From Burkholderia cenocepacia (GTDB lineage: Bacteria > Pseudomonadota > Gammaproteobacteria > Burkholderiales > Burkholderiaceae): a DNA stretch of 64,000 nucleotides. Shown one piece after another: positions 1 to 64,000 of this stretch. Location: positions 2,542,001-2,606,000 of the forward strand of contig NZ_CP060040.1 of the NCBI RefSeq assembly GCF_014211915.1. Direction: 5' to 3'. Every line of letters begins with the position of its first letter. Positions within the stretch are counted from its first letter, which is position 1. The translations under genes and the position numbers were made by a program. The notes beneath the pieces were generated by a model. It saw only the letters and a list, made by a program, of their open reading frames with translations, made no database searches and was not told the DNA's origin.

Positions 1-292
1 GGTTACCCTTCGATTCGGCGGTATCCACCGCGCAGCCCGTCAGCTTGAAGCCGAATGCGGTGCGGCCGGCGACCGAGCCTGCCGCGTTCAGCGAGCCCGA
101 GCTGACCGTCGGCATGGCGACCGACTTGTTCGAAGTCGCGCCGGCTGCGGTGCCGTCGATCTTGCAGGTCGACGCGGTGACGTTGCCGGTGAATGTGATC
201 GTGCCGTCTGCCGCGTGGGCGGCGGACGCCAGACCCAGGCCTGCCACTGCCAGAAGCGTCGAGATGAGTTTGGTGCTGGTTGCAAGTTTCAT
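1..292 (-). CDS. Type-1-like fimbrial major pilin, 3' end outside window
   Basis: N-terminal 97 codons of a FimA-family pilin. The reading starts MKLATSTKLISTLLAVAG, followed by a signal peptide ending at an AHA-like site and a mature start of ADGTITFTGNVTASTC. This has the first Cys and the G-x-V-T spacing usual for type-1 pilin subunits; a second Cys (LTGCAVD) lies near the cut edge. The ATG at 292 is preferred over the ATG at 298 because a GAGAG ribosome site sits 7 bases upstream of it. The gene diverges from the alpha-fimbrial operon to its right, across a 534-base AT-rich spacer. The subunit should be secreted and polymerised by a chaperone-usher system lying left of the window. Confidence 0.8.
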   Translation of the reverse strand, partial: MKLATSTKLISTLLAVAGLGLASAAHAADGTITFTGNVTASTCKIDGTAAGATSNKSVAMPTVSSGSLNAAGSVAGRTAFGFKLTGCAVDTAESKGN

Positions 293-826
293 TGTCATGC
301 TCTCAATCGATGGTTGACGTTGTGAAGCGTGCGTGCATCACTTATTGGGTGTATTTAAATGATGTGGCGCGATTCGGTGTCTATTGTCTGGGCTTCATCG
401 ATCGGTGGAAATTGGACATGTCTTAATTGGTCTGCTTTTCCTTTGGTACAAGTACTAATTTGAATTTTCTTCCATAGGGAAGAGAACGGTTGCCGTCCGA
501 ATTGTTACGGTGATTGTCAATTGGCACGACGAGATCGGAATCCCGGAACCTGGTCTCGCGCAAGATGGTCAGTCGGGGCCCCGGCGGCGATCGGGAGGTC
601 GCGAAATTTGTAAAATCGATCTAACAATCAACGATATAAATACGTATAAAACACAAATTCATGCTTGTACTATGATTCGGGGGCTGGATTATAGAATTCG
701 TCCTATTCCGTGCCGGGCGTGACTCATCGAAAATAACGCCAGTGGAATTGATCTTCCACGCGGAGAATGCTCATTTAAATCAGGCATTCATTATCGCAAC
801 GTTATTTTTTGAATAGAGATCATTCG
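293..826. promoter_or_regulatory. AT-rich divergent regulatory region between two fimbrial loci
   Basis: This 534-base spacer is much more AT-rich than the flanking genes and separates two divergent pilin genes. No convincing gene is present; a 70-codon open frame at 510-722 has no ribosome site or recognisable protein character. A 9-base inverted repeat, AAAATAACG (730-738) and CGTTATTTT (800-808), flanks the probable leader of the rightward pilin mRNA. Promoters for both operons must lie here, but I cannot place -35/-10 boxes with confidence. Confidence 0.5.
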
Positions 827-1369
827 ATGAAACTCAGCAAACTCGTTCTGGCTATGAGCATCACCGGCGCACTGTTCGGTATCGCACACACGGCGCAGGC
901 CGACACGACGTCGAAGAAAATCACGCTGACGGCACAGATCAACGACGGCATCTTCGTGTCGAAGCCGGACGGCTCGACCTGGTACGGCACGGAAGAACTC
1001 GAAGCCAACGACTACACGCAGACGAAGTTCTCGAAGACGCTGCCGGTTCGTGTGTGGACGAAGAATCCCGACTTCAACATTTCGCTGGCGCAGCCGCTGA
1101 AGCTGTCGAGCGGCCACTACGAAATGAAGAACGCGAAGGTCGCGCTGACCAGCCAGGCCGGTGAATCGGAAGTCAAGTTCGGCGCGGTCCAGAAGATCAC
1201 GCAAACCACCGCGGGCAACGGCGGCTACGACGAAATCCACAACCTGAAGATCAACGTGGAATCGCCCACGCAAGTCGGCGCCGTGAGCACCAACGGCAGC
1301 TACAGCGGCGATCTCGTCATGCTGTTCGAGCCGGTCGCGGCTGCTGCACCGGAACCGACCACCAAGTAA
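827..1369 (+). CDS. CS1/CblA-type alpha-fimbrial major pilin
   Basis: A 180-residue secreted pilin starting MKLSKLVLAMSITGALFG, with a signal peptide ending near AQA and mature start DTTSKKITLTAQINDGIF. The absence of cysteines, the basic early beta strand and the C-terminal motif SYSGDLVMLFEP are those of CS1/CFA-I/cable pilins. It would be the polymerising shaft subunit, delivered by the chaperone at 3763 to the usher at 1469. The ATG at 827 has an AGAG ribosome site 9 bases upstream; an in-frame TTG at 809 is less likely. A strong hairpin follows the stop, suggesting the pilin is made in excess of the usher, as is typical of such operons. Confidence 0.85.
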   Translation: MKLSKLVLAMSITGALFGIAHTAQADTTSKKITLTAQINDGIFVSKPDGSTWYGTEELEANDYTQTKFSKTLPVRVWTKNPDFNISLAQPLKLSSGHYEMKNAKVALTSQAGESEVKFGAVQKITQTTAGNGGYDEIHNLKINVESPTQVGAVSTNGSYSGDLVMLFEPVAAAAPEPTTK

Positions 1370-1380
1370 GCAGGTTGACG

Positions 1381-1408
1381 GGAAGCCCGCGTCGGCGGGC
1401 TTCCTTTC
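1381..1408 (+). terminator. Hairpin terminator/attenuator between pilin and usher genes
   Basis: A perfect 10-bp stem, GGAAGCCCGC (1381-1390) pairing with GCGGGCTTCC (1395-1404), has a GTCG loop and is followed by a pyrimidine run TTTCCT. It lies 12 bases after the pilin stop and 60 bases before the usher start in the same direction. It probably limits read-through or stabilises the upstream pilin message. Confidence 0.65.
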
Positions 1409-1468
1409 CTGAGCAGTGCCAAGAAGCCATCGCATGCCGATCCCTCAAAATCCTCCATAGATAACAGC

Positions 1469-3766
1469 GTGTTCGCCGATCAAGTTCCTTTCCGATTCAA
1501 CAAGCTGTGGCTGGGTGTACTTCTTTTTGTTTCGTCGAACTCGTTCGCAGAACTTAAGGTATCGTACGGCGTTCCGGAAGGGTTCAGTGCGGCCGAGATG
1601 GACGACACCGCGAATTACGTGGCGACGTTCAATGGGCGGACGCTCCCGGGTTTCATCAGCTATTCTCAGGCGGATGGCGCCCTGACGTTCGACGCGAGCA
1701 AATATGAAGAAAACGGCATTTCGCCGGAGGATATCGGCACTTTAAAGAGCGTCGTTTCGCAACTGGACTACAAGCGTTGCAGCAAAGGTTGCGACCTCGA
1801 GATCGGCGGTTACTACGTTACCGTCGACAAGATGAAGCGATCGATTTCGATCCGCGATACGCGCGACGACTATGTCGCGCCGCCGACGAACCTGGGCATC
1901 GTCAACAATCAGTCGCTGGACCTGCGCGCCGCGTCCGACGGCTATCGGGCGGCGAACGTCAACGGCAATACCTGGGTCGGTCTCCCGTCGCAGAGCTTCG
2001 GCTACGTGAGCTGGTATGCGAACCAGACCGAGTCGCGCAACAACAGCAGCAGTACGCGCGGCGTATCGTCGTATTACCTGCAGAAGAACTTCTCCAGCAC
2101 GTACGTGCGGGCGGGCAAGCAGAACAACATCGACTATGCGTCGGGCACGGTCGGCACGCTGCTTTCGCCGAGTTTCGATCAGTTCGTCACGATCGGCAGC
2201 CAGACGCATTTGCAGGTCAACAACAATGCGGGTTCGCTGATTCTGTATGCGACCGCCGAAGGGAATTACGAGTTTTACCGCAACGGCCGGCTGATCATGA
2301 AGCGGCCGGCGGCGATCGGCCGTAACGAAATCAACTTCGCCGATCTGCCGGGCGGCTACTACTCGATGGAAGTGCGCCTCGTCGACCGCAACGGCAACGT
2401 GATTACCCGCGAAAACCGCGAAATCAACAACCTCAATTTCGGGGCGACGGGTGGCGGCAATTCGTGGCACGTGACGGCCGGCAAGGACATGGGCGAAGGC
2501 GGGTTTCTGGTCGAGGCCGGGCTGAGCCGGAACCTGAAACAGTTCTATCTGAACGCGTCGATGCTCGCCGGGCACAACGGCAAATGGGCGGCCGAAGTCA
2601 ACGTGACACGCCCGACGCAAATCGCCGGCATCGAGGTCACGCCCACGCTCGGGGTGCTGAGCGGCGAACGTGGCGCCGGCGGTTACGTGAACCTCTCGAT
2701 GGCGAGCGAAGCGCTCGGCAGCCTGACGGTGAGCCGTTACCAGAACACCGACGTGTCGCGTTTCTATCAGGGGCAGCCGAGCACGTCCGCGAGCTACAGC
2801 CGCAACATTCGCGGCGCGACGTTCGGCTACAACTACCAGCAGTCGAATTTCGGCGCGTCACATCAGGCGGAAGTGCGCTGGAACTATCGGCCGAACGGTC
2901 TGTGGTCGACCTTCGCGCTGGGTGTGCAGAAGGGCGGCTTCCAGAGCGGCAGCCGCGGGTATGGCGTGTACTTCAACATGACCATGATGCTGGACAAGGT
3001 GCAGGCAAGCTTCAGTGCCGCGCATTCAGGCGGGCAGACGCAATTGAGTGGCGATGTCCGCAAGGATTTCCAGGATAACTTCGGCACGTCGACCATCGGG
3101 CTGAACGCCAATCGCGTTGGCAACGAATACAGCGTCAATGTTTATGGCAGCCGGTCCGGCACGCGCGGCGACGCGTCGCTGAACCTCGGCCATAGCAGCG
3201 TGGGCAGCAACGTGGACTTCAACTACCGCGGCATGGTCGCGGCGAACAAGGACGGCGTCGCGTTCGGGCGCTACAGCTCGAGCGGCAGCGCGATGCTGCT
3301 GAAGACGCCGAATATCGACGGCATGAAGTACGGCTTCAACGTGGAAGGCAACCCGGTGGCCGGCAACAGCACCTATGCGGTGCCGCTCAACGCATACAGC
3401 GATGTGCCGTTCGCACGTGTGCTGAGCAGCAGCCAGGATCTCGACATGAACATCGAGGTGCCGGCCAACATCGTCCGTGCGCATCCAGGGCAGGTGTATT
3501 CGGCGAAGGCGCGGGTCGATATCAACATGATTTACAGCGGTTTCCTGACGGATGCCGATGGCAAGCCCGTGAGCGGGAAGGTGGCCGAAACCGGCGATAC
3601 GGTCCATCGAAACGGGCTGTTCTCGGTCGTCACCAAGAAGATGCTGCGGCGGATCACCGTCGAGCAGGACGACCGCCGGTACAGCTGCGACCTGAAGGAC
3701 GCAAAGGGCAGCTATTTCCGCTGCGAAGTGGCGGCGGACGCGAATACAGGAGAGGCAACGAAATGA
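1469..3766 (+). CDS. Alpha-fimbrial outer-membrane usher (TcfC/CooC/CblC family)
   Basis: A 765-residue usher that forms the outer-membrane pore and assembly platform for the pilus. A signal peptide (LGVLLFVSSNSFA) precedes an N-terminal domain, a long beta-barrel stretch rich in alternating Tyr/Ser/Asn, and a C-terminal domain with paired cysteines (YSCDLKDAKGSYFRCEV). The size is somewhat below FimD (about 870) and in line with the CS1-type family. It starts with GTG at 1469 and has no good ribosome site. The stop overlaps the next gene by four bases (ATGA), so usher and chaperone are translationally coupled. Confidence 0.88.
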   Translation: MFADQVPFRFNKLWLGVLLFVSSNSFAELKVSYGVPEGFSAAEMDDTANYVATFNGRTLPGFISYSQADGALTFDASKYEENGISPEDIGTLKSVVSQLDYKRCSKGCDLEIGGYYVTVDKMKRSISIRDTRDDYVAPPTNLGIVNNQSLDLRAASDGYRAANVNGNTWVGLPSQSFGYVSWYANQTESRNNSSSTRGVSSYYLQKNFSSTYVRAGKQNNIDYASGTVGTLLSPSFDQFVTIGSQTHLQVNNNAGSLILYATAEGNYEFYRNGRLIMKRPAAIGRNEINFADLPGGYYSMEVRLVDRNGNVITRENREINNLNFGATGGGNSWHVTAGKDMGEGGFLVEAGLSRNLKQFYLNASMLAGHNGKWAAEVNVTRPTQIAGIEVTPTLGVLSGERGAGGYVNLSMASEALGSLTVSRYQNTDVSRFYQGQPSTSASYSRNIRGATFGYNYQQSNFGASHQAEVRWNYRPNGLWSTFALGVQKGGFQSGSRGYGVYFNMTMMLDKVQASFSAAHSGGQTQLSGDVRKDFQDNFGTSTIGLNANRVGNEYSVNVYGSRSGTRGDASLNLGHSSVGSNVDFNYRGMVAANKDGVAFGRYSSSGSAMLLKTPNIDGMKYGFNVEGNPVAGNSTYAVPLNAYSDVPFARVLSSSQDLDMNIEVPANIVRAHPGQVYSAKARVDINMIYSGFLTDADGKPVSGKVAETGDTVHRNGLFSVVTKKMLRRITVEQDDRRYSCDLKDAKGSYFRCEVAADANTGEATK

Positions 3767-4449
3767 ACATCAAATGGCGAACCATGCTTCCCGCGCTGTG
3801 CGGGTTGTGGATGGCGACGGCGCAACCGGCCCATGCGGAGGGCGAACTGATGGTGCTGCCTGCTACGACCAAGCTGTTCAACGCGCACGAGCAGAAGGTG
3901 ACGGTGAAGAACATGGGGGACGCGCCGCTCTATCTGAACGTCTCGGTGCTGAAGGTCACCAACCCGGGCATGACGCCGGAAAAGAAGGTCGAACTGGGCG
4001 ACCTCGAGCGCCCCGGCATGCTGGCGAGCCCCGACAAGGTGACGCTCGGCCCGGGCCAGACGCGCGCGATCGTCCTGAAATCGCTCGCGGAGCCGGAGCA
4101 GGAAGCGCTGTACCGGCTGTATATCGTGCCGGTGCGGTCGTTCAAGGTCGACGATGCGCCGCAAGACAAGATCACTGCGCCGATGTCGGTCGCGATCGGC
4201 TACGGCGTACTGGTCCGGCACATGCCGCCGCCGGGCAAGCAGCGCGCGGGCTGGACCCATCGTTGCGAGCGCGGCGGGGTGACGCTGGAGAACACGGGGA
4301 ATATCCGTGAGATCTTCAACGACGTGACGGTCGACAAGGCCACGCCCGCGCAGACCATCGGCGTGTTTCCCGGCACGCCGCAGCATTTCGCGACCAAGCG
4401 CTTGTCGCTGCGTATCGACGACAAGCCGATGACGCTGGAATGTCCGTGA
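3763..4449 (+). CDS. Alpha-fimbrial periplasmic chaperone, two-domain
   Basis: A 228-residue chaperone of the CfaA/CooB/CblB type. A signal peptide ends at HAEG, followed by an Ig-like domain 1 (about 27-150, with NMGDAPLYLNVSVLKV, the PGQTRAIVLK strand, and YRLYIVPV), then domain 2 (about 160-228) with a Cys pair (HRCERGG and LECP). It donates a strand to unassembled pilins in the periplasm and hands them to the usher encoded just upstream. It overlaps the usher stop by 4 bases and the next ATG by one base (TGATG), so it lies within one polycistronic unit. Confidence 0.85.
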   Translation: MNIKWRTMLPALCGLWMATAQPAHAEGELMVLPATTKLFNAHEQKVTVKNMGDAPLYLNVSVLKVTNPGMTPEKKVELGDLERPGMLASPDKVTLGPGQTRAIVLKSLAEPEQEALYRLYIVPVRSFKVDDAPQDKITAPMSVAIGYGVLVRHMPPPGKQRAGWTHRCERGGVTLENTGNIREIFNDVTVDKATPAQTIGVFPGTPQHFATKRLSLRIDDKPMTLECP

Positions 4450-4919
4450 TGAAGCATATGCGGCGCTGGGTGCTCGGTGTGCTGGCGGTGTTTTGCTGCA
4501 CGAGCAGTATGGCGGCGGGCATTTTGAAATTGTCGCGCACTGAACTGACGTTGGCGCCAGACAAGCCGGTGCCCGAGCTGTGGGCTGAAAACGTCGGGGA
4601 TACCCCGTTGTATCTCGACGTGACGCAGCGGCTGCTGGCGAACCCGGGCGAAATACCGGAGCGACTGGTGCCTGTAGAGGTGGTGGATCATCCGGGATTG
4701 TTGGTTCTTCCCGGGCGACTCACCCTGGCGCCAGGGCAGAAATACAAGATGGTGTTGAAGGAACTGGACGTGTCGATGCAGCCACAAGTGTGGCGCGTGA
4801 CCTTTCGTCCGCGGGAACATATCGTCGTCGAAGCGGGGCAGGAGGGGAAAGCATCTTCGCCGCTGTTTGTCAGCGTGGGGTATGGGGTCGTGATTTATCA
4901 GCGAGCTAGTATCAGGTAG
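4449..4919 (+). CDS. Single-domain fimbrial chaperone-like protein
   Basis: A 156-residue secreted protein starting MKHMRRWVLGVLAVFCC. It matches only the first Ig-like domain of fimbrial chaperones (AENVGDTPLYLDVTQRLL, then LTLAPGQKYKMVLKEL and WRVTFRPRE). It stops after FVSVGYGVVIYQR, exactly where the neighbouring full chaperone continues into domain 2. Either it is a genuine one-domain accessory chaperone, or a truncated gene whose signal peptide and frame are intact. I prefer the ATG at 4449 (TGATG coupling, GGA 9 bases upstream) to the ATG at 4440. A decayed copy of its 3' half lies at 6619-6838. Confidence 0.7.
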   Translation: MKHMRRWVLGVLAVFCCTSSMAAGILKLSRTELTLAPDKPVPELWAENVGDTPLYLDVTQRLLANPGEIPERLVPVEVVDHPGLLVLPGRLTLAPGQKYKMVLKELDVSMQPQVWRVTFRPREHIVVEAGQEGKASSPLFVSVGYGVVIYQRASIR

Positions 4920-5037
4920 CGATGGCATTGCAACATATATTTTCAATCGTAAACGACATTTGACTGAATTTGGATTGACGAATGGAGAGTGTGCGTTCTG
5001 ATGCCATTGATCGACGATCGGTCGGCATGGAGGGGAA

Positions 5038-6039
5038 ATGAGGTTAAAGTGCTTGTGTGTGCCAGGTTTTTATCGGGAATTTTTTAAGTTAATAACTGTG
5101 ATTTTGATTGCGGTTTATTCGAATTCATCGTTTGCTTGGAAGGTTTGGAATGCAACCGGTTGTACGTGGACGCCACTCAGTGATGCCATTATGCTTGATT
5201 TTACGGTGTCCGTTGGGAATACGTCTACTCATGAGGATATTGATGGCTCAAAGGCATTGGTGATATATCGATATACCAAAAGCGGTACTCTTGATGCGGT
5301 TGATGGGGAAACGACTACGGCAGTAGAAAAAAGTGGTCCATACCCCGGAGAAAATCATTTCAGGGATTATCGGACGATATTTTATACTGGGCCGAATGGC
5401 TCCAATTTTTGGAAAATATCTGATCTGAATCAGGTAATTGATTATCGGGTGGTTGTGAATAAGAAAGAAATTAAGGATTGGCCTGCGATTGGTGTGCAAA
5501 TAGGGCGCATTTATTTCAAGGACAACTACCCCCTTTCGACTCGTGAAGTGGTTTACATAACTGAAGAAAATATTGGTGGAGTTGGTAGTTGCACGTTATT
5601 TAAGGATCAAACGGTGAAGCCGCCGCCGCCGCCCATTTCGCTTAACGTCAATGCGCCGGACTGGAATCTGGGTGAGTTATATCAAGGCGAAAATATCAAG
5701 AAATTCTCCAGTGTGAAAGAGCAGCTTTGCTTTACTTACACTGGCACGGCAGTCAGCGAAAAATCGTTCATCATCAATGCAAGCAACGTTAATGGTATCG
5801 CCAGTAACACGTACCGGCTCAGGAATCTGAATGACTCGTCGCAGCTCGTGCCATACAGTGTGACCCTGGATAGCGGCTCATCAACCGTATCGCTGCCGAA
5901 CATGAGCAATGCAGCGCTATCGCTCGACAGTTCGGGCAAGACTTGCTTCGTGCCGACATTCAAGGCTTCGGTCGGATCGAGTGTGAAGGAAGGGAATTAC
6001 AGTGATGTCCTGACGTTCACTGTCGTCACCAAATCGTAG
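5038..6039 (+). CDS. CfaE/CblD-family fimbrial tip adhesin, copy 1
   Basis: A 333-residue tip minor pilin/adhesin. The signal peptide ends at NSSFA; a receptor-type domain (about 34-200, with paired Cys in GCTWTP and GSCTLF) leads to a proline hinge KPPPPP. A pilin-like domain (about 207-333) with its own Cys pair (EQLCFTY, KTCFVP) ends in DVLTFTVV. In CFA/I-type fimbriae this protein sits at the tip and initiates assembly. The start has a good AGGGG site. The N-terminal domain is strikingly AT-rich compared with the C-terminal domain, suggesting acquisition or exchange of the binding domain. Confidence 0.82.
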   Translation: MRLKCLCVPGFYREFFKLITVILIAVYSNSSFAWKVWNATGCTWTPLSDAIMLDFTVSVGNTSTHEDIDGSKALVIYRYTKSGTLDAVDGETTTAVEKSGPYPGENHFRDYRTIFYTGPNGSNFWKISDLNQVIDYRVVVNKKEIKDWPAIGVQIGRIYFKDNYPLSTREVVYITEENIGGVGSCTLFKDQTVKPPPPPISLNVNAPDWNLGELYQGENIKKFSSVKEQLCFTYTGTAVSEKSFIINASNVNGIASNTYRLRNLNDSSQLVPYSVTLDSGSSTVSLPNMSNAALSLDSSGKTCFVPTFKASVGSSVKEGNYSDVLTFTVVTKS

Positions 6040-6047
6040 GAGATCCA

Positions 6048-6596
6048 GTGAAAACGTCCACAATCTGTAGCGGGCTGATCGCGCTGCTGTGCATGCCGGC
6101 CATTGCGTTGTCACAGACCGTGAACCTCTCCGGCAAAACGCAGAGCAAGGTTACTGCGCATGTGACGAAGCGCGACGTGCTGACCGTGACCGACGACAAG
6201 GGCGGCTGGTTCGAGCGTGGCCTGGAAATGCAGCAGGTCGGCGACTGGACCACTCCGTATGAAGTACAGGCTCGTTTGAAAGTCATATCGACGAGCGGCA
6301 AGTTCCAGGTCCGCATGGACGAACCGCTGACGATCCGCAACCAGGCCAAGCCGACCCAGGTGTTCAGGTCGCCGAAGGTCAGCCTCGGCAATGAAGGCGG
6401 CGACCCGAAGACGCTGTCGGTCGGCAAGAACACGCAATTCCAGAATCCCGCGCCGCCTGTCGCCGGCAAGGACTCGGAAGGTTTCTACAATCTGTCGATC
6501 GCTGCCTATCCACCGGATGGCGATTTCAGGAGCACCGCCGGTACTTACAGCGGCGTGCTGTCGATGACATTCGAACCGGTGGTCAAGGCGCCATGA
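6048..6596 (+). CDS. Minor CS1-type fimbrial subunit, copy 1 (full length)
   Basis: A 182-residue secreted protein (MKTSTICSGLIALLCMPAIA signal peptide), mature start SQTVNLSGKTQSKVTAHV. It has the C-terminal SAGTYSGVLSMTFEP-like strand (TAGTYSGVLSMTFEPV) also seen in the major pilin at 827. It is probably a minor pilin or shaft subunit. It starts with GTG at 6048 behind a strong AGGAGA site and lies 8 bases after the adhesin stop, so the two are co-transcribed. A second copy at 7921 has lost 78 internal residues. Confidence 0.72.
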   Translation: MKTSTICSGLIALLCMPAIALSQTVNLSGKTQSKVTAHVTKRDVLTVTDDKGGWFERGLEMQQVGDWTTPYEVQARLKVISTSGKFQVRMDEPLTIRNQAKPTQVFRSPKVSLGNEGGDPKTLSVGKNTQFQNPAPPVAGKDSEGFYNLSIAAYPPDGDFRSTAGTYSGVLSMTFEPVVKAP

Positions 6597-6838
6597 TGCG
6601 GTACTCCCATCTTCCATTCGTGACGCAGCCGCTGTTGGCGAGCCTTGGCGAAATACCGGAGCGACTGGTGCCTGTAGAGGTGGTGGACCATCCGGGGCTG
6701 TTGGTTCTGCCTGGGCGGCTCACGCTGGCGCCGGGGCAAAAATACAGGATGGTGTTGAAGGAACTGGACGTGTCGATGCAGTCACAAGTGTGGCGCGTGA
6801 CCTTTCGTCTGCGGGAACATATCGTCATCGAGCAATGA
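6593..6838 (+). pseudogene. Remnant of the single-domain chaperone gene (duplication scar)
   Basis: From about 6619 to 6838 the DNA repeats 4619-4838 almost base for base at an offset of exactly 2000 bases. The repeated protein text includes GEIPERLVPVEVVDHPGL, LTLAPGQKY and VWRVTFRLREH. The copy lacks the signal peptide and first strands and ends early at IVIEQ. An ATG at 6593 gives an 81-codon frame, but with no export signal it cannot work as a chaperone. It marks the left edge of a tandem duplication carrying adhesin and minor pilin. Confidence 0.75.
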
Positions 6839-6913
6839 CATTGCACGATGTATTCGCTCTCGGGAGAGTACGCGTTCTGACGCTGTTGATCAGCAATTGG
6901 TCGGTGTGTGGGG

Positions 6914-7912
6914 ATGATGCTAAAGTACTTGTCAAGTTGCTTTGTTGGGAATTTTATTAAGTTGGCAATTTCAATTTCGATTGCCGCTTATTCGAATTCG
7001 TCGTTTGCTTGGGAGGTTAGAAATGTAACTCAGTGTATATGGACGCCAGGCGAGAATAGTATCACACTCAATTTCAGGGCGTATCTTTATCCAACTCCTT
7101 TTGTTGATGAGGATGTTGACGGCTCAAAGGCGCTTGTGGTGTATCGATATAACAAAGACGGTAAGCCTGGAGCTGTTAATGGTGCGTCGACTACGGCAAT
7201 AGAAACAAAATATGGATATCGCGGAAAGGTCCATGATATTGGTTATCGGACGGTGTTTTATACTGAGCGTTCGGATGGTAACGCATGGGCAATATCTCAA
7301 TATAGTGAAGCGGTAGACTATCAGGTAGTTGTGAGTAAGAATGAGATTCGAGAGTGGCCTGCTATTGGGGTGCAAATGGGGCGGTATTATTTCTCCAACG
7401 GCGCTCTGTCACGCGCTGACTTGGTTTATATAACGGAAGAAAATATTGGCCAAGCTGGTGCTTGCAAAGTTTTTAAAAATGAGACGGTGCCGCCGCCGCC
7501 GCCGCCCATTTCGATCGCCGTCAATGCGCCTGACTGGAACTTGGGTGAATTGGAGCAGGGCGAAAATATCAAGAAATTCTCCAATGCGGCTGAGCAGCTT
7601 TGCTTCACTTATACCGGCACAGCGGTCAGCGGAAAATCGTTCATCATCAATGCAAGCAACGTTAATGGTATCGCCAGTAACACGTACCGGCTCAGGAACC
7701 TGAATGATGCGTCGCAGCTCGTGCCGTACAGCGTGACCCTGGATAGCGGCTCCTCAACCGTATCGCTGCCGAACATGAGCAATGCAGCGCTATCGCTCGA
7801 CAGTTCGGGTAAGACCTGTTTTATGCCGACCTTCAAGGCTTCGGTCGGCTCGAGTGTGAAAGGAGGGGATTACAGTGATGTCCTGACGTTCACTGTCGTC
7901 AACAAATCGTAG
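6914..7912 (+). CDS. CfaE/CblD-family fimbrial tip adhesin, copy 2
   Basis: A 332-residue paralogue of the adhesin at 5038 with the same plan: signal peptide ending NSSFA, N-terminal binding domain, hinge VPPPPPP (one proline longer than copy 1) and C-terminal pilin domain. The C-terminal domains are about 90 percent identical by eye. The N-terminal domains are only about half identical, with conserved blocks such as DVDGSKALV, YRTVFYT and WPAIGVQMGR. The start is ATG 6914, aligned with copy 1, or ATG 6917, which has better GGGG spacing. This looks like duplication followed by divergence or replacement of the receptor-binding part. Confidence 0.8.
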   Translation: MMLKYLSSCFVGNFIKLAISISIAAYSNSSFAWEVRNVTQCIWTPGENSITLNFRAYLYPTPFVDEDVDGSKALVVYRYNKDGKPGAVNGASTTAIETKYGYRGKVHDIGYRTVFYTERSDGNAWAISQYSEAVDYQVVVSKNEIREWPAIGVQMGRYYFSNGALSRADLVYITEENIGQAGACKVFKNETVPPPPPPISIAVNAPDWNLGELEQGENIKKFSNAAEQLCFTYTGTAVSGKSFIINASNVNGIASNTYRLRNLNDASQLVPYSVTLDSGSSTVSLPNMSNAALSLDSSGKTCFMPTFKASVGSSVKGGDYSDVLTFTVVNKS

Positions 7913-7920
7913 GAGATCCA

Positions 7921-8235
7921 GTGAAAACGTCCACAATCTGTAGCGGGCTGATCGCGCTGCTGTTCATGCCGACCATTGCGTTATCACAGACCGTAAATCT
8001 CTCCTGCAAGACGCAGAGCAAGATCACTGCGCATGTGACGAAGCGTGACGTGCTGACCGTGACCGACGACAAGGGCGGCTGGTTCGAGCGTGGCCTGGAA
8101 ATGCAGCAGGACTGGGAAGGTTTCTACAATCTGTCGATCGCTGTTTATCCACCGGATGGCGATTTCAGGAGCACCGCCGGTACTTACAGCGGCGTGCTGT
8201 CGATGACATTCGAACCGTTGGACAAGGTGCCTTGA
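7921..8235 (+). CDS. Minor fimbrial subunit copy 2, internally deleted
   Basis: A 104-residue version of the pilin at 6048. Residues 1-63 (through RGLEMQQ) and the last 40 or so (GFYNLSIAVYPPDGDFRS onward) match copy 1, but 78 residues (234 bases) between them are missing in frame. GTG start and AGGAGA ribosome site are retained. One extra Cys appears early (NLSCKT). With the middle strands of the Ig fold gone it is unlikely to fold as a pilin, so it is a probable non-functional remnant that is still translatable. Confidence 0.6.
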   Translation: MKTSTICSGLIALLFMPTIALSQTVNLSCKTQSKITAHVTKRDVLTVTDDKGGWFERGLEMQQDWEGFYNLSIAVYPPDGDFRSTAGTYSGVLSMTFEPLDKVP

Positions 8236-8312
8236 CGCGGTACTCCCGTCTTCCATCGCACGGTCGAGCACATTCGACTCAAGCCGTTTCGTACGGCTCC
8301 ATGCCATGCTGA

Positions 8313-8468
8313 GGCAACAGGCCGACGTTGTCAGATAGCAGCAGTGAGGCGGCGTCGCCCGGCAGCAGTGGCCGGGTGCAGGCCGCTCTAATATTCATGT
8401 CGTCGGTGTACACAAGCACGGTAGCGTGGAATTGTCCTAACGTCCTGAAGTTCACCGTCGCAAGCTAG
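8313..8468 (+). pseudogene. Probable 3' remnant of a third fimbrial adhesin
   Basis: An open stretch directly after an in-frame TGA at 8310 reads GNRPTLSDSSSEAASPGSSG onward and ends NCPNVLKFTVAS before TAG at 8466. The ending resembles the DVLTFTVV end of the two intact tip adhesins, but the rest is diverged and there is no start. Its place immediately after the second duplication unit suggests a third, older copy. Confidence 0.4.
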
Positions 8469-8747
8469 TCATGGCCATGCAGCCCGATGCGCGGCAGACA
8501 GGCTTTCCGCCCTCGACGCGCTTGCAGGCGGCGGGCGTGAACTTCGAAGGCAAGATCGTCGGCAAGTCGCTGCGTGCGTGTCCGAATCGACTGTTCCGGT
8601 TTCGCCGGTGCCGCGCGGGTTGCCGCGACTTCGACACAGAGCATCTGCGCCGCGCGCCGAACCGGCGCGGCCTCCCGCACCGTACACTCGCATGACGTTT
8701 GAAGCGTCGTTCGTCTCATCTACACGTTCGAAGACTGACACATAGAC
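8469..8747. other. Gene-free spacer before the last fimbrial chaperone
   Basis: Between the adhesin remnant and the chaperone at 8748 I see no convincing gene. A 74-codon frame at 8471-8695 lacks a ribosome site and recognisable motifs. The stretch may be the eroded end of the fimbrial duplication. Confidence 0.4.
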
Positions 8748-9416
8748 ATGAAGCAACTTACGTCCACATTCCCCATTGTTTGCCTTGCCGCATGCATGGC
8801 CATCCCGGCGCCATCCTTCGCTGCGATCGATCTGCTTCCGAAGGAAGTGACGGTCGACGCGGAGGCGACGACCGTGCGGGTCGTCAACAATGGCGACCGG
8901 CCCGAATACGTGAGCATTTCGCTGTCGCGCCTGCTCAATCCCGGCGTGCCGCTGGAGGATGAGCGCCTCGAGCCGATCGGCGACGCGACACAACCGTCTC
9001 TCTACGCATTCCCGTTTCGCATGACCCTTGCACCGGGTCAAACGAAGATCCTGACGCTCAAGCCGTTGCGCGCGGTCGAGATGGAGACGGTATATCGGCT
9101 CGACGTCAAGCCGGTGGTCAAGATGCTCGGTACCGGACAGAAGAAGACGGCCGCCAGCGTGGTCGTCAATCTGGCCTTCAGCGGGCTGGTGCGTCAATTG
9201 CCGGCGAAGCCGCGCGAAGCGCTCTCCGTCACATGCGGTGCGGACGGCGCGCGTCTGCAGGCCACCGGCAACGTGCGTTATCACGTGAAGGGCGTCAAGG
9301 TAGACGGTCGCGATCTGGACGGCTTCAACGTGTATCCCGGTGTGCCGTTGCCTGTGAAAGGGCATGTCGTCGAGATTCCCGATCATCCGCCGTGCAACGG
9401 GGCGACGGGTCAATAA
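8748..9416 (+). CDS. Fimbrial periplasmic chaperone, second full-length copy
   Basis: A 222-residue two-domain chaperone: signal peptide ending SFAA, domain 1 with NNGDRPEYVSISLSRLLNPG, MTLAPGQTKILTLKPL and YRLDVKPVV, then a domain 2 with a Cys pair (VTCGADGA, HPPCNG). It is only distantly related to the chaperone at 3763, so it is not part of the recent duplication. Two full chaperones in one alpha-fimbrial locus suggest division of labour between major and minor subunits, but this is inference. It closes the fimbrial operon; the next gene is convergent. Confidence 0.8.
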   Translation: MKQLTSTFPIVCLAACMAIPAPSFAAIDLLPKEVTVDAEATTVRVVNNGDRPEYVSISLSRLLNPGVPLEDERLEPIGDATQPSLYAFPFRMTLAPGQTKILTLKPLRAVEMETVYRLDVKPVVKMLGTGQKKTAASVVVNLAFSGLVRQLPAKPREALSVTCGADGARLQATGNVRYHVKGVKVDGRDLDGFNVYPGVPLPVKGHVVEIPDHPPCNGATGQ

Positions 9417-9684
9417 GGCCGTTGCGCGGAGTGCCTTCCGATTGCTGCATGCGTGAACGCATGACCTGAGCCACACACCTTGCCGTGTCGAGCGATACGC
9501 CGGACGCTTTGGATACCTGTCCGCCCCCGATCGTTCGACATCGTTGTTGCGATGTCACGAAGACCCGACGCGCGGCCATGACCGACCGTCCGTCGGGCAT
9601 CGATGCGAAAAAGCATTCATCGACACATCACGAAAACCGGCGGCGTCACCAACACGCGCCGCCGGTTCCCACGCACTTCGCCGC

Positions 9685-12600
9685 TTAGTCCTTCAGCCGG
9701 CCGAAGTTGATCCCGACGAGCCGGACGCTGGTTGCCGCGCCGGTCGCGGTATTGCCGTTCAGCGAGCCGAAGTTGAGGCCGGCAAGCGCCCCGCGGAAAT
9801 TGCCGGAGCCATCGGTGAATGCGACGCGGCTGCTGGTCGTCGACTGGTTCACCCAGCCGTAGTTGCTGCCGATCAGTCCGCCGAGCCTCGTGGTGCCGCT
9901 GCCGGACACATTGCCGCTCGACGAAGACGCGTTGACGGTGCCGCTGTTGTTGCCGACAAGCCCGCCCACGTTACTCGTGCCGGTGCCCTTGACCGACCCG
10001 GTGGCCCGGGACGATTCGATCAGGCCCGAAGCATGGCGACCGACGAGCCCGCCGATATCGCTGAGCATGTCGCCGTCGACGTCGCCCGACGCAGACGAGT
10101 GCAGAATGCTGCCGCGCTCGTTCAGGCCGACGAGTCCGCCGAGCTGGCTGCCGACGCCTGCCGAAACCGCGCCGCTTGCCTTCGATTGCGCGATGATGCC
10201 CGTGTTGACGCCGACGAGCCCGCCGGCCATGCTCGCGAGCCCGGCGGCGACCTTGCCGGCGGCTTCGGACGCGTTGATGTAGCCCGCGTTGACGCCGGCC
10301 AGCCCGCCTGCCTTGCTCGACTTGCCTGCCCGCACGTTGCCGAACGCACGCGCTGCGTCGATGCTGCCGTTGTTGACGCCGACCAGCCCGCCGGCCGTGC
10401 TGTCATCGCTGGCGGTCACCGTGCCGTGCGCGTCCGACGTCTCGACAAGGCCTTCGTTCAGCCCGACGAGCCCGCCGAGCGTGCCGATGCCGTCCACCGT
10501 CACGTTGCCGTGCGCGACCGATCCGCGGATATCCGCTTGCGCGCCGTTGACGCCGACGAGACCGCCCGCGCGGCTCGATGCGGCCGCCATCACGGCACCG
10601 TTCGCTCGCGAGTCCTGAATCTGGCCGTCGTTCGCGCCGACGAGGCCGCCGACGTTGCTGGATGCGCCGGCCTTGACGTCGCCGTCGGCCATGGAGGCAA
10701 GGATGTCGCCGTTGTTCTTTCCGACGAGGCCGCCTGCGATGCCGGCGTCGCCAACCGTCACCGCGCCGGTCGCACGCGACGCGTCGATCATGCCGTCGTT
10801 CGCGCCGACCAGGCCGCCGGCCACGGCATTGGCGCCCGCCGTCACGATTGCCGACGACGACGAACGCTCGATGGTCGCGCCGCGTTCGTTGACGCCGACG
10901 AGGCCGCCGATCATCGCGGCGTTGCCCGTCGCGACGACGCTGCCGGCGCTCGACGAATCCGCGATGACGCCCGCGTTGTAGCCGACGAGGCCGCCGGTGG
11001 CGGCATCGCGTGCCGCCGTCACGCGGACGTTCGCATGGCTGTTGCTGATCCGGGCGGCAGCGCCGCCATGAAGCGTGACGTTTTCGCCGACCAGGCCGCC
11101 GAGATAGGCCGTCTCATGATCGCCGTCGACGCGCCCGGACACGCTCGCGCCGTCGATCGTGCCGCTCAGGTTCGAGCCGACGAGGCCGCCGGCGGAGGCG
11201 CCGTAACCCTTGGCCGTGACGACGACGTCGCTCGCCTTCACGTTGGAAATGGTGCCGAAGTTATAGCCGGCCAGCGCGCCGACGGAGACCGGCGAGCCGT
11301 ATTGCGTCGATCCGGTCGCCGTGATGCTCTGCAGCGCGAGGTTCGCGATGCGGCCCGCGTTGACGCCGAACAGGCCGACAACCGCCTTGCCGGGGTTCGT
11401 TACCTTCAATCGGCTCACGGTGTTGCCGAGGCCGTCGAATACGCCGGTAAACGAATGATCGCCGCCGATGCTGCGGAAGTTCGCGCCGTTGCCGTCGAGC
11501 GCGTTGCCGAGCACGTAGCGGCCGTTCAGGTTCGCATCGACGTTGCGCAGGTCGTCAACGGTGTGCAGCACCGTGTAGTCCTCGCCGTTCGAGCGGTACG
11601 ACGCGTGCTTGCCCGACAGCGTGACGACCGCCTTGTCGTTCGTGAGCGTATGGCCCTTCGCCGAATTCAGTTCGAGGTGGGCGTTGTCGCCGGTGAGCTT
11701 GACGGCGTCGTTCACGCGGATTTTTTCCGCTGCATTGACGACGAGATTCGCGTTCGCGCCGGTTGCCTGCAGCGTCTTCTGCAGATCGACGTTGCCCTTG
11801 CGCGCGGTCAGCGTCAGCGCGTTGTCGCTCGTCCACGATACGGGGCCGCCAACCGTCAGGTCGCCCTGCGTGTTCACGAGTTCGACGTTCGTCGTGCCGA
11901 GGTTGCGCGACAGCGTGTCGGCGTCGATCGAGCGACCAGCGGCGTCCGTGCCGTTCACGCCCGCGTTCGCCGCCTCGATCGTCCATTTGCCGGCCGCGTT
12001 GCCGGCGCGCGTGTCGACCTGCGCATCGTGTGCGACGTCGACGCGTTCGCCGCGCGTCACGACCGTGCCGGCCGGTGCACCGGCTTCGGCCGCGCTCGCG
12101 TCGAGCTTGCCGGCGACCTTGACGGTGCCGCCGTCGAGCGTGATCCTGCCGCCGCGGCTTGCCAGCCCCTTCGCCTCGATCGTGCCGGTGTTGTTGACGA
12201 CCGCGCCGAGCAGGTTGCCGGCCGCGCGCGCGGTCATCAGCACCTCGCCGCCGTCGGCCTTCAGCAGGCCGCCGTTGTGCGCCTGCGCATCAACGGCGCC
12301 GCCTTCGACCTGCAGGTTCAGCAGCCCGTTGCCGTCGAAGTTGACGTTGAACGTGTTGCCCGCGCCGAGTGCGACGCGGCCGAGCTTCGCGTGGATCACG
12401 CCGTTGTTCGACACGCGCGCGCCGAGCAGCGCGACGCTGCCGCCGTCCGCGGCGGTGATCGTGCCGTCGTTGACGATCGACGCGGCCGACGTGCCCGAGA
12501 AGCGATAGCGGCCGGCGAGGAAGTCGGCGTCGGTGAGATTCTGGGTCGATGCGACGAGGCCGCCGACGTTGATCTGTGCGCCGGCGCCGAACATCACGCC

Positions 12601-13014
12601 GTTCGGGTTGACGAGGAACACCTTGCCGTTCGCTTCGATCTGGCCGTCGATGCGGCTGCCGTTGTTGCCGATCACGCGGTTGAGCGCGACCGATTGGCTA
12701 CCGGGCTGACGGAACGACACGCGCTCGCCGCCGCCGATGCTGAAATCCTGCCAGTTGGTGACGAGCTTGTCGGTGTGCTGGTTGATGTTCATCGAGCGGC
12801 CGTCGTCGGTGCGGACGATGTCGGCCTTGCCGGCGGTGATCGCTTCGCCGGTGGGCAGCGCGAAGGCGGGCAGCGCGGCGAGGCCGAGCAGCGACACGGC
12901 GGCGGCGGCGACGCGCTTGCCGCCGCTCGATTTGCCGCGGCGGCGCGCGGTTTCCCCGACCGCGTTCCAGCAGCGCTGGGTCGGGTTCCAGACCAGTGCG
13001 TAGGTCTTGTTCAT
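9685..13014 (-). CDS. Two-partner secretion exoprotein (TpsA) with GLUG repeats, large paralogue
   Basis: A 1109-residue secreted adhesin-like protein. It opens with an extended signal peptide region (MNKTYALVWNPTQRCWNAVG), then a hydrophobic core ending PAFA. A haemagglutination-activity (TPS) domain follows, with the hallmark NPNGVMFGAGAQINVGG at about 135-151. A beta-helical linker (about 250-560) leads into about 16 GLUG-type repeats of the form GGLVGxN spaced 25-30 residues. No C-terminal toxin module or VENN motif is present; it ends RLVGINFGRLKD. It is probably exported by the TpsB at 16137. Ribosome site AGGAAA lies 9 bases before the ATG at 13014. Confidence 0.88.
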   Translation of the reverse strand: MNKTYALVWNPTQRCWNAVGETARRRGKSSGGKRVAAAAVSLLGLAALPAFALPTGEAITAGKADIVRTDDGRSMNINQHTDKLVTNWQDFSIGGGERVSFRQPGSQSVALNRVIGNNGSRIDGQIEANGKVFLVNPNGVMFGAGAQINVGGLVASTQNLTDADFLAGRYRFSGTSAASIVNDGTITAADGGSVALLGARVSNNGVIHAKLGRVALGAGNTFNVNFDGNGLLNLQVEGGAVDAQAHNGGLLKADGGEVLMTARAAGNLLGAVVNNTGTIEAKGLASRGGRITLDGGTVKVAGKLDASAAEAGAPAGTVVTRGERVDVAHDAQVDTRAGNAAGKWTIEAANAGVNGTDAAGRSIDADTLSRNLGTTNVELVNTQGDLTVGGPVSWTSDNALTLTARKGNVDLQKTLQATGANANLVVNAAEKIRVNDAVKLTGDNAHLELNSAKGHTLTNDKAVVTLSGKHASYRSNGEDYTVLHTVDDLRNVDANLNGRYVLGNALDGNGANFRSIGGDHSFTGVFDGLGNTVSRLKVTNPGKAVVGLFGVNAGRIANLALQSITATGSTQYGSPVSVGALAGYNFGTISNVKASDVVVTAKGYGASAGGLVGSNLSGTIDGASVSGRVDGDHETAYLGGLVGENVTLHGGAAARISNSHANVRVTAARDAATGGLVGYNAGVIADSSSAGSVVATGNAAMIGGLVGVNERGATIERSSSSAIVTAGANAVAGGLVGANDGMIDASRATGAVTVGDAGIAGGLVGKNNGDILASMADGDVKAGASSNVGGLVGANDGQIQDSRANGAVMAAASSRAGGLVGVNGAQADIRGSVAHGNVTVDGIGTLGGLVGLNEGLVETSDAHGTVTASDDSTAGGLVGVNNGSIDAARAFGNVRAGKSSKAGGLAGVNAGYINASEAAGKVAAGLASMAGGLVGVNTGIIAQSKASGAVSAGVGSQLGGLVGLNERGSILHSSASGDVDGDMLSDIGGLVGRHASGLIESSRATGSVKGTGTSNVGGLVGNNSGTVNASSSSGNVSGSGTTRLGGLIGSNYGWVNQSTTSSRVAFTDGSGNFRGALAGLNFGSLNGNTATGAATSVRLVGINFGRLKD

Positions 13015-13119
13015 GGTTCTTGTTTCCTCGTGACGAGAACAGGTGGATGAAATTCAGTTGCTCGGTATACCTAATCAAGCAATTGAAGGAGAGGCGAAAT
13101 GGATCCGCTTTCCCCGCAT

Positions 13120-13170
13120 CGCGGATGGCGTGTGCCATCCATGCGGCAAACGGCTCGAGCCGTTTCCGGA
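13120..13170 (-). terminator. Two hairpins between the tpsA genes
   Basis: In the 279-base gap between the paralogues lie two inverted repeats: GATGGC-gtgt-GCCATC near 13123-13138 and the perfect 18-base palindrome AAACGGCTCGAGCCGTTT at 13148-13165. Read on the minus strand the latter ends in TTT, so it could act as a weak terminator or mRNA processing site after the first tpsA. The rest of the gap holds no gene. Confidence 0.4.
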
Positions 13171-13293
13171 TCGGACTGTTCGCCGCCGGCCGCCCGGAAA
13201 TGTCGGGTGGCCTCCAACGGGAAGCGCGCCGGGCGTGCATGTGCCGATCGCGGCAGCGATCGGGACGACGATCGGGGCGCGCTTCCGTGAGCG

Positions 13294-15996
13294 TTAGAAA
13301 TCGGTCTTCGGGCCGGATTGCGCGTTGCCCGTGCCGGTCACGGCGACCAATTGGCCGACGTTCACTCCGACGGTGGCGCTGGCGAGGCTGTCGCTGCCGG
13401 CTCGAACGCTGCCGGTCGCGGACGCGTTCGCGAGCTTGCCCCAGTTGAATCCGACAAGACCACCGGCGAAGCTCCAGTTGCCGGCTTGAACGTTGCCCGT
13501 CGCGGTTGCGCCGTCGATCGTGCCCAGGTTGAACCCGACCAGGCCGCCAGCATGGCTGTCGTTGCCGGCCGTCACGTTGCCGTTCGCGCGCGAGGCCCGG
13601 ATTTCGCCGGTGTTGTACGCGACGAGCCCGCCGACCGCGCTGTCGTTGCCGGCCACGACGTTTCCGCTCGCCGACGCCCCGTCGATCTTGCCGGTGTTGA
13701 CGCCCGCGAGGCCGCCCGCGTTGCCGACATCGCCGAGCGTCACGTCGCCGCTGGCCCGCGATGCGGTGACGGTGCCGGCGTTGAGGCCGACGAGCCCGCC
13801 TGCCACCGCATTCCGGCCCGCCGTCACGGTGGCGGACGACGAGGACGAGGAAGACTTGATGACGCCGCTGCCCAGGTTGAGACCGGCCAGCCCGCCGATC
13901 ATCGCCGCATCGCCCGTCGCGGTGACGCGACCCGCGCTCGACGATGCTTCGACGAGGCCGCCGTTGACGCCGACCAGCCCACCCGCCGCGCCTTGCCCGG
14001 CGGTGGCGACGCGCACGTCCGCGTGGCTGTCGCGGATCGTCGCGCGGGTGCGGGACTTGCCTTCCGGCGTGATGTTCTCGCCGGCGAGACCGCCGATCGC
14101 GGTCGTATCGCGATCGCCTTCGACTTGCCCGCTGACGGTCGCGCGATCGATCGTGCCACCGAGGTTGGAGCCGACCAGGCCGCCGACGGTCACGCTGCCG
14201 CGTCCCTTGACGTCGACGTCCTTCGCGACGACGTTCTCGATCGTGCCGGTGTTGTAGCCGACCAGCGCACCGACCGCGCCGTTGCGCGAACCCGACGACG
14301 TCGCCGTGATGCCCTGCAGGATGAGGTTCGCGATGCGGCCGCCGTTCGACGCGAACAGGCCGACGCCCCGCTCCGTGTTCGAAACCGACAGCTTGGCGAT
14401 CGTGTTGCCGAGGCCGTCGAACTTGCCGGTGAACGTTTCCTTGCCGCCGATGCTGCGGAAGTTCGCGCCGTTGCCGTCGACCGCGTTGCCGAGCACGTAG
14501 CGGCCGTTCAGGTTCGCGTCGACGTTACGCAGGTCGTCGACCGTGTGCAGCACCGTGTAGTTCTCGCCGTTCGAGCGATACGACGCGTGCTTGCCCGACA
14601 GCGTCACGATGGCCTTGTCGTTCGCCAGCACATGGCCGTTGGCCGAATTCAGTTCGAGGTGGGCGTTGCTGCCGGTCAGCTTCAGCGCGTCGTTCACGCG
14701 AATCCTGTCGGCCGCGTTGATCACGAGGCCGGCTTTCGCGCCGGTCGCCGACAAGGCTTGCCGCAGATCGACGTTCGCCTTTTTCGACGTCAGCGTCAGC
14801 GTGTTGTCGCTGGTCCATGACACGGGGCTGCCGACGGTCAGGTCGCCCTGCGTGTTCGCGAGCTCGACGCTCGTCGTGCCGAGGTTGCGCGCCAGCGTAT
14901 CGGCGTCGATCGAGCGGCCGGCAACATCGCCACCGTTCACGCCGGCGTTCGCCGCCTCGATCGTCCATTTGCCGGCTGCGTTGCCGGCGCGCGTGTCGAC
15001 CTGCGCGTCACGCGCGACCTGCACGCGCTCGCCTCGGGTCGTGACGGAGCCGGCCGGCGCACCGGCTTGCGCCGCGCTCGCGTCGAGCTTGCCGGCGACC
15101 TGAACCGTGCCGCCGTCGAGCGTGATCCTGCCGCCGCGGTTTGCCAGGCCTCTGGCCTCGATCGTGCCGGAGTTGTTGACGACCGCGCCGAGCAGGTTGC
15201 CGGCCGCGCGCGCGGTCATCAGCACCTCGCCGCCGTCGGCCTTCAGCAGGCCGTGGTTATAGACCTGCGCGTTGACGGCGCCTTCGTCGACCTGCAGGCT
15301 GAGCAGGCCGTTGCCGTCGAAGTTGACGCTGAATGTGTTGCCCGCGCCGAGCGCGACGCGGCCGAGCTTCGCCTGGACCACACCGGTATTGATGACGGTC
15401 GCGCCGAGCAATGCGATGCCGCCGCCGTCCGCGGCGGTGAGGTTGCCCTGGTTGATGATCGCTGCCGCGGACGTGCCCGAGAAGCGATAGTTGCCGGCGA
15501 GGAAGTCGGCGTCCGAAATGTTGCGCGTGGACGCGACGAGGCCGCCGACGTTGATCTGCGCGCCGGGGCCGAACATCACGCCGTTCGGGTTGACGATGAA
15601 CACCTTGCCGTTGGCATCGATCGGACCGTCGATGTTGCTGACGTTGTTGCTGATCACGCGGTTCAGCGCGACCGAGTTGCTGTTCGGCTGAAGAAACGCC
15701 ACGCGCTCGCCGCGGTCGACGCTGAAATCGCGCCAGTTGGTGATGAGCTTGTCGGTCTTCTGGTTGATGACCATCGTGTGGCCGTCGTCGTAGCGGAGGA
15801 TGTCCGCCTTGCCGGCCGTGATCTTTTCGCCGCCGGGCAGTGCGAACGCGGGCAGCGCGGCAAGGCCGAGCAGCGAGACGACTACCGTGGCGACGCGCTT
15901 GCCGCCGCTCGATTTGCCGCGGCGGCGCGCGGTTTCCCCGACCGCGCTCCAGCACGCCTGGGCCTGGTTCCAGACCAGTGCGTAGGTCTTGTTCAT
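13294..15996 (-). CDS. Two-partner secretion exoprotein (TpsA) with GLUG repeats, smaller paralogue
   Basis: A 900-residue paralogue of the exoprotein at 9685. It has the same extended signal peptide (MNKTYALVWNQAQACWSAVG), PAFA cleavage region, TPS domain with NPNGVMFGPGAQINVGG, and near-identical linker. It carries only about 9-10 GLUG repeats (GGLVGxN) against about 16. The open frame runs on upstream into the transporter gene without a stop, but the ESPR signal fixes the start at ATG 15996, behind GAGGAA. It lies directly downstream of tpsB in the same orientation and is probably the primary partner. The two exoproteins presumably share one transporter. Confidence 0.88.
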   Translation of the reverse strand: MNKTYALVWNQAQACWSAVGETARRRGKSSGGKRVATVVVSLLGLAALPAFALPGGEKITAGKADILRYDDGHTMVINQKTDKLITNWRDFSVDRGERVAFLQPNSNSVALNRVISNNVSNIDGPIDANGKVFIVNPNGVMFGPGAQINVGGLVASTRNISDADFLAGNYRFSGTSAAAIINQGNLTAADGGGIALLGATVINTGVVQAKLGRVALGAGNTFSVNFDGNGLLSLQVDEGAVNAQVYNHGLLKADGGEVLMTARAAGNLLGAVVNNSGTIEARGLANRGGRITLDGGTVQVAGKLDASAAQAGAPAGSVTTRGERVQVARDAQVDTRAGNAAGKWTIEAANAGVNGGDVAGRSIDADTLARNLGTTSVELANTQGDLTVGSPVSWTSDNTLTLTSKKANVDLRQALSATGAKAGLVINAADRIRVNDALKLTGSNAHLELNSANGHVLANDKAIVTLSGKHASYRSNGENYTVLHTVDDLRNVDANLNGRYVLGNAVDGNGANFRSIGGKETFTGKFDGLGNTIAKLSVSNTERGVGLFASNGGRIANLILQGITATSSGSRNGAVGALVGYNTGTIENVVAKDVDVKGRGSVTVGGLVGSNLGGTIDRATVSGQVEGDRDTTAIGGLAGENITPEGKSRTRATIRDSHADVRVATAGQGAAGGLVGVNGGLVEASSSAGRVTATGDAAMIGGLAGLNLGSGVIKSSSSSSSATVTAGRNAVAGGLVGLNAGTVTASRASGDVTLGDVGNAGGLAGVNTGKIDGASASGNVVAGNDSAVGGLVAYNTGEIRASRANGNVTAGNDSHAGGLVGFNLGTIDGATATGNVQAGNWSFAGGLVGFNWGKLANASATGSVRAGSDSLASATVGVNVGQLVAVTGTGNAQSGPKTDF

Positions 15997-16136
15997 GATT
16001 GTGCGTTCCTCGTATCGAATACGGGTGGTTGAAGAAGGCCGCTGCGTATGCGTGATGAAGCGGCCGAAAGGGAAGCGGGATGCCTGCCTGCTTCCTGTAC
16101 TGCGAATGACGCCGGGCGTCCGGGCCGCCCTGCGGT

Positions 16137-17807
16137 TCAGAAATACTGAGCGGCCTGCAGCCATACGCTCGGCGAGCGCGTGACCGTGACGACCTTTTCC
16201 GTGTTGCCCAGCGGCAACGCGGCCGTCACGCTGACCTGGCGCCCGGTGCCGAACCAGGTCGTGCCGATGCCGATCGACGACAGTTGCACGCCGTTGCGCT
16301 CCCGTGTCCACGGCTGTTTGTTGAACTGCACGTGCCCGGTATCGATGAACGTGCTGATCTGCCAGCCAGGCGTGGCGAGATAGCGCAGTTCGGCGCTTGC
16401 CAGCCAGCCGTTGTCGCCGCTGCCCGCGCCGAGCGCGTAGCCGCGCACGCCGTAAGGGCCGCCGAGGCTGAATTTTTCGGACGCGTCGAGATTGCGCGAC
16501 GAAAGCTGCGCGCTGAACTGCGTGAAGAACTGCATCCGGGCGCCGAGCGTCTGCAGTCGTAACGCGCTGACGTTGAGCGTCGTGAATCGGCCGTGCGTTT
16601 TCGCGAACCGGTTCGCTTCCAGCGGATCGTTGCCGCTCATGCGACCGTTGCCGACGCTGACCGAAAAGCCGCTGCGCCCGCCGCCGAGGAGGGTGTCCTC
16701 GCTGTTGCCGCTGATGCCGATCGACCAGAGGTCGACGCGCTTGTCGCTGACGATGTCGAAGGCGCCGTAATCGTCGCGCAGATGCTTGTTGTCGTAGGCC
16801 AGGCGGACGTCGATGCTCGCGCGGCGGCTGCGCACCAGCGGCTGCGTGACGAACACGCTGCGCACGTTTGCGTCGCCGCGAAAGCCGAGTTCCCGGAATT
16901 CGCCGCCGAGCCGGTAATTCATGTCGGAGTATGCGATGCCGATGCGCGTCGACGCCGGCCCAACGGGGACTTGATACGCGGTGCGGTAATAGCGCTGGTT
17001 CTTGTTGCTGATGAGCCCACGCAGCGAGAACCGGTCGCCGAGCCGCAGCGGCGTGTTGACGTCGATGCTGCCGGTGGCGCGGTAGCGCCCGGTGAGCGGA
17101 TCGCCGAAGTTGTCCAGGTCGATCGAGCCGGTGGCGAACGGCCCGCGCTCGGCATCGATCACGAGATCGGTGGTGCCGGGCTCCGCGCCTGCGCGCAACG
17201 TGCCTTTCGCGTTGACGCCGGGTATCTCGTCGAGCAGCATCAGGCTGCGCTCGAGCGGCGCGCCGCGTACCGCATCGCCAGGCTCGAGCACCGCGAGCGG
17301 CTGGCGCAGCGCGCGGTCGAGCACGCGTGTGCGGTTGTGCAGCTCGACTTTCCCGTAGCGGCCTTCGGTGACGGCGATACGGACCACGCCGCTGTCGATG
17401 TCCTGTTGCGGGAGATAGGCACGCGCGAGCACGTAGCCGCGCTCGCGGTAATAGGCCGTGATCCGGTTGGCGGCTTGCTGAAGCTCGCCGAAGCTCAGGT
17501 CGCGGCCGACGAGATCGGCCAGGACCGGCTTCAGTTGCGCGGCGGTGAAGACCGTGTTGCCTTCGAGGTTGAACGCGTGGACGGTGACGTGGGGGCCGGT
17601 GTCGCGATCGGTTTCCTGCGGGGTCTCCGTTCGCGGAAGGTCGATGTCGGGCCGTGTCGCGGCCGGCAGCGACGGGCGGACGGTTTCGACGTCGCGTAAC
17701 GATTGGCCCGCGCTGGGCACGTGCGTTTGCGCACGGACGAGCGCCGGAAGCAGGAGCAGGGCGGCGATGCCGAGCGCGTATCGCGTGTTCTGGCCGGATC
17801 CGGACAC
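16137..17807 (-). CDS. TpsB/ShlB-FhaC family outer-membrane transporter
   Basis: A 556-residue Omp85-type pore that secretes the two TpsA proteins. A signal peptide (YALGIAALLLLPALVRAQT) is followed by a periplasmic POTRA region (about 75-230, FNLEGNTVFTAAQLKPVL, YYRERGYVLARAYLPQQDI). A C-terminal beta barrel has the conserved loop-6 type motif LGGPYGVRGYALGAG and a terminal aromatic (AAQYF). The frame is open far upstream, but GTG at 17807, preceded by AAAGGA 8 bases away, leaves a normal signal peptide. First gene of a leftward tpsB-tpsA-tpsA operon. Confidence 0.87.
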   Translation of the reverse strand: MSGSGQNTRYALGIAALLLLPALVRAQTHVPSAGQSLRDVETVRPSLPAATRPDIDLPRTETPQETDRDTGPHVTVHAFNLEGNTVFTAAQLKPVLADLVGRDLSFGELQQAANRITAYYRERGYVLARAYLPQQDIDSGVVRIAVTEGRYGKVELHNRTRVLDRALRQPLAVLEPGDAVRGAPLERSLMLLDEIPGVNAKGTLRAGAEPGTTDLVIDAERGPFATGSIDLDNFGDPLTGRYRATGSIDVNTPLRLGDRFSLRGLISNKNQRYYRTAYQVPVGPASTRIGIAYSDMNYRLGGEFRELGFRGDANVRSVFVTQPLVRSRRASIDVRLAYDNKHLRDDYGAFDIVSDKRVDLWSIGISGNSEDTLLGGGRSGFSVSVGNGRMSGNDPLEANRFAKTHGRFTTLNVSALRLQTLGARMQFFTQFSAQLSSRNLDASEKFSLGGPYGVRGYALGAGSGDNGWLASAELRYLATPGWQISTFIDTGHVQFNKQPWTRERNGVQLSSIGIGTTWFGTGRQVSVTAALPLGNTEKVVTVTRSPSVWLQAAQYF

Positions 17808-18641
17808 ATTTCGAATTCCTTTGCATTTGAAGGTGGCGTTCACGCTCGGCGTGGACCACGAGCTGACCAGGTATTCGACGGTTTCATGAGTCGGGCGAGA
17901 ACGCCTGGGCTTCCTGATACGGTAAATGAAGCGAATGTCCACGCGGTCTTTCCTTGTTCCTTGAGCAGCTTCCTGCTTTGTCAGATCGATGTATCGAGAG
18001 CCGTCGGATATTAGGGGCGATCTCAGGCGATTGATATTGAACAAGTACGAGAGACATATCGCGTTCCATTTGTCTTGTCGGATTTTTTGAAGCCGTCGGA
18101 AATGCTCGTGATTTCCCGGCGTGGGACCGCTCGATGGACGGCTCGTCCCGGACGCGTCGTGCGAGTCAGGGATCTTGCCTTTTTCCCATGGCGCGATCGA
18201 CGGCGCGCGTTTGATCCGGTTTTTGGCAGGTGTGCAAAGCAGGGGCTTGACCGAGATGAATTCTTCGGGCTGGCGACATGTTGAGAAATGCATCGCGCCA
18301 ATATAGGACGAGTACTAGAGCATTGAATATTGTTTTGGAAGTCGTCCGATTTGATCTGCATGATTGCGATGGCACCATTAAAACCATCACGAATTTTCCC
18401 GTGACGTTTGCGTGAAAGGTGTCGCAATTGGTGGTTTTCAAGCGTCTTGATGTACGTCGTTGAGACGATCGATTTGACACATGGTGACATTCGTGTCGAT
18501 CGCATTCGTCAGTATTTTCGTAATCCTGAAAAGTCGCTTTGACAGATCCGAATGAGATTCGCGATGGTGCGGTCACGTCCAATGAAACGGTACGCGTCTG
18601 TCTCCGCCTTGTCCGGTTCAGTAGAAATTCAATGAGGTGTT
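17808..18641. promoter_or_regulatory. Long AT-richer divergent intergenic region (TPS locus / exopolysaccharide operon)
   Basis: This 834-base stretch separates the leftward tpsB operon from the rightward exopolysaccharide operon and is clearly less GC-rich than either. The open frames in it have no ribosome sites or family resemblance. TTGACA-like hexamers occur near 18475 and 18539 without good -10 partners. I looked for a sigma-54 -24/-12 pair; the nearest TGGCAC (about 18376) lacks the GC element. Both operons probably receive their regulation here. Confidence 0.5.
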
Positions 18642-20054
18642 ATGCGTTTGCTCGACTCCGCGCGGCACGATCCGATCTTCAGGAAAACGATTTTCCGCGG
18701 GACCCTGCTGGATGTTTGCCTGCTTGTCGTCGCCGCCGTCGTGGCCAGGTCGTGGATCGGCGAGTGGTCGCCCGCGACGCTCGACTACTTGATGGTCGCG
18801 ATCTCGGTCCCGCTCGCATGGATCGTGTTCTCCGTGGCCGGCCCCCACGTGGATCGTGTGGGTGGCGCGCGCTGGCGTGCCGCCGGTATGGCGCTTGCCG
18901 GTCCGGCGATTGTCGTCGGGACGGGGTTCGCCACGGCATTCGCGCTCGACGGCCGCTACTGGCCCGTTCCGGGCTGGGTCGTCGTCTGGTTCGCGCTGTC
19001 GGCGGCGGGGCTCGCCGCGCTGCGGGCCCTGAGGGGCATGTGGACGCGGTGGCGCGGCCGGGCGGCGAAACGGCACGCGACGCGCGAGGCCGTCGGCATC
19101 GTCGGGCACGGCGCGCTCTACGACGCGCTGGCGAAGCGCGGCCCGGATGCGTCGCGTCGTGTCGAGGCGGTCTTCGACACGTCCGGCCTGCCTGCGACGA
19201 GCATGGAAGGCGTGCGGTCGCGTCGCAGTCTGGCGCGTTTCGTCAAGCGTGTGCGCCGCGAGGGCGTCGGCGAAATCTGGATCGTGCTCCCGCTGTCGGA
19301 TGCGGACCGCATCGGCGAGCTGGTTCGCGTATTCCGCAACGAACTCGTCGACATCCGGTTCGTGCCGGAACTGACCGGCATGGCGCCGTTCGAGACACGG
19401 CCGGCCAGTATCGCCGACATGCCGGCGCTCGATCTCGTGGCGTCGCCGCTGTCGATGCGGGCGCGTATCGGCAAGGCGCTGTTCGACCGCGTCTTCGCGT
19501 GCGTCGCGCTGATCGCGATCGCGCCGGCGCTGGCGGCGATCGCCGTCGCCGTCAAGTTGTCGTCGCCCGGGCCGGTGCTGTTCCGGCAGCGGCGGATGGG
19601 GGCCTATGGCCGGATCTTTTCGATCTACAAGTTCCGGACGATGCACGTGCATCACGCGGCCACGCCCGGCGAGGTTCGCCAGGCGACGCGCGGCGATCCG
19701 CGCGTCACGCGCATCGGCGCGCTGCTGCGGCGCACGAGCCTCGACGAACTGCCGCAGTTCTTCAACGTGCTGAAGGGCGACATGTCGGTGGTCGGCCCAC
19801 GCCCGCATGCGGTCGAGCACGACAACGCCTATCGCGATCTCGTGGACGGCTACATCCACCGGTATCGCGTGAAGCCCGGCATCACCGGATGGGCGCAGGT
19901 CAACGGTCTGCGCGGCGAAACGGATCGCGTGGAGAAGATGCGCAAGCGCGTCGAGCACGATCTCTATTACCTGAACAACTGGTCATTTTCGATGGACTTG
20001 CGGATCGTGGCGGCAACGATCCGGTATGGATTCACGCATCGCAACGCCTATTGA
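18642..20054 (+). CDS. Undecaprenyl-phosphate sugar phosphotransferase (WcaJ/WbaP family)
   Basis: A 470-residue initiating transferase of exopolysaccharide synthesis. It loads the first sugar-1-phosphate, most likely glucose, onto undecaprenyl phosphate at the inner membrane. The N-terminal half has four or so membrane helices and a Rossmann-like segment. The C-terminal half is the catalytic bacterial sugar transferase domain (from about 280): [44 protein letters not shown], and [16 protein letters not shown]. First gene of an 11-gene rightward operon. AGGTG precedes the ATG. Confidence 0.87.
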
Positions 20055-20088
20055 GCGACGCATCGACGCGCGCAGACTGGATACGGAT

Positions 20089-21324
20089 ATGGAAACTGGA
20101 AATGGGGCGCGCCCATGGGCGCAACGCTTGCGACCGGCGCTGACGGTCTTGCCCGCGATACTGCTGCTGTCCGCTTGCGCGGTCGAGCCGGGCATGCACA
20201 TGGATCTCGCGAACGATGCGTCGCGGGACGGCGGCATCGCGACACGGATTCACGAAAGCGGCCTGACGGTGTCGACGCATCGCATCGACGCGGCCTCCGT
20301 CGGTCGGCCGCAAGGCGGTTCCGCTTCGGGTGACGCGGCGTCGATACCGATCGGGACGATCGACGGCGACCTGATCGCGGCCCAGCGGCGCGAGGCGCGC
20401 GCGCAGGACGAACGCTCACGTGCAGCGCTTCTTGCCGAGCCGGCGCCTTACGCGATCGGCGTGGGCGATGTGCTGCAGATCACCGTGTGGGATCGTCCGG
20501 AGCTGGCGGCGGCGCAGGGCAGCCCCGGCGCGCAGCAGGCCCGTCCGGCCGATCCTCCGGCCGGCTTCGTCGTCGATCAAGCCGGCAACCTGGCGTTTCC
20601 GTATGCAGGCGAACTGCATGTCGCGGGCATGAGCACCCGCGAGATTCAGGCCGCGCTGCGCGCGCGGCTCTCGAAGTGGTTCGTCGCACCGCAATTGACG
20701 GTGCGCGTCGCGTCGTATCGCGCCAATCGCGTCTATATCGACGGCGAGGTCCATGCCCCGGGTGCGCAACCGCTCAACGACACGCCGATGACGCTGCTCG
20801 AAGCCGTCACGCGCGCGGGCGGCTTCACGGCCGATGCCGATCAGAGCCGCATGACGCTCGTGCGCGCCGGTGTCGCCTATCCGGTCGATCTGCCGGGCTT
20901 GATCCGCGAGCGTCTCGATCCGTCGCGCATCGTGCTGCGCAATGGCGATCTTCTGCAGGTCGGCGCACGCGACCAGTTCGGCGTGTACGTGATGGGCGAG
21001 GTCAACAAGCCGACGACGGCGCTGCCGCTGCGCAACGGCCGGCTCACGCTGGCCGACGCGTTGTCACAGGCCGGCAGCGTCAATCAGGGGACTTCCGATC
21101 CGAAGCAGACCTATGTGATTCGCGCCGGCGAGGCACGGCAAGCGCAGGTGTTTCATCTGGACGGACGATCGCCGGTGTCGATGGTGCTGGCCAACGAATT
21201 CGAGCTGCAGCCGCGCGACGTCGTGTACGTCGACAGCACGAAGCTCGCGCGCTTCGGACGCGTGCTCGCGCAACTGCTGCCGGCCATCAACGCGGGCCTG
21301 ACCGCCGCGATCGTCACGAAATGA
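20089..21324 (+). CDS. Polysaccharide export lipoprotein, Wza family
   Basis: A 411-residue outer-membrane export protein. From the ATG at 20089 the signal peptide ends in a lipobox LLSAC with the acylated Cys at about residue 30. A polysaccharide export domain follows (YAIGVGDVLQITVWDRPELA) and then two SLBB-like repeats (VYIDGEVHAPGAQPL, VYVMGEVNKPTTALPL). It forms the translocon through which the polymer leaves the cell. An upstream in-frame ATG at 20026 would overlap the previous gene and add a non-signal extension. The stop overlaps the phosphatase start (ATGA). Confidence 0.87.
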   Translation: METGNGARPWAQRLRPALTVLPAILLLSACAVEPGMHMDLANDASRDGGIATRIHESGLTVSTHRIDAASVGRPQGGSASGDAASIPIGTIDGDLIAAQRREARAQDERSRAALLAEPAPYAIGVGDVLQITVWDRPELAAAQGSPGAQQARPADPPAGFVVDQAGNLAFPYAGELHVAGMSTREIQAALRARLSKWFVAPQLTVRVASYRANRVYIDGEVHAPGAQPLNDTPMTLLEAVTRAGGFTADADQSRMTLVRAGVAYPVDLPGLIRERLDPSRIVLRNGDLLQVGARDQFGVYVMGEVNKPTTALPLRNGRLTLADALSQAGSVNQGTSDPKQTYVIRAGEARQAQVFHLDGRSPVSMVLANEFELQPRDVVYVDSTKLARFGRVLAQLLPAINAGLTAAIVTK

Positions 21325-21812
21325 TGAACCGGATCCTCGTGGTGTGCACCGGCAACGTCTGCCGCAGCCCGGCCGCGTGGGCGCTGCTGTCTCGCGCGGT
21401 GCCCGGCCGCACGATCGAGTCGGCCGGCATCGCGGCGATCGGCGGAACGCCGATCGATCCGGTGATGAACGAATTGCTGGTCGCGCGCGGTTTCGGGCGC
21501 GCTCCGCACCGGGCCCGACGCGTCGACGACAGCATTTGCCGGTGGGCCGACCTGATTCTCGTGATGGAGACCGCGCAGCGTCATCTGATCGAGCGGGCCT
21601 ACCCGATGACGCGCGGCCGCGTATATCGCCTCGCCGAGCGTTATCGAACCGACGTTCCCGATCCGTACCGCCGAAGCCGTCACGTGTACGACTACGCGAT
21701 GAAGCTGATCGAGCACGGCGTCGCCGACTGGGCCGTGCGGATCGCCCGTCTCGAATCGAACCCGTCGCGACGTCCGGATGCCGGCGCGGTTGCGCCGGAA
21801 CACATGAAGTGA
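21321..21812 (+). CDS. Low-molecular-weight protein tyrosine phosphatase (Wzb family)
   Basis: A 163-residue cytoplasmic phosphatase that should dephosphorylate the Wzc kinase encoded next. The catalytic P-loop C-T-G-N-V-C-R-S sits at residues 9-16 (CX5R) and the general-acid DP motif is in TDVPDPYRRS. Overlaps the wza stop by four bases; ATG 21324 is an equally possible start. Length is normal for the family. Confidence 0.87.
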   Translation: MMNRILVVCTGNVCRSPAAWALLSRAVPGRTIESAGIAAIGGTPIDPVMNELLVARGFGRAPHRARRVDDSICRWADLILVMETAQRHLIERAYPMTRGRVYRLAERYRTDVPDPYRRSRHVYDYAMKLIEHGVADWAVRIARLESNPSRRPDAGAVAPEHMK

Positions 21813-21819
21813 GTCTCAG

Positions 21820-24072
21820 ATGAACACAACCAACCCAGGTCGATCCCTTGCGCGCGATGCCGACGAGCTCGACGTGCGTGGCATCCTCGACGTGCTGATC
21901 GCGCACGCCGGCCGCATTTTCGCGGTCACGGCGGCGTGCACCGCACTCGGCGCCGCCTATGCGCTCGTCGCAAAGCCGGTCTACAAGGCCGACATCGCCG
22001 TGCAGGTCGAAAGTGGCGGCTCCGACCTGCGCAGCATGGCGGAAGGCGGACTCGTAGGCGGCCTCGGCGCGCTGTTCGACGTGAAGTCGACCGACGACGG
22101 CGAAATGGAAATCCTGCGCTCGCGCCTCGTGACGGAGCCGGTCGTCGACGTCCAGCGCCTGTATATCGAAGCGCTGCCGCGCCGCGTGCCGCTGATCGGG
22201 GCCGCGATCGCGCGCTTCAATCACGGGTTGTCGACACCCGGCCTGTTCGGGGTCGGCGGCTTCGTGTGGGGCAACGAGCACATCGACGTGACCGCATTCG
22301 ACGTGCCGCCCGGCTTCCGCGAACACCCGTTCATCGTCACGTTGCTGGGCGGCGGGCGCTATCGGGTGTCCGGAAACGATCTCGACCGCGATGTGGAAGG
22401 CGAGATCGGCGCGCCGCTGCGCGTGAAGACGGCCGCCGGCGACGTGATGCTGCAGGTCGCCGGCATCGAAGCCGCGGCCGGTGCACAGTTCGTCGTGAAG
22501 GCCGGGTCGAAGCAGGTCGTGCTCGCCGAATTGCGGAAGAAGCTGGCCATCGCGAACCGCGGCAAGGATCAGTCCGGCGTGATCGGCGTGTCGTACGAAA
22601 GCCACGATCCGGTGCGCGCGGCGGCGGTGCTGAACGCGATTGCCGACAACTACGTGCGGCAGAACGCGAACCGGAAGGCGGCGACCGCCGAGAAGTCGCT
22701 CGCGTTCCTCAGCGATCAGGTGCCGACGGTGGAGCGCCGGTTGCGTACGGCGGAGGATCGTCTCAACGCGTACCAGGCTCGCCATGAAATCGTCGATCTG
22801 ACCGAACAGGCGAAGGCGATGCTGACGCAATCGACGGCCGTGCAGACGTCGCTGTTCGAACTTGAACAGAAGCGGCTTGCGCTGGCGTCGACGTTGACGC
22901 CTGCGCACCCGGAACTCACCGCCGTCGACCGGCAGATCGCCGCGGCTCGCGCCCAGATCGGGACGGTCAACGACGCGATCCGGCGCTTGCCCGACGCGCA
23001 GCGCAACATCGTGCGGCTGCGTCGAGACGTGACCGTGCAAACCGAAATCTACGTCGGCCTGCTGAACAGCATCCAGCAGCTTCGCGTCGCGACCGCGAGC
23101 AAGATCGGCAACGTGCGCGTGATCGATCGCGCGATCGTGCCGGACGAACCCGTACGGCCGAAGCCGGTACTGGTCACGGCGATTGCGGCGCTGGTGGGCC
23201 TCGTGCTCGGCACGTGCGGCGTCATCGGCCGTGCGGTGCTGTTCGGCGGCATCACCGATCCGGCCGAGATCGAGCTCGACACGGGCCTGAACGTGATGGC
23301 GACGATTCCACACAGTGCCGCCCAGCGCCGGCTCGCGCAGCGCGCCGTCGCGGCGCAGGGCCATGCGCCGATCCTGTCGCTGGCACGGCCGAACGAACCC
23401 GCGGTCGAGGCGCTGCACAGCCTGTGCACGGCGCTGCGGCTGCAGCTGCTGGACTGGCCCGAAGGCAACCGCGTGTTGATCACCGGGCCTTCCGCGGGCG
23501 TCGGGAAATCCTTCTTGTCGGCCAACGTCGCCGCGTTGCTCGGACAGTCGGGCCAACGCGTGTTACTGATCGACGGCGACTTGAGACGCGGGGAACTGGC
23601 GAAGCGCTTCGGGGTGCGGCCGGATGTCGGCCTGTCGACCGTCCTGCGTGGCGGCGCGGCCGTCGACGACGCCATCGTGCGCGATATCGCACCGAACGTC
23701 GATCTGCTGCCGGCCGGCCCGCGTACCGACCGGCCGGTCGAGCTGTTGTCGTCGGATCGCCTGGCGGCATTGCTGACGCAGGTCGGCCGCGATTACAGCC
23801 TCGTGCTGCTCGACGCGCCCCCGCTGCTGCCGGTGACGGACGCCACCGTGCTGGCCGCCCATGCGGACACGATCTTGCTCGCCGCGCGCTCCGGCGTGAC
23901 GACCACGGGCGAACTCCTTGAATCGGCGAAACGCATCGAGCGCGTCGGCGCGCGCACGACGGCCGTCGTGTTCAACGACTTCCGGCCGGGACTGCGCTCC
24001 GCGCAGTACGGCAACTACGGCGCCTACGCATATGGCGGCGCCGATTCGCATACCGCCGCGGATCGCGCGTGA
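21820..24072 (+). CDS. Tyrosine autokinase / polysaccharide co-polymerase (Wzc family)
   Basis: A 750-residue inner-membrane kinase that controls chain length and couples polymerisation to export. A Wzz-type domain (two membrane segments, at about 30-50 and 450-470) encloses a long periplasmic coiled-coil region. The cytoplasmic BY-kinase domain has Walker [10 protein letters not shown] at about 555-563, Walker A' [10 protein letters not shown] at about 583-592 and Walker B LVLLDAPP. The tail carries the expected tyrosine cluster ([12 protein letters not shown]), the autophosphorylation sites that the upstream phosphatase would reset. Confidence 0.87.
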
Positions 24073-24091
24073 TCCGCCGACGGAGAATCCG

Positions 24092-25270
24092 ATGACCCAT
24101 CACTACGAAAACATTCTCGTCACTTTCGGCACCCGCCCGGAAGCCATCAAGATGGCGCCGCTCGTCCATGCGCTGCGGGACCGCGAAGGCGTGCGTTGCG
24201 GCGTCTGCGTGACGGCCCAGCATCGCCAGATGCTGGACCAGGTGCTCGACCTGTTCGGCATCGTGCCGGATTTCGATCTCGACCTGATGCGCGCGGGGCA
24301 GACGCTCGGCGGCCTGACCGGGCACATCCTCAATGCGCTCGACCCGGTGCTGGATACGTTCCGGCCCGATCTCGTGCTCGTGCACGGCGATACCACCACG
24401 ACCCTCGGCGCGACGCTCGCGGCTTACTACCGGCGCATTCCGGTCGGGCACGTGGAAGCCGGTCTGCGTACCGGCAACCTGTATTCGCCATGGCCCGAGG
24501 AGGCGAACCGCCGGGTGACGGGCGCGCTCGCGCTGCATCACTTCGCGCCGACCGAAACGTCGCGCGCGAACCTGCTGGCCGAGGGCGTCGAGGCCGGCCG
24601 GGTTCACGTGACCGGCAACACGGTGATCGACGCGCTGCTGACGATCACCCGACGCCTGACGCGCGATCCGGCGCTGGTGCAGCAGATGCGCGAGCGGTTC
24701 CCGTTCGTCGACGACGCACGACGCATGATCCTCGTCACCGGCCACCGCCGCGAGAACTTCGGCCGCGGCTTCGAACAGATCTGCGAGGCGATCGCGACGA
24801 TCGCGAAGCGCTATCCGGAGTGCCGGATCGTCTATCCGATGCATCTGAATCCGAACGTGCGGGAGCCGGTCACGCGGCTGCTCGGCGACATCGACAACGT
24901 CGTGCTGATCGAGCCGCAGGAGTATGTGCCGTTCGTCTATCTGATGAGCCGCGCGTGGTTGATCCTGACCGATTCCGGCGGGATCCAGGAAGAAGCGCCG
25001 TCGCTCGGCAAGCCGGTGCTCGTGATGCGCGACACCACCGAGCGGCCGGAAGCCGTCGCGGCCGGCACGGTTCGCTTGGTCGGCACGGAGGTCGAGCGGC
25101 TGGTCGGCGCGGTGGTCGAGCTGTGGGAGGACGGCCACGCCTATCGCGCGATGAGCCGCGCGCACAACCCGTACGGCGACGGCCGCGCGAGCGGGCGGAT
25201 CGCCGATCTGCTCGTGTCGCCGCCGACGTTGACGCAGGGGCCGGCGTATCTGGCCGGCTCGCTCTGCTGA
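24092..25270 (+). CDS. wecB: UDP-N-acetylglucosamine 2-epimerase, non-hydrolysing
   Basis: A 392-residue cytoplasmic enzyme converting UDP-GlcNAc to UDP-ManNAc. Conserved blocks are all present: [54 protein letters not shown] and [20 protein letters not shown]. The frame is open upstream inside wzc, but the ATG at 24092 behind CGGAGAA gives the family's usual length. With the next gene it provides UDP-ManNAcA for this exopolysaccharide. Confidence 0.88.
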
Positions 25271-25298
25271 ATTCCCTGACGTCTGGAGAACCTCGTTC

Positions 25299-26543
25299 AT
25301 GTCATTCGAAACCGTTTCCGTCATCGGGCTGGGCTATATCGGCCTGCCTACCGCCGCAGCCTTTGCCGCACGCCGCAAAAGCGTGATCGGCGTCGACGTG
25401 TCGCAGCATGCGGTCGACACGATCAATCGCGGCGAGATCCACATCGTCGAACCCGAACTCGACATGCTCGTGCATGCGGCCGTGACGCAGGGCCACCTGC
25501 GTGCGACGACGACGCCCGAGCCGGCCGATGCGTTCCTGATCGCGGTGCCGACGCCGTTTACCGACGGCAACAAGCCCGACCTGAGCTACATCGAGGCCGC
25601 GTGCCGGTCGATCGCGCCGGTGCTGAAGAAGGGCGACCTCGTCGTGCTCGAGTCGACGTCGCCGGTCGGCGCGACCGAACGGATGGCGGCGTGGCTCGCC
25701 GCGCAGCGACCGGACCTGACGTTTCCGCAGCAGGCCGGCGAGCGCTCGGACGTCCGGATCGCGCATTGTCCGGAGCGCGTGCTGCCGGGCCACGTGGTGC
25801 GCGAGCTCGTGGAGAACGATCGCGTGATCGGCGGGATGACGCGCAAGTGCGGTACGCGCGCGCAGGAGCTGTACGCGGTGTTCGTGCGCGGCGAGTGCAT
25901 CCTGACCGATGCGCGGACGGCCGAGATGTGCAAGCTCACCGAGAACGCGTTCCGCGACGTGAACATCGCGTTCGCGAATGAGTTGTCGGTGATCTGCGAC
26001 CAGCTCGACATCAACGTGTGGGAGCTGATCCGGCTGGCGAACCGCCATCCGCGCGTCAGCGTGCTCCAGCCGGGGCCGGGCGTCGGCGGACACTGCATCG
26101 CGGTCGATCCGTGGTTCATCGTCGATTCGGCGCCGGAGCATGCGCGGCTGATCCGCACGGCGCGTCACGTGAACGACGACAAGCCGCATTTCGTGGTCGA
26201 GCGGGTGCGGCACGCGGCGAGCCGGTTCCGCGAGCCGGTGATCGCGTGTCTCGGCCTCGCGTTCAAGGCCGATATCGACGATCTGCGCGAGAGCCCGGCG
26301 ATGAAGATCGTCGATGCGCTGGCCGAGCATGTCGACGCGACGCTGCTGGTCGTCGAGCCGAACGTCGATGCGTTGCCGGCGTCGCTCGACGCGAAGGCGC
26401 GGCTGTGCGATCTGCATACCGCGCTCGCGGAAGCCGACGTGATCGTCGTCCTCGTCGATCACGCGCCGTTCCGCCGGATGGACCCGGTGCGGTTGCAGAC
26501 CAAGGTCGTGATCGACACGCGCGGCGTGCTCGCGCGCGCGTAA
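25299..26543 (+). CDS. wecC: UDP-N-acetylmannosaminuronate dehydrogenase
   Basis: A 414-residue NAD-dependent dehydrogenase oxidising UDP-ManNAc to UDP-ManNAcA. It has an N-terminal Rossmann fold VIGLGYIGLP, the STSPVGATE segment, the active-site region GPGVGGHCIAVDPWF with the catalytic Cys, and a C-terminal domain beginning LGLAFKADIDDLRESPA. It follows wecB by 28 bases. WecC is assigned over a UDP-glucose dehydrogenase from the wecB partner and the HCIAVDPWF motif. Confidence 0.86.
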   Translation: MSFETVSVIGLGYIGLPTAAAFAARRKSVIGVDVSQHAVDTINRGEIHIVEPELDMLVHAAVTQGHLRATTTPEPADAFLIAVPTPFTDGNKPDLSYIEAACRSIAPVLKKGDLVVLESTSPVGATERMAAWLAAQRPDLTFPQQAGERSDVRIAHCPERVLPGHVVRELVENDRVIGGMTRKCGTRAQELYAVFVRGECILTDARTAEMCKLTENAFRDVNIAFANELSVICDQLDINVWELIRLANRHPRVSVLQPGPGVGGHCIAVDPWFIVDSAPEHARLIRTARHVNDDKPHFVVERVRHAASRFREPVIACLGLAFKADIDDLRESPAMKIVDALAEHVDATLLVVEPNVDALPASLDAKARLCDLHTALAEADVIVVLVDHAPFRRMDPVRLQTKVVIDTRGVLARA

Positions 26544-26551
26544 CGGGCGGG

Positions 26552-27832
26552 ATGCGCAACGTCATGATGCGGAACGCCGATGCCGGGAAGCTGCTGGGCC
26601 GTCTCGAGGCGCTCGTCTGTACGGGCGCGCCCGGCCTGTATCGCGTGCTGACGTTCTGGGTCATCCAGCGGATCCATTCGCTGGACGAACTCGGACACGT
26701 AGCATCCAACCTGTCGATCGCGCAGATGATCGGCTTCTTCACGGCCATCGGCTGGGCGACGCTGATCCTGGTGCGCGTGCCGGCCAGCGACGGGCGGCAG
26801 GCGGCGCGCGACGCGTTCTATTCGTTGGTGTCGATGGCGGGATGGACGGCATTGGCCGCCACGCTCGCGTGCGTGCTGGTGTCCGCGACCGGGCTTGCCG
26901 CGTTCGATCTCGGCGGCGTGGTCGCGTTGATGTGGGGCTGGACCGTGTATCAGCTCGCGCGACATTTCTTCGTGTCGACCCGCCGCTACCGGATCACGAT
27001 TGCGTTCGACTGCCTGCTGATCGCGGGCTCGTGCGCGATGCTTCAGGTCGGCACGCGTCACGGCTATTCCGCGTCGCTGTGCTTGGCGCTCACGCTGATG
27101 GGGGTGGCCGTCGCGATGTTCGTCGCGATCGGGGCGCCGGGGCGTGGCGTGTTCGCGATGCGTCTCGACATGAAGGGGCTGCAGTTCGGGCTGACCAATT
27201 TCCTGTCCGGCGGTATCGCGCTGGTGACGGTGCCGGCGGCCAAGGCGATGTGCGGCGCGTCGTTCGCGGGGATGCTGTCGCTGTTCGCATCGGTGACCGC
27301 GGTCGGCAACCTGCTGCCGCGCGCCATCTCGATCGCGCAATTGCCCGATCTCGTGAAGCGGAAGAAGGACAAGGCGCCGCTCGATACGACGCTGGGCGCG
27401 ATGCGGCGCAACATCGATCTGTCGAACCTGGTCGTGCTCGTGATGAATCTGGCGATGGTGGCGGGGCTGACTTATCGGGCGGGGTTGGAGGGGGATGACC
27501 GGTACATGGCGCTCGCGGGCGGCGTGTTGCTGGCGATTCAGTGCGCGGCCGGGGTGCTTGGTGTCGTCGGCAGCAACGTGATGATGGCGTTCGAGAAGAG
27601 TGCCGTCACCGCGCGAATCAACATCGGTACGTCGACGCTGTTCGTCGCGTTGCTCGGCGGCAGCGTCGCGATCGGCGGCGAAGCCGGGTTCTTCTGCATG
27701 CTCGCGTCGGCGGTGGTTGTGACGCTGATCCGCAACGGGATCGTGGTCTTGCATGCGCGACGGGTATGTTCGTCGTATGCGGCGTCGATCGGCGCAGAGG
27801 ACATTCCGGTCCCGTCGGGAGCGCGCCCATGA
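26552..27832 (+). CDS. Wzx-like polysaccharide flippase
   Basis: A 426-residue polytopic membrane protein with about 12 hydrophobic segments and no soluble domain. Its place in the operon (after the precursor enzymes, before the polymerase) fits an O-unit flippase of the MOP superfamily that moves lipid-linked repeat units across the inner membrane. Sequence motifs are weak, so the assignment rests largely on topology and context. The ATG at 26552 lies 8 bases after wecC behind GGGCGGG; the stop overlaps the next start by 4 bases. Confidence 0.7.
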   Translation: MRNVMMRNADAGKLLGRLEALVCTGAPGLYRVLTFWVIQRIHSLDELGHVASNLSIAQMIGFFTAIGWATLILVRVPASDGRQAARDAFYSLVSMAGWTALAATLACVLVSATGLAAFDLGGVVALMWGWTVYQLARHFFVSTRRYRITIAFDCLLIAGSCAMLQVGTRHGYSASLCLALTLMGVAVAMFVAIGAPGRGVFAMRLDMKGLQFGLTNFLSGGIALVTVPAAKAMCGASFAGMLSLFASVTAVGNLLPRAISIAQLPDLVKRKKDKAPLDTTLGAMRRNIDLSNLVVLVMNLAMVAGLTYRAGLEGDDRYMALAGGVLLAIQCAAGVLGVVGSNVMMAFEKSAVTARINIGTSTLFVALLGGSVAIGGEAGFFCMLASAVVVTLIRNGIVVLHARRVCSSYAASIGAEDIPVPSGARP

Positions 27833-29076
27833 GCGTCGCGATTCGAGCGCCGGCGATGGCGGGGCGTCGATCGCGGGTCGCCGATCTTGGCGCCGGCCTG
27901 CTTGCGCTGGCGTATTGGGTCTTCTGCGTCAGCGATACGCTGCTCACGCTCGACGACGATCGTTCGCAGATCGTCAAGATGGGCGCGTTCGCGCTGGTGT
28001 TCATGGCGATCCTGCTGCGTCCGCGCTTTCACCGGCTGGCCGTCGTTGCGCTTCCCGTCGCGGTGTCGCTGTGCATCGGGATGCTGCTGTCGTTCAACCC
28101 GGCTGCAGGGATCGAGGAACTCGTCCGCTTCCTCTTTCCGGTCGCGATCACGGTGGCGATCTTCCCGTACCGCGACCGGCTCGACGTGCTGGTCAAGACG
28201 TTCATCGGCGTGGTCGTCAGCAACGATCTGTTTCAGTTGTACTTCTACGTTTCGTACGCGATCGGGCTGCCGCTGTTCATGCCGGTCCGCATCGACTCCG
28301 GGCTGTTCCTGCGCGCACAGGGATGGATGGGATTCTTCTCGGAATTCAGCTTCATCAATCTCTGCGCATTCCTGCTGTGCCGCTGGTACTGGTCCGGCCG
28401 CCGCGCGGCGATGGCATCGTGGGGCTTCCTGCTGTTCGGGTTGCTCGGTTTCTCGTTCAAGCTGTTCGCGGCGCTGGCGTTCTACCCGTTCGTGCGGAAC
28501 GTGAGGGACGTGCGCGCGTGGCTGGCCGCGGCCGGCATGGCGGGCGCGATGCTCGTGCTGATGGCGATGGGCATGCTCGATTCGCTGTTGAAGGTCGGCA
28601 TGGCAAAGATCTTGTTCTATGTCGTTGCGGGCAATTCGGCGCGCGCCGAATCCTATCGCGTGATGTTCGAATCGATCCGCAACGGCAATTTGCTGGGCGA
28701 GGGGCTGGGCAGCTTCGGCGGTCCGGCATCGGTGAAATTCTCGTCGCCGCTCTACCAGCTTTATCACTTCGACTGGTACGGGCTCGGCGGGCTGTTGAAG
28801 ACCACCGATACGTTCTATCCGCATCTGTTCGTCGAGATGGGCGTGTTCGGCGCGATCGCGTGGCTCGTGTTCGTGCTGGCTTACGGACAGGCGCGACGCA
28901 AGCCGGCCGTCTGGTTCTACATCGTCGGCGCGTTCTGCTTCGACAACATCTTCTCGATGGCGTTTGTGTCGCCGTCTTACGTATTTTCCGCACTGCTGGC
29001 CATGTACGCGTTCTCGTGGGGACGGCCAGGCGCCGGACCCACATCTCGCCGTGGTGCGGTGGAGATTCGATCATGA
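27829..29076 (+). CDS. Wzy-like polysaccharide polymerase
   Basis: A 415-residue membrane protein with about 10-11 transmembrane segments and one large periplasmic loop (about 270-345, GNSARAESYRVMFESIRNGN, then GLGSFGGPASVKFSSP), the layout of O-antigen/EPS polymerases. It should join repeat units in the periplasm. It begins at the four-base overlap with the flippase and ends in a four-base overlap with the glycosyltransferase. The assignment is by topology, loop position and context; Wzy proteins are poorly conserved. Confidence 0.72.
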   Translation: MSVAIRAPAMAGRRSRVADLGAGLLALAYWVFCVSDTLLTLDDDRSQIVKMGAFALVFMAILLRPRFHRLAVVALPVAVSLCIGMLLSFNPAAGIEELVRFLFPVAITVAIFPYRDRLDVLVKTFIGVVVSNDLFQLYFYVSYAIGLPLFMPVRIDSGLFLRAQGWMGFFSEFSFINLCAFLLCRWYWSGRRAAMASWGFLLFGLLGFSFKLFAALAFYPFVRNVRDVRAWLAAAGMAGAMLVLMAMGMLDSLLKVGMAKILFYVVAGNSARAESYRVMFESIRNGNLLGEGLGSFGGPASVKFSSPLYQLYHFDWYGLGGLLKTTDTFYPHLFVEMGVFGAIAWLVFVLAYGQARRKPAVWFYIVGAFCFDNIFSMAFVSPSYVFSALLAMYAFSWGRPGAGPTSRRGAVEIRS

Positions 29077-30089
29077 AAATTCTCGTCGTCACGAACATGT
29101 ATCTCGGCAGCAACCGTACGAGCCCGTGGCAAGGCGTGTTCGTGACCGAGCAGGTCGAGGCGCTCCGGCGCTCGGGCGCCGGCACGGTCGACGTGCTCGT
29201 CATCGAAGGGTATCGCGACAAGGGCGAATACCTGCGATCGATCGGGCAAGTCTGGAAGGCGGCGCGCGCGGGACGATACGACATCGTGCATTATCACTTC
29301 GGCCTGAGCGCGTGCTCCGCACCGCTGGTTCGCCTGCTTACCCGGGCGCGAGTCGTCATCACATTTCACGGCACCGACATCCTCGGCCCGCTATGGATGC
29401 GGCTGGTATCGAAAACGATGGCCTGCTTCGCGCACGCGTGCATTGGCGTCAGCGCGGAAATTTCATCGCGTTTGATCCGGCTGCGCCGGCGCTGCGAGAC
29501 GATCCCGTGCGCGGTCGACGAGACGGTCTTCGTCGAGCACCGCGACGATGCGCGTGCTGAATCCGCGTTGCCGATCGTCGTGTTTCCGTCTTCCGCGCAA
29601 CGCCCGGAAAAGAACTATCCGTTATTTGCGCAGGTGCTTCGGCAACTGTCGGCGCAACATGGCATCCGGGTGCAGGAGCGGCATATCGACGGTCTGGAGC
29701 GCAGCGAGGTGCGTGACCTGTTGGCGCGTGCCGCGTGTCTGCTGATGACGTCGACCCGCGAAGGCTCGCCGCAATCGGTGAAGGAAGCGATGGCGGTCAA
29801 TCTGCCGGTGGTATCGGTCGATGTCGGCAACGTGCGGCAACTGCTCGACGGCGTGTCGCCCGGCATGGTCGTGTTCGACCACGACGCGGGACGGCTCACG
29901 AACGAGCTTGCGGATGTGTTGCAGGCCAGTATGCGATCCAACGGGCGGGAGCGGCTTGCGGCGCTCGGTTACTTCTCCGCCGATGTGTCCACGAAGTTGA
30001 AGGCGCTGTATGCGTCGCTTTGCCAGCCGCCGCGATTCGCGCACGCGGTGCCCGATACCGAAAAACGCGATAACGAGGCCATGCGATGA
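29073..30089 (+). CDS. Glycosyltransferase, GT4-like (GT-B fold)
   Basis: A 338-residue cytoplasmic transferase adding a sugar to the lipid-linked repeat unit. The N-terminal domain has VVTNMYLGSNRTSPWQGVF and DIVHYHFGLSA, then VITFHGTDILGP. The C-terminal domain has VVFPSSAQRPEKNY and the nucleotide-sugar binding region STREGSPQSVKEAMAVNLPV with the E-x7-E pattern typical of GT4 retaining enzymes. Donor and linkage cannot be read from sequence. Overlaps both neighbours by four bases. Confidence 0.82.
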   Translation: MKILVVTNMYLGSNRTSPWQGVFVTEQVEALRRSGAGTVDVLVIEGYRDKGEYLRSIGQVWKAARAGRYDIVHYHFGLSACSAPLVRLLTRARVVITFHGTDILGPLWMRLVSKTMACFAHACIGVSAEISSRLIRLRRRCETIPCAVDETVFVEHRDDARAESALPIVVFPSSAQRPEKNYPLFAQVLRQLSAQHGIRVQERHIDGLERSEVRDLLARAACLLMTSTREGSPQSVKEAMAVNLPVVSVDVGNVRQLLDGVSPGMVVFDHDAGRLTNELADVLQASMRSNGRERLAALGYFSADVSTKLKALYASLCQPPRFAHAVPDTEKRDNEAMR

Positions 30090-30850
30090 ACCGCGCCGAA
30101 TTTTTCTCATGCCCGATCCACCTGATGTCGATGAACGAGACGGTCGACTGGATCGGCGCGAGAGTCGAGAAGCGGGAATTCACGCAGCACGTGGTCGTCA
30201 ACGTCGCGAAGGTCGTTCATCTGCAGCGCGATGCGGAGCTTGCCGCGTCGGTCCGCGCATGCGACATCGTCAACGTCGACGGCATGGGCGTGGTGTGGGG
30301 CGCGCGGCTGCTCGGTATCCCGGTGCCGGAGCGCGTCGCGGGCGTGGATCTGTTCGATCGGCTGCTGGCGCTGGCCGACGCGAAAGGGCTGCCGGTCTAT
30401 CTGCTCGGCGCGACGCGGGAAGTCGTCGAACAGGTTGTCGCGGTGGCGGCGGCGCGTTATCCGGGGCTGCCGATCGCGGGATATCACCACGGTTATTTCT
30501 GGGACGACGAACAGGCGGTCGTCGACGATATCCGCCGCTCGGGCGCCCGAATGCTGTTCGTCGCGATCACGTCGCCGCGCAAGGAGAATTTCATCGATCG
30601 CTGGAAAGCGCAGCTGGGCGTCGATTTCGTGATGGGCGTGGGCGGCACGTTCGACGTGGTGGCGGGGAAGGTGAAGCGGGCGCCGCTGTGGATGCAGCGC
30701 AGCGGCCTCGAATGGGCGTTTCGCGTGATCCAGGAGCCGGGGCGGATGTGGAAGCGCTATCTGTCGACCAACAGTCGGTTCCTGGCGATGCTCGCAGGCG
30801 CGTATCTTGCCCGGTTGTTTCGGCGCAAAGGAGCGGCCGATGCGCAGTAG
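30086..30850 (+). CDS. WecG/TagA/CpsF family glycosyltransferase (GT26)
   Basis: A 254-residue transferase of the family that includes WecG (UDP-ManNAcA transferase of enterobacterial common antigen) and TagA. Motifs seen: VVVNVAKVVHLQRD, DIVNVDGMGVVWGARLLG, VYLLGATREVVE, SPRKENFIDRW and VGGTFDVVAGKVKRAPLWMQ. Since this operon makes UDP-ManNAcA, a ManNAcA-transferase role is the natural reading, but it is inferred. Start overlaps the previous gene by four bases and its end overlaps the following lipoprotein gene. Confidence 0.85.
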   Translation: MNRAEFFSCPIHLMSMNETVDWIGARVEKREFTQHVVVNVAKVVHLQRDAELAASVRACDIVNVDGMGVVWGARLLGIPVPERVAGVDLFDRLLALADAKGLPVYLLGATREVVEQVVAVAAARYPGLPIAGYHHGYFWDDEQAVVDDIRRSGARMLFVAITSPRKENFIDRWKAQLGVDFVMGVGGTFDVVAGKVKRAPLWMQRSGLEWAFRVIQEPGRMWKRYLSTNSRFLAMLAGAYLARLFRRKGAADAQ

Positions 30851-31610
30851 ATGGGTTATCGCCGCATGCATGTTCGTCGTATCGGCTTGCCACGCGGGCC
30901 CGTCGGGTGGCGCGCATGAGGAAACGCGTTTCTATCGGTCGGACTGGACGCGCGGTATCGATTCGCGGCTTCGTCTGCAGGAACCGGCACCACAGAACAT
31001 CACGACGGGCGAATTGTTCGGCATTCGCGACACGCTGCTGAAGGTATCGATGAACCGTTCGCAGGACTTCAGCGAGGTGGCGAGCGGGACGCCCCGTTCG
31101 GAAGTCAGTTTTTCCCCTGTGTTTCGCTTCGTGAACGGCCGCGATTACGAGGTGCGCTGGTCGACGGTGATTCCCGCCGATTATCGGTTCGATTCCAGAC
31201 AGCCGGAACTCATTGCCCAGTTGCATCAGGGCGGTAACGATGGATCGCCGCCGTTCGCGTTGCTGCTGCACAACGGGAAATATGAAGTCGATGTACGCGG
31301 TGCGCCGGGCACGCCGAGCCGGTCGTTCGCGTTTGGCGACCCGATCGCGGATCGTGGGGAACCGGTCTGGTGGATGCTCCGGTATCGGCCTGACGATCGC
31401 GGCGTCGATGCGTTGGCCGACGTCTTCCGGAACGGGGAACGCGTCGTGCATGTGACGGGTGTACCGAACGCGTTCCCGAACGACCATCAGGCCTACTTCA
31501 AGCTCGGCCTCTACAAATGGTGGTGGAAGACCCGGCCGTCCGATGTGACCGAGCGGACCCTGTATTACGGCGACATCGAAATGAAGGTATTGCGCCAGTC
31601 GGCCGACTGA
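30840..31610 (+). CDS. Polysaccharide-lyase-like lipoprotein (heparin-lyase-I-like)
   Basis: A 256-residue predicted lipoprotein: signal peptide with lipobox VVSAC (Cys at about 16), then a jelly-roll type domain. Conserved-looking pieces are GTPRSEVSFSP, PELIAQLHQGG and AYFKLGLYKWWW, found in the heparin lyase I/polysaccharide lyase family. It is the last gene of the exopolysaccharide operon, overlapping the GT26 gene by 11 bases with an ideal AAAGGAG site inside that gene. A depolymerase in such operons usually trims or releases the polymer; the substrate would be the uronic-acid-containing product of this operon (inference). Confidence 0.72.
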   Translation: MRSRWVIAACMFVVSACHAGPSGGAHEETRFYRSDWTRGIDSRLRLQEPAPQNITTGELFGIRDTLLKVSMNRSQDFSEVASGTPRSEVSFSPVFRFVNGRDYEVRWSTVIPADYRFDSRQPELIAQLHQGGNDGSPPFALLLHNGKYEVDVRGAPGTPSRSFAFGDPIADRGEPVWWMLRYRPDDRGVDALADVFRNGERVVHVTGVPNAFPNDHQAYFKLGLYKWWWKTRPSDVTERTLYYGDIEMKVLRQSAD

Positions 31611-31623
31611 GCCGAGCGGCACC

Positions 31624-31646
31624 GGGCGCATGTCGCGCATGCGCCC
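31624..31646. terminator. Hairpin between convergent genes
   Basis: A perfect 9-bp stem, GGGCGCATG (31624-31632) and CATGCGCCC (31638-31646) with a 5-base loop, lies in the 44-base gap between the ends of the exopolysaccharide operon and acdS. There is no U-run, so termination may be weak or factor-assisted. Confidence 0.5.
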
Positions 31647-31654
31647 GCACCCTC

Positions 31655-32671
31655 TCAACCCTCCCGAAAAATCCCGTTATACGCACTCAACGCCGGTGCC
31701 CCGCCGAGATGCGCATACAGCACTTTCGACCCCGGCTCGAATTCCCCGAGCCGCACCTTGTCGATCATCCCGTGCATCGATTTCCCTTCGTAAACGGGAT
31801 CGGTCAGCATGCCTTCCAGCCGTGCGCACAGCCGAATCGCTTCCAGCGTGCCGTCGCTCGGCAGCCCATATTCGGGCCCGCCGTAACGCGTGTCGAGCAC
31901 GACGTCCTGTTCGACGATATCGCGGCCCAGCCCCACCAGCTCGGCCGTATGCCGCGCGATGCGCGTGATCTGTTCGCGTGTCTGTTCCGGCTTCGCCGAT
32001 GCGTCGATGCCGATCACGCGGTCCGCGCGTCCGTCGGCCGCGAAGCCCACGACCATCCCGGCCTGCGTGCTGCCCGTCACCGAGCAGACGACGACGTAGT
32101 CGAACCTGAAGCCGAGCTCGGCTTCCTGCGCGCGCACTTCTTCCGCGAAGCCGACGAACCCGAGGCCGCCGAGCGGATGCTCGGAGCAGCCGGCCGGAAT
32201 CGGATACGGCTTGCCCCCCGCCTGTCGCACGCTCTCCATCGCTTCTTCCCAACTGCGGCGAATGCCGATGTCGAAACCGTCGGATACGAGCCGCACGTCG
32301 GCGCCCATCATCCGCGACAACTGGATGTTGCCGACCCGGTCGTACACCGGATCTTCGTAGTTGACCCAGTGCTCCTGCACGAGCACGCATTTCATCCCGA
32401 GATGCGCGGCGACGGCCGCGACCTGGCGCGTCTGGTTCGACTGCACGCCGCCGATCGACACGAGCGTGTCGGCACCCTGCGCAAGCGCGTCGGGAACGAG
32501 ATATTCGAGCTTGCGTGTCTTGTTGCCGCCGAACGCGAGGCCGCTGTTGCAGTCCTCGCGCTTCGCATACAGCTCGACCTTGCCGCCGAGATGCGCGCTC
32601 AGGCGCTTGAGCGGCTGGATGGGCGTCGGGCCAAACGTCAGCGGATAACGGGGGAAGCGTTGCAGATTCAT
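31655..32671 (-). CDS. acdS: 1-aminocyclopropane-1-carboxylate deaminase
   Basis: A 338-residue PLP enzyme that splits ACC, the plant ethylene precursor, into 2-oxobutyrate and ammonia, a trait of plant-associated bacteria. The PLP lysine is K51 (GGNKTRK). The residues that separate true ACC deaminases from D-cysteine desulfhydrases, Glu295 (DPVYEGKS) and Leu322 (YAHLGGAP), are both present by direct count. Length is exactly the family norm. Transcribed divergently from the Lrp-type regulator at 32867, the usual acdS-acdR arrangement. Confidence 0.95.
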
Positions 32672-32866
32672 CGGCGGGGCTCCGGAAGGGGAACAAGGCG
32701 GGAAATCGGATCGTTCGGGCGCGGCCGGCAGGCCGTGCGCCGATGACGAAAATGATAGGCAGAAGCGCGGGAAATGAGCTTGCGAAATGAATTGCGTCGA
32801 CCTACTTTATCGAAGTTAATAATTAAAAATAGACAATTCCGATTCGCTGAAAAGGAGATTGGCGCA

Positions 32867-33367
32867 ATGAAATTAGATCGCGGCAGCGCATCACCCGCTG
32901 ACGCCGCACCGGCGCTCGACCGCATCGACCGCGCGATCCTGCGGCAACTGCAGCAGGACGCGTCGATCTCGAACGTGAGCCTCGCGGCGAAAGTGAAACT
33001 GAGCGCGCCGGCATGCCTGCGGCGCGTCGAGCGGCTGAAGGAAATGGGGCTGATTCGCGGCATCGTCGCGCTGCTCGACCCGAAGCCGCTCGGTGCCGGG
33101 ATGCTGGTCGTGATCGGCTTCGTGCTCGATCGCTCGACGCCGGAAACGTTCGCCGCGTTCGAGAAGGCCGCGCAGAAAGTGTCAGGGTGTGTCGAATGCC
33201 ATGTCGTGACCGGCGAATTCGACTATTTCATGCTCGTGCGGACGCGCGACAACGACAGCTTCAATCGGCTGCATGCCGAACAACTGCTGTACCTGCCGGG
33301 AGTACGGCAGGTGCGCTCGTTCATGGTACTCAAGGAGATCCTGTCGACGCATGCGCTGCCGGTATAG
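32867..33367 (+). CDS. acdR: Lrp/AsnC-family regulator of ACC deaminase
   Basis: A 166-residue regulator: N-terminal winged helix ([20 protein letters not shown], then [20 protein letters not shown]) and a C-terminal RAM/effector domain ([16 protein letters not shown]). The ATG at 32867 has AAGGAGA 8 bases upstream; an ATG at 32774 is too far and reads through AT-rich leader. The 195-base spacer to acdS is locally AT-rich (TTAATAATTAAAAATAGAC around 32815) and should hold the Lrp-type box and both promoters. Confidence 0.9.
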
Positions 33368-33660
33368 CGCATGACGTCCGCGCGTGGCCGGGCGGACGCT
33401 CCAGGACGAAGCGGCGTCCGGCCGAGTCCGCATCGGCCCGCGTGCACGGATTGCCCAGGTGGCAGCGACGCTCTTCCGATCGCGCGGAAAGAGCGGGCTG
33501 GCCGCGCGAACGGGCCCGGCCGCGCTGTCGCGCATGCCATGCCGTTTGCACCGTCACGACGCCGCTCGGCGCGATCGCGTATGCTCGTCCCGTCATCTCG
33601 GCGAAGGCCGCAGGCGCCGCAGCCGGATCAATCGACGACCGATCAACGAGCGAGGGCATC

Positions 33661-35382
33661 ATGGCAAGACAGACGATGGCGGAATACCTGGCGAAGACGC
33701 TGGCGGCAGCGGGCGTCGAGCGCATCTGGGGCGTGACGGGCGACAGCCTGAACGGCCTGTCGTTCAGCCTGAGCCAGATCGGCTCGATCCGCTGGATGCA
33801 CACGCGGCACGAGGAAAGCGCGGCGTTCGCGGCCGGCGCCGATGCCGCGTCGACCGGGCGGCTCGCGGTGTGCGCGGGCAGTTGCGGGCCCGGCAACCTG
33901 CACCTGATCAACGGGCTGTACGACTGCCACCGCAATCACCAGCCGGTGCTCGCGATCGCCGCGCACATTCCGTCGACCGAGATCGGTCTCGGCTATTTCC
34001 AGGAAACCCATCCGCAGGAGCTGTTCCGCGAATGCAGTCACTTCGCCGAGCTCGTGACGAACGCGTCGCAGTTTCCGCGCGTGCTGGCGCGGGCGATGCG
34101 CACCGCGATCGAGGAGCGCGGCGTGGCCGTGATCGTGCTGCCGGGCGACATCGCGCTCGGCGACGGCCCGGACGAGGCGCCGGCGTGGAGCGAATCGGCG
34201 CCGCCGTCGATCCTGCCGGCCGATGCCGATCTCGACCGGCTCGCGGCGCTGCTCAACGGGTCCGACGCGGTCACGCTGCTGTGCGGCAGCGGCACGCAGG
34301 GGGCGCACGACGAAGTGGTCGCGCTGGCCGACACGCTCGGCGCGCCGGTCGTGCATGCGCTGCGCGGCAAGCAGTTCGTCGAATGGGACAACCCGTTCGA
34401 CGTCGGGATGACGGGGCTGATCGGTTTCAGTTCCGGCTATCACGCGATGGAGTCGTGCGACACGCTGCTGATGCTCGGTACGGATTTCCCGTACCGGCCG
34501 TTCTATCCGACGAACGCGAAGATCGCGCAGATCGACTGGAAGGGCTCGCAGCTCGGCCATCGCGCGCCGCTCGCGCTCGGGCTGGTGGGCACCGTGAAGG
34601 AAACGATCGCGGCGCTGCTGCCGCGGCTGACGCGCAAGACGCAGCGGCGCTTCCTCGAGAACGCGCTGAAGCACTACGCAGCCGCGCGCAAGGGGCTCGA
34701 CGATCTCGCGGTGGCCGAGCCGCCGGGCCGCGCGATCCATCCGCAGTACCTGACGAAGGTCGTCGACGAAGTCGCGGCCGACGACGCGATCTTCACGGCC
34801 GACGTCGGTACGCCGACGCTGTGGGCCGCGCGCTACCTGACGATGAACGGCAAGCGGCAATTGCACGGGTCGTTCAATCACGGGTCGATGGCGAACGCGA
34901 TGCCGCAGGCGCTCGGTGCACAGGGTGCGCATCCGGGGCGGCAGGTCGTGTCGCTGTCGGGCGACGGCGGGCTGTCGATGCTGCTCGGCGATCTGCTGAG
35001 CGCACGCCAGCTCAAGCTGCCGATCAAGGTCGTCGTGTACAACAACAGCCTGCTCGGCTTCGTGTCGATGGAGCTGAAGGCGGCCGGCTATCTCGACACG
35101 AACGTCGACCTGAGCCCGACCGACTTCGCGGCGATCGCGAAGGGCGCCGGTATCTTCAGCGTGCGCGTCGAGCATTCGGAGAACGTCGAGCACGCGTTGC
35201 GCACGGCGTTCGAGCATGACGGGCCGGCGGTGGTGGACGTCGTCACGTCGAAGTACGAGCTCGCGATGCCGCCGAAGATCGAACTCGCGCATGCGAAGGG
35301 CTTCAGCCTGTTCATGCTGCGCGCGATCCTCAGCGGTCGCGGTGACGAAATCGTCGAGCTCGCGAGAACCAACTTGCGCTGA
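33661..35382 (+). CDS. poxB: Thiamine-diphosphate enzyme, pyruvate oxidase/dehydrogenase (PoxB type)
   Basis: A 573-residue ThDP enzyme close in length to E. coli PoxB (572). It has the N-terminal PYR domain with catalytic Glu in [14 protein letters not shown] (about 51), a central FAD/nucleotide-type domain, and a C-terminal PP domain with the ThDP/Mg motif [17 protein letters not shown] ending in VVVYNNS. The expected reaction is oxidation of pyruvate to acetate and CO2 with electrons passed to quinone. Other ThDP oxidases of the same family cannot be fully excluded. GAGGGC precedes the ATG. Confidence 0.83.
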
Positions 35383-35816
35383 GGAAATGCCGCGCGCCGT
35401 GCATTCAGTATGGCGCGCGGTGCTTTACAGCCCGGGCCGGGCCGCCCGCTCGCGCGCGCGCGGCTTCGACGAACCACCTCAACGCGGCGGCCGGATGGCG
35501 GTTCGCGGGCGACAGACCTCGCACGCGACAAAGTTTTCGACCCCATTTAGGTTGCGGTGGGCCCACAGCCGACGATCGCGCCGCGATCGACACGGCACTG
35601 CGGCCGTCCCGAATCACCGGCAAGCGTTATCCCGTGCACTTGCAGCAGCAAGCCGATCGCCGATTGTGAATCGGAGGAGCGCTGATCCAGCACGAATTGG
35701 TCAGGCAAATCAGGGTCAATCTTCACGTCACCTTAAGTTTGCGTTTCCTAGAATCGATTGACCGTCGCGTGTCCAGCGACGGACCGATTCGCCCAGGAGG
35801 ATGCGCTTGACGTCCT
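35383..35816. other. Gene-free region with truncated promoter-like sequence
   Basis: No gene is visible between poxB and the insertion element. A short AT-richer block near 35728-35752 (CACCTTAAGTTTGCGTTTCC) looks like a promoter reading right. It is followed by a 7-bp hairpin CCGTCGC/GCGACGG (35762-35782) and then the TnpB element, so the gene it served may have been displaced by the insertion. Confidence 0.35.
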
Positions 35817-36545
35817 CCTCTCCCTAAAGGGAGAGGCTTCCCACACCTGGCGATGCACGTCCGCATCGGAGAATGTTCAGCGCAGCGTTGATATCACGAT
35901 CATGCACGACACCACATCCACTGCAGGCCCATTCTCTTATTCGCAGTCCCGCGATACCTTTCGGCCGCGTCGTGCTGTCTTTCGACCCGCACGCCGAACA
36001 GGACTGGGTCGAACCGCTTTCGTCGACTTCTTCGAACGTGGCCCCGTGCGCGATCGCTTTATAGCGGAGCTTGTTCCGGAACGACGACCAGGATGCGTCG
36101 TAGACGCTCTTCGCCATCCTGGTTCTGGCGAGTTTGACGGCAGATACGTTGCCGACCGCGATGTAATCGAAGCGCCGCACCAGATCGACCGCGAGCTTGT
36201 GTTGAAAATCGGCACGGGCATTTGCCACCTTGGCGTGCAACTTCGCGTATTGCTCGCACGTCGCGTTGACCGTGCCGGAGTGAATACCGAGTTCTTTGCT
36301 GCTGCCGGTCGTCAGCACGTTCAGGTCGAATCCCGTCGGCCACTTCTTGCCCCACTTGAGCGCGTGCTTCTGCGTGTCGTTGCAGAAGTTCCAGACGTAG
36401 TTCACCGCGCGGCTCTGCTTGTTAAGCAGTCCGTTGAGCGACTTCACGCGGTAGCGGTAGACAAGGATCATGCCGGTGATCCTAACCCGTGGAAGAAGCT
36501 GTCTGTCAACAGCACTCCTTTCCTCCCCGTCCTGAAGGACGGGGT
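35800..36545 (-). mobile_element. Decayed TnpB-only (IS1341/IS605-type) insertion element
   Basis: The element is bounded by subterminal hairpins rather than inverted repeats, as expected of IS200/IS605 relatives. A 9-bp stem, CCTCTCCCT/AGGGAGAGG (35817-35836), overlaps the tnpB stop at the right end (minus reading). CCCCGTCC-tgaa-GGACGGGG (36525-36544) lies beyond its 5' end. No TnpA gene is nearby, so it could not move alone. Exact ends are uncertain, since no target duplication is made by this family. Confidence 0.6.
35824..36471 (-). pseudogene. Internally deleted TnpB (IS605 OrfB, RNA-guided nuclease family)
   Basis: 215 residues against about 370-400 for complete TnpB. The N-terminal part (RVKSLNGLLNKQSRAVNYVW, then KWPTGFDLNVLTTGSSKELG) jumps at about residue 76 to LHAKVANARADFQHKLAVDL. 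The middle, including the RuvC-I block with the first catalytic Asp (normally GIDLGL), has been lost in frame. RuvC-II region (KEVDE-like EEVDESGSTQ), zinc ribbon (CSACGSKD...CSGCG) and RuvC-III (HDRDINAALN) remain. The protein should be catalytically dead. The guide (omega) RNA of such elements normally overlaps the 3' end, here about 35800-35900. Confidence 0.8.
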
Positions 36546-36646
36546 TTCTCGGAGCAACTGATGAACCCTACCCGTGTCGCAGTAGCCCTGTTCCGCGCAG
36601 TCATCGGCACACCGCCGCCAACCGCGCAAGCGCGGGAGCCCCGCCT

Positions 36647-37237
36647 ATGATGTGGCCGAACGCGTGGCGTGTCTCGGCACTGTTCGTGCGCGAGTGGGTC
36701 GGCCGGCCGGCCGCGGTGGGCGCGTTGTGCCCGAGTTCGCGGCATCTGGCGCGCGAAATGGCCGACGCGGTGCCGGATGGCGACGGGCTGGTCGTCGAGC
36801 TCGGCGGCGGCACCGGTGCGATCACCGCGGCACTGCTCGAGCGCGGTGTCGCGCCGCGGCGCCTCGTGGTGGTCGAACGCTCGCCGGCGTTCGTGCAGCA
36901 TTTACGGCGGCGCTTTCCCGGGATCTCGATCGTGTCGGGCGACGCGCGGCGGCTCGAACGGCTGTTGCCGCCGGGCGCCACGGTCGATGCGATCGTGTCG
37001 TGCCTGCCCCTGCGCACGCTGCCGCGCGAGGACGTGGCGGCGATCGTCGGTCAATGTCAGCGGGTGCTGTCGGCCGACGGCGTGATGATCCAGTTCACGT
37101 ACGATTTGCGCCCGCCCGGCCGCCATCCGCTCGGCGATGCGGCATTCGTCGCGTGCGACAGCCGGATCGTGTGGGCCAATCTCCCGCCGGCGCGCATCGT
37201 GACCGTGCGCTGCGCCGCCGCCGCATACGCCGGTTGA
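36647..37237 (+). CDS. SAM-dependent methyltransferase, phospholipid N-methyltransferase-like
   Basis: A 196-residue class I methyltransferase: SAM-binding motif VVELGGGTGAITAALLERG (about 47-65), acidic motif II VVVERSP, and SGDARRLERLL. The N-terminus FVREWVGRPAAVGALCPSS, lacking membrane segments, is typical of short PmtA-like/rRNA-adenine-methylase-like proteins. Substrate unproven. It stands alone, separated from the TnpB element by about 100 bases. Confidence 0.7.
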   Translation: MMWPNAWRVSALFVREWVGRPAAVGALCPSSRHLAREMADAVPDGDGLVVELGGGTGAITAALLERGVAPRRLVVVERSPAFVQHLRRRFPGISIVSGDARRLERLLPPGATVDAIVSCLPLRTLPREDVAAIVGQCQRVLSADGVMIQFTYDLRPPGRHPLGDAAFVACDSRIVWANLPPARIVTVRCAAAAYAG

Positions 37238-37470
37238 ACCGGGGAGTGCGGGGCGCCCGGACGTGGCGCCCCGTCGCATCCTTTCAGCGGCCGTACCGAT
37301 CCTTCCAGTTTCCTTCATCCTGCCGTCACATCCGGTTCCTGCCATCGCCTTTCATTTTGAAAGCATCCGCGGTGAGCAGAACAGGCTACTTGATGTGCTC
37401 GACTGCCTGAAGGCAGGGATTCCGATGTTGACGTCGGCGCCGGCTTTTGTTCACCGCCGCACGCGGAAAA

Positions 37471-38610
37471 CTAGACGCGCGCGCTGTCGGTCATCCGCGC
37501 CGTCGGCCGCGATGCGATGCGCTTGATGAAGCGGTCGAGCGGCGTTGCATAGCCGCGCGCGATGATCGCACTTGCTCCTGCCGACAGCGCCAGATACGCG
37601 ACGAGCAGCGCCAGCTTGCCGTCGCCCTGCGTGACGGACGGCGGCCAGAGCGTGCGCAGCGCGCCGAGTACGATCAGATGGAACAGATACAGCTCGTAGC
37701 TGAGCCGGCCGCTCCAGCGCAGCGGCGCGAGCAGGCGACCGTGAGCGGGGGCGTGTTCGGCGTGTGCGCCGATCAGCAGCACGGCCGTGCCGAGCGCCAT
37801 TGCCGAGACGCCGAACACATGGCTTTGCGCGATCGGCCACGCGAGATAGAGCGCGGTCATCAGTGCTGCGACCAGCCATTGCACGGGCGCCGCCGCGAGC
37901 ATCGGCCAGCGCGCGCGTTCGGCGAGCAGCGCGGTGCAGCAGCCGATCGCGATACCGTCGAAGCAGGCGAAGTACGCGTACAGGAAGCCGCCTTCGTCGC
38001 CCGGATGCGTGTAGCGGTACACGGGACCGATCGCCGCAATCAGCAGCCAGAACGCGAACAGCCGCGTGTCGCGGCGCAGTGCGATGCACAGCAGCGGGAA
38101 CGACAGGTAGAACACCTCTTCGACCGACAGCGACCACAGCACGCCGAGCGCGTAGTTGACCCATCCGTACGCGCCGATCAGCACGTTCATCCAGAACGTG
38201 AGCGATGCCAGATTCACGAGCCAGTACGACACGGCGATGCCCTGCGGCGCATGGTTCGTGAAGATCGGCACGCCGGCCGCCGCGAGGCCGTTGACGAGCG
38301 CGAGCAGCAGAAGCAGGCACGGGACGATCCGTGCAATGCGCGACACGTAGAACGCACGCACGTCGAGCGCGCCGAGGCTGCCCCAGCGGCGGCGCGCGTT
38401 CGACGTGATCAGGTAGCCCGAGATCGCGAAGAACATCGTCACGCCGTAGTTGCCGTTGCGCACGATCGCATGGATCGTGTCCCAGCCGAGCACGCGGGCG
38501 AGCGCGGTGTCGCGCAGCGGATATGCGATGTTGAAGTGATGCAGCAGGACGAGCAGGATCGAGACGCCGCGCAGCAGGTCGATGCGGGCGTTGCGGGGAG
38601 CGGCGCTCAT
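37471..38610 (-). CDS. Acyltransferase 3 family membrane protein
   Basis: A 379-residue integral membrane O-acyltransferase with about 10 transmembrane helices. Signature elements are RIDLLRGVSILLVLLHHF at the N-terminus (catalytic His), GVTMFFAISGYLITS, FYVSRIARIVP and LWSLSVEEVFYLSFPL. Members acetylate surface polysaccharides or other exported glycans. Its ATG overlaps the stop of the OXA beta-lactamase gene by four bases, so it is translated from the same message. Confidence 0.87.
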   Translation of the reverse strand: MSAAPRNARIDLLRGVSILLVLLHHFNIAYPLRDTALARVLGWDTIHAIVRNGNYGVTMFFAISGYLITSNARRRWGSLGALDVRAFYVSRIARIVPCLLLLLALVNGLAAAGVPIFTNHAPQGIAVSYWLVNLASLTFWMNVLIGAYGWVNYALGVLWSLSVEEVFYLSFPLLCIALRRDTRLFAFWLLIAAIGPVYRYTHPGDEGGFLYAYFACFDGIAIGCCTALLAERARWPMLAAAPVQWLVAALMTALYLAWPIAQSHVFGVSAMALGTAVLLIGAHAEHAPAHGRLLAPLRWSGRLSYELYLFHLIVLGALRTLWPPSVTQGDGKLALLVAYLALSAGASAIIARGYATPLDRFIKRIASRPTARMTDSARV

Positions 38611-39413
38611 TGCGGCGGGGCCGCGGCGGCGAGCGTCGGCAGCGCCGCGAGGAACGTGTCGCGCGAGCGCAGGCCGGCATTGGGCGTTTGCCGCTCGTCG
38701 TCCTGGATCAGGTTCGCGAACACCAGCGTGCGCGATCCCTTCGTCGCCCAGCCGACGAACCAGCCGTACGCGTGTGCCGCGTCGTACTGGATGCCCGGCG
38801 AGCCGGTGCCGGTCTTGCCGTGCACCGTCCAGCCGCCCGGTCGCGCGTCGAGCAGCGTGATGCGCGCAGTCATGTCATACGCGTGCGCGCTGACGGGCAG
38901 CGTCCGCTGCACGATCTTGCGCATGAACGCGACCTGTTCGAGCGGCGAAATCCGTAGCGACGAATTGACCCACGCGCCCATCATGCCGGGGAGTTCGCCC
39001 GCTTTGCTGGTGACGTCGGCGTTGCCGTAGTCGAACGCGCTCGTGTACTGCTGGAAGCGTGCCTGCCCGAGCGCCTGCGTGACCTGCTCCGAATACCAGA
39101 AGACCGACAGCCTCATCCAGCGCGCCGGATCGGTCGGTTCGCGCCACGGCGCGCCGCCCCAGTCGGGGTAGCCGGCGTGGAACTCGAGCGTGGGCGCGTG
39201 TTCGTCCTTCAGCACGCCGGCGTCGAAGCCCATCAGGCCGATGGCGACCTTGAACGTCGATGCCGGCGTTACGCGGGTCGAGCAGTCGCCCTGCTGCACG
39301 AGCAGCTTGCCGGTGGCGGCGTCGGCGACGACGGTGCAGACGGGGTGCGCGTGAGAGGACGCGGCGGCCAGGAGGCCGGCGAAGGCGAACAGCGCGTAAT
39401 GCCAGTGCTTCAA
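38607..39413 (-). CDS. Class D (OXA-type) beta-lactamase
   Basis: A 268-residue periplasmic serine beta-lactamase. Signal peptide ends near SSHA (about 22). The active-site motif S-T-F-K is at 52-55, YGN at 129-131 and KTG at 200-202, followed by the class-typical YGWFVGW. The S-x-V motif appears as SVF (103-105), with Phe in place of the usual Val. The start is a TTG at 39413 with AAGGA 7 bases upstream; no ATG gives an intact signal peptide. Expected to hydrolyse penicillins; spectrum cannot be read from sequence. Confidence 0.87.
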   Translation of the reverse strand: MKHWHYALFAFAGLLAAASSHAHPVCTVVADAATGKLLVQQGDCSTRVTPASTFKVAIGLMGFDAGVLKDEHAPTLEFHAGYPDWGGAPWREPTDPARWMRLSVFWYSEQVTQALGQARFQQYTSAFDYGNADVTSKAGELPGMMGAWVNSSLRISPLEQVAFMRKIVQRTLPVSAHAYDMTARITLLDARPGGWTVHGKTGTGSPGIQYDAAHAYGWFVGWATKGSRTLVFANLIQDDERQTPNAGLRSRDTFLAALPTLAAAAPPQ

Positions 39414-39667
39414 GTGCAATTCCTTGGAAAGCGTGCGGAAGATGCGCGGGGCGGACGGAAAGCGGGAAGCCGTGCGCAAGCGAAGCGGCGGCCGGCATCG
39501 GTGAGGGCGATCGCGGCCGTCGGGATGGCTCACAGTGTATCGGCGGATCGCCGGCTGTCGACCTGTCATGGTTGACGGGGCGCGTGTGCGCCCTGCACCG
39601 TTACGGCTGCGGCTGCGGGCACGCCGGCGGTGAGGCAGTGGTAGGGGCCGCCCGTGACTGCGCGGCG

Positions 39668-40021
39668 TTACAGATCCGGATCCAACCCGAAGTGCAGGAG
39701 CGTTTCCCGGCGACAACGCGCTTCGGCGTCGGCTATCGAGATGACGCTCAGCGTGCTCTTCGATCGGTCGATCGGTGCCACGTCGAAGACTTTTCGTTGC
39801 GGCGGTGCAGCCGAGTGGCGGAGCAGCCGTGTATCGGGCGCGACGGTAGCCGTATTTGAAGCAGGCGTGTGCGCATCACGACGTTCTTGCGTGATGAGCT
39901 CGTCAATGAGCTGCTTGAACTGCGAGAAGCGAATGGGACGATTGGCGTTCGGCGCGCGACCGCGTCCGGCCGTGGGCTTCTTGATCCGGAACCCGGCAAT
40001 TGGACGGTGTTTCTGAGTCAT
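39668..40021 (-). CDS. Hypothetical protein, downstream partner of 40018-40881
   Basis: A 117-residue, basic, soluble, unrecognised protein (MTQKHRPIAGFRIKKPTAGR; then RFSQFKQLIDELITQERRDA, ending ETLLHFGLDPDL). No signal peptide or membrane segment. Its ATG overlaps the stop of the upstream 287-residue gene by four bases, so the two form a translationally coupled pair. Local GC content is lower than in flanking genes, pointing to transfer. Function unknown. Confidence 0.5.
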   Translation of the reverse strand: MTQKHRPIAGFRIKKPTAGRGRAPNANRPIRFSQFKQLIDELITQERRDAHTPASNTATVAPDTRLLRHSAAPPQRKVFDVAPIDRSKSTLSVISIADAEARCRRETLLHFGLDPDL

Positions 40022-40881
40022 CCGTATATCCCTTTTTCGATCAAGTATCGTTGCAATGCCAGCACCGACGTGCCATCAGGCGCAACGTTGAACGTCATCA
40101 CGCGATGCGATCCGGCCACCCGCCAGAAGTCTCGTCCGGATCGAGTCGCGTAAAGCGCTTGCAGAGACCGGAGCGACCCATCGGCCAACCCGACCGGATA
40201 GCCCTGAAAGTACTGGAACAGTGCGGCCTCGTCGCCATGCAGGCCGGGAATGGGCGCATCGAAACCAAACCGCGGCCATGCGTAGTATCCGCAGAGACGA
40301 AGGCGGCCGGGTTCAGGTGGCGCTTTACGGCCGCCTATTGCGAATGCGCTGATCCGCGCGATCTTCAACCTATCACACGCCCTGACGATCCGCCACAGCA
40401 TTGCCGCACCGAGCCCGGCGACAGCGTTATCGGCAAGATCGACGGTCCCGAGTTCGAGTACGGACGCGTCGTGGGTTTGAAGCACGGATACGCGGTTCTC
40501 CGATCGGATCAGTCCCGGATGGGTCACGGAGAATGTCAGTCGACTCGCACAATCGAGATACACCTGAATGTCCGACCCGGCAGGCGCGCCACACAGCGAA
40601 ACCAGCAGTTCGTCCGAGACGTCGCCGTCCACGCCGAGGCACGCGGCGATATCCAGATCGTTTCGATCGACCGTCAGGCGATCGTCGAAGTACGTCATCT
40701 CGTATGGCAGGACGTGACTGAGATCGACACGCTGGACGGGCATGGTTGCGGGCGACGAGTGGAAAGCGCCCAGCATATCGCCGCGAACCCGGCGGGCCGA
40801 GTCCGCCAAACGGCTGATCGGGCGTCGAAGTGATTGCTTCGACGCCACAAGCGACGTGCGGGGCGCGATCCCGGCGCGCAT
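40018..40881 (-). CDS. Hypothetical protein, probable horizontally acquired pair
   Basis: 287 residues, no recognised family. The C-terminal half looks like a folded domain (VDLADNAVAGLGAAMLWRIV, RACDRLKIARISAFAIGG, LRLCGYYAWPRFGFDAPIPG, VGLADGSLRSLQALYATRSG). The first 45 residues are Arg/Ser-rich and may not be translated; an internal ATG (GDMLGAF) is an alternative start. There is no clear ribosome site at the outer ATG. The pair with the 117-residue gene, the lower GC content and the T-rich repeats just upstream suggest an inserted module; effector, toxin or phage origin are all open. Confidence 0.5.
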   Translation of the reverse strand: MRAGIAPRTSLVASKQSLRRPISRLADSARRVRGDMLGAFHSSPATMPVQRVDLSHVLPYEMTYFDDRLTVDRNDLDIAACLGVDGDVSDELLVSLCGAPAGSDIQVYLDCASRLTFSVTHPGLIRSENRVSVLQTHDASVLELGTVDLADNAVAGLGAAMLWRIVRACDRLKIARISAFAIGGRKAPPEPGRLRLCGYYAWPRFGFDAPIPGLHGDEAALFQYFQGYPVGLADGSLRSLQALYATRSGRDFWRVAGSHRVMTFNVAPDGTSVLALQRYLIEKGIYG

Positions 40882-40921
40882 GCCGTTTTTTGCACGGCCG
40901 CCCCGTTTTTTTGCACGGCGT
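40882..40921. repeat. Tandem T-run hairpin repeats
   Basis: Two nearly identical units CCGTTTTTTGCACGGC-like (40883-40899 and 40903-40920) lie side by side. Each can fold as GCCGT/ACGGC with a T-rich loop. They sit immediately upstream of the unknown gene pair and may be the scar of an insertion or a weak terminator. Confidence 0.4.
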
Positions 40922-40982
40922 TTATACCGCCTCTTCTAAGCTGGGGACGTGTCGAACAGCCGAGACGGCTTCTGTCCGCGCC

Positions 40983-41333
40983 ATGACCTTCATTCATCCC
41001 TTTCCCCCGTTCGATGTCGCCGGCCGGCGGTTGCGTGCCGGCGCACCCGGCAGCGTCGCGCCGTTCCCGCCGCCGCGCCCGCGCCTGCAATTGCCTGTCA
41101 CGCTGACGGCCGACTCCGTCGAGGCGGCGCACGCCCGGCTTGCCGCGCTGCTGCATTCCCCGCTCGGTGTGTATGTCGTCAGCGCGCGCACCGTGCGCAA
41201 CGTGATTCACGTGCATTTGGACATCGCCCCGGAGGATCTGGATTTCACGCTGCACACGCTGATCGCGCAGCATGTCGACGCGGTGATCGGGCCGATCGCG
41301 CGCCAATTGTGCGTTCCGGCTGGCGCGCGCTGA
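40983..41333 (+). CDS. Hypothetical protein
   Basis: A 116-residue protein with a Pro-rich N-terminus (FIHPFPPFDVAGRR, then PFPPPRPRLQLPV) and a small alpha/beta part (VEAAHARLAALLHSPLGVYV, VIHVHLDIAPEDLDFTLHTL). No signal, no membrane segment, no family recognised. Start ATG 40983 lacks a good ribosome site. Codon use matches the genome. Confidence 0.5.
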   Translation: MTFIHPFPPFDVAGRRLRAGAPGSVAPFPPPRPRLQLPVTLTADSVEAAHARLAALLHSPLGVYVVSARTVRNVIHVHLDIAPEDLDFTLHTLIAQHVDAVIGPIARQLCVPAGAR

Positions 41334-41461
41334 GCCGGGAACGCCGATTGCTTGGCTAATCCGCCGCCGATTCGCCGGCCGCCGTGCTGTCCGCCGGCCG
41401 CCGATGGTGGACGTTTGTGCGCTGCGTCGAACGCGGCGCTACCCCTGAACAGGGAGGGCCT

Positions 41462-42028
41462 ATGTACCTTACGGAAGAAGTGCGTATTGCGCGCCCGGCT
41501 GCCCGTCGCGCGCATACCGCGGCGTTGCCGTCGGGCAGGCAGCTTGCCCGGCAGTTGATGGTGACGGTTCGCACGGCGGACGTGCTGCTGCGCCAGGCGA
41601 TTCGCGTGCCCGATCGCCATCAGTGGCTGGTCGACGCCGAACGCGTCGATGCGGCCGGCGGGCCGCTCACCGCGTGGGATTCTCACGTGACGTTCCGCAT
41701 CGTCAAGGCATTCGCACCGGCGTTCGATGCGGATGCGTGTGCGGCCGACCCCGATCAAGCGGCGGTCGAGATCCGCCTGTTTCTTCCCGAACAGGCTTAT
41801 GTCGCCGAGCGGCGCATCGGCATCTTCGGCCGGCGGCATGGCCAGCGGTTCAGCGCGACGCTGTCGGTCACGGCCGGTTCGCAGTGGGGCGGCCGGCGCA
41901 ATGAGCACGTTCCGCCGGCAGGGCGTCACGTGCACGGCGACACGCTGGAAGCGCTCGTCGACACGGTGGCCGGTATCGTCAACGCGGCGTTGCGCGTGGC
42001 CGGGCATGGCACGACCGGCCACGGGTGA
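41462..42028 (+). CDS. Hypothetical protein
   Basis: A 188-residue soluble protein (MYLTEEVRIARPAARRAHT), unrecognised. The centre has YVAERRIGIFGRRHGQRFSA and a C-terminal amphipathic helix (LEALVDTVAGIVNAALRVAG). It has a strong GGGAGG ribosome site 5 bases before the ATG. It lies 128 bases after the 116-residue gene in the same direction and may be co-transcribed. Confidence 0.6.
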   Translation: MYLTEEVRIARPAARRAHTAALPSGRQLARQLMVTVRTADVLLRQAIRVPDRHQWLVDAERVDAAGGPLTAWDSHVTFRIVKAFAPAFDADACAADPDQAAVEIRLFLPEQAYVAERRIGIFGRRHGQRFSATLSVTAGSQWGGRRNEHVPPAGRHVHGDTLEALVDTVAGIVNAALRVAGHGTTGHG

Positions 42029-42055
42029 CGCGGCGGCGCGCGGCCGCCGGCGGGC

Positions 42056-42931
42056 TCACGCGTCGCCGGTCTGCCCGGTCTGCCGCTGCAGGTCTTCCAT
42101 CAATTGTTCCGCCAGGAAGTCGCACGGCGGCCGTTTCGACTTGGTGCTGCGCGCGAGGATCAGCTCGAGCGGCGGCAGGTCGGGCAGCCCGTGCGAGCGG
42201 CCGAGCATCGACAGTTGCGCGGGAATCGCGCAGCGGGCAAGCGGCGCGACCGCGAGGCCGGCCTCGACCATGCTGAGCAGCCCGAGCAGGCTCGGGCTTT
42301 CATACGACGTGCGGTACGGCACTTTCGCGCGTTCGAGGCTGCGGATCGCGTTCTCGCGCGCGACGCTGCCCGGCATGAACACCGCGATCGGCAGCGGCCG
42401 CTCCTCCCAGACACGCGGCCCGTTCGTCATCGCGGCCCACGCCATCGGCTCGTGGCGGATGAAGTCGCCCGACAGCCCCTTGATGCGCGTCCCGCACACG
42501 AGATCGACGGTGCCCTCCTTGATCAGCGGCGCGAGCGCGCTGCTCGGCAGCCCCATCACCTGGATCTCGACCTTCGGGTAGGTCGCGGAGAATTTCTTCA
42601 GCACCGACGGCAGCAGCGACGACGCATAGTCGTCCGGCACGCCGATCACGACCTTGCCGGTCACCTCCGGCCGCACCACGGCTGCCCATGCTTCGTCACG
42701 CAGCGCCAGCATTCGTCTGGCGAATCCCAGCAGCACCTCGCCTTCGCGCGTCAGCACGATGCTGCGCGGCTTGCGCACGAACAGCGGCCGGCCGATCGCG
42801 TCCTCCAGGCTCTTGATCTGCATGCTCACGGCCGACTGCGAGCGGTTCACGGCCTCGGCTGCGCGGGTCATGTTGCCGGTTTCCGCGACGGCGACGACGG
42901 TGGCCAGCACGTCGTGATCGAGCATCTTCAT
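42056..42931 (-). CDS. LysR-family transcriptional regulator
   Basis: 291 residues: N-terminal winged helix-turn-helix (MLDHDVLATVVAVAETGNMT, RAAEAVNRSQSAVSMQIKSL) and a periplasmic-binding-like effector domain (GKVVIGVPDDYASSLLPSVL). Divergent from the DUF3422 gene at 43094 across 162 bases, which makes that gene its likely target besides itself. Confidence 0.85.
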   Translation of the reverse strand: MKMLDHDVLATVVAVAETGNMTRAAEAVNRSQSAVSMQIKSLEDAIGRPLFVRKPRSIVLTREGEVLLGFARRMLALRDEAWAAVVRPEVTGKVVIGVPDDYASSLLPSVLKKFSATYPKVEIQVMGLPSSALAPLIKEGTVDLVCGTRIKGLSGDFIRHEPMAWAAMTNGPRVWEERPLPIAVFMPGSVARENAIRSLERAKVPYRTSYESPSLLGLLSMVEAGLAVAPLARCAIPAQLSMLGRSHGLPDLPPLELILARSTKSKRPPCDFLAEQLMEDLQRQTGQTGDA

Positions 42932-43093
42932 GGGTATCAGGAAAACTGAACGTAACGATCAGCATTATGCGTTTTTATTGTTGCTGTGTGTCTGCCATAG
43001 TGCGATCACGCTGGCGTTTCACCCGAGGGTGGCGCGGCGGTCGGGCCGCGCCAATCCGGCGTGCGGGACTGAACAGGGAAGCGTGGTGAATCG

Positions 43094-44412
43094 ATGATGG
43101 ACCATCCGTTGCGCGCCGCACTGGCCGCGGAATTGCACGCCCGGCCGTTCCTGCGGCTCGCCGAAGCCGTGTCGCTCACGCACTACGCGATCTATGCGGA
43201 CGGCCAGCCCGACATCCACGAAACGCTGCTGCACGCGCTGTGCCGCGATACCGGCATCGACGCGCCGCACGAAGGCGCGACGCACTACGCGGTGCAGTCG
43301 CCGTGCGGTTGGCACCTGAAGTGGGAGCGCCACACCGAATTCTCGACCTTCACGTTCGTCGCGCCGCGTCGCGACACCGGTTATTTCGACGATCTCGCGA
43401 TCGACGGCATTCCGGCCGCGTGGTTCGCGCGGCTGGCCGGCATCCGCTTCGTCGCGGTGCGGATGGAGCTGCTGTCCGGCGACGCCGCGCGGCGCGTATG
43501 CGGCGACCTGCGGCGCTGGATCGACGGGCCCGCGCTCGTCGGCAGCCGCGTGCTCGGCGGCGGCAAGGTGTTCTGCGACTGGCACGTGCGCGACGACGGC
43601 TTCATGCGTTTTCTCGTGGTCGACGAGGATTTCCGCGAGGAGCAGGGCGGCCGGCTGTTGCAGCGTCTGTATGAAATCGAAACGTACCGGATGATGGCGC
43701 TGCTGGCACTCCCCGTCGCGCGCCGGATGAGCCGCGAGCTCGACGAGATCCATGCGGCGCTGCACGCGCTGATGCAGCGGATGGATGCGAGCGGCGCAGA
43801 CGGCGACGATGCGGCGTTGCTCGTCAAGCTCACGCATCTCGCGGTGCGGGTCGAATCGTTGTCGGGATCGGGGCGCGCTTCAGCGCGTCGCGCGCGTACG
43901 AAAAGCTCGTGCTGGCGCGCATCCACGAGCTGCGCGAGGAGCGTATCGAAGGGATGCCGACGATCGCCGAATTCATGGAGCGGCGCTTCGCGCCGGCGAT
44001 GGAAACCTGCCGCAGCGTGTGGGCGCGCCACGAACAGATCGCCGCGCGGATCGCACGGGCGGTCGACCTGCTGCGCACTCGCGTGAATCTCGCGCAGGAA
44101 AAGGACGTGACGCGGCTGCTGGCCGGCATGGAGCGCACCGCGCGCAACCAGCTGCATTTGCAGCACGCGGTCGAAGGGCTGTCGGTGGCCGCCATTTCGT
44201 ACTACGTGCTGTCGCTCGCGACGGCGGCGTTCAAGGCGCTGCACGTGATGAACCTGCCGGTCGATCCCGAGCTGGCGGAAGGGCTGCTGATCGCGCCGGT
44301 CGTGTTCGCGGTGATCCACATCACGCGGCGTACGCGCGCGCAGCTTGCGCGGGCCGAGGCGGTGCATGACAGTGCGCCCGTGCATGCGGCGGCGTTGAAG
44401 CGGGCCGGCTAG
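43094..44412 (+). pseudogene. DUF3422 family protein, apparent single-base frameshift
   Basis: Two overlapping frames together make a complete protein of about 439 residues. The first frame (MMDHPLRAALAAELHARPFL to RVESLSG) breaks at about 43866. The second continues in register as IGARFSASRAYEKLVLARIHELREERIEGMPTIAEFMERR and ends with two membrane helices (VAAISYYVLSLATAAFKAL and LLIAPVVFAVIHITRR). The DNA reads GTCGGGATCGGG where GTCGGGCATCGGG would restore the frame, so one C is missing. DUF3422 proteins are membrane-anchored and uncharacterised. Either a recent mutation or a sequencing error. Confidence 0.8.
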
Positions 44413-44446
44413 AACATCAACGACCTATCAAGGCAAAGGAGTGGAG

Positions 44447-44626
44447 ATGACTTTTTCGCAGAATCAAGCGGGTTTTTACAGCGGTTTCGATGCCGCGTTC
44501 GACGAGCCGGCAGCGGCTCGCGTGACGTCGTATCAGGCCGTGCTGCAGGAACCGATGACGTCGCTCGTCGGCAATACGCTCGATCGGCCGGACGTCGCGG
44601 CGGTGGCGATTCTCGGGTACAACTGA
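44447..44626 (+). CDS. Small hypothetical protein
   Basis: A 59-residue acidic protein starting MTFSQNQAGFYSGFDAAF and ending VAAVAILGYN. The strong AAAGGAG site 5 bases before ATG 44447 supports expression. It lies 34 bases after the DUF3422 gene, probably in the same transcript. No function recognised. Confidence 0.6.
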   Translation: MTFSQNQAGFYSGFDAAFDEPAAARVTSYQAVLQEPMTSLVGNTLDRPDVAAVAILGYN

Positions 44627-44782
44627 CGCGGCGTCGCGCGACTATTCCGCGCGGCTACGCAGCATCCACGAGCGGCCCTTCTCCGATCAACCGCCATCGC
44701 GCATGCGTGGCATCGTCGGGTACGCCGCCCATCGGGCGTCGATCTTGCGGCCGGGCAGGAAACGAAACTCGATATAGCCGTC

Positions 44783-45142
44783 TCACCGGTTCGGCAAAGC
44801 CGGCACGGCGACCTCGGTTTCGACGATTTCAGGTGCCTGGTTCCTGGCGTCTTCTTCAGGCGTCAGGTCGTAAGTGACCCTGACGTGCCAGGTCTGCTTG
44901 CCGCGGGGCACGCTCATGCAGCACACCGTGCCACCCCCGCCGCCGAACTGGCGTGCGTGCACGCTGCCGGCGCCGAAGCCGTCGACCACGAAGCTGTAGA
45001 CGCCACGATCCGTGTAGTTGAACCCCACGACGCGATACGGGCCGTTGGCGCGCGTCTGTGCGTGGACCCACCAGGCTGCGCCTGCCAGCAGCGCGGCGAT
45101 GGCAAGCGGGTTGAGCGTCATGCGGCGTAGCAGGTTCGACAT
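44783..45142 (-). CDS. DUF3304-like exported protein
   Basis: 119 residues: one N-terminal hydrophobic segment (PLAIAALLAGAAWWVHAQ) acting as signal or anchor. It then has a compact domain with GFNYTDRGVYSFVVDGFG, GGGGTVCCMSVPRG and WHVRVTYDLT, a pattern I associate with DUF3304 proteins found near type VI secretion and phospholipase genes. The start at ATG 45142 has GGAAA 8 bases upstream. No secretion genes are nearby here. Confidence 0.65.
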   Translation of the reverse strand: MSNLLRRMTLNPLAIAALLAGAAWWVHAQTRANGPYRVVGFNYTDRGVYSFVVDGFGAGSVHARQFGGGGGTVCCMSVPRGKQTWHVRVTYDLTPEEDARNQAPEIVETEVAVPALPNR

Positions 45143-45197
45143 GTCGATGTTTCCATGAGTCGGTTCGCCGGCGACGATCCGTTGCCGGCAGCTGAGG

Positions 45198-46094
45198 TCA
45201 GCGCGCGGGCCTGACCGGCCCCGCCCCCTGCGCCAGCGCCAGCTCGACGAACGCCCGCGCCGCAGCACTCCGATACCCACCCTTGCGCTGCAGCAGCACG
45301 GCCGTGCGCCTCAGCCCCGCCGGATCGAGCGCAACCGCGACGAGATCGTCGTGCTCGACCGCGACCGTCGCCGGCAGCAGCGTCGCGAGGTTCGTGCGGC
45401 GCACGATCTCGATTACCGCACCGAGCGAATTCGCTTCCATCAGCACGCGCGGCTGCAGGTCGTGCTCGCGGAAATAGCGGTCGATTTGCATGCGCGTCGC
45501 GAATTCCGCGGTGAGCAGCACGAGCGGCGCGTCGTGCAGCGCGCGCAGGCCGGCCTTGCGTTTGCTGCCGAGCGCGTGTCCGCGGTTCACGACGAGCGCC
45601 AGTGTTTCGACCAGCAGCGCTTGCGCGTCGATATCCGCCGTCTGCACCTCGTCGAATGCAATGCCGACATCGAGCTCGTCGTCGACGAGCAGTGCCTCGA
45701 TACGCTCCTGCGACATCTCGCGAACCGACAGCGATACGTCCGGATAGCGGCGGTGAAACGCCTCGACGAGCGGCCCGACGAGATAGCTCGTGAAGGTCGG
45801 CGTGACCGCGACGCGCAGCGAGCCGCGGCTCAGGTCCTGCACGTCGTGAATCGCCCGCCGGCCTTCCGCGAGATCATGCAGCGCCTGCCGCGCATAGCGG
45901 AAATACACGTCGCCGGCATCGGTCAGCCTCGTGACGCGGCCGGTGCGGTCGAACAACTGCGCGCCGAGCGTGTCCTCGAGCTGGCGGATCTGCTGCGACA
46001 GCGCGGGCTGCGATACGTGCAGCGCGGCGGCCGCGCGCGTGAAGCTGCGGTGTTCGGCGACGGCCAGGAAGTAGTGGATGTGACGCAGCAGCAT
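45198..46094 (-). CDS. cynR: LysR-family activator of the cyanate operon
   Basis: 298 residues, classic LysR layout: HTH ([40 protein letters not shown]) and effector domain ([20 protein letters not shown]). Divergent from cynT-cynS, with an ATAAG-N5-CTTAT palindrome just upstream of its own start, so it should activate cynTS in response to cyanate and repress itself, as in E. coli. Confidence 0.88.
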
Positions 46095-46104
46095 GGCGGT
46101 TCCT

Positions 46105-46119
46105 ATAAGTCGTGCTTAT
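46105..46119. promoter_or_regulatory. CynR operator, ATAAG-N5-CTTAT
   Basis: A perfect 5-base inverted repeat, ATAAG (46105-46109) and CTTAT (46115-46119), matches the T-N11-A form of LysR boxes. It sits 11 bases upstream of cynR and 89 upstream of cynT, the expected place for the recognition half of a CynR site. Confidence 0.7.
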
Positions 46120-46207
46120 CCGGTGGATCGTAAATCAGTCTTTTACGTTATCGGAAGTCGGGCGTAACCTGCCCTTCATCGATTCCACCCGCACCGGAGA
46201 ATACGCG

Positions 46208-46867
46208 ATGAAGGACATCATCGAAGGCTTCCTGAAGTTCCAGCGCGACGCCTATCCGGCGCGCGCCGCGCTGTTCCGTGATCTCGCACGTAGCCAGAAT
46301 CCGCGGGCGCTGTTCATCTCGTGCTCGGATAGCCGGCTCGTGCCGGAGCTCGTCACGCAGCGCGAGCCGGGCGACCTGTTCGTGATCCGCAACGCGGGCA
46401 ACATCGTGCCGTCGTACGGCCCGGAGCCGGGCGGCGTGTCGGCGTCGGTCGAATATGCGGTCGCCGCGCTGCGCGTGACCGACGTCGTGATCTGCGGGCA
46501 TTCCGATTGCGGCGCGATGACCGCGATTGCGACCTGCCAGTGCATGGACCACATGCCGGCCGTCGGCCACTGGCTGCGCTATGCCGATTCGGCACGGGTC
46601 GTGAACGAGGCGCGCATGCATCGCAGCGAGCGCGAACGGATCGACTCGATGGTGCGCGAGAACGTCGTCGCGCAACTGGCCAACCTGAAGACGCATCCCG
46701 CCGTGCGGCTCGCGCTCGAGGAAGGGCGTCTCGCGCTGCACGGCTGGGTCTACGACATCGAATCGGGCTGCATCGACGCCTACGACGGCGCGAGCGGCCG
46801 GTTCGTTCCCCTTGCGGACCATCCCGGCGTCCGTGCAACCCCCGCGACACTCCCCGTCGCGGCCTGA
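46208..46867 (+). CDS. cynT: Beta-class carbonic anhydrase of the cyanate operon
   Basis: 219 residues. Zinc ligands C39, H98 and C101 and the Asp-Arg dyad start D41 are in [12 protein letters not shown] and [14 protein letters not shown]. CynT recycles CO2 from cyanate breakdown to bicarbonate, the co-substrate of cyanase, preventing its loss by diffusion. The frame is open upstream, but ATG 46208 starts the conserved [14 protein letters not shown]. Followed by cynS after 30 bases. Confidence 0.92.
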
Positions 46868-46897
46868 ATCGCTCCCACTCCACTACGAGGCATTACC

Positions 46898-47368
46898 ATG
46901 ATCCAGTCCCAGCACAGTCAGACGGCGCGCCACGCGCTGGCGGAAACCGTCGTGCTCGCGAAGGCGCGCAAGAACCTGTCGTTCGCGCAGCTCACCGAAG
47001 GCACGGGCCTGAGCGAAGCGTTCGTCACGGCCGCGCTGCTCGGGCAACATGCGCTGCCGGCCGACGCGGCGCGCGTCGTCGCCGACAAGCTCGGCCTCGA
47101 CGACGACGCGGTGCTGCTGCTGCAAATGATCCCGCTGCGCGGCAGCATCGACGATCGTGTGCCGACCGATCCGACCATCTACCGTTTCTACGAAATACTG
47201 CAGGTGTACGGCACGACGCTGAAGGCGCTCGTTCACGAGAAGTTCGGCGACGGCATCATCAGCGCGATCAATTTCCGGCTCGACGTGAAGAAGGTCGACG
47301 ATCCGGAAGGCGGTTCGCGTGCGGTGATCACGCTCGACGGCAAGTACCTGCCGACCAAGCCGTTCTGA
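46898..47368 (+). CDS. cynS: Cyanate hydratase (cyanase)
   Basis: 156 residues, the standard length. Catalytic triad residues Arg96, Glu99 and Ser122 are all in place by count ([22 protein letters not shown]). N-terminal helical DNA-binding-like domain and C-terminal catalytic domain. It converts cyanate plus bicarbonate to ammonia and CO2 as a decamer. Co-transcribed with cynT. Confidence 0.95.
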
Positions 47369-47517
47369 CGCCGGCGGCGCGTCGTGGCGTCACGGCGTCG
47401 CGCGATATCGAGCGATCATCGCGCGTCGTCACGGCGCATGACGACGCGCTATAGTCGCGTGATACCCGCCGCGGGCGCCGCCCGCCCGGCGGTCTATTCA
47501 CGCACGCGTTCGCTTCG

Positions 47518-47941
47518 ATGACAGCCCATCCCGACGTCACCCTTCAACTGACCGACACCGAGCAGCCGGCCGCCCGAGACTTCATCAGCCGCAAGCTCGG
47601 CGAATTCAACCATGCGATGACGGGGCGCGCCGATACGGCCGCGCTCGACGTCTACGTGACCGATCCCGCGACCGGCGACGTACTGGGCGGCCTCGCCGGC
47701 CGCACGTCGCTCGGCGTGTTCTTCATCGATCTGTTCTATCTGCCCGAATCGCTGCGCGGCGACGGCTTCGGCAGCCGGCTGCTGCGCGAGGCCGAAGCGG
47801 CGCGGTTGTGCGCGTGCGGTGCTGTACACGATCTCGTTCCAGGCGCCGGACTTCTACCGGAAGCACGGTTACGAGACATTCGGCGAAGTGCCGTGCGAGC
47901 CGGCAGGCGCGGCGCGCGTATTTATGGTCAAGGTGCTTTGA
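47518..47941 (+). pseudogene. GNAT acetyltransferase, apparent +1 frameshift
   Basis: The first frame reads MTAHPDVTLQLTDTEQPAAR onward through SLGVFFIDLFYLPESLRG, DGFGSRLLREAEAAR, then degenerates. From about 47807 another frame gives a perfect GNAT ending: CARAVLYTISFQAPDFYRKH, GYETFGEVPCEP and VFMVKVL with TGA at 47939. Removing one T from CGGTTGTGCG near 47806 restores about 140 residues. Acetyl-CoA motif A (LRGDGFGSRLL) is intact. Either real inactivation or a sequence error. Confidence 0.75.
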
Positions 47942-48002
47942 GCGGCAACGGGCAGTTTGCTGACATCTCATGACAAGCTGGTAGCGCCGGAAGGCTCACG
48001 AA

Positions 48003-48899
48003 TCACCGCCCGGGCGTCGCCCGCTCGACGATCATGTCGCACAGCGCCCGCGCGGCGGGCGACAGTTGCGCGTTCCGCCGCATGACGAGCACGAGCGTGC
48101 GCGACACCGACGGCTCGACGAGCTCGATCGTGCGGATCATCGGATACGCATTCTTCTGGATCGCGAGCTTCGGCACGACGGCCGCGCCCAGCCCTTCCGC
48201 GACGAGCCCGAGCGCGGTCGAACTGCGCTGCACCTCGTAGAACGAATGCAGCGATACGCCGCTCGTCTTCAACGCGCCATCGAGCAGCCCGCGATTGCCG
48301 CTCACTTCGCCGGCGAAGATCAGCGGATGCGGCTGCAGCGCCGCCCAGCGGATGCGCCGCCGCTTCGCGAGCGGGTGATCGTCGCGGCACACGAGTACGT
48401 AAGGGTCGTGCGTGAGCGGCACGCTGACCAGTTCCGGGTGCTGGTCGCCAGCGATGCTGATGCCGAATTCCGCCTCGCGGCGCAGCACGGCCTGCAACAC
48501 CGACGCCGACGCGTGATCGAGAATCTTCACGCGATCATGCGGCCGGTGCGTGGAGAACGCGCGCAGGATGCGCGGCAGGTACTGCACGCCGACCGTCGGC
48601 ACGCACGCGATCGTGACGTCGCCGCGCTGGCTCAGGCCCGTCTCGCGGATTTCGGTCAGCGCATCGGACAGTTCGTTCAGCAGCCGGCGCGCCTGCGGCA
48701 GGAAACGCCGGCCGATCTCGGTCAGCGTGGTACGGCGCGTCGTGCGCTCGACCAGCGCGACGCCGAGATACGCTTCGAGCTTGCGCAGCCGCTGCGTGAT
48801 CGCCGTCTGCGTGACGTGCAGCGTATCGGCTGCCTGCCTGAAGCTGCCGCCGTCGGCGATCGCGACGAAAGCCTGGACACCGAGCGTATCGATCTTCAT
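48003..48899 (-). CDS. LysR-family transcriptional regulator
   Basis: 298 residues with HTH (LGVQAFVAIADGGSFRQAAD, TLHVTQTAITQRLRKLEAYL) and effector domain (GDVTIACVPTVGVQYLPRIL). Divergent from the Tam-like methyltransferase at 49037; that gene is a candidate target, though effector and regulon are unknown. Confidence 0.85.
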   Translation of the reverse strand: MKIDTLGVQAFVAIADGGSFRQAADTLHVTQTAITQRLRKLEAYLGVALVERTTRRTTLTEIGRRFLPQARRLLNELSDALTEIRETGLSQRGDVTIACVPTVGVQYLPRILRAFSTHRPHDRVKILDHASASVLQAVLRREAEFGISIAGDQHPELVSVPLTHDPYVLVCRDDHPLAKRRRIRWAALQPHPLIFAGEVSGNRGLLDGALKTSGVSLHSFYEVQRSSTALGLVAEGLGAAVVPKLAIQKNAYPMIRTIELVEPSVSRTLVLVMRRNAQLSPAARALCDMIVERATPGR

Positions 48900-49036
48900 C
48901 AGAATTTTGAATCAATCACGATATTAAATTCATTTTACTGAAGGTCGGCGGCAGTCGCAGAATGCGCTGAATCGACGGCCCGTTGCATCCCGTGCGCGGA
49001 TGCGTCGCCGCTCCCCTGCCGACAAGGAGACTTATC

Positions 49037-49822
49037 GTGACGACCCCGCTCGATCAATACGCGACCCAGTACGTGCAGTTCGAGGACGAACGCACGCGCC
49101 CGGTGCGCGATCTGCTGGCCGCCGTGCCGAACACGCCGATCCATACCGCGATCGATATCGGCTGCGGGCCGGGCAATTCGACGGAAGCGCTGATCGCCCG
49201 CGCACCGGACGCGACGATCCACGGGATCGATGCGTCGGCGGACATGATCGAGGCCGCGCGCAAGCGCCTGCCGGCGCTGCGTTTCGACCTTGCCGATGTC
49301 ACCACCTGGGACGATCCGGGCGGCTATGACCTGATCCTGTCGAATGCGGTGCTGCAGTGGGTGCCTGCGCACGACACGCTGTTCCCGAGGCTCGTCGGCC
49401 GGCTCGCGCGAGGCGGCCATCTCGCGGTGCAGATGCCCGACAATCTCGACGAACCCGCGCACCGGCTGATGCGCGAAGTCGCCGCAGGCGGGCCGTGGGC
49501 CGACAAGCTGAAAGGCGCGGCGCGTACCGAGCGATTCGATGCGCGCTATTACCATGCGCTGCTGGTGCCGCTGTGTTCGCGCGTGGACGTGTGGCGCACG
49601 ACCTACTACCACCCGCTGCGCGGCGGTGCGGAGGCGGTCGTCGAATGGTTCAAGGGCAGCGCGCTGCGGCCGTTTCTCGCGGCGCTCGACGCGTCCGAAC
49701 AGCGCGCGTTTCTCGCGCGCTATCGCGACGCGCTGGCCGGCCCGAACGGTTATCCGGTGCAGGACGACGGTACGGTGCTGTTGCCGTTTCCCCGCCTGTT
49801 CATCGTGGCGACGCGCAAGTAA
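49037..49822 (+). CDS. tam: Trans-aconitate 2-methyltransferase
   Basis: 261 residues, class I methyltransferase with SAM motif AIDIGCGPGNSTEALIARAP and the family-specific stretches DLILSNAVLQWVPAHD, LAVQMPDNLDEPAHRLMREV and VEWFKGSALRPFLAALD. It would methylate trans-aconitate, a spontaneous by-product that inhibits the TCA cycle. Start GTG 49037 with AAGGAGA upstream, beginning MTTPLDQYATQYVQFED. Confidence 0.87.
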   Translation: MTTPLDQYATQYVQFEDERTRPVRDLLAAVPNTPIHTAIDIGCGPGNSTEALIARAPDATIHGIDASADMIEAARKRLPALRFDLADVTTWDDPGGYDLILSNAVLQWVPAHDTLFPRLVGRLARGGHLAVQMPDNLDEPAHRLMREVAAGGPWADKLKGAARTERFDARYYHALLVPLCSRVDVWRTTYYHPLRGGAEAVVEWFKGSALRPFLAALDASEQRAFLARYRDALAGPNGYPVQDDGTVLLPFPRLFIVATRK

Positions 49823-49863
49823 CGCGCCAATCACACTGCATTGACGTGACGATCAGCCGTGCA

Positions 49864-50454
49864 TCAGCGCACCGGCTGCACCGATGCCGGGTCGACCGTG
49901 CGGCTTCGCGCGGTCTGCCCGTTGCGCAGGTCCTTGTACCAGAACAGCGCGACTTCTCCCGCGTTCTTGCCGTCGGCGTAGAGAAAGCGGTCGTGGCCGC
50001 CGAGCACGAAGCCCGCACGCGCATACGTCGAGCAGGCCGCGACGTTGTTCGCCTGCGTTTCGAGCCGCATGAAGCCGAACCCGTGGCTGCGCGCCCACGC
50101 TTCCGCGGCTGCCAGCAGGAATTTCCCGATACCCTGGCGCCGGCAGTGGCGGTCGACGGCCAGTTCCGCGATCTCGGCCATGCCGTTCCAGCTTTCCTCG
50201 ATCGCGACGAATCCCGCGAGCCGTTCGCCGGCCGTCGCCCGAAACAGCGCCGTGCGGCCCGACGCGTCGCGCGCCCAGCCGGCCGGATCGAAGCCGTAGT
50301 CCTTGCGCCGCGCCGGCAGCGCGCGAAGATCGAGCAAGTCCTGATACGGCACATTCAATTCCCACGCGATGTCGAACGAGAAATCGCATCCGTCCAGTTC
50401 GTCGGCGGCAAGCGCGAGCGCCGGTTCGATGCTGATGTGTTCGGCTCGGTCCAT
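49864..50454 (-). CDS. GNAT-family N-acetyltransferase
   Basis: 196 residues with acetyl-CoA binding motif VDRHCRRQGIGKFLLAAAEA and the following FMRLETQANNVAACSTYARA, GFVLGGHDRFLY. The overall form resembles streptothricin acetyltransferases and relatives, but the acceptor is unknown. Convergent with tam. Confidence 0.78.
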   Translation of the reverse strand: MDRAEHISIEPALALAADELDGCDFSFDIAWELNVPYQDLLDLRALPARRKDYGFDPAGWARDASGRTALFRATAGERLAGFVAIEESWNGMAEIAELAVDRHCRRQGIGKFLLAAAEAWARSHGFGFMRLETQANNVAACSTYARAGFVLGGHDRFLYADGKNAGEVALFWYKDLRNGQTARSRTVDPASVQPVR

Positions 50455-50597
50455 AGGTCGGTGTCCTGTCTTCGGCGCGATGGCGCGATGATGTGATGGT
50501 ATCCGTGATGCGCTCGTCGGTCCGATGAATGCGCACCGCAGCGCGTCCTTGTCGTTGCTTCGTTCGCTGCGCCGGGACGCCGACGCAGCGGCTCAGG

Positions 50598-51482
50598 TCA
50601 GCGCGGGATGGCCGGCGGTGCGCCGTCGTCATACGATCCGGCGGCGGGGAGCACGGCGGTGGCCGAACCCCACGCGGCGAGTTCGCGCTTCGTGCGCACG
50701 CCGAGCTTCGCGAATGCACGCTTCACGTACGACTCGGCCGACGCGACGCGCACGCCGAGAATCCCGGCGGTTTCCGGCACGGTCTTGCCGGAGAGCAGGT
50801 GCTTGCAGGTTTCGTATTCGCGCTTCGACAGCTTCACGCCGTCGGCCGCGAGCCGCGCATCGAACTGCGCGAGCGGATGGACGTCGGGCGTCGCGTGCGC
50901 GATGCGCCGCGCGGCGGTGGTCGACGCATGGAGTTCGAGCAGCGGAAACAGCATGTCGCTGATGCTGCGGAAGCGGTTCATCTCGGCGAGCGTGAACGGC
51001 GGCCGGTCACGGCCACGCTCCAGGGCGATCGAATGCTGCGAATAGCGCGTGCCCCGTGCGAGCACGCATTCGTGGCCGATATGCACGTCGTCGAACAGCC
51101 GCTGGCGGAATTCGCCGGGCGGGATCGCCGCGATGTCGCGCACGACCAGCATCGTGCCGGTCTTGCCGCGCAGACCCGCGAACAGCGGGTCGCTGTCGAG
51201 AAAGCGCTCGTAGTAGAGCGTCATCACGTCGGAGATGTCGGTGGACGCGGTGCCGATGCCGCTGCTGCCGATCCATTCGCAACGGTAGCCGGTGGGCATC
51301 GTCGCGTCGACGCGCGAGCGCTCGACGTGCGCGACGTCGAGCGGCACGACCTCGTTCAGCAGTTGCGTGAGGCGCGGCACGAAATGCGGCGTGCCGACCG
51401 TCTCGATCAGCTCGCCCAATGCCTTGAACGACACGTTGAAGCGATCGTTGTCGCGGTGGATGGCGTTCACGTTGAGCAGCAT
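50598..51482 (-). CDS. LuxR-type HTH transcriptional regulator
   Basis: 294 residues. The C-terminal LuxR helix-turn-helix is clear: VKLSKREYETCKHLLSGKTV, PETAGILGVRVASAESYVKR, AFAKLGVRTKRELAAWG. The N-terminal domain does not show the invariant residues of acyl-homoserine-lactone binding, so it is not called a quorum-sensing receptor. ATG 51482 (MLLNVNAIHRDND) is preferred over ATG 51509 because of GGGAA just upstream. Confidence 0.75.
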   Translation of the reverse strand: MLLNVNAIHRDNDRFNVSFKALGELIETVGTPHFVPRLTQLLNEVVPLDVAHVERSRVDATMPTGYRCEWIGSSGIGTASTDISDVMTLYYERFLDSDPLFAGLRGKTGTMLVVRDIAAIPPGEFRQRLFDDVHIGHECVLARGTRYSQHSIALERGRDRPPFTLAEMNRFRSISDMLFPLLELHASTTAARRIAHATPDVHPLAQFDARLAADGVKLSKREYETCKHLLSGKTVPETAGILGVRVASAESYVKRAFAKLGVRTKRELAAWGSATAVLPAAGSYDDGAPPAIPR

Positions 51483-51940
51483 GCGATTCCCAAGGCCTGT
51501 TCCGCCCATGACGCGCGTTTCGTTGATACGAAAAAAGCAGTGTTCAGCCCGCGATCGGGAGGGAATACAGGCAGGCGTCCTGCCGATCCGTTCGCCCGTA
51601 AAACGTTGCGTGTCGTCCCGAAGAGGGCATACCGGTGCAGTGTAAACGAGTCACTGCGTCCCCGTCCTTTTCAATCGAGCGACAGGCGATTCCGACGACC
51701 AACCTGATCAGGCGCATCGTGCCGCAGGGCACGCGCCTGGGCGAATCGAAGGCGCTCGGCTTCGGGGGGACGAAAGCGATCGGCGCGCGGCCGAAGGCAG
51801 GCGCGGCAACTGAATCGACGGTTGTCGGGAAGGCAAGGGCGGGTCAGGCGCGTTTCCGGAGTCGGCCGCATCGGCGGTGTGGCGCGCCGGCCGGGACAGC
51901 GGTCAAGCAGGGCGACGCAGGTGCGCCGCCCTTACAGCGC
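51483..51940. other. Gene-free spacer between LuxR regulator and MFS gene
   Basis: About 460 bases between the start of the leftward LuxR gene and the end of the leftward MFS gene. I see no gene, tRNA or clear repeat; it presumably holds the LuxR-gene promoter. Confidence 0.4.
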
Positions 51941-53332
51941 TTACGCGTCGATGCGCTCGACCTTGCCGACGAGCAGCCCATACGACAGGCTGCCCGCGAG
52001 CGCCATTGCGCCGATGTAGGTGATCGCGCGCGAGAAGTCCGCGCCGTCGACCAGCAGCCCGATCACGATCGGCGTCGCGATCGCGGACAGGTTGCCGACC
52101 AGGTTGAACACGCCGCCCGTGAGGCCGAGCAGTCGCGCGGGTGCGAGCCCCGACACGAGCGACCACGTGATCGATGCGAAGCCGTTGCCGAAGAACGCGA
52201 TCGTCATGAACGCGATCACCCAGCCGGTGGAGCTCACGTAGTTCGCGCCGATGATGCAGGTCGAGATCAGCAGCCCCGAGATGATCGGCAGCTTGCGCGC
52301 GAAGCCCTGCGATGCGCCGCGCCGCATCAGCCAGTCCGACAGCACACCCGAGCACAGCACGCCGACGAATGCGGCGAGGAACGGCAGCGACGCGAGGAAG
52401 CCCGACTTGATGAAGTCCATCCCGCGATACTTGACGAGGTAGGTCGGGAACCACGTGAGGAAGAACCACAGCGTCGAGTTCAGCGCGAACTGGCCGAGGT
52501 AGATGCCCCACAGCTTGCGCCGGCCGAGCACGACGCCGAGGTCGCGCCACGTCGACGGCGTGCGGTCGCTGCGCGCCGCGATGCGGTCCTCGAGATCGAC
52601 GAGCCCGCCGCCGTCGCGGATCAGCGCGATTTCGGCCGCATTGACGCCGCGCAACGCGCGCGGCTCGCGATACACCGCATACCAGATCGCGGCCCATGCG
52701 ATGCCGGCGAGGCCGGTCGCGACGAACACCATGTGCCAGCCGAGATGCACCTGCAGCCACGCGAGCACCGGCGTGAGGAACGCGAGGCCGACGAACTGCC
52801 CCGACGTGTAGCCGCCGATCGCGCTCGCCCGCTCGCGGGTCGGGAACCACGTCGTCACCACGCGGTTGTTGATCGGATAGGCCGGCGCTTCGAGCGCGCC
52901 GACCGCGAGGCGCAGCACGATCAGTCCGACGAACGAGCCGGCGAAGCCGAGTAGCAGCGTCGCGGCCGACCACAGTGCGAGCGCACCCGCATACAGCACG
53001 CGCGGCGACACCTTGTCGACGAGCCAGCCGCCGGGAATCTGCATCAGCGCATAGGTCCAGCCGAACGCGGAGAAAACGAGGCCCGCGTGGACCGGATCGA
53101 TGTTCAGTTCCTTGAACAGTTCGGGCGCCGCGATCGACAGGTTGCTGCGGTCGAGATAGTTGATCACGACCGTGACGAACAGCAGCGCGAGGATCAGCAG
53201 CCGCTTGCGGCTCGGCGGCGTGGCCGGGGGTGCGGCGGCGGCCGAGCGGGTAGCTGATTCGGATGAAGTACCGGTGTGCGCGGATGGCCGCTGCGGCGGG
53301 TTGGCATGGGTGCGTGACGCGGATGGGCCCAC
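51941..53332 (-). CDS. MFS transporter, anion:cation symporter (ACS) type
   Basis: 463 residues, 12 transmembrane segments with a central cytoplasmic loop (about 235-275). Family marks include INYLDRSNLSIAAPELFKEL, FSAFGWTYALMQIPGGWLVD and ERASAIGGYTSGQFVGLAFL. This branch (glucarate, galactonate, phthalate-type) imports organic acids by proton symport. The substrate is not fixed by the neighbours, none of which are catabolic genes. A stretch of about 30 polar N-terminal residues may not all be translated. Confidence 0.82.
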   Translation of the reverse strand: MGPSASRTHANPPQRPSAHTGTSSESATRSAAAAPPATPPSRKRLLILALLFVTVVINYLDRSNLSIAAPELFKELNIDPVHAGLVFSAFGWTYALMQIPGGWLVDKVSPRVLYAGALALWSAATLLLGFAGSFVGLIVLRLAVGALEAPAYPINNRVVTTWFPTRERASAIGGYTSGQFVGLAFLTPVLAWLQVHLGWHMVFVATGLAGIAWAAIWYAVYREPRALRGVNAAEIALIRDGGGLVDLEDRIAARSDRTPSTWRDLGVVLGRRKLWGIYLGQFALNSTLWFFLTWFPTYLVKYRGMDFIKSGFLASLPFLAAFVGVLCSGVLSDWLMRRGASQGFARKLPIISGLLISTCIIGANYVSSTGWVIAFMTIAFFGNGFASITWSLVSGLAPARLLGLTGGVFNLVGNLSAIATPIVIGLLVDGADFSRAITYIGAMALAGSLSYGLLVGKVERIDA

Positions 53333-53451
53333 GGTCGTCTCCTGTGTTCTATGCCCCGGCCGGCGCTCGCGAACGAGGCGGCCGAATCGAATGGCGTTGG
53401 GGCGAACGTTAGAGCCGTGGCGCGGCGTGCGTCAACATTTGGGCAGGTATC

Positions 53452-53463
53452 CCCATTAATGGG
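53452..53463. promoter_or_regulatory. Palindrome CCCATTAATGGG upstream of the MFS gene
   Basis: A perfect 12-base palindrome in an AT-richer patch 120 bases upstream of the MFS start, with further AT-rich sequence (TTCAATATATGGGAATGGG) beside it. A plausible regulator site; the protein is unknown. Confidence 0.4.
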
Positions 53464-53520
53464 ACGTTTGCCGTTCAATATATGGGAATGGGCGCCGCGA
53501 CGCGCGGGTCGGCGTCGTCG

Positions 53521-53922
53521 TCACGAAGGAGAGCAAGCAGGCGACCGGTCAGCCCGCGTGCTGTCGTCGCGATAGCCGCTCTTGCCGACGAAGATTTCCT
53601 TCAACGCGGCGCGCAGCGTGACCGGATCGTACTGACCGGGCGCGAGATGGATCACGTAGCGCGTCTGGCCGTCGAGCCGCGCGGCGATGCCCGGCTCGAT
53701 CTCGACGTCGATCGTGTCGTCGGTCAGACGCACCGACAGATCCTTGACGCGCACGTTGAGCTGGTCGCGCACCATCACTTCGATCAGCGCATCGTCCGGA
53801 AAGCGCGACAGCGCGAAGCAATAGTCCTGCTCCGCATCGTGACAGTAGATATTGGCGAAGCTTTCGTCGTCGTCGAGGTCGGACGTGGCCGCGCCGACGG
53901 TAGCGTGAAGTTCCATGAGCAT
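53521..53922 (-). CDS. Hypothetical protein downstream of the HxlR regulator
   Basis: 133 residues, acidic and soluble (MLMELHATVGAATSDLDDDE, SFANIYCHDAEQDYCFALSR, VEIEPGIAARLDGQTRYVIH). AGGA precedes the ATG at 53922. It follows the HxlR gene by 17 bases and is probably in the same message. No family recognised. Confidence 0.62.
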   Translation of the reverse strand: MLMELHATVGAATSDLDDDESFANIYCHDAEQDYCFALSRFPDDALIEVMVRDQLNVRVKDLSVRLTDDTIDVEIEPGIAARLDGQTRYVIHLAPGQYDPVTLRAALKEIFVGKSGYRDDSTRADRSPACSPS

Positions 53923-53939
53923 CGATTCCTGCTGAACGG

Positions 53940-54320
53940 TTATTTGTGGGCGTGCATCGTCGTTTCGATCGCGGCCGCGGTGTCGGGCATTGCGTCGGCG
54001 TGCGCGTCGCGCGCCTTCAGCCACAGCCCGAAATCGCGCATCACGTCGACCACCGGCCGCAGACGCTCGCCGTCCGCGGTGAGATCGTACTCGACGCGCA
54101 CCGGCACTTCCGGATAGACGGTGCGCCGCACGAGCCCCGCGTCTTCCAGCGCGCGCAGGTCGAGCGTCAGCATGCGCTGCGAGATGCCCGGCATGTCGCG
54201 CCGCAGGTCGCTGAAGCGGCGCGGCCCGTCGAGCAGATACGACACCAGCAGCAGCCGCCAGCGGCCGCCGAGCAGGCGCATCGCTTCTTCAACGGAACAT
54301 CCTGTTGCACTCGTTTTCAT
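53940..54320 (-). CDS. HxlR-family transcriptional regulator
   Basis: 126 residues, single winged-helix domain with an early Cys (ATGCSVEEAMRLLGGRWRLL) and the family core RFSDLRRDMPGISQRMLTLD, LRALEDAGLVRRTVYPEVPV, RVEYDLTADGERL. Many relatives sense electrophiles or oxidants through that Cys. Divergent from the GST gene across 136 bases, which is the likely target. Confidence 0.85.
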   Translation of the reverse strand: MKTSATGCSVEEAMRLLGGRWRLLLVSYLLDGPRRFSDLRRDMPGISQRMLTLDLRALEDAGLVRRTVYPEVPVRVEYDLTADGERLRPVVDVMRDFGLWLKARDAHADAMPDTAAAIETTMHAHK

Positions 54321-54456
54321 CGCGCTGAATCCTGGTCGGTAAATTTTTTGTGACTACGGCACAAACGACTGCCGTCTTCTCAGCCGTGTGCCGATGCGAG
54401 ATATTAGCGCCCGCGTCGCGGCGAATCGATACATGGACAACCCACGAAGGAAACAT

Positions 54457-55086
54457 ATGAAGCTCTATCACGCTCCCGGCAGTTGTTCGCAGGCGATCTG
54501 CATCGTGCTGCGCGAAGCCGATATCGACGCCGAGATCGTCAAGGTCGACGCGCGCAAGCATGTCGTCGACGGCGGCCGCGATTACTACGACGTGAACGAA
54601 CTCGGCTACGTGCCGCTGCTCGAACTCGACGACGGCACGGTGCTGCGCGAAGGGCCGGTGATCGCGCAGTATCTCGCGGACGAGCGCCCGGAGGCCGCGC
54701 TCGCGCCCGCTTACGGCACGCTCGCGCGCTACCGGCTGATGGAATGGCTGAACTTTCTCGGCACCGAGATCCACAAGGGCTTCATCCCGCTGCTGTATGC
54801 GGTGCAGGCGGGGAAGTACGTCGAACCCGTGCGGCAGAAGCTCGACGGCCGCTTCACGTGGATCGACCGCCAGCTCGACGGCAGGACGTTCCTGACCGGC
54901 GACACGTTCACCGTCGCCGATGCGTACCTGTTCGCGCTGACCGGCTGGGGCAAGGCCGACTGGATGCGCTCGGTATACAACGCGGATATCGACCTGAGCC
55001 GGCATGCGCATCTGCGTGCGTGGTACGAGCGGGTACGGGAGCGGCCGGCCGTGCAGGCGGCGCTGGCGGCGGACAACCTGTCGTGA
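54457..55086 (+). CDS. Glutathione S-transferase
   Basis: 209 residues with the beta-class layout: thioredoxin-like N-domain (MKLYHAPGSCSQAICIVLRE, then GYVPLLELDDGTVLREGPVI, with Cys10-type active site region) and helical C-domain (RTFLTGDTFTVADAYLFALT). It conjugates glutathione to electrophiles. ATG 54457 with GAAGGAA upstream. Pairing with a Cys-type HxlR regulator suggests electrophile or oxidant induction. Confidence 0.87.
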   Translation: MKLYHAPGSCSQAICIVLREADIDAEIVKVDARKHVVDGGRDYYDVNELGYVPLLELDDGTVLREGPVIAQYLADERPEAALAPAYGTLARYRLMEWLNFLGTEIHKGFIPLLYAVQAGKYVEPVRQKLDGRFTWIDRQLDGRTFLTGDTFTVADAYLFALTGWGKADWMRSVYNADIDLSRHAHLRAWYERVRERPAVQAALAADNLS

Positions 55087-55163
55087 TGACGCGCGGCCGC
55101 CGCAGCGGGGAGGGCGCATCATTTCGTCGTAGCGGCGCCGCGCCATGCCGCAACAGTGCGCGC

Positions 55164-55169
55164 TATAAT
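55164..55169 (+). promoter_or_regulatory. Consensus -10 box TATAAT for the cus operon
   Basis: A perfect TATAAT lies only 7 bases before the ATG of the first gene at 55177, preceded by TG-type extended sequence and no clear -35. With normal spacing transcription would begin at or beside the start codon, implying a leaderless or nearly leaderless message. Confidence 0.5.
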
Positions 55170-55176
55170 CGCCGCC

Positions 55177-55563
55177 ATGAAACTGCTTCGGACCTTCATC
55201 CTGCTGCTGCTGTGCGCGGTGCTGCCCATCACGGGGCTGGCAGCCAGCGGCCTGACCGGTGAATGTCCGATGCAGCACACGATGTCGATGGACGCGGACA
55301 CGGGCATGAACATGGCCATGTCCGCCGAGATGGGCGATTGCGATTCGATGCAGCCGCCATCCGCCGATCACGCGAAGGCCAAAGCCAAGGGCATGGCCTG
55401 CAAGGTGACGGCCCAATGCCAGTTCGGCAGTCTCTACCACCCGGCCGTCCGCGCCGACGTCAACCGTCCCGCTGCATTCGCCAGCACGATCGTCTTCCAC
55501 TACACGCAGTCCGTCCCGGCTCGCGACCCGAACGGGTTGTGGCGCCCGCCACGCATCAGCTGA
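55177..55563 (+). CDS. Met/His-rich exported protein heading the cus operon
   Basis: 128 residues: signal peptide (MKLLRTFILLLLCAVLPITG), then a mature part rich in Met, His, Cys and Asp (GECPMQHTMSMDADTGMNMA, MACKVTAQCQFGSLYHP). Such proteins (DUF2946/CopL-like) precede copper efflux operons in proteobacteria and may bind Cu in the periplasm. It lies 91 bases upstream of cusC in the same direction. Confidence 0.68.
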   Translation: MKLLRTFILLLLCAVLPITGLAASGLTGECPMQHTMSMDADTGMNMAMSAEMGDCDSMQPPSADHAKAKAKGMACKVTAQCQFGSLYHPAVRADVNRPAAFASTIVFHYTQSVPARDPNGLWRPPRIS

Positions 55564-55602
55564 TCCCGATTTGACCCGTTCGCCGCGCACGCGGTGAGGT
55601 TC

Positions 55603-55638
55603 GTCCTGCGCGCAGGACGTGGAATCCCTTTGGATTCC
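55603..55638. repeat. Two adjacent inverted repeats upstream of cusC
   Basis: GTCCTGCGCGCAGGAC (55603-55618) is a perfect 16-base palindrome. It is followed at once by GGAATCC-cttt-GGATTCC (55621-55638). Both fall in the gap before cusC and could form mRNA stem-loops or operator sites. Confidence 0.5.
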
Positions 55639-55654
55639 GATTTGGGGTTACACC

Positions 55655-56947
55655 ATGTCATTCGTTTTCCGCACGCTGCGCATGCCGCGTGCAGGTCGGC
55701 GCGCGCCCGTACCGTGGGCCGCGCTGCTGGTGGCGGGCGCCGTTCACGCGCAGCCGTCGCCGCTGACGCTCGACGCCGCGCTGCAGTCCGCCACCGATCG
55801 TTCCGCGTCGATGCAGGCCGCGCAGGCGTCCGTGCTCGCGCGTTCCGAAGCGGCCGTCAAGGCCGGCCAGTTGCCGGACCCGATGCTCAAGGCCGGCATC
55901 GACAACCTGCCGGTCAACGGCGGGCAGCGCTTCACCGTCGGCCAGGACTTCATGACGATGCGCCGCATCGGCATCGAGCAGGAATGGGTGTCCGGCGACA
56001 AGCGGCGGCTGCGTACCGCGCTGGCCGACGAACAGGTCGGCCGCGAGCGCGCCGGCTATCTCGTGCAGCTCGCGGCCGTGCGCCGGCAGACCGCGACGGC
56101 GTGGCTCGATGCCGTCTATGCGAAGCAGGCGCTCGCGCTTCAGCAGGCGCTGCTCGGTCACATGAACCATGAACTCGACGCGACGCAGGCGTCGTATCGC
56201 GGCGCGAAGGCGAGCGCGGGCGACGTCGTGCAGGCCCGCGCGATGCTCGCGCAGACGCAGGACCAGGTGCTCAAGGCACAGCAGGCGTATCGCACCGCGC
56301 TCATCGCGCTGGCCCGCTGGACGGCGGTGCCCGTGACGGACGTGGCCGGTACGCCGCCCGCGCCCGAATCCTTCGTATCGTCGTTGCCGCCGGACGAACT
56401 GCGCCTGTCGCAGCCGGCGCTCGTCGCCGCCGCGGACGATATCGCAGTGGCCGAAGCCGACGCCGCGGTCGCGAACAGCGAGCGCAGCCCCAACTGGACG
56501 TGGGAAATCGCGTACCAGCAGCGCGGCGGCGCGTATTCGAACATGGTGTCGGTCGGCGTCTCGATCCCGCTGCCGCTCAATCGCAAGAATCGACAGAATC
56601 GCGACGTCGCCGAAAAGGCGGCGCTCGCGACGAAGGCGCGCCTGATGTACGAGGACACGCTGCGCCAGGTACAGGCCGACATCCGCACGCAATCGGACAC
56701 GCTGGCGAGCGGCCGCGAACGCATCGCAAACCTCGGCGCCGCGCTATTGCCGGCCGCCGACCAGCGCGTGCAGCTCGCGACGGCGGCGTACCGGGCCGGC
56801 ACGGGGTCGCTTGCCGACACGTTCGTCGCGCGGCGTGCGCAACTCGAAGCGCAATTACAGGTGCTCGACCTCAGGCGCGACGTGTCGCAGACCTGGGCAC
56901 AGCTCGAATATCAGGTCGTGCCGTCGGCGATGGCCACCGCGCAGTGA
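55655..56947 (+). CDS. cusC: Outer-membrane efflux channel of the Cu/Ag system
   Basis: 430 residues of the TolC/OMF family: signal peptide ending VHAQ, then two repeats of long amphipathic helices (about 45-220 and 260-430) with the typical SVGVSIPLPLNRKNRQNRDV and AAYRAGTGSLADTFVARRAQ. It forms the outer-membrane duct for CusBA. ATG 55655 is preferred over the upstream frame. Confidence 0.85.
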   Translation: MSFVFRTLRMPRAGRRAPVPWAALLVAGAVHAQPSPLTLDAALQSATDRSASMQAAQASVLARSEAAVKAGQLPDPMLKAGIDNLPVNGGQRFTVGQDFMTMRRIGIEQEWVSGDKRRLRTALADEQVGRERAGYLVQLAAVRRQTATAWLDAVYAKQALALQQALLGHMNHELDATQASYRGAKASAGDVVQARAMLAQTQDQVLKAQQAYRTALIALARWTAVPVTDVAGTPPAPESFVSSLPPDELRLSQPALVAAADDIAVAEADAAVANSERSPNWTWEIAYQQRGGAYSNMVSVGVSIPLPLNRKNRQNRDVAEKAALATKARLMYEDTLRQVQADIRTQSDTLASGRERIANLGAALLPAADQRVQLATAAYRAGTGSLADTFVARRAQLEAQLQVLDLRRDVSQTWAQLEYQVVPSAMATAQ

Positions 56948-56958
56948 AGGAGATGCTC

Positions 56959-58482
56959 ATGACAAGGCAATCACTGATACGAGCGGTGCTGATCGCATCC
57001 GCCGGCGCGGTGCTCGTCGGCGCAGGCTATTTCGCGGGCGTTCGCCATGCGACGAACGGCGCGGCGACGGCCTCAGTGCCCGCCGCTGCGCCGTCGGGTA
57101 TGCCGGCTCAGCAGGCCGCACGCAAGGTGCTGTACTGGCACGACCCGATGGTGCCGAACCAGCACTTCGACAAACCGGGCAAATCGCCGTTCATGGACAT
57201 GCAGTTGCAGCCGGTCTATGCGGACGAAGGCGGTGCCGCGGCAGGCATCCGGATCGATCCGGGCCTGCAGCAGAACCTCGGCATCCGCTATGCGACCGTG
57301 CGTCGGCAGCAGACGGCGGCCGGCTTCGACGCGGTGGGCTCCACGCAGTTCGACGAAGCGCGTGCGGCGGTCGTGCAGTCGCGCGTCACGGGCTACATCG
57401 ACCATCTGTATGCACGCGCGCCGATGCAGCGCATCGCGAAGGGCGCGCCGGTCGCATCGCTGTTCGTGCCCGACTGGCTCGCGCCGCAGGAGGAATATCT
57501 CGCGCTGAAGCGCGGCGGCATGGACGGCAACCTGCTCGATGCGGCGCGCGCACGAATGCGTGCACTGTCGATTCCGGACGGGATGATCGCGAATCTCGAT
57601 CGTACCGGCCGCGCGCAGACGCATGTCGTGCTGAGCGCGCCGGAGACGGGCGTCGTCAGCGAGTTGAACGTGCGCGACGGCGCGATGGTCGCGCCCGGCC
57701 AGACGCTCGCGAAGATCGCCGGGCTGGCGACGCTGTGGCTGATCGTCGAGGTGCCGGAAGCGCTCGCTTTGAACGTGCAGCCGGGAATGTCGGTCGACGC
57801 GACGTTCGCGGGCGATCCGGCCCGGCATTTCAGCGGACGCATCCGCGAAGTGCTGCCCGGCATCAGCACGGGCAGCCGCACGCTGCAGGCGCGCGTGGAG
57901 ATCGACAACGCATCGCTGAAGCTCACGCCCGGCATGCTGATGCGCGTGCGGGTCGCCGCGAAGGAGACGGTGTCGCGCCTGCTCGTGCCGTCCGAGGCCG
58001 TGATCGCGACCGGCCGGCGCACGATCGTCATCGCGAAGCTCGGCGACGGCCGGCTTCAGCCGGTGTCGGTGACGGTCGGCAACGACGTCGGCGGCGACAC
58101 GGAAGTGCTCGGCGGGCTGAACGAAGGCGACACGGTTGTCGCATCGGGGCAGTTCCTGATCGATTCGGAAGCCAGCCTGAAAAGCGTGCTGCCGCGGCTC
58201 GAGCGGGCGGCAGGCGCAAGCTCGGCCGCGTCGTCCGCGACGGCAAGCGCGCCGGTCTACGAAACCACCGGCAAGGTGGAGAAAGTCACGGCCGACGACA
58301 TCACGTTCTCGCATCAGCCGGTGCCGGCGCTCGGTTGGGGCGCGATGACGATGGCGTTCGGCAAGCCGTCGGCGCACGCGTTTCCGGACGTGAAGCCGGG
58401 GCAGACCGTGCGTTTCGCGTTCACGCAGACTGACGACGGCTACCGGCTGACGAAGGTCGAGCCGCAGGGAGGTGAGCGATGA
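56959..58482 (+). CDS. cusB: Cu/Ag efflux periplasmic adaptor with fused CusF-like domain
   Basis: 507 residues. N-terminal anchor ([18 protein letters not shown]), a heavy-metal-binding segment ([29 protein letters not shown]; about 54-82), then the adaptor domains (about 100-400). Last comes a C-terminal domain of about 80 residues that is CusF-like, with ligands in [17 protein letters not shown]: His, Trp (+8), Met (+11), Met (+13), the exact CusF spacing. ATG 56959 has AAGGAG 6 bases upstream. The stop overlaps cusA by four bases. Confidence 0.88.
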
Positions 58483-61400
58483 TCGCGCGCCTCATTCACT
58501 GGTCCGTCCATCATCGGTTTCTGGTGCTGCTGGCCACCGTGCTGCTCGCGGCATGGGGCGTGCATTCGCTGCGACAGACGCCGCTCGACGCATTGCCCGA
58601 CCTGTCGGACACGCAGGTGATCGTGAAGGCGTCGTATCCGGGCAAGGCGCCGCAGGTCGTCGAGGATCAGGTGACCTATCCGCTGACGACGACGCTGCTC
58701 GGCGTGCCCGGCGCGAAAACCGTGCGTGCGTACTCGTCGTTCGGCGACGCGTTCGTCTACGTGCTGTTCGACGACCGCACCGATCCGTACTGGGCGCGCT
58801 CGCGCGTGCTCGAATACCTGAGCCAGGTGCAGAGCCGCCTGCCGGCGGGCGCGACCGTGTCGCTTGGGCCCGATGCGACCGGCGTCGGCTGGGTATACGA
58901 GTACGCGCTCGTCGATCGCACCGGCCGTCACGATCTCGGCCAGTTGCGCGCGCTCAACGACTGGTTCCTGAAGTTCGAACTGAAGGCCGTGCCGGACGTC
59001 TCCGAAGTCGCGAGCATCGGTGGCATGGTGCGCCAGTACCAGGTCGTGCTGGACCCGGACAAGCTGCGCGCATACGGCATCACGCAGGCGGCGGTCGCGG
59101 AGGCGCTCGGCAAGGCCAACCAGGCATCCGGCGGCTCGGTCGTCGAGCTGGCCGAGTCGGAGTACATGGTGCGGTCGTCCGGCTACCTGCGCACGCTCGA
59201 CGATTTCCGTCACGTCGTGCTGCGCACCGACGACACCGGCACGCCGGTCCTGCTCGGCGACGTCGCACGCATCCAGGTCGGCCCGGCGATGCGGCGCGGT
59301 ATCGCGGAACTGAACGGGCAGGGCGAAGTGACGGGCGGTGTCGTCGTGATGCGCTCGGGCAAGAACGCGCTGACGACGATCGACGCGGTGAAGGCGAAGC
59401 TCGCCGACCTCAAGCGTTCGCTGCCTGCCGGCGTCGAGATCGTCACGACCTACGACCGATCGCAACTGATCGCGCGCGCGGTCGACAACCTGACGGACAA
59501 GCTGATCGAGGAATTCGTCATCGTCGGTGTCGTCTGCGCGGTGTTCCTGTTCCATCTGCGCAGCGCGCTGGTCGCGATCCTGTCGCTGCCGCTCGGCGTA
59601 TTGGCCGCGTTCATCGTGATGCGCTACCAGGGCGTGAATGCCAACCTGATGTCGCTCGGGGGATCGCGATCGCGATCGGCGCGATGATCGACGCGGCGAT
59701 CGTGATGATCGAGAACGCGCACAAGCATCTGGAAGCGTACGACCACGCGCATCCGGGCGAGCCGCTCACGGTCGCGCGTCGCTGGGAGCTCGTCGCGGCG
59801 TCGGCGGCGGAAGTCGGGCCCGCGCTGTTCTTCTCGCTGCTGATCATCACGCTGTCGTTCGTTCCGGTGTTTTCGCTGGAAGGGCAGGAGGGCAAGCTGT
59901 TCGCGCCGCTGGCGTTCACGAAGACCTATACGATCGCGGCGGCCGCCGGGTTGTCGGTGACGCTGGTGCCGGTGCTGATGGGCTATCTGGTGCGCGGCCG
60001 CATTCCGCACGAGCACGCGAACCCGATCAATCGCGTGCTGATCCGCCTGTACCGGCCGCTGCTCGAAGCGACGTTGCGGCGCCCGTGGGCCGCGATCGGC
60101 GTGGCGGTCGTCGCGCTCGTGCTGACGGCCGTGCCGTTGTCGCGGCTCGGCGGCGAATTCATGCCGCCGCTCGACGAAGGCGATTTGCTGTACATGCCGA
60201 CCGCGCTGCCGGGCATCTCGGCGGACAAGGCGAGCGAGCTGCTGCAGCAGACCGACCGGCTGATCAAGACCGTGCCCGAGGTCGACACTGTGTTCGGCAA
60301 GTCGGGCCGAGCCGATACCGCGACCGACCCCGCGCCGCTCGAGATGTTCGAGACGACGATCCGCTTCAAGCCGCGCAGCACATGGCGGCCGGGCATGACG
60401 CCGGAGAAGCTCGTCGACGAACTCGACCGGACGGTGAGGGTGCCGGGCCTGTCGAACGTATGGGTGCCGCCGATCCGCAACCGGCTCGACATGCTGTCCA
60501 CCGGGATCAAGACGCCGGTCGGCGTGAAGATTTCCGGGCCGGACCTGACGGGAATCGACGCGATCGCGACGCAGGTCGAGGCCGCCGTGAAGCGCGTGCC
60601 GGGCGTGACGTCCGCGCTCGCGGAGCGGCTGAACGGCGGCCGCTACGTCGACGTCGACATCGATCGGCTCGCCGCCGCGCGTTACGGGCTGTCGGTGACG
60701 GATATCCAGTCGGTCGTGTCGTCGGCGATCGGCGGCGAGGACGTCGGCGAAGTGATCGCCGGGCGCGAGCGTTTCCCGATCAACATCCGCTATCCGCGCG
60801 AGATCCGCGATTCGCTCGAGAACCTGCGGCAACTGCCGGTCGTCACCGCGCGCGGCGCGCAGATTCGCCTCGGCGACGTCGCGCGTGTCGCGATCGCCGA
60901 CGGGCCGCCGATGATCCGCAGCGAGAACGCACGGCTGTCCGGCTACGTGTACGTCGATCTCCGCGGTGTCGACCTGAGCACGGCGGTTCGTGCGATGCAG
61001 CAGGCCGTCGCGCGGCAGGTCGCGTTGCCGCCCGGCTATTCGATCGCGTGGTCGGGACAGTTCGAGTATCTCGAACGCGCGGCGGCGACGCTGCGCACCG
61101 TCGTGCCCGTCACGCTCGTCGTGATCTTCGTGCTGCTGTTCGTCACGTTCGATTCGGCGGCCGACGCGTTGCTGCTGATGTCGACGGTGCCGTTCGCGCT
61201 GGTCGGCGGATTCTGGCTCGTATGGGTGCTCGGCCATGCGGTGTCCGTCGCGACGTCGGTCGGGTTCATCGCGCTGGCGGGCGTGGCGGCCGAATTCGGC
61301 GTGGTGATGCTGCTGTACCTGAAGGGCGCGCTGCAGCGCCGGCTCGATGCCGGCGAACCGCTGACCGATGCGTTGCTGCTCGACGCGATTCGCGAAGGCG

Positions 61401-61684
61401 CGGTGCTGCGCGTGCGGCCGAAGGCGATGACGGTCGCCGTCGTGCTCGCCGGCCTCGTGCCGATCATGATCGGCCACGGCGCCGGTTCCGAAGTCATGCA
61501 GCGCATCGCCGCGCCGATGGTCGGCGGCATGGTCACGGCGCCGCTGCTGTCGATGTTCGTCATTCCCGCCGCGTGGCTTCTGCTGCAGCGCCGTCGTGCG
61601 CGAAGCGCTGGCCGAGCGCGGCATTCCGATGCAGTTCCTTCCGGCACGAACGTGCCATCCCTTCCCACCGGAGAATCACGATGA
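58479..61684 (+). pseudogene. cusA: Cu/Ag RND pump CusA, apparent single-base frameshift
   Basis: Two frames join into a complete heavy-metal RND transporter of about 1068 residues (E. coli CusA 1047). Frame one runs [20 protein letters not shown] to NLMSLGG. Frame two continues [20 protein letters not shown], including the proton-relay Asp of the fourth membrane helix, to the end. The DNA at 59656-59666 reads CTCGGGGGATCG; CTCGGGGGCATCG would restore the frame, so one C is missing. The rest is intact (EFMPPLDEGDLLYMP, 12 TM segments). Real mutation would disable Cu/Ag efflux; sequence error is a serious alternative. The end overlaps cusF by four bases. Confidence 0.85.
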
Positions 61685-62049
61685 AGATGAATCAATTGAT
61701 CGCTGCTGCAACCGCTGTCGTCGCGCTGAGTGCTTTCGCGGTACCGGCGCTTGCCGCCGGCGAGATGTCGAACATGGACATGTCCGGCATGAAGATGTCG
61801 TCGGACGGTGCGGCGGAATCGAATGCCGCGCTGACCGACGCCGAAGTGAAGAAGGTCGATGCCGCGAGCGGCAAGATCACGTTGAAGCACGGCGCGCTGC
61901 AGAACGTCGGGATGCCGCCGATGACGATGGCGTTCAAGGCGAAGGATGCGGCGATGCTCGCGCAGGCGCATGCGGGCGACAAGGTCAAGGTGCGGATCGA
62001 GAAGGTCGACGGCACGTTGACGATCGTCAAACTCGTCAAGGGTTCCTGA
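61681..62049 (+). CDS. cusF: Periplasmic copper chaperone
   Basis: 122 residues: signal peptide ending ALAA, Met-rich linker (MSNMDMSGMKMSS), then the small OB-fold CusF domain. Ligands by the E. coli spacing are His70, position 78, Met81 and Met83 (LKHGALQNVGMPPMTMAF). Position 78, the Trp that caps Cu(I) in E. coli CusF, is Met here, while the CusF domain fused to CusB keeps Trp. It would shuttle Cu(I)/Ag(I) to CusB. Confidence 0.87.
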   Translation: MKMNQLIAAATAVVALSAFAVPALAAGEMSNMDMSGMKMSSDGAAESNAALTDAEVKKVDAASGKITLKHGALQNVGMPPMTMAFKAKDAAMLAQAHAGDKVKVRIEKVDGTLTIVKLVKGS

Positions 62050-62144
62050 TCGTCGGGATGCGGGCGTCGCAGCCGCCGCCTGCATGCGGCGCCGTGAAGC
62101 GCGCCGCGCCGACGTGTTGGTCGGCCGGCGCGCCCGACCGGCGT

Positions 62145-63155
62145 TTAGCGCGCCAGCGTCACCGCCAGATACCCCGCATACCCCGCGCCGTTCGCGAGCA
62201 ATGCCCAGATCGCGAGCCCGCGCGTGCGTGCATTGACGCGCAGCCACGCCGCCGCCGCGAGCGTGATGATCACGCCGGTCAGCACTTCGGGGCGCGGCTC
62301 CCACGGCGTCAGCATGATGCCGATCGCCGGCAGCAGCGTGCCCTGGAACACCATCGCGCCGGTGATGTTGCCGAACGCGAGCGTGTCTTTCCCGCGGCGA
62401 ATCCACAGCACGCTGTTGACCTTCTCCGGCAGCTCCGTCGCGATCGGCACGATGATCAGCGACAGCAGCAGCGCCGACACGCCGAGCACGTGCGACACGC
62501 CTTCCACGCCGCGAATGAAGCCCTTCGCCCCGCCGACCAGCAGCGCGACGCCGATCAGCAGTTGCAGCACGATCGTCGCCAGGTTGGTCGGCAGGCCGAT
62601 GCGCGACAGCAACATCGCGTGCGGCGCCTCGGTGCCGTGCCCGGCATCGACGAGCCGGGTCGACGCACGGAACGTCAGCACGACGTACATCACGTAGAGG
62701 CCGACTAGCATCGCGGCGAGCAGCGCGCGCACGGCCCAGTTGTGATGCGGGACGAACATCGCGACGGTCGCCAGCGAGAAGGCGGCGAGGAAGGTGTTCA
62801 TGTCGCGCACGAAGCCCGTGCGTTCGGGCGCGATCGTGCCGCGCGGCCCGCGCGAGCGGATCACGGCGAGCGCCATCAGGAACGTGGTGAGCGTCACGAG
62901 CATCAACGGCGCGCCGAGAATCGCGCCGACGCCGATCTCCTCGTTCACGGCCTGGCTCGACGTGCCGCCGGCGAGCGCGAGCAGCGGCACCATCGTTTCG
63001 GGCAGCGCGGTGCCGACGGCCGCGAACAGCGAGCCGGTCACGCCTTCGGAAATCTTCAGGCGTTCGCCGAGATGTTCGAGCGCATTGGTGAAGACTTCGG
63101 CCGCGACGAGGATGACGATCAGCATGAACGCGAGTTCGACGAACATGAAAGTCAT
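62145..63155 (-). CDS. CaCA-type cation antiporter, probable Mn2+ exporter
   Basis: 336 residues, about 10 membrane helices in two inverted halves, each with a calcium/cation-antiporter alpha repeat: FAAVGTALPETMVPLLAL in the first and LSLIIVPIATELPEKVNSVL in the second (acidic E in both). Annotated family members are usually called sodium:calcium antiporters. The leader carries a yybP-ykoY-like riboswitch, which senses Mn2+, so manganese export is the better guess (inference). ATG 63155 has GGAGGT upstream; an ATG at 63239 would place coding sequence inside the riboswitch. Confidence 0.8.
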   Translation of the reverse strand: MTFMFVELAFMLIVILVAAEVFTNALEHLGERLKISEGVTGSLFAAVGTALPETMVPLLALAGGTSSQAVNEEIGVGAILGAPLMLVTLTTFLMALAVIRSRGPRGTIAPERTGFVRDMNTFLAAFSLATVAMFVPHHNWAVRALLAAMLVGLYVMYVVLTFRASTRLVDAGHGTEAPHAMLLSRIGLPTNLATIVLQLLIGVALLVGGAKGFIRGVEGVSHVLGVSALLLSLIIVPIATELPEKVNSVLWIRRGKDTLAFGNITGAMVFQGTLLPAIGIMLTPWEPRPEVLTGVIITLAAAAWLRVNARTRGLAIWALLANGAGYAGYLAVTLAR

Positions 63156-63204
63156 GCGACACCTCCGCGGGCAGCGGTGGCGTGAGGGAAGCGAGGGGGA
63201 GGAA

Positions 63205-63385
63205 CATGGGGACTCCGTGGTCGGACGCTGACGAACCATGACACATCCGCCGACGTCCGACCAGGAACGACGCGATGTGCCGATGGTCTCGCCAAGCCGA
63301 TCAGGCTGAACGCGCCACGGCCGCAGGCCGAGTGTGTTGACGCGTTCGCTTTCCGGGAGACGGAAAGCAGGCTACTCCCCAAAGA
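63205..63385 (-). ncRNA. yybP-ykoY (manganese) riboswitch in the antiporter leader
   Basis: Read on the minus strand, the leader begins TTTGGGGAGTAGCCTG (63383 down to 63368), the hallmark 5' piece of this class. A closing P1 strand, GAGTCCCCA, lies at 63213-63207 and pairs with TGGGGA. Inside are the conserved GTCAACACACTCGGC (about 63341-63327), GGCGAGACC (about 63293-63285) and a terminal GTCCGACCA arm (63225-63218). A 9-base helix CGTCCGACC/GGTCGGACG is available. The order and spacing match yybP-ykoY aptamers, which bind Mn2+ and switch on Mn export genes. About 50 bases remain to the start codon for the expression platform. Confidence 0.8.
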
Positions 63386-63444
63386 CGGAAAGCAGTCTAG
63401 CCGAGCGGTTTTCTTTCGACAAGCCTTCGTCTCGAAAAAATATA

Positions 63445-63501
63445 CCCCTCCGCCCTATAGGGGCAGCGCTTAGGAGATATACTCCCCTACCCTATACAGG
63501 A
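63445..63501 (+). promoter_or_regulatory. Promoter and probable operator of dmeRF
   Basis: An inverted repeat CCCCT (63445-63449)/AGGGG (63459-63463) inside TATACCCCTCCGCCCTATAG is followed by a second C-rich, ATA-flanked element, ATACTCCCCTACCCTATA (63479-63496). The -10 box TATACT is at 63478-63483. G/C tracts flanked by AT inverted repeats are the known target form for RcnR/FrmR/CsoR repressors, so DmeR autoregulation fits. Confidence 0.62.
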
Positions 63502-63508
63502 GCCATCG

Positions 63509-63784
63509 ATGAGTCATACCGTTCGCGAAAAACAGAAGCTGCTGAACCGCGTGCGCCGTATCAAGGGACAGGTCGAGGCGATCGAGCGGGCGCTGGAAGA
63601 AGAGCGCGACTGCAACGACGTGCTGCAACTGATCACGAGCTGCCGCGGCGCGATGAACGGCCTGCTGGCGGTCGTGCTGGAAGACCACATCCGGTCGCAT
63701 CTCGTCGATGCGGACACGCCCGATGCGCACGAAGGCAGCGCGACCGAGCAGCTGATCGAGGTCGTCCACAGCTATTTCAAGTAA
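63509..63784 (+). CDS. dmeR: RcnR/CsoR-family metal-sensing repressor
   Basis: 91 residues, all-helical. The four Ni/Co ligands known from RcnR (His3, Cys35, His60, His64) are all present by count: MSHTVRE, EERDCNDV and LEDHIRSHL. This favours Ni/Co sensing over Cu (CsoR) or formaldehyde (FrmR). AGGAG lies 7 bases before the ATG. It precedes a cation diffusion facilitator gene by 12 bases, the dmeRF arrangement. Confidence 0.85.
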   Translation: MSHTVREKQKLLNRVRRIKGQVEAIERALEEERDCNDVLQLITSCRGAMNGLLAVVLEDHIRSHLVDADTPDAHEGSATEQLIEVVHSYFK

Positions 63785-63796
63785 GCGGATCGGAAC

Positions 63797-64000
63797 ATGA
63801 ACGAATTCAAGAGCCCGGCGGCCGGCGGCGCGCACAGTCACGCGTTTCTGGGCGCCGCCCATGCGCGCAACGAGCGGAAGACGTGGATGGTCATCGGCCT
63901 GTGCACGGCGATGATGATCGCCGAGATCGTCGGCGGCACGCTGTTCGGATCGCTCGCGCTGGTCGCGGACGGGCTGCACATGTCGACGCATGCGGGCGCG
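63797..64000 (+). CDS. dmeF: Cation diffusion facilitator (DmeF type), cut by window end
   Basis: First 68 codons only: MNEFKSPAAGGAHSHAFLGA, then HARNERKTWMVIGLCTAMMI and AEIVGGTLFGSLALVADGLH with the conserved HMSTHAGA. This is helix 1-2 of a CDF metal/proton antiporter with the metal-site ADGLH-x3-H pattern. With DmeR upstream it should export Co2+/Ni2+. GGA precedes the ATG closely. The remainder lies right of the window. Confidence 0.82.
   Translation, partial: MNEFKSPAAGGAHSHAFLGAAHARNERKTWMVIGLCTAMMIAEIVGGTLFGSLALVADGLHMSTHAGA

What the first reader, a model, noticed from the sequence alone, without database searches (positions are those of the whole stretch)
63205..63385. Mn-type riboswitch controlling a CaCA antiporter
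The leader of the antiporter gene carries the full set of yybP-ykoY signature pieces in order (GGGGAGTAGCC, GTCAACACACTCGGC, GGCGAGACC, GTCCGACCA, closing TCCCCA). Known members of this class respond to Mn2+ and control Mn exporters. This links a gene normally annotated as Na/Ca antiporter to manganese export.
Basis: partly seen in the sequence, partly recalled or inferred. Interest (0 to 1): 0.75.

Follow-up and report, generated by a model that had tools for sequence, protein, structure and literature searches.

The report
Manganese riboswitch before a CaCA exporter
A real manganese-sensing RNA switch sits in front of a transporter gene that databases call a sodium/calcium antiporter; the same kind of pair was already shown to export manganese in Bordetella, and in most relatives of this gene the switch opens onto a short leader frame that overlaps the transporter gene.

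Summary
The riboswitch is real: RF00080 (yybP-ykoY, Mn2+) matches window 63392-63217 (-) over its whole length, 68.9 bits, E 6e-16. The gene behind it (62145-63155, -) is a CaCA (Na_Ca_ex) antiporter. The window protein is of a sister lineage (about 30% identical) with the same altered ion-site motif. In 65 Burkholderia genomes RF00080 precedes 43 of 44 window-type and 6 of 6 Bordetella-type genes, but 0 of 58 window-type relatives at 47-69% identity in a sample of 300 Burkholderiales. New here: the switch ends at a fixed start codon about 72-90 nt past the aptamer's GAGAC. In Bordetella-type mRNAs outside Burkholderiaceae that codon starts the antiporter (85 of 86). In window-type mRNAs it starts a 17-62-codon leader frame whose stop overlaps the antiporter start in 81 of 86 loci, over many spacer lengths. 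The window's own copy is out of register. I infer Mn-induced translation passed on by termination-reinitiation. Mn binding, direction of the helix switch and transport are untested.

The parts
63394..63399 (-). -10-like hexamer of a possible leader promoter
   Evidence: read; the Bordetella leader has TACAAT as a plausible -10 (PMC8546581). The consensus scan found no promoter in 63100-63520, so this is weak
63279..63386 (-). Mn2+ riboswitch aptamer (P1-P4; the Rfam match spans 63392-63217)
   Evidence: RF00080 68.9 bits; two-sided changes in P2, P3, P4 helices
63234..63287 (-). expression platform helix A: arms 63287-63274 and 63247-63234; uses the 3' strand of P1, so excludes P1 (anti-P1)
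   Evidence: 13 pairs, 94.9% of cells paired, 3 pairs changed on both sides in 14 leaders; weaker in 26 leaders (77.6%); pair probabilities 0.76-1.0 in a 163-nt nascent transcript
63218..63263 (-). expression platform helix B: arms 63263-63254 and 63227-63218; crosses helix A
   Evidence: 10 pairs, 95.7% of cells paired, 3 changed on both sides; 90.8% and 5 of 10 in 26 leaders of both antiporter types
63205..63216 (-). start region of the leader frame: GGAG at 63216-63213 and ATG at 63207-63205
   Evidence: a leader frame starts at this place in 81 of 86 window-type leaders. In this genome the frame does not end at the antiporter start
63162..63166 (-). Shine-Dalgarno-like GGAGG of the antiporter
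62145..63155 (-). CaCA antiporter gene, 336 aa, ATG at 63155, stop included
   Evidence: PF01699 2.8e-28; AlphaFold model pLDDT 89.1, best PDB fold match H+/Ca2+ exchanger CAX 4kpp, NCX_Mj also found

Best explanation
The leader is a Mn2+-sensing ON riboswitch (class shown by covariance model; Mn2+ sensing taken from the class) that raises production of a CaCA-fold transporter which exports Mn2+ (inferred). With little Mn2+, the nascent RNA folds helix A, which takes the 3' strand of P1 and breaks the aptamer. With enough Mn2+, P1 is held, helix A cannot form and helix B does (mutual exclusion read from the sequence and covariation; the direction is inferred). Output goes to a fixed start codon just after helix B. 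In most window-type mRNAs it opens a short leader frame whose stop overlaps the antiporter start, so ribosomes would hand over by termination-reinitiation (architecture shown; coupling inferred). In this one genome the leader frame is out of register, so the antiporter would depend more on its own GGAGG. Leaders that are not translated may also lose transcripts to premature termination, as reported for Bordetella and E. coli (literature).
For: Riboswitch: (E 6e-16), covariation. Target: next to 43 of 44 window-type and 6 of 6 Bordetella-type genes in 65 Burkholderia genomes. Bordetella-type genes named in Achromobacter, Bordetella, Dyella and others keep the riboswitch: strict motif pair in 68 of 80 loci, 11 of the other 12 by eye. 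Function by kinship: BP3410 is Mn-induced and exports Mn; calcium had no effect on its expression (stated there as data not shown; PMC8546581). Shared ion-site motif GTALPE / GxGAxxGxPL and ATELPE / NIxGAMxxQ in both types (invariant or nearly so in 38 aligned proteins), unlike the few classical references seen (YrbG, L130, L149, NCX_Mj). Leader frame: stop overlaps the gene start in 81 of 86 window-type loci; without that condition, 80 of 83 first start codons are in that frame, 2 are the gene itself, 1 is the window's own; also in 13 of 17 Bordetella-type loci of Burkholderiaceae. Platform fold order.
Against: No Mn2+ binding, expression or transport was measured here. Constrained folding did not show an opening of the leader start region: the first two Gs of its GGAG are paired (unpaired P at most 0.02) in both forced states in 4 of 4 leaders folded, the last two vary. 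No intrinsic terminator was found in the window leader or in Bordetella petrii L185. Helix A is weakly supported in the wider set (77.6% paired; covariation 0.192 against 0.178 for one slid control). 58 of 58 window-type relatives at 47-69% identity in the order sample lack an RF00080 hit, so Mn export by this protein lineage does not follow from the pairing alone. The window's own leader frame is out of register, so the coupling as described does not operate in this genome.
Confidence: 0.78

Rival explanations
1. The riboswitch controls the antiporter, but the protein is a calcium or sodium/calcium exchanger and Mn2+ control reflects Mn2+/Ca2+ cross-talk rather than Mn2+ export.
For: Pfam and NCBIfam names are Na/Ca; the fold matches Ca2+/H+ and Na+/Ca2+ exchangers; both central glutamates (E53, E244) are kept.
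Against: Residues aligned with NCX_Mj S77, S236 and D240 are A82, A267 and Q271 (my reading; their role in Na+ binding is recalled); the related BP3410 exports Mn (PMC8546581).
Confidence: 0.12
2. The overlapping leader frame is chance: GC-rich leaders are often open, and the fixed ATG or GTG is only part of a structural motif.
For: A base-shuffled interior stays open in 65% of cases on average; the peptides are hardly conserved; 31 of the 40 leader frames found outside Burkholderia start with GTG, a common triplet in GC-rich DNA. The loci are related, not independent.
Against: 80 of 83 first start codons share one frame over 19 distinct distances, where one third is expected; the same relation recurs in 13 of 17 Bordetella-type loci of Burkholderiaceae; leaders without a leader frame mostly start the gene itself at that place.
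Confidence: 0.1
3. Control is at transcription: apo RNA stops early (Rho-dependent or at a weak hairpin) and the leader frame only serves to keep ribosomes behind RNA polymerase.
For: The Bordetella leader overlaps a roughly 200-nt RNA seen without Mn (PMC8546581); the E. coli mntP leader is a Rho platform that Mn partly suppresses (PMC11647493, passages).
Against: No terminator found by the consensus scan; it is not exclusive with translational control.
Confidence: 0.4

Closest known systems
BP3410 of Bordetella pertussis (CaCA Mn exporter under yybP-ykoY; PMC8546581)
   Same: Same riboswitch class, homologous platform helix B in leaders of its kind, same altered ion-site motif in its kin, same predicted job. 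The BP3410 sequence itself was not fetched; other Bordetella species were.
   Different: About 30% protein identity to its kin and a separate clade; in its group outside Burkholderiaceae 85 of 86 parsed loci have no leader frame. The B. pertussis copy carries a published inhibitory duplication; named only.
mntP and alx riboswitches of E. coli, yybP and ykoY of Bacillus, yoaB of Lactococcus
   Same: Same aptamer class, Mn2+ ON switches.
   Different: Control other gene families (recalled and from search listings); their platforms were not compared here.
ppe2 B12 riboswitch with translated leader uPPE2 in M. tuberculosis (PMC11260477, abstract, section list and section 20 read)
   Same: Riboswitch acts on a short leader frame that overlaps the gene as AUGA, with termination-reinitiation.
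   Different: Other ligand and aptamer, an OFF switch; shown by experiment there, inferred here.
GDT1/UPF0016 gene with RF00080 on contig C1 of the same genome
   Same: Mn riboswitch before a putative Mn exporter.
   Different: Other protein family; different platform sequence by eye, gene start read directly behind the leader.

Membership tests
yybP-ykoY Mn2+ riboswitch (RF00080) | covariance model match above the curated cut-off over the whole model | tested here: met
   68.9 bits, cut-off 45, positions 1-177
yybP-ykoY Mn2+ riboswitch (RF00080) | conserved helices kept by compensatory change | tested here: met
   (P2, P3, P4; P1 mostly invariant)
yybP-ykoY Mn2+ riboswitch (RF00080) | Mn2+-dependent folding and expression | not testable with these tools
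   needs in-line probing or reporters
CaCA antiporter superfamily | two Na_Ca_ex domains with alpha repeats | tested here: met
   PF01699, 99.2 bits, two stretches; fold matches
Classical Na+/Ca2+ exchanger (YrbG / NCX type) | GNxxGSNxxN-type second half of the repeats | tested here: not met
   GVGAILGAPLML and GNITGAMVFQ instead; 81.1 and 48.9 bits against NCBIfam cut-offs 179.65 and 432
BP3410-type Mn exporter clade | falls inside that clade | tested here: not met
   Bordetella-type group is one side of a branch with support 97/100, window type outside; root and long branches uncertain
BP3410-type Mn exporter clade | Mn2+ efflux activity | not testable with these tools
   no transport data for the window type
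Riboswitch with translated, coupled leader frame (as ppe2) | stop of the leader frame overlaps the start of the gene | tested here: not met
   not met in the window's own copy; met in 81 of 86 window-type loci
Riboswitch with translated, coupled leader frame (as ppe2) | leader frame is translated and needed for the gene | not testable with these tools
   only frame conservation was tested

The most novel reading that the evidence does not exclude
The Mn riboswitch of these antiporters behaves as a cassette that ends in its own start codon. Exporter genes of two distant CaCA lineages have come to lie behind it, either fused directly to that codon or through a short leader frame of free sequence and length that hands ribosomes over at an ATGA or GTGA overlap. 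Mn2+ thus switches a start codon, and coupling passes the signal on. The window's genome shows a break of this handover.
Probability: 0.55. Interest if true: 0.55.

Novelty: new variant of a known kind. Interest (0 to 1): 0.4.

Why it matters
Many genes are named sodium/calcium antiporter (the search alone scored 7996 relatives, only the candidates sharing most words). A recognisable motif (GxGAxxGxPL and NIxGAMxxQ), together with the riboswitch, would let some of them be re-annotated as likely Mn exporters. The leader-frame architecture makes riboswitch control plus termination-reinitiation testable in many natural variants, and suggests how one riboswitch cassette can come to serve unlike genes.

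Tried and rejected
Intrinsic terminator in the leader: none found. Gating of the leader start region by constrained folding: not seen. TCCCCA as the P1 closing strand: rejected. A methionine in the ion site as the Mn selector (by analogy with NRAMP, recalled): M268 aligns with NCX_Mj N237, which I do not know to be a ligand, so not claimed. Swap of the two antiporter types at one place: both types sit near RcnR/FrmR-like and DmeF genes (L115, L117, Massilia L241), but divergent in the window and on the same strand in those three, so a simple in-place swap is not supported; L116, L118, L119 and L120 showed neither neighbour within about 5 kb. MntP in this genome: none. Of 14 CaCA reference loci tried (13, L083), seven gave no usable frame, L083 was read in a wrong frame and four ChaA-like rows (L143-L146) were left out of the tree, so the classical references are few: L130, L149, YrbG, and NCX_Mj as printed.

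Dropped before counts: one search left out of its classes G125, G198 and G228, and its row 'B 32-36' (8) holds two weak partial hits (G291, G142), so real Bordetella-type is 6 of 6. Searches used stricter Infernal filters that lose weak matches; of the 58 relatives without a hit, the 38 whose upstream DNA I had show no GGGGAGTA core. One search did not count L116, L118, L119 (of 17 Bordetella-type loci in Burkholderiaceae) and L066, L211, L221 (of 89 others), and missed the core or the frame in six more (L299, L302, L305-L308); a recount with a looser pattern found the leader frame in all nine of those from Burkholderiaceae. in turn did not parse L303, L304, L309 and L211; the first three stand as. 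Together: 13 of 17 with a leader frame, 4 of 17 direct. L066 and L221 start directly; L211 shows no riboswitch. Three hits (G368, G412, split G447) were not fetched. Because of this recount I raised the odds of the novel reading from 0.50 to 0.55.

Literature: the library holds open-licence papers only. For a uORF with yybP-ykoY I saw nothing: 8 papers, listing; top 15 of 417, none of them holding yybP-ykoY; 4 papers; one opened, PMC9426467, which has the term only in its references; the other three not opened. Burkholderia plus 'manganese riboswitch': 1 paper, on Herbaspirillum, whose switch lies before mntP.

Full report
Observation. The covariance model for the Mn2+ riboswitch (RF00080) is the only gathering-level Rfam hit in the window and lies at 63392-63217 on the minus strand, 68.9 bits against a cut-off of 45, E 6.1e-16. 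The gene behind it starts at ATG 63155 (GGAGG at 63166-63162) and ends at 62145; its 336-aa product matches Na_Ca_ex (PF01699, 2.8e-28). The nearest named record found is Burkholderia cenocepacia CMCC(B)23006, 97.4% over 2.5 kb, in the plasmid collection, which is only a part of what is sequenced; the genome has 7.6 Mb in 4 contigs, so the host is a B. cenocepacia-like member of the B. cepacia complex (inference).

Prior art. In Bordetella pertussis, BP3410, a CaCA protein, lies behind a yybP-ykoY riboswitch; Mn induces it, calcium does not (data not shown there), changing two conserved aptamer Gs abolishes the induction, and strains without a functional copy held about five-fold more Mn (PMC8546581, sections 5 and 9 read; passages). 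A review lists it among Mn exporters (PMC9936198, passages).

What lies in the same genome. A second RF00080 match (56.4 bits) sits on contig C1 before a GDT1/UPF0016 gene. No MntP family member was found. One other CaCA-type gene exists elsewhere on contig C2.

Distribution. Of 300 Burkholderiales genomes, 75 have a homologue at E <= 1e-10. Overlaying the RF00080 places gives the riboswitch just upstream of 6 of 6 homologues at 73-100% identity, 0 of 58 at 47-69%, and 6 of 6 whole ones at 32-36% (five weak partial hits set aside). In the genus, 65 of 65 genomes have RF00080 and 50 of 65 a homologue: 44 window-type (42 whole, one split, one fragment) of which 43 have the riboswitch, and 6 Bordetella-type, all with it; no genome has both. 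A scan of named genomes with the Bordetella-type alignment kept 80 loci (of 412 encoding relatives), in Achromobacter, Bordetella, Dyella, Luteibacter, Chromobacterium, Acinetobacter and others; 68 of 80 pass a strict two-motif test, 11 of the other 12 show the core by eye, L211 does not.

Tree. In a 60-row tree (careful IQ-TREE) the Bordetella type is one side of a branch (97/100). The riboswitch-bearing window type sits among riboswitch-less relatives; two riboswitch-less rows (L009, L010) are sisters of L008, which has it. The trait needs 3 changes. Some inner supports are modest (79/87 for the branch holding the riboswitch-bearing rows with L009 and L010), and long outgroup branches make the root unsure, so gain and loss cannot be told apart.

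Ion site. Invariant across 38 proteins of both types: T49, E53, T240, E244, with P83, A267 and Q271; M268 is nearly so. The few classical references (YrbG, L130, L149, and NCX_Mj as printed) differ there. Mapping to NCX_Mj numbering was done by me; which of those residues bind Na+ is recalled, not from a call. I infer loss of the classical Na+ sites with the divalent site kept. The AlphaFold model (pLDDT 89.1, pTM 0.87) matches H+/Ca2+ exchangers (4kpp, TM 0.73 by query length) and NCX_Mj (3v5u, TM 0.63).

Expression platform. After the aptamer come two helices that cannot coexist as nested pairs: A reuses the 3' strand of P1, B crosses A. In 14 window-type leaders A is 94.9% paired with 3 of 13 pairs changed on both sides and B 95.7% with 3 of 10. 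In 26 leaders of both types B stays at 90.8% with 5 of 10 such pairs; A falls to 77.6%, and one slid control comes close in covariation score (0.178 against 0.192). The energy model puts a fold with A at -108.7 and one with B at -111.5 kcal/mol; in 163- and 179-nt nascent transcripts A dominates, in the full leader B. Which state is the Mn-bound one is inferred. Folding did not show the leader start region opening.

Leader frame. In the 42 whole window-type loci of the genus and in 44 from other genera, I looked for a start codon 70-92 nt past the GAGAC of the aptamer. In 81 of 86 it opens a frame whose stop overlaps the antiporter start (41 of 42 and 40 of 44); 2 start the antiporter itself there; 2 have no recognisable aptamer core; 1, the window's own, has a frame that does not end there. 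Without conditioning on the overlap, of 84 leaders with a core the first ATG or GTG at 74-92 nt is in that frame in 80, in the gene's own frame in 2, in the third frame in 1 (the window), and absent in 1. Nineteen distinct distances all keep the frame, so frame, not length, is kept; relatedness means that the loci are not independent events. A shuffled interior stays open in 65% of cases, so openness by itself says little. The peptides are hardly conserved, which argues for translation as such and not for a peptide product. In the Bordetella-type group outside Burkholderiaceae, 85 of 86 parsed loci start the antiporter directly at this place and 1 (L067) has a leader frame; L066 and L221 start directly too. 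Within Burkholderiaceae 13 of 17 Bordetella-type loci have the leader frame, among them 6 of 6 from Burkholderia, and 4 of 17 start directly. A riboswitch-controlled, AUGA-coupled leader is known from the M. tuberculosis ppe2 switch (PMC11260477, abstract and section 20); I found none described for the Mn class.

Verdict. The finding is real and its interpretation sound, but of a published kind. The new parts are a second CaCA lineage under the same cassette and the leader frame that overlaps the gene, which is out of register in the window's own genome (natural change or assembly error cannot be told).

Noticed in passing
63155-63207: The leader frame starting at 63207 is out of register with the antiporter start in this genome only, among 42 whole window-type loci of the genus; the other 41 have it in register.
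   Followed up: partly
63441-63497: Two similar G-rich, TATA-flanked repeats between the divergent RcnR/FrmR-like gene and the riboswitch look like operators of that regulator (by eye).
   Followed up: no
63509-64000: Divergent CsoR-family repressor (RcnR/FrmR-like) and a DmeF-like Co/Ni exporter; similar neighbours occur beside Bordetella-type antiporters in L115, L117 and a Massilia plasmid.
   Followed up: partly
56500-62049: Cus-like efflux genes (by look of the frames) downstream on the other strand; their end resembles annotated plasmid-borne copper genes of other Burkholderia.
   Followed up: no
L241:1-1500: Massilia putida (mine tailing) plasmid: an IS256-family gene lies upstream of the antiporter and only the tail of the leader is visible by eye.
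   Followed up: no
L297, L298: Two small-genome members of the family (about 1.1-1.2 Mb) have antiporter genes whose leader no longer shows the aptamer core.
   Followed up: no
L122, L123: Two Burkholderia genomes carry broken window-type antiporter genes (one split into two frames, one fragment); described only.
   Followed up: no
L239:2483-3496: A conjugative Enterobacter cloacae plasmid carries a 63% identical homologue; no riboswitch core seen upstream by motif.
   Followed up: no
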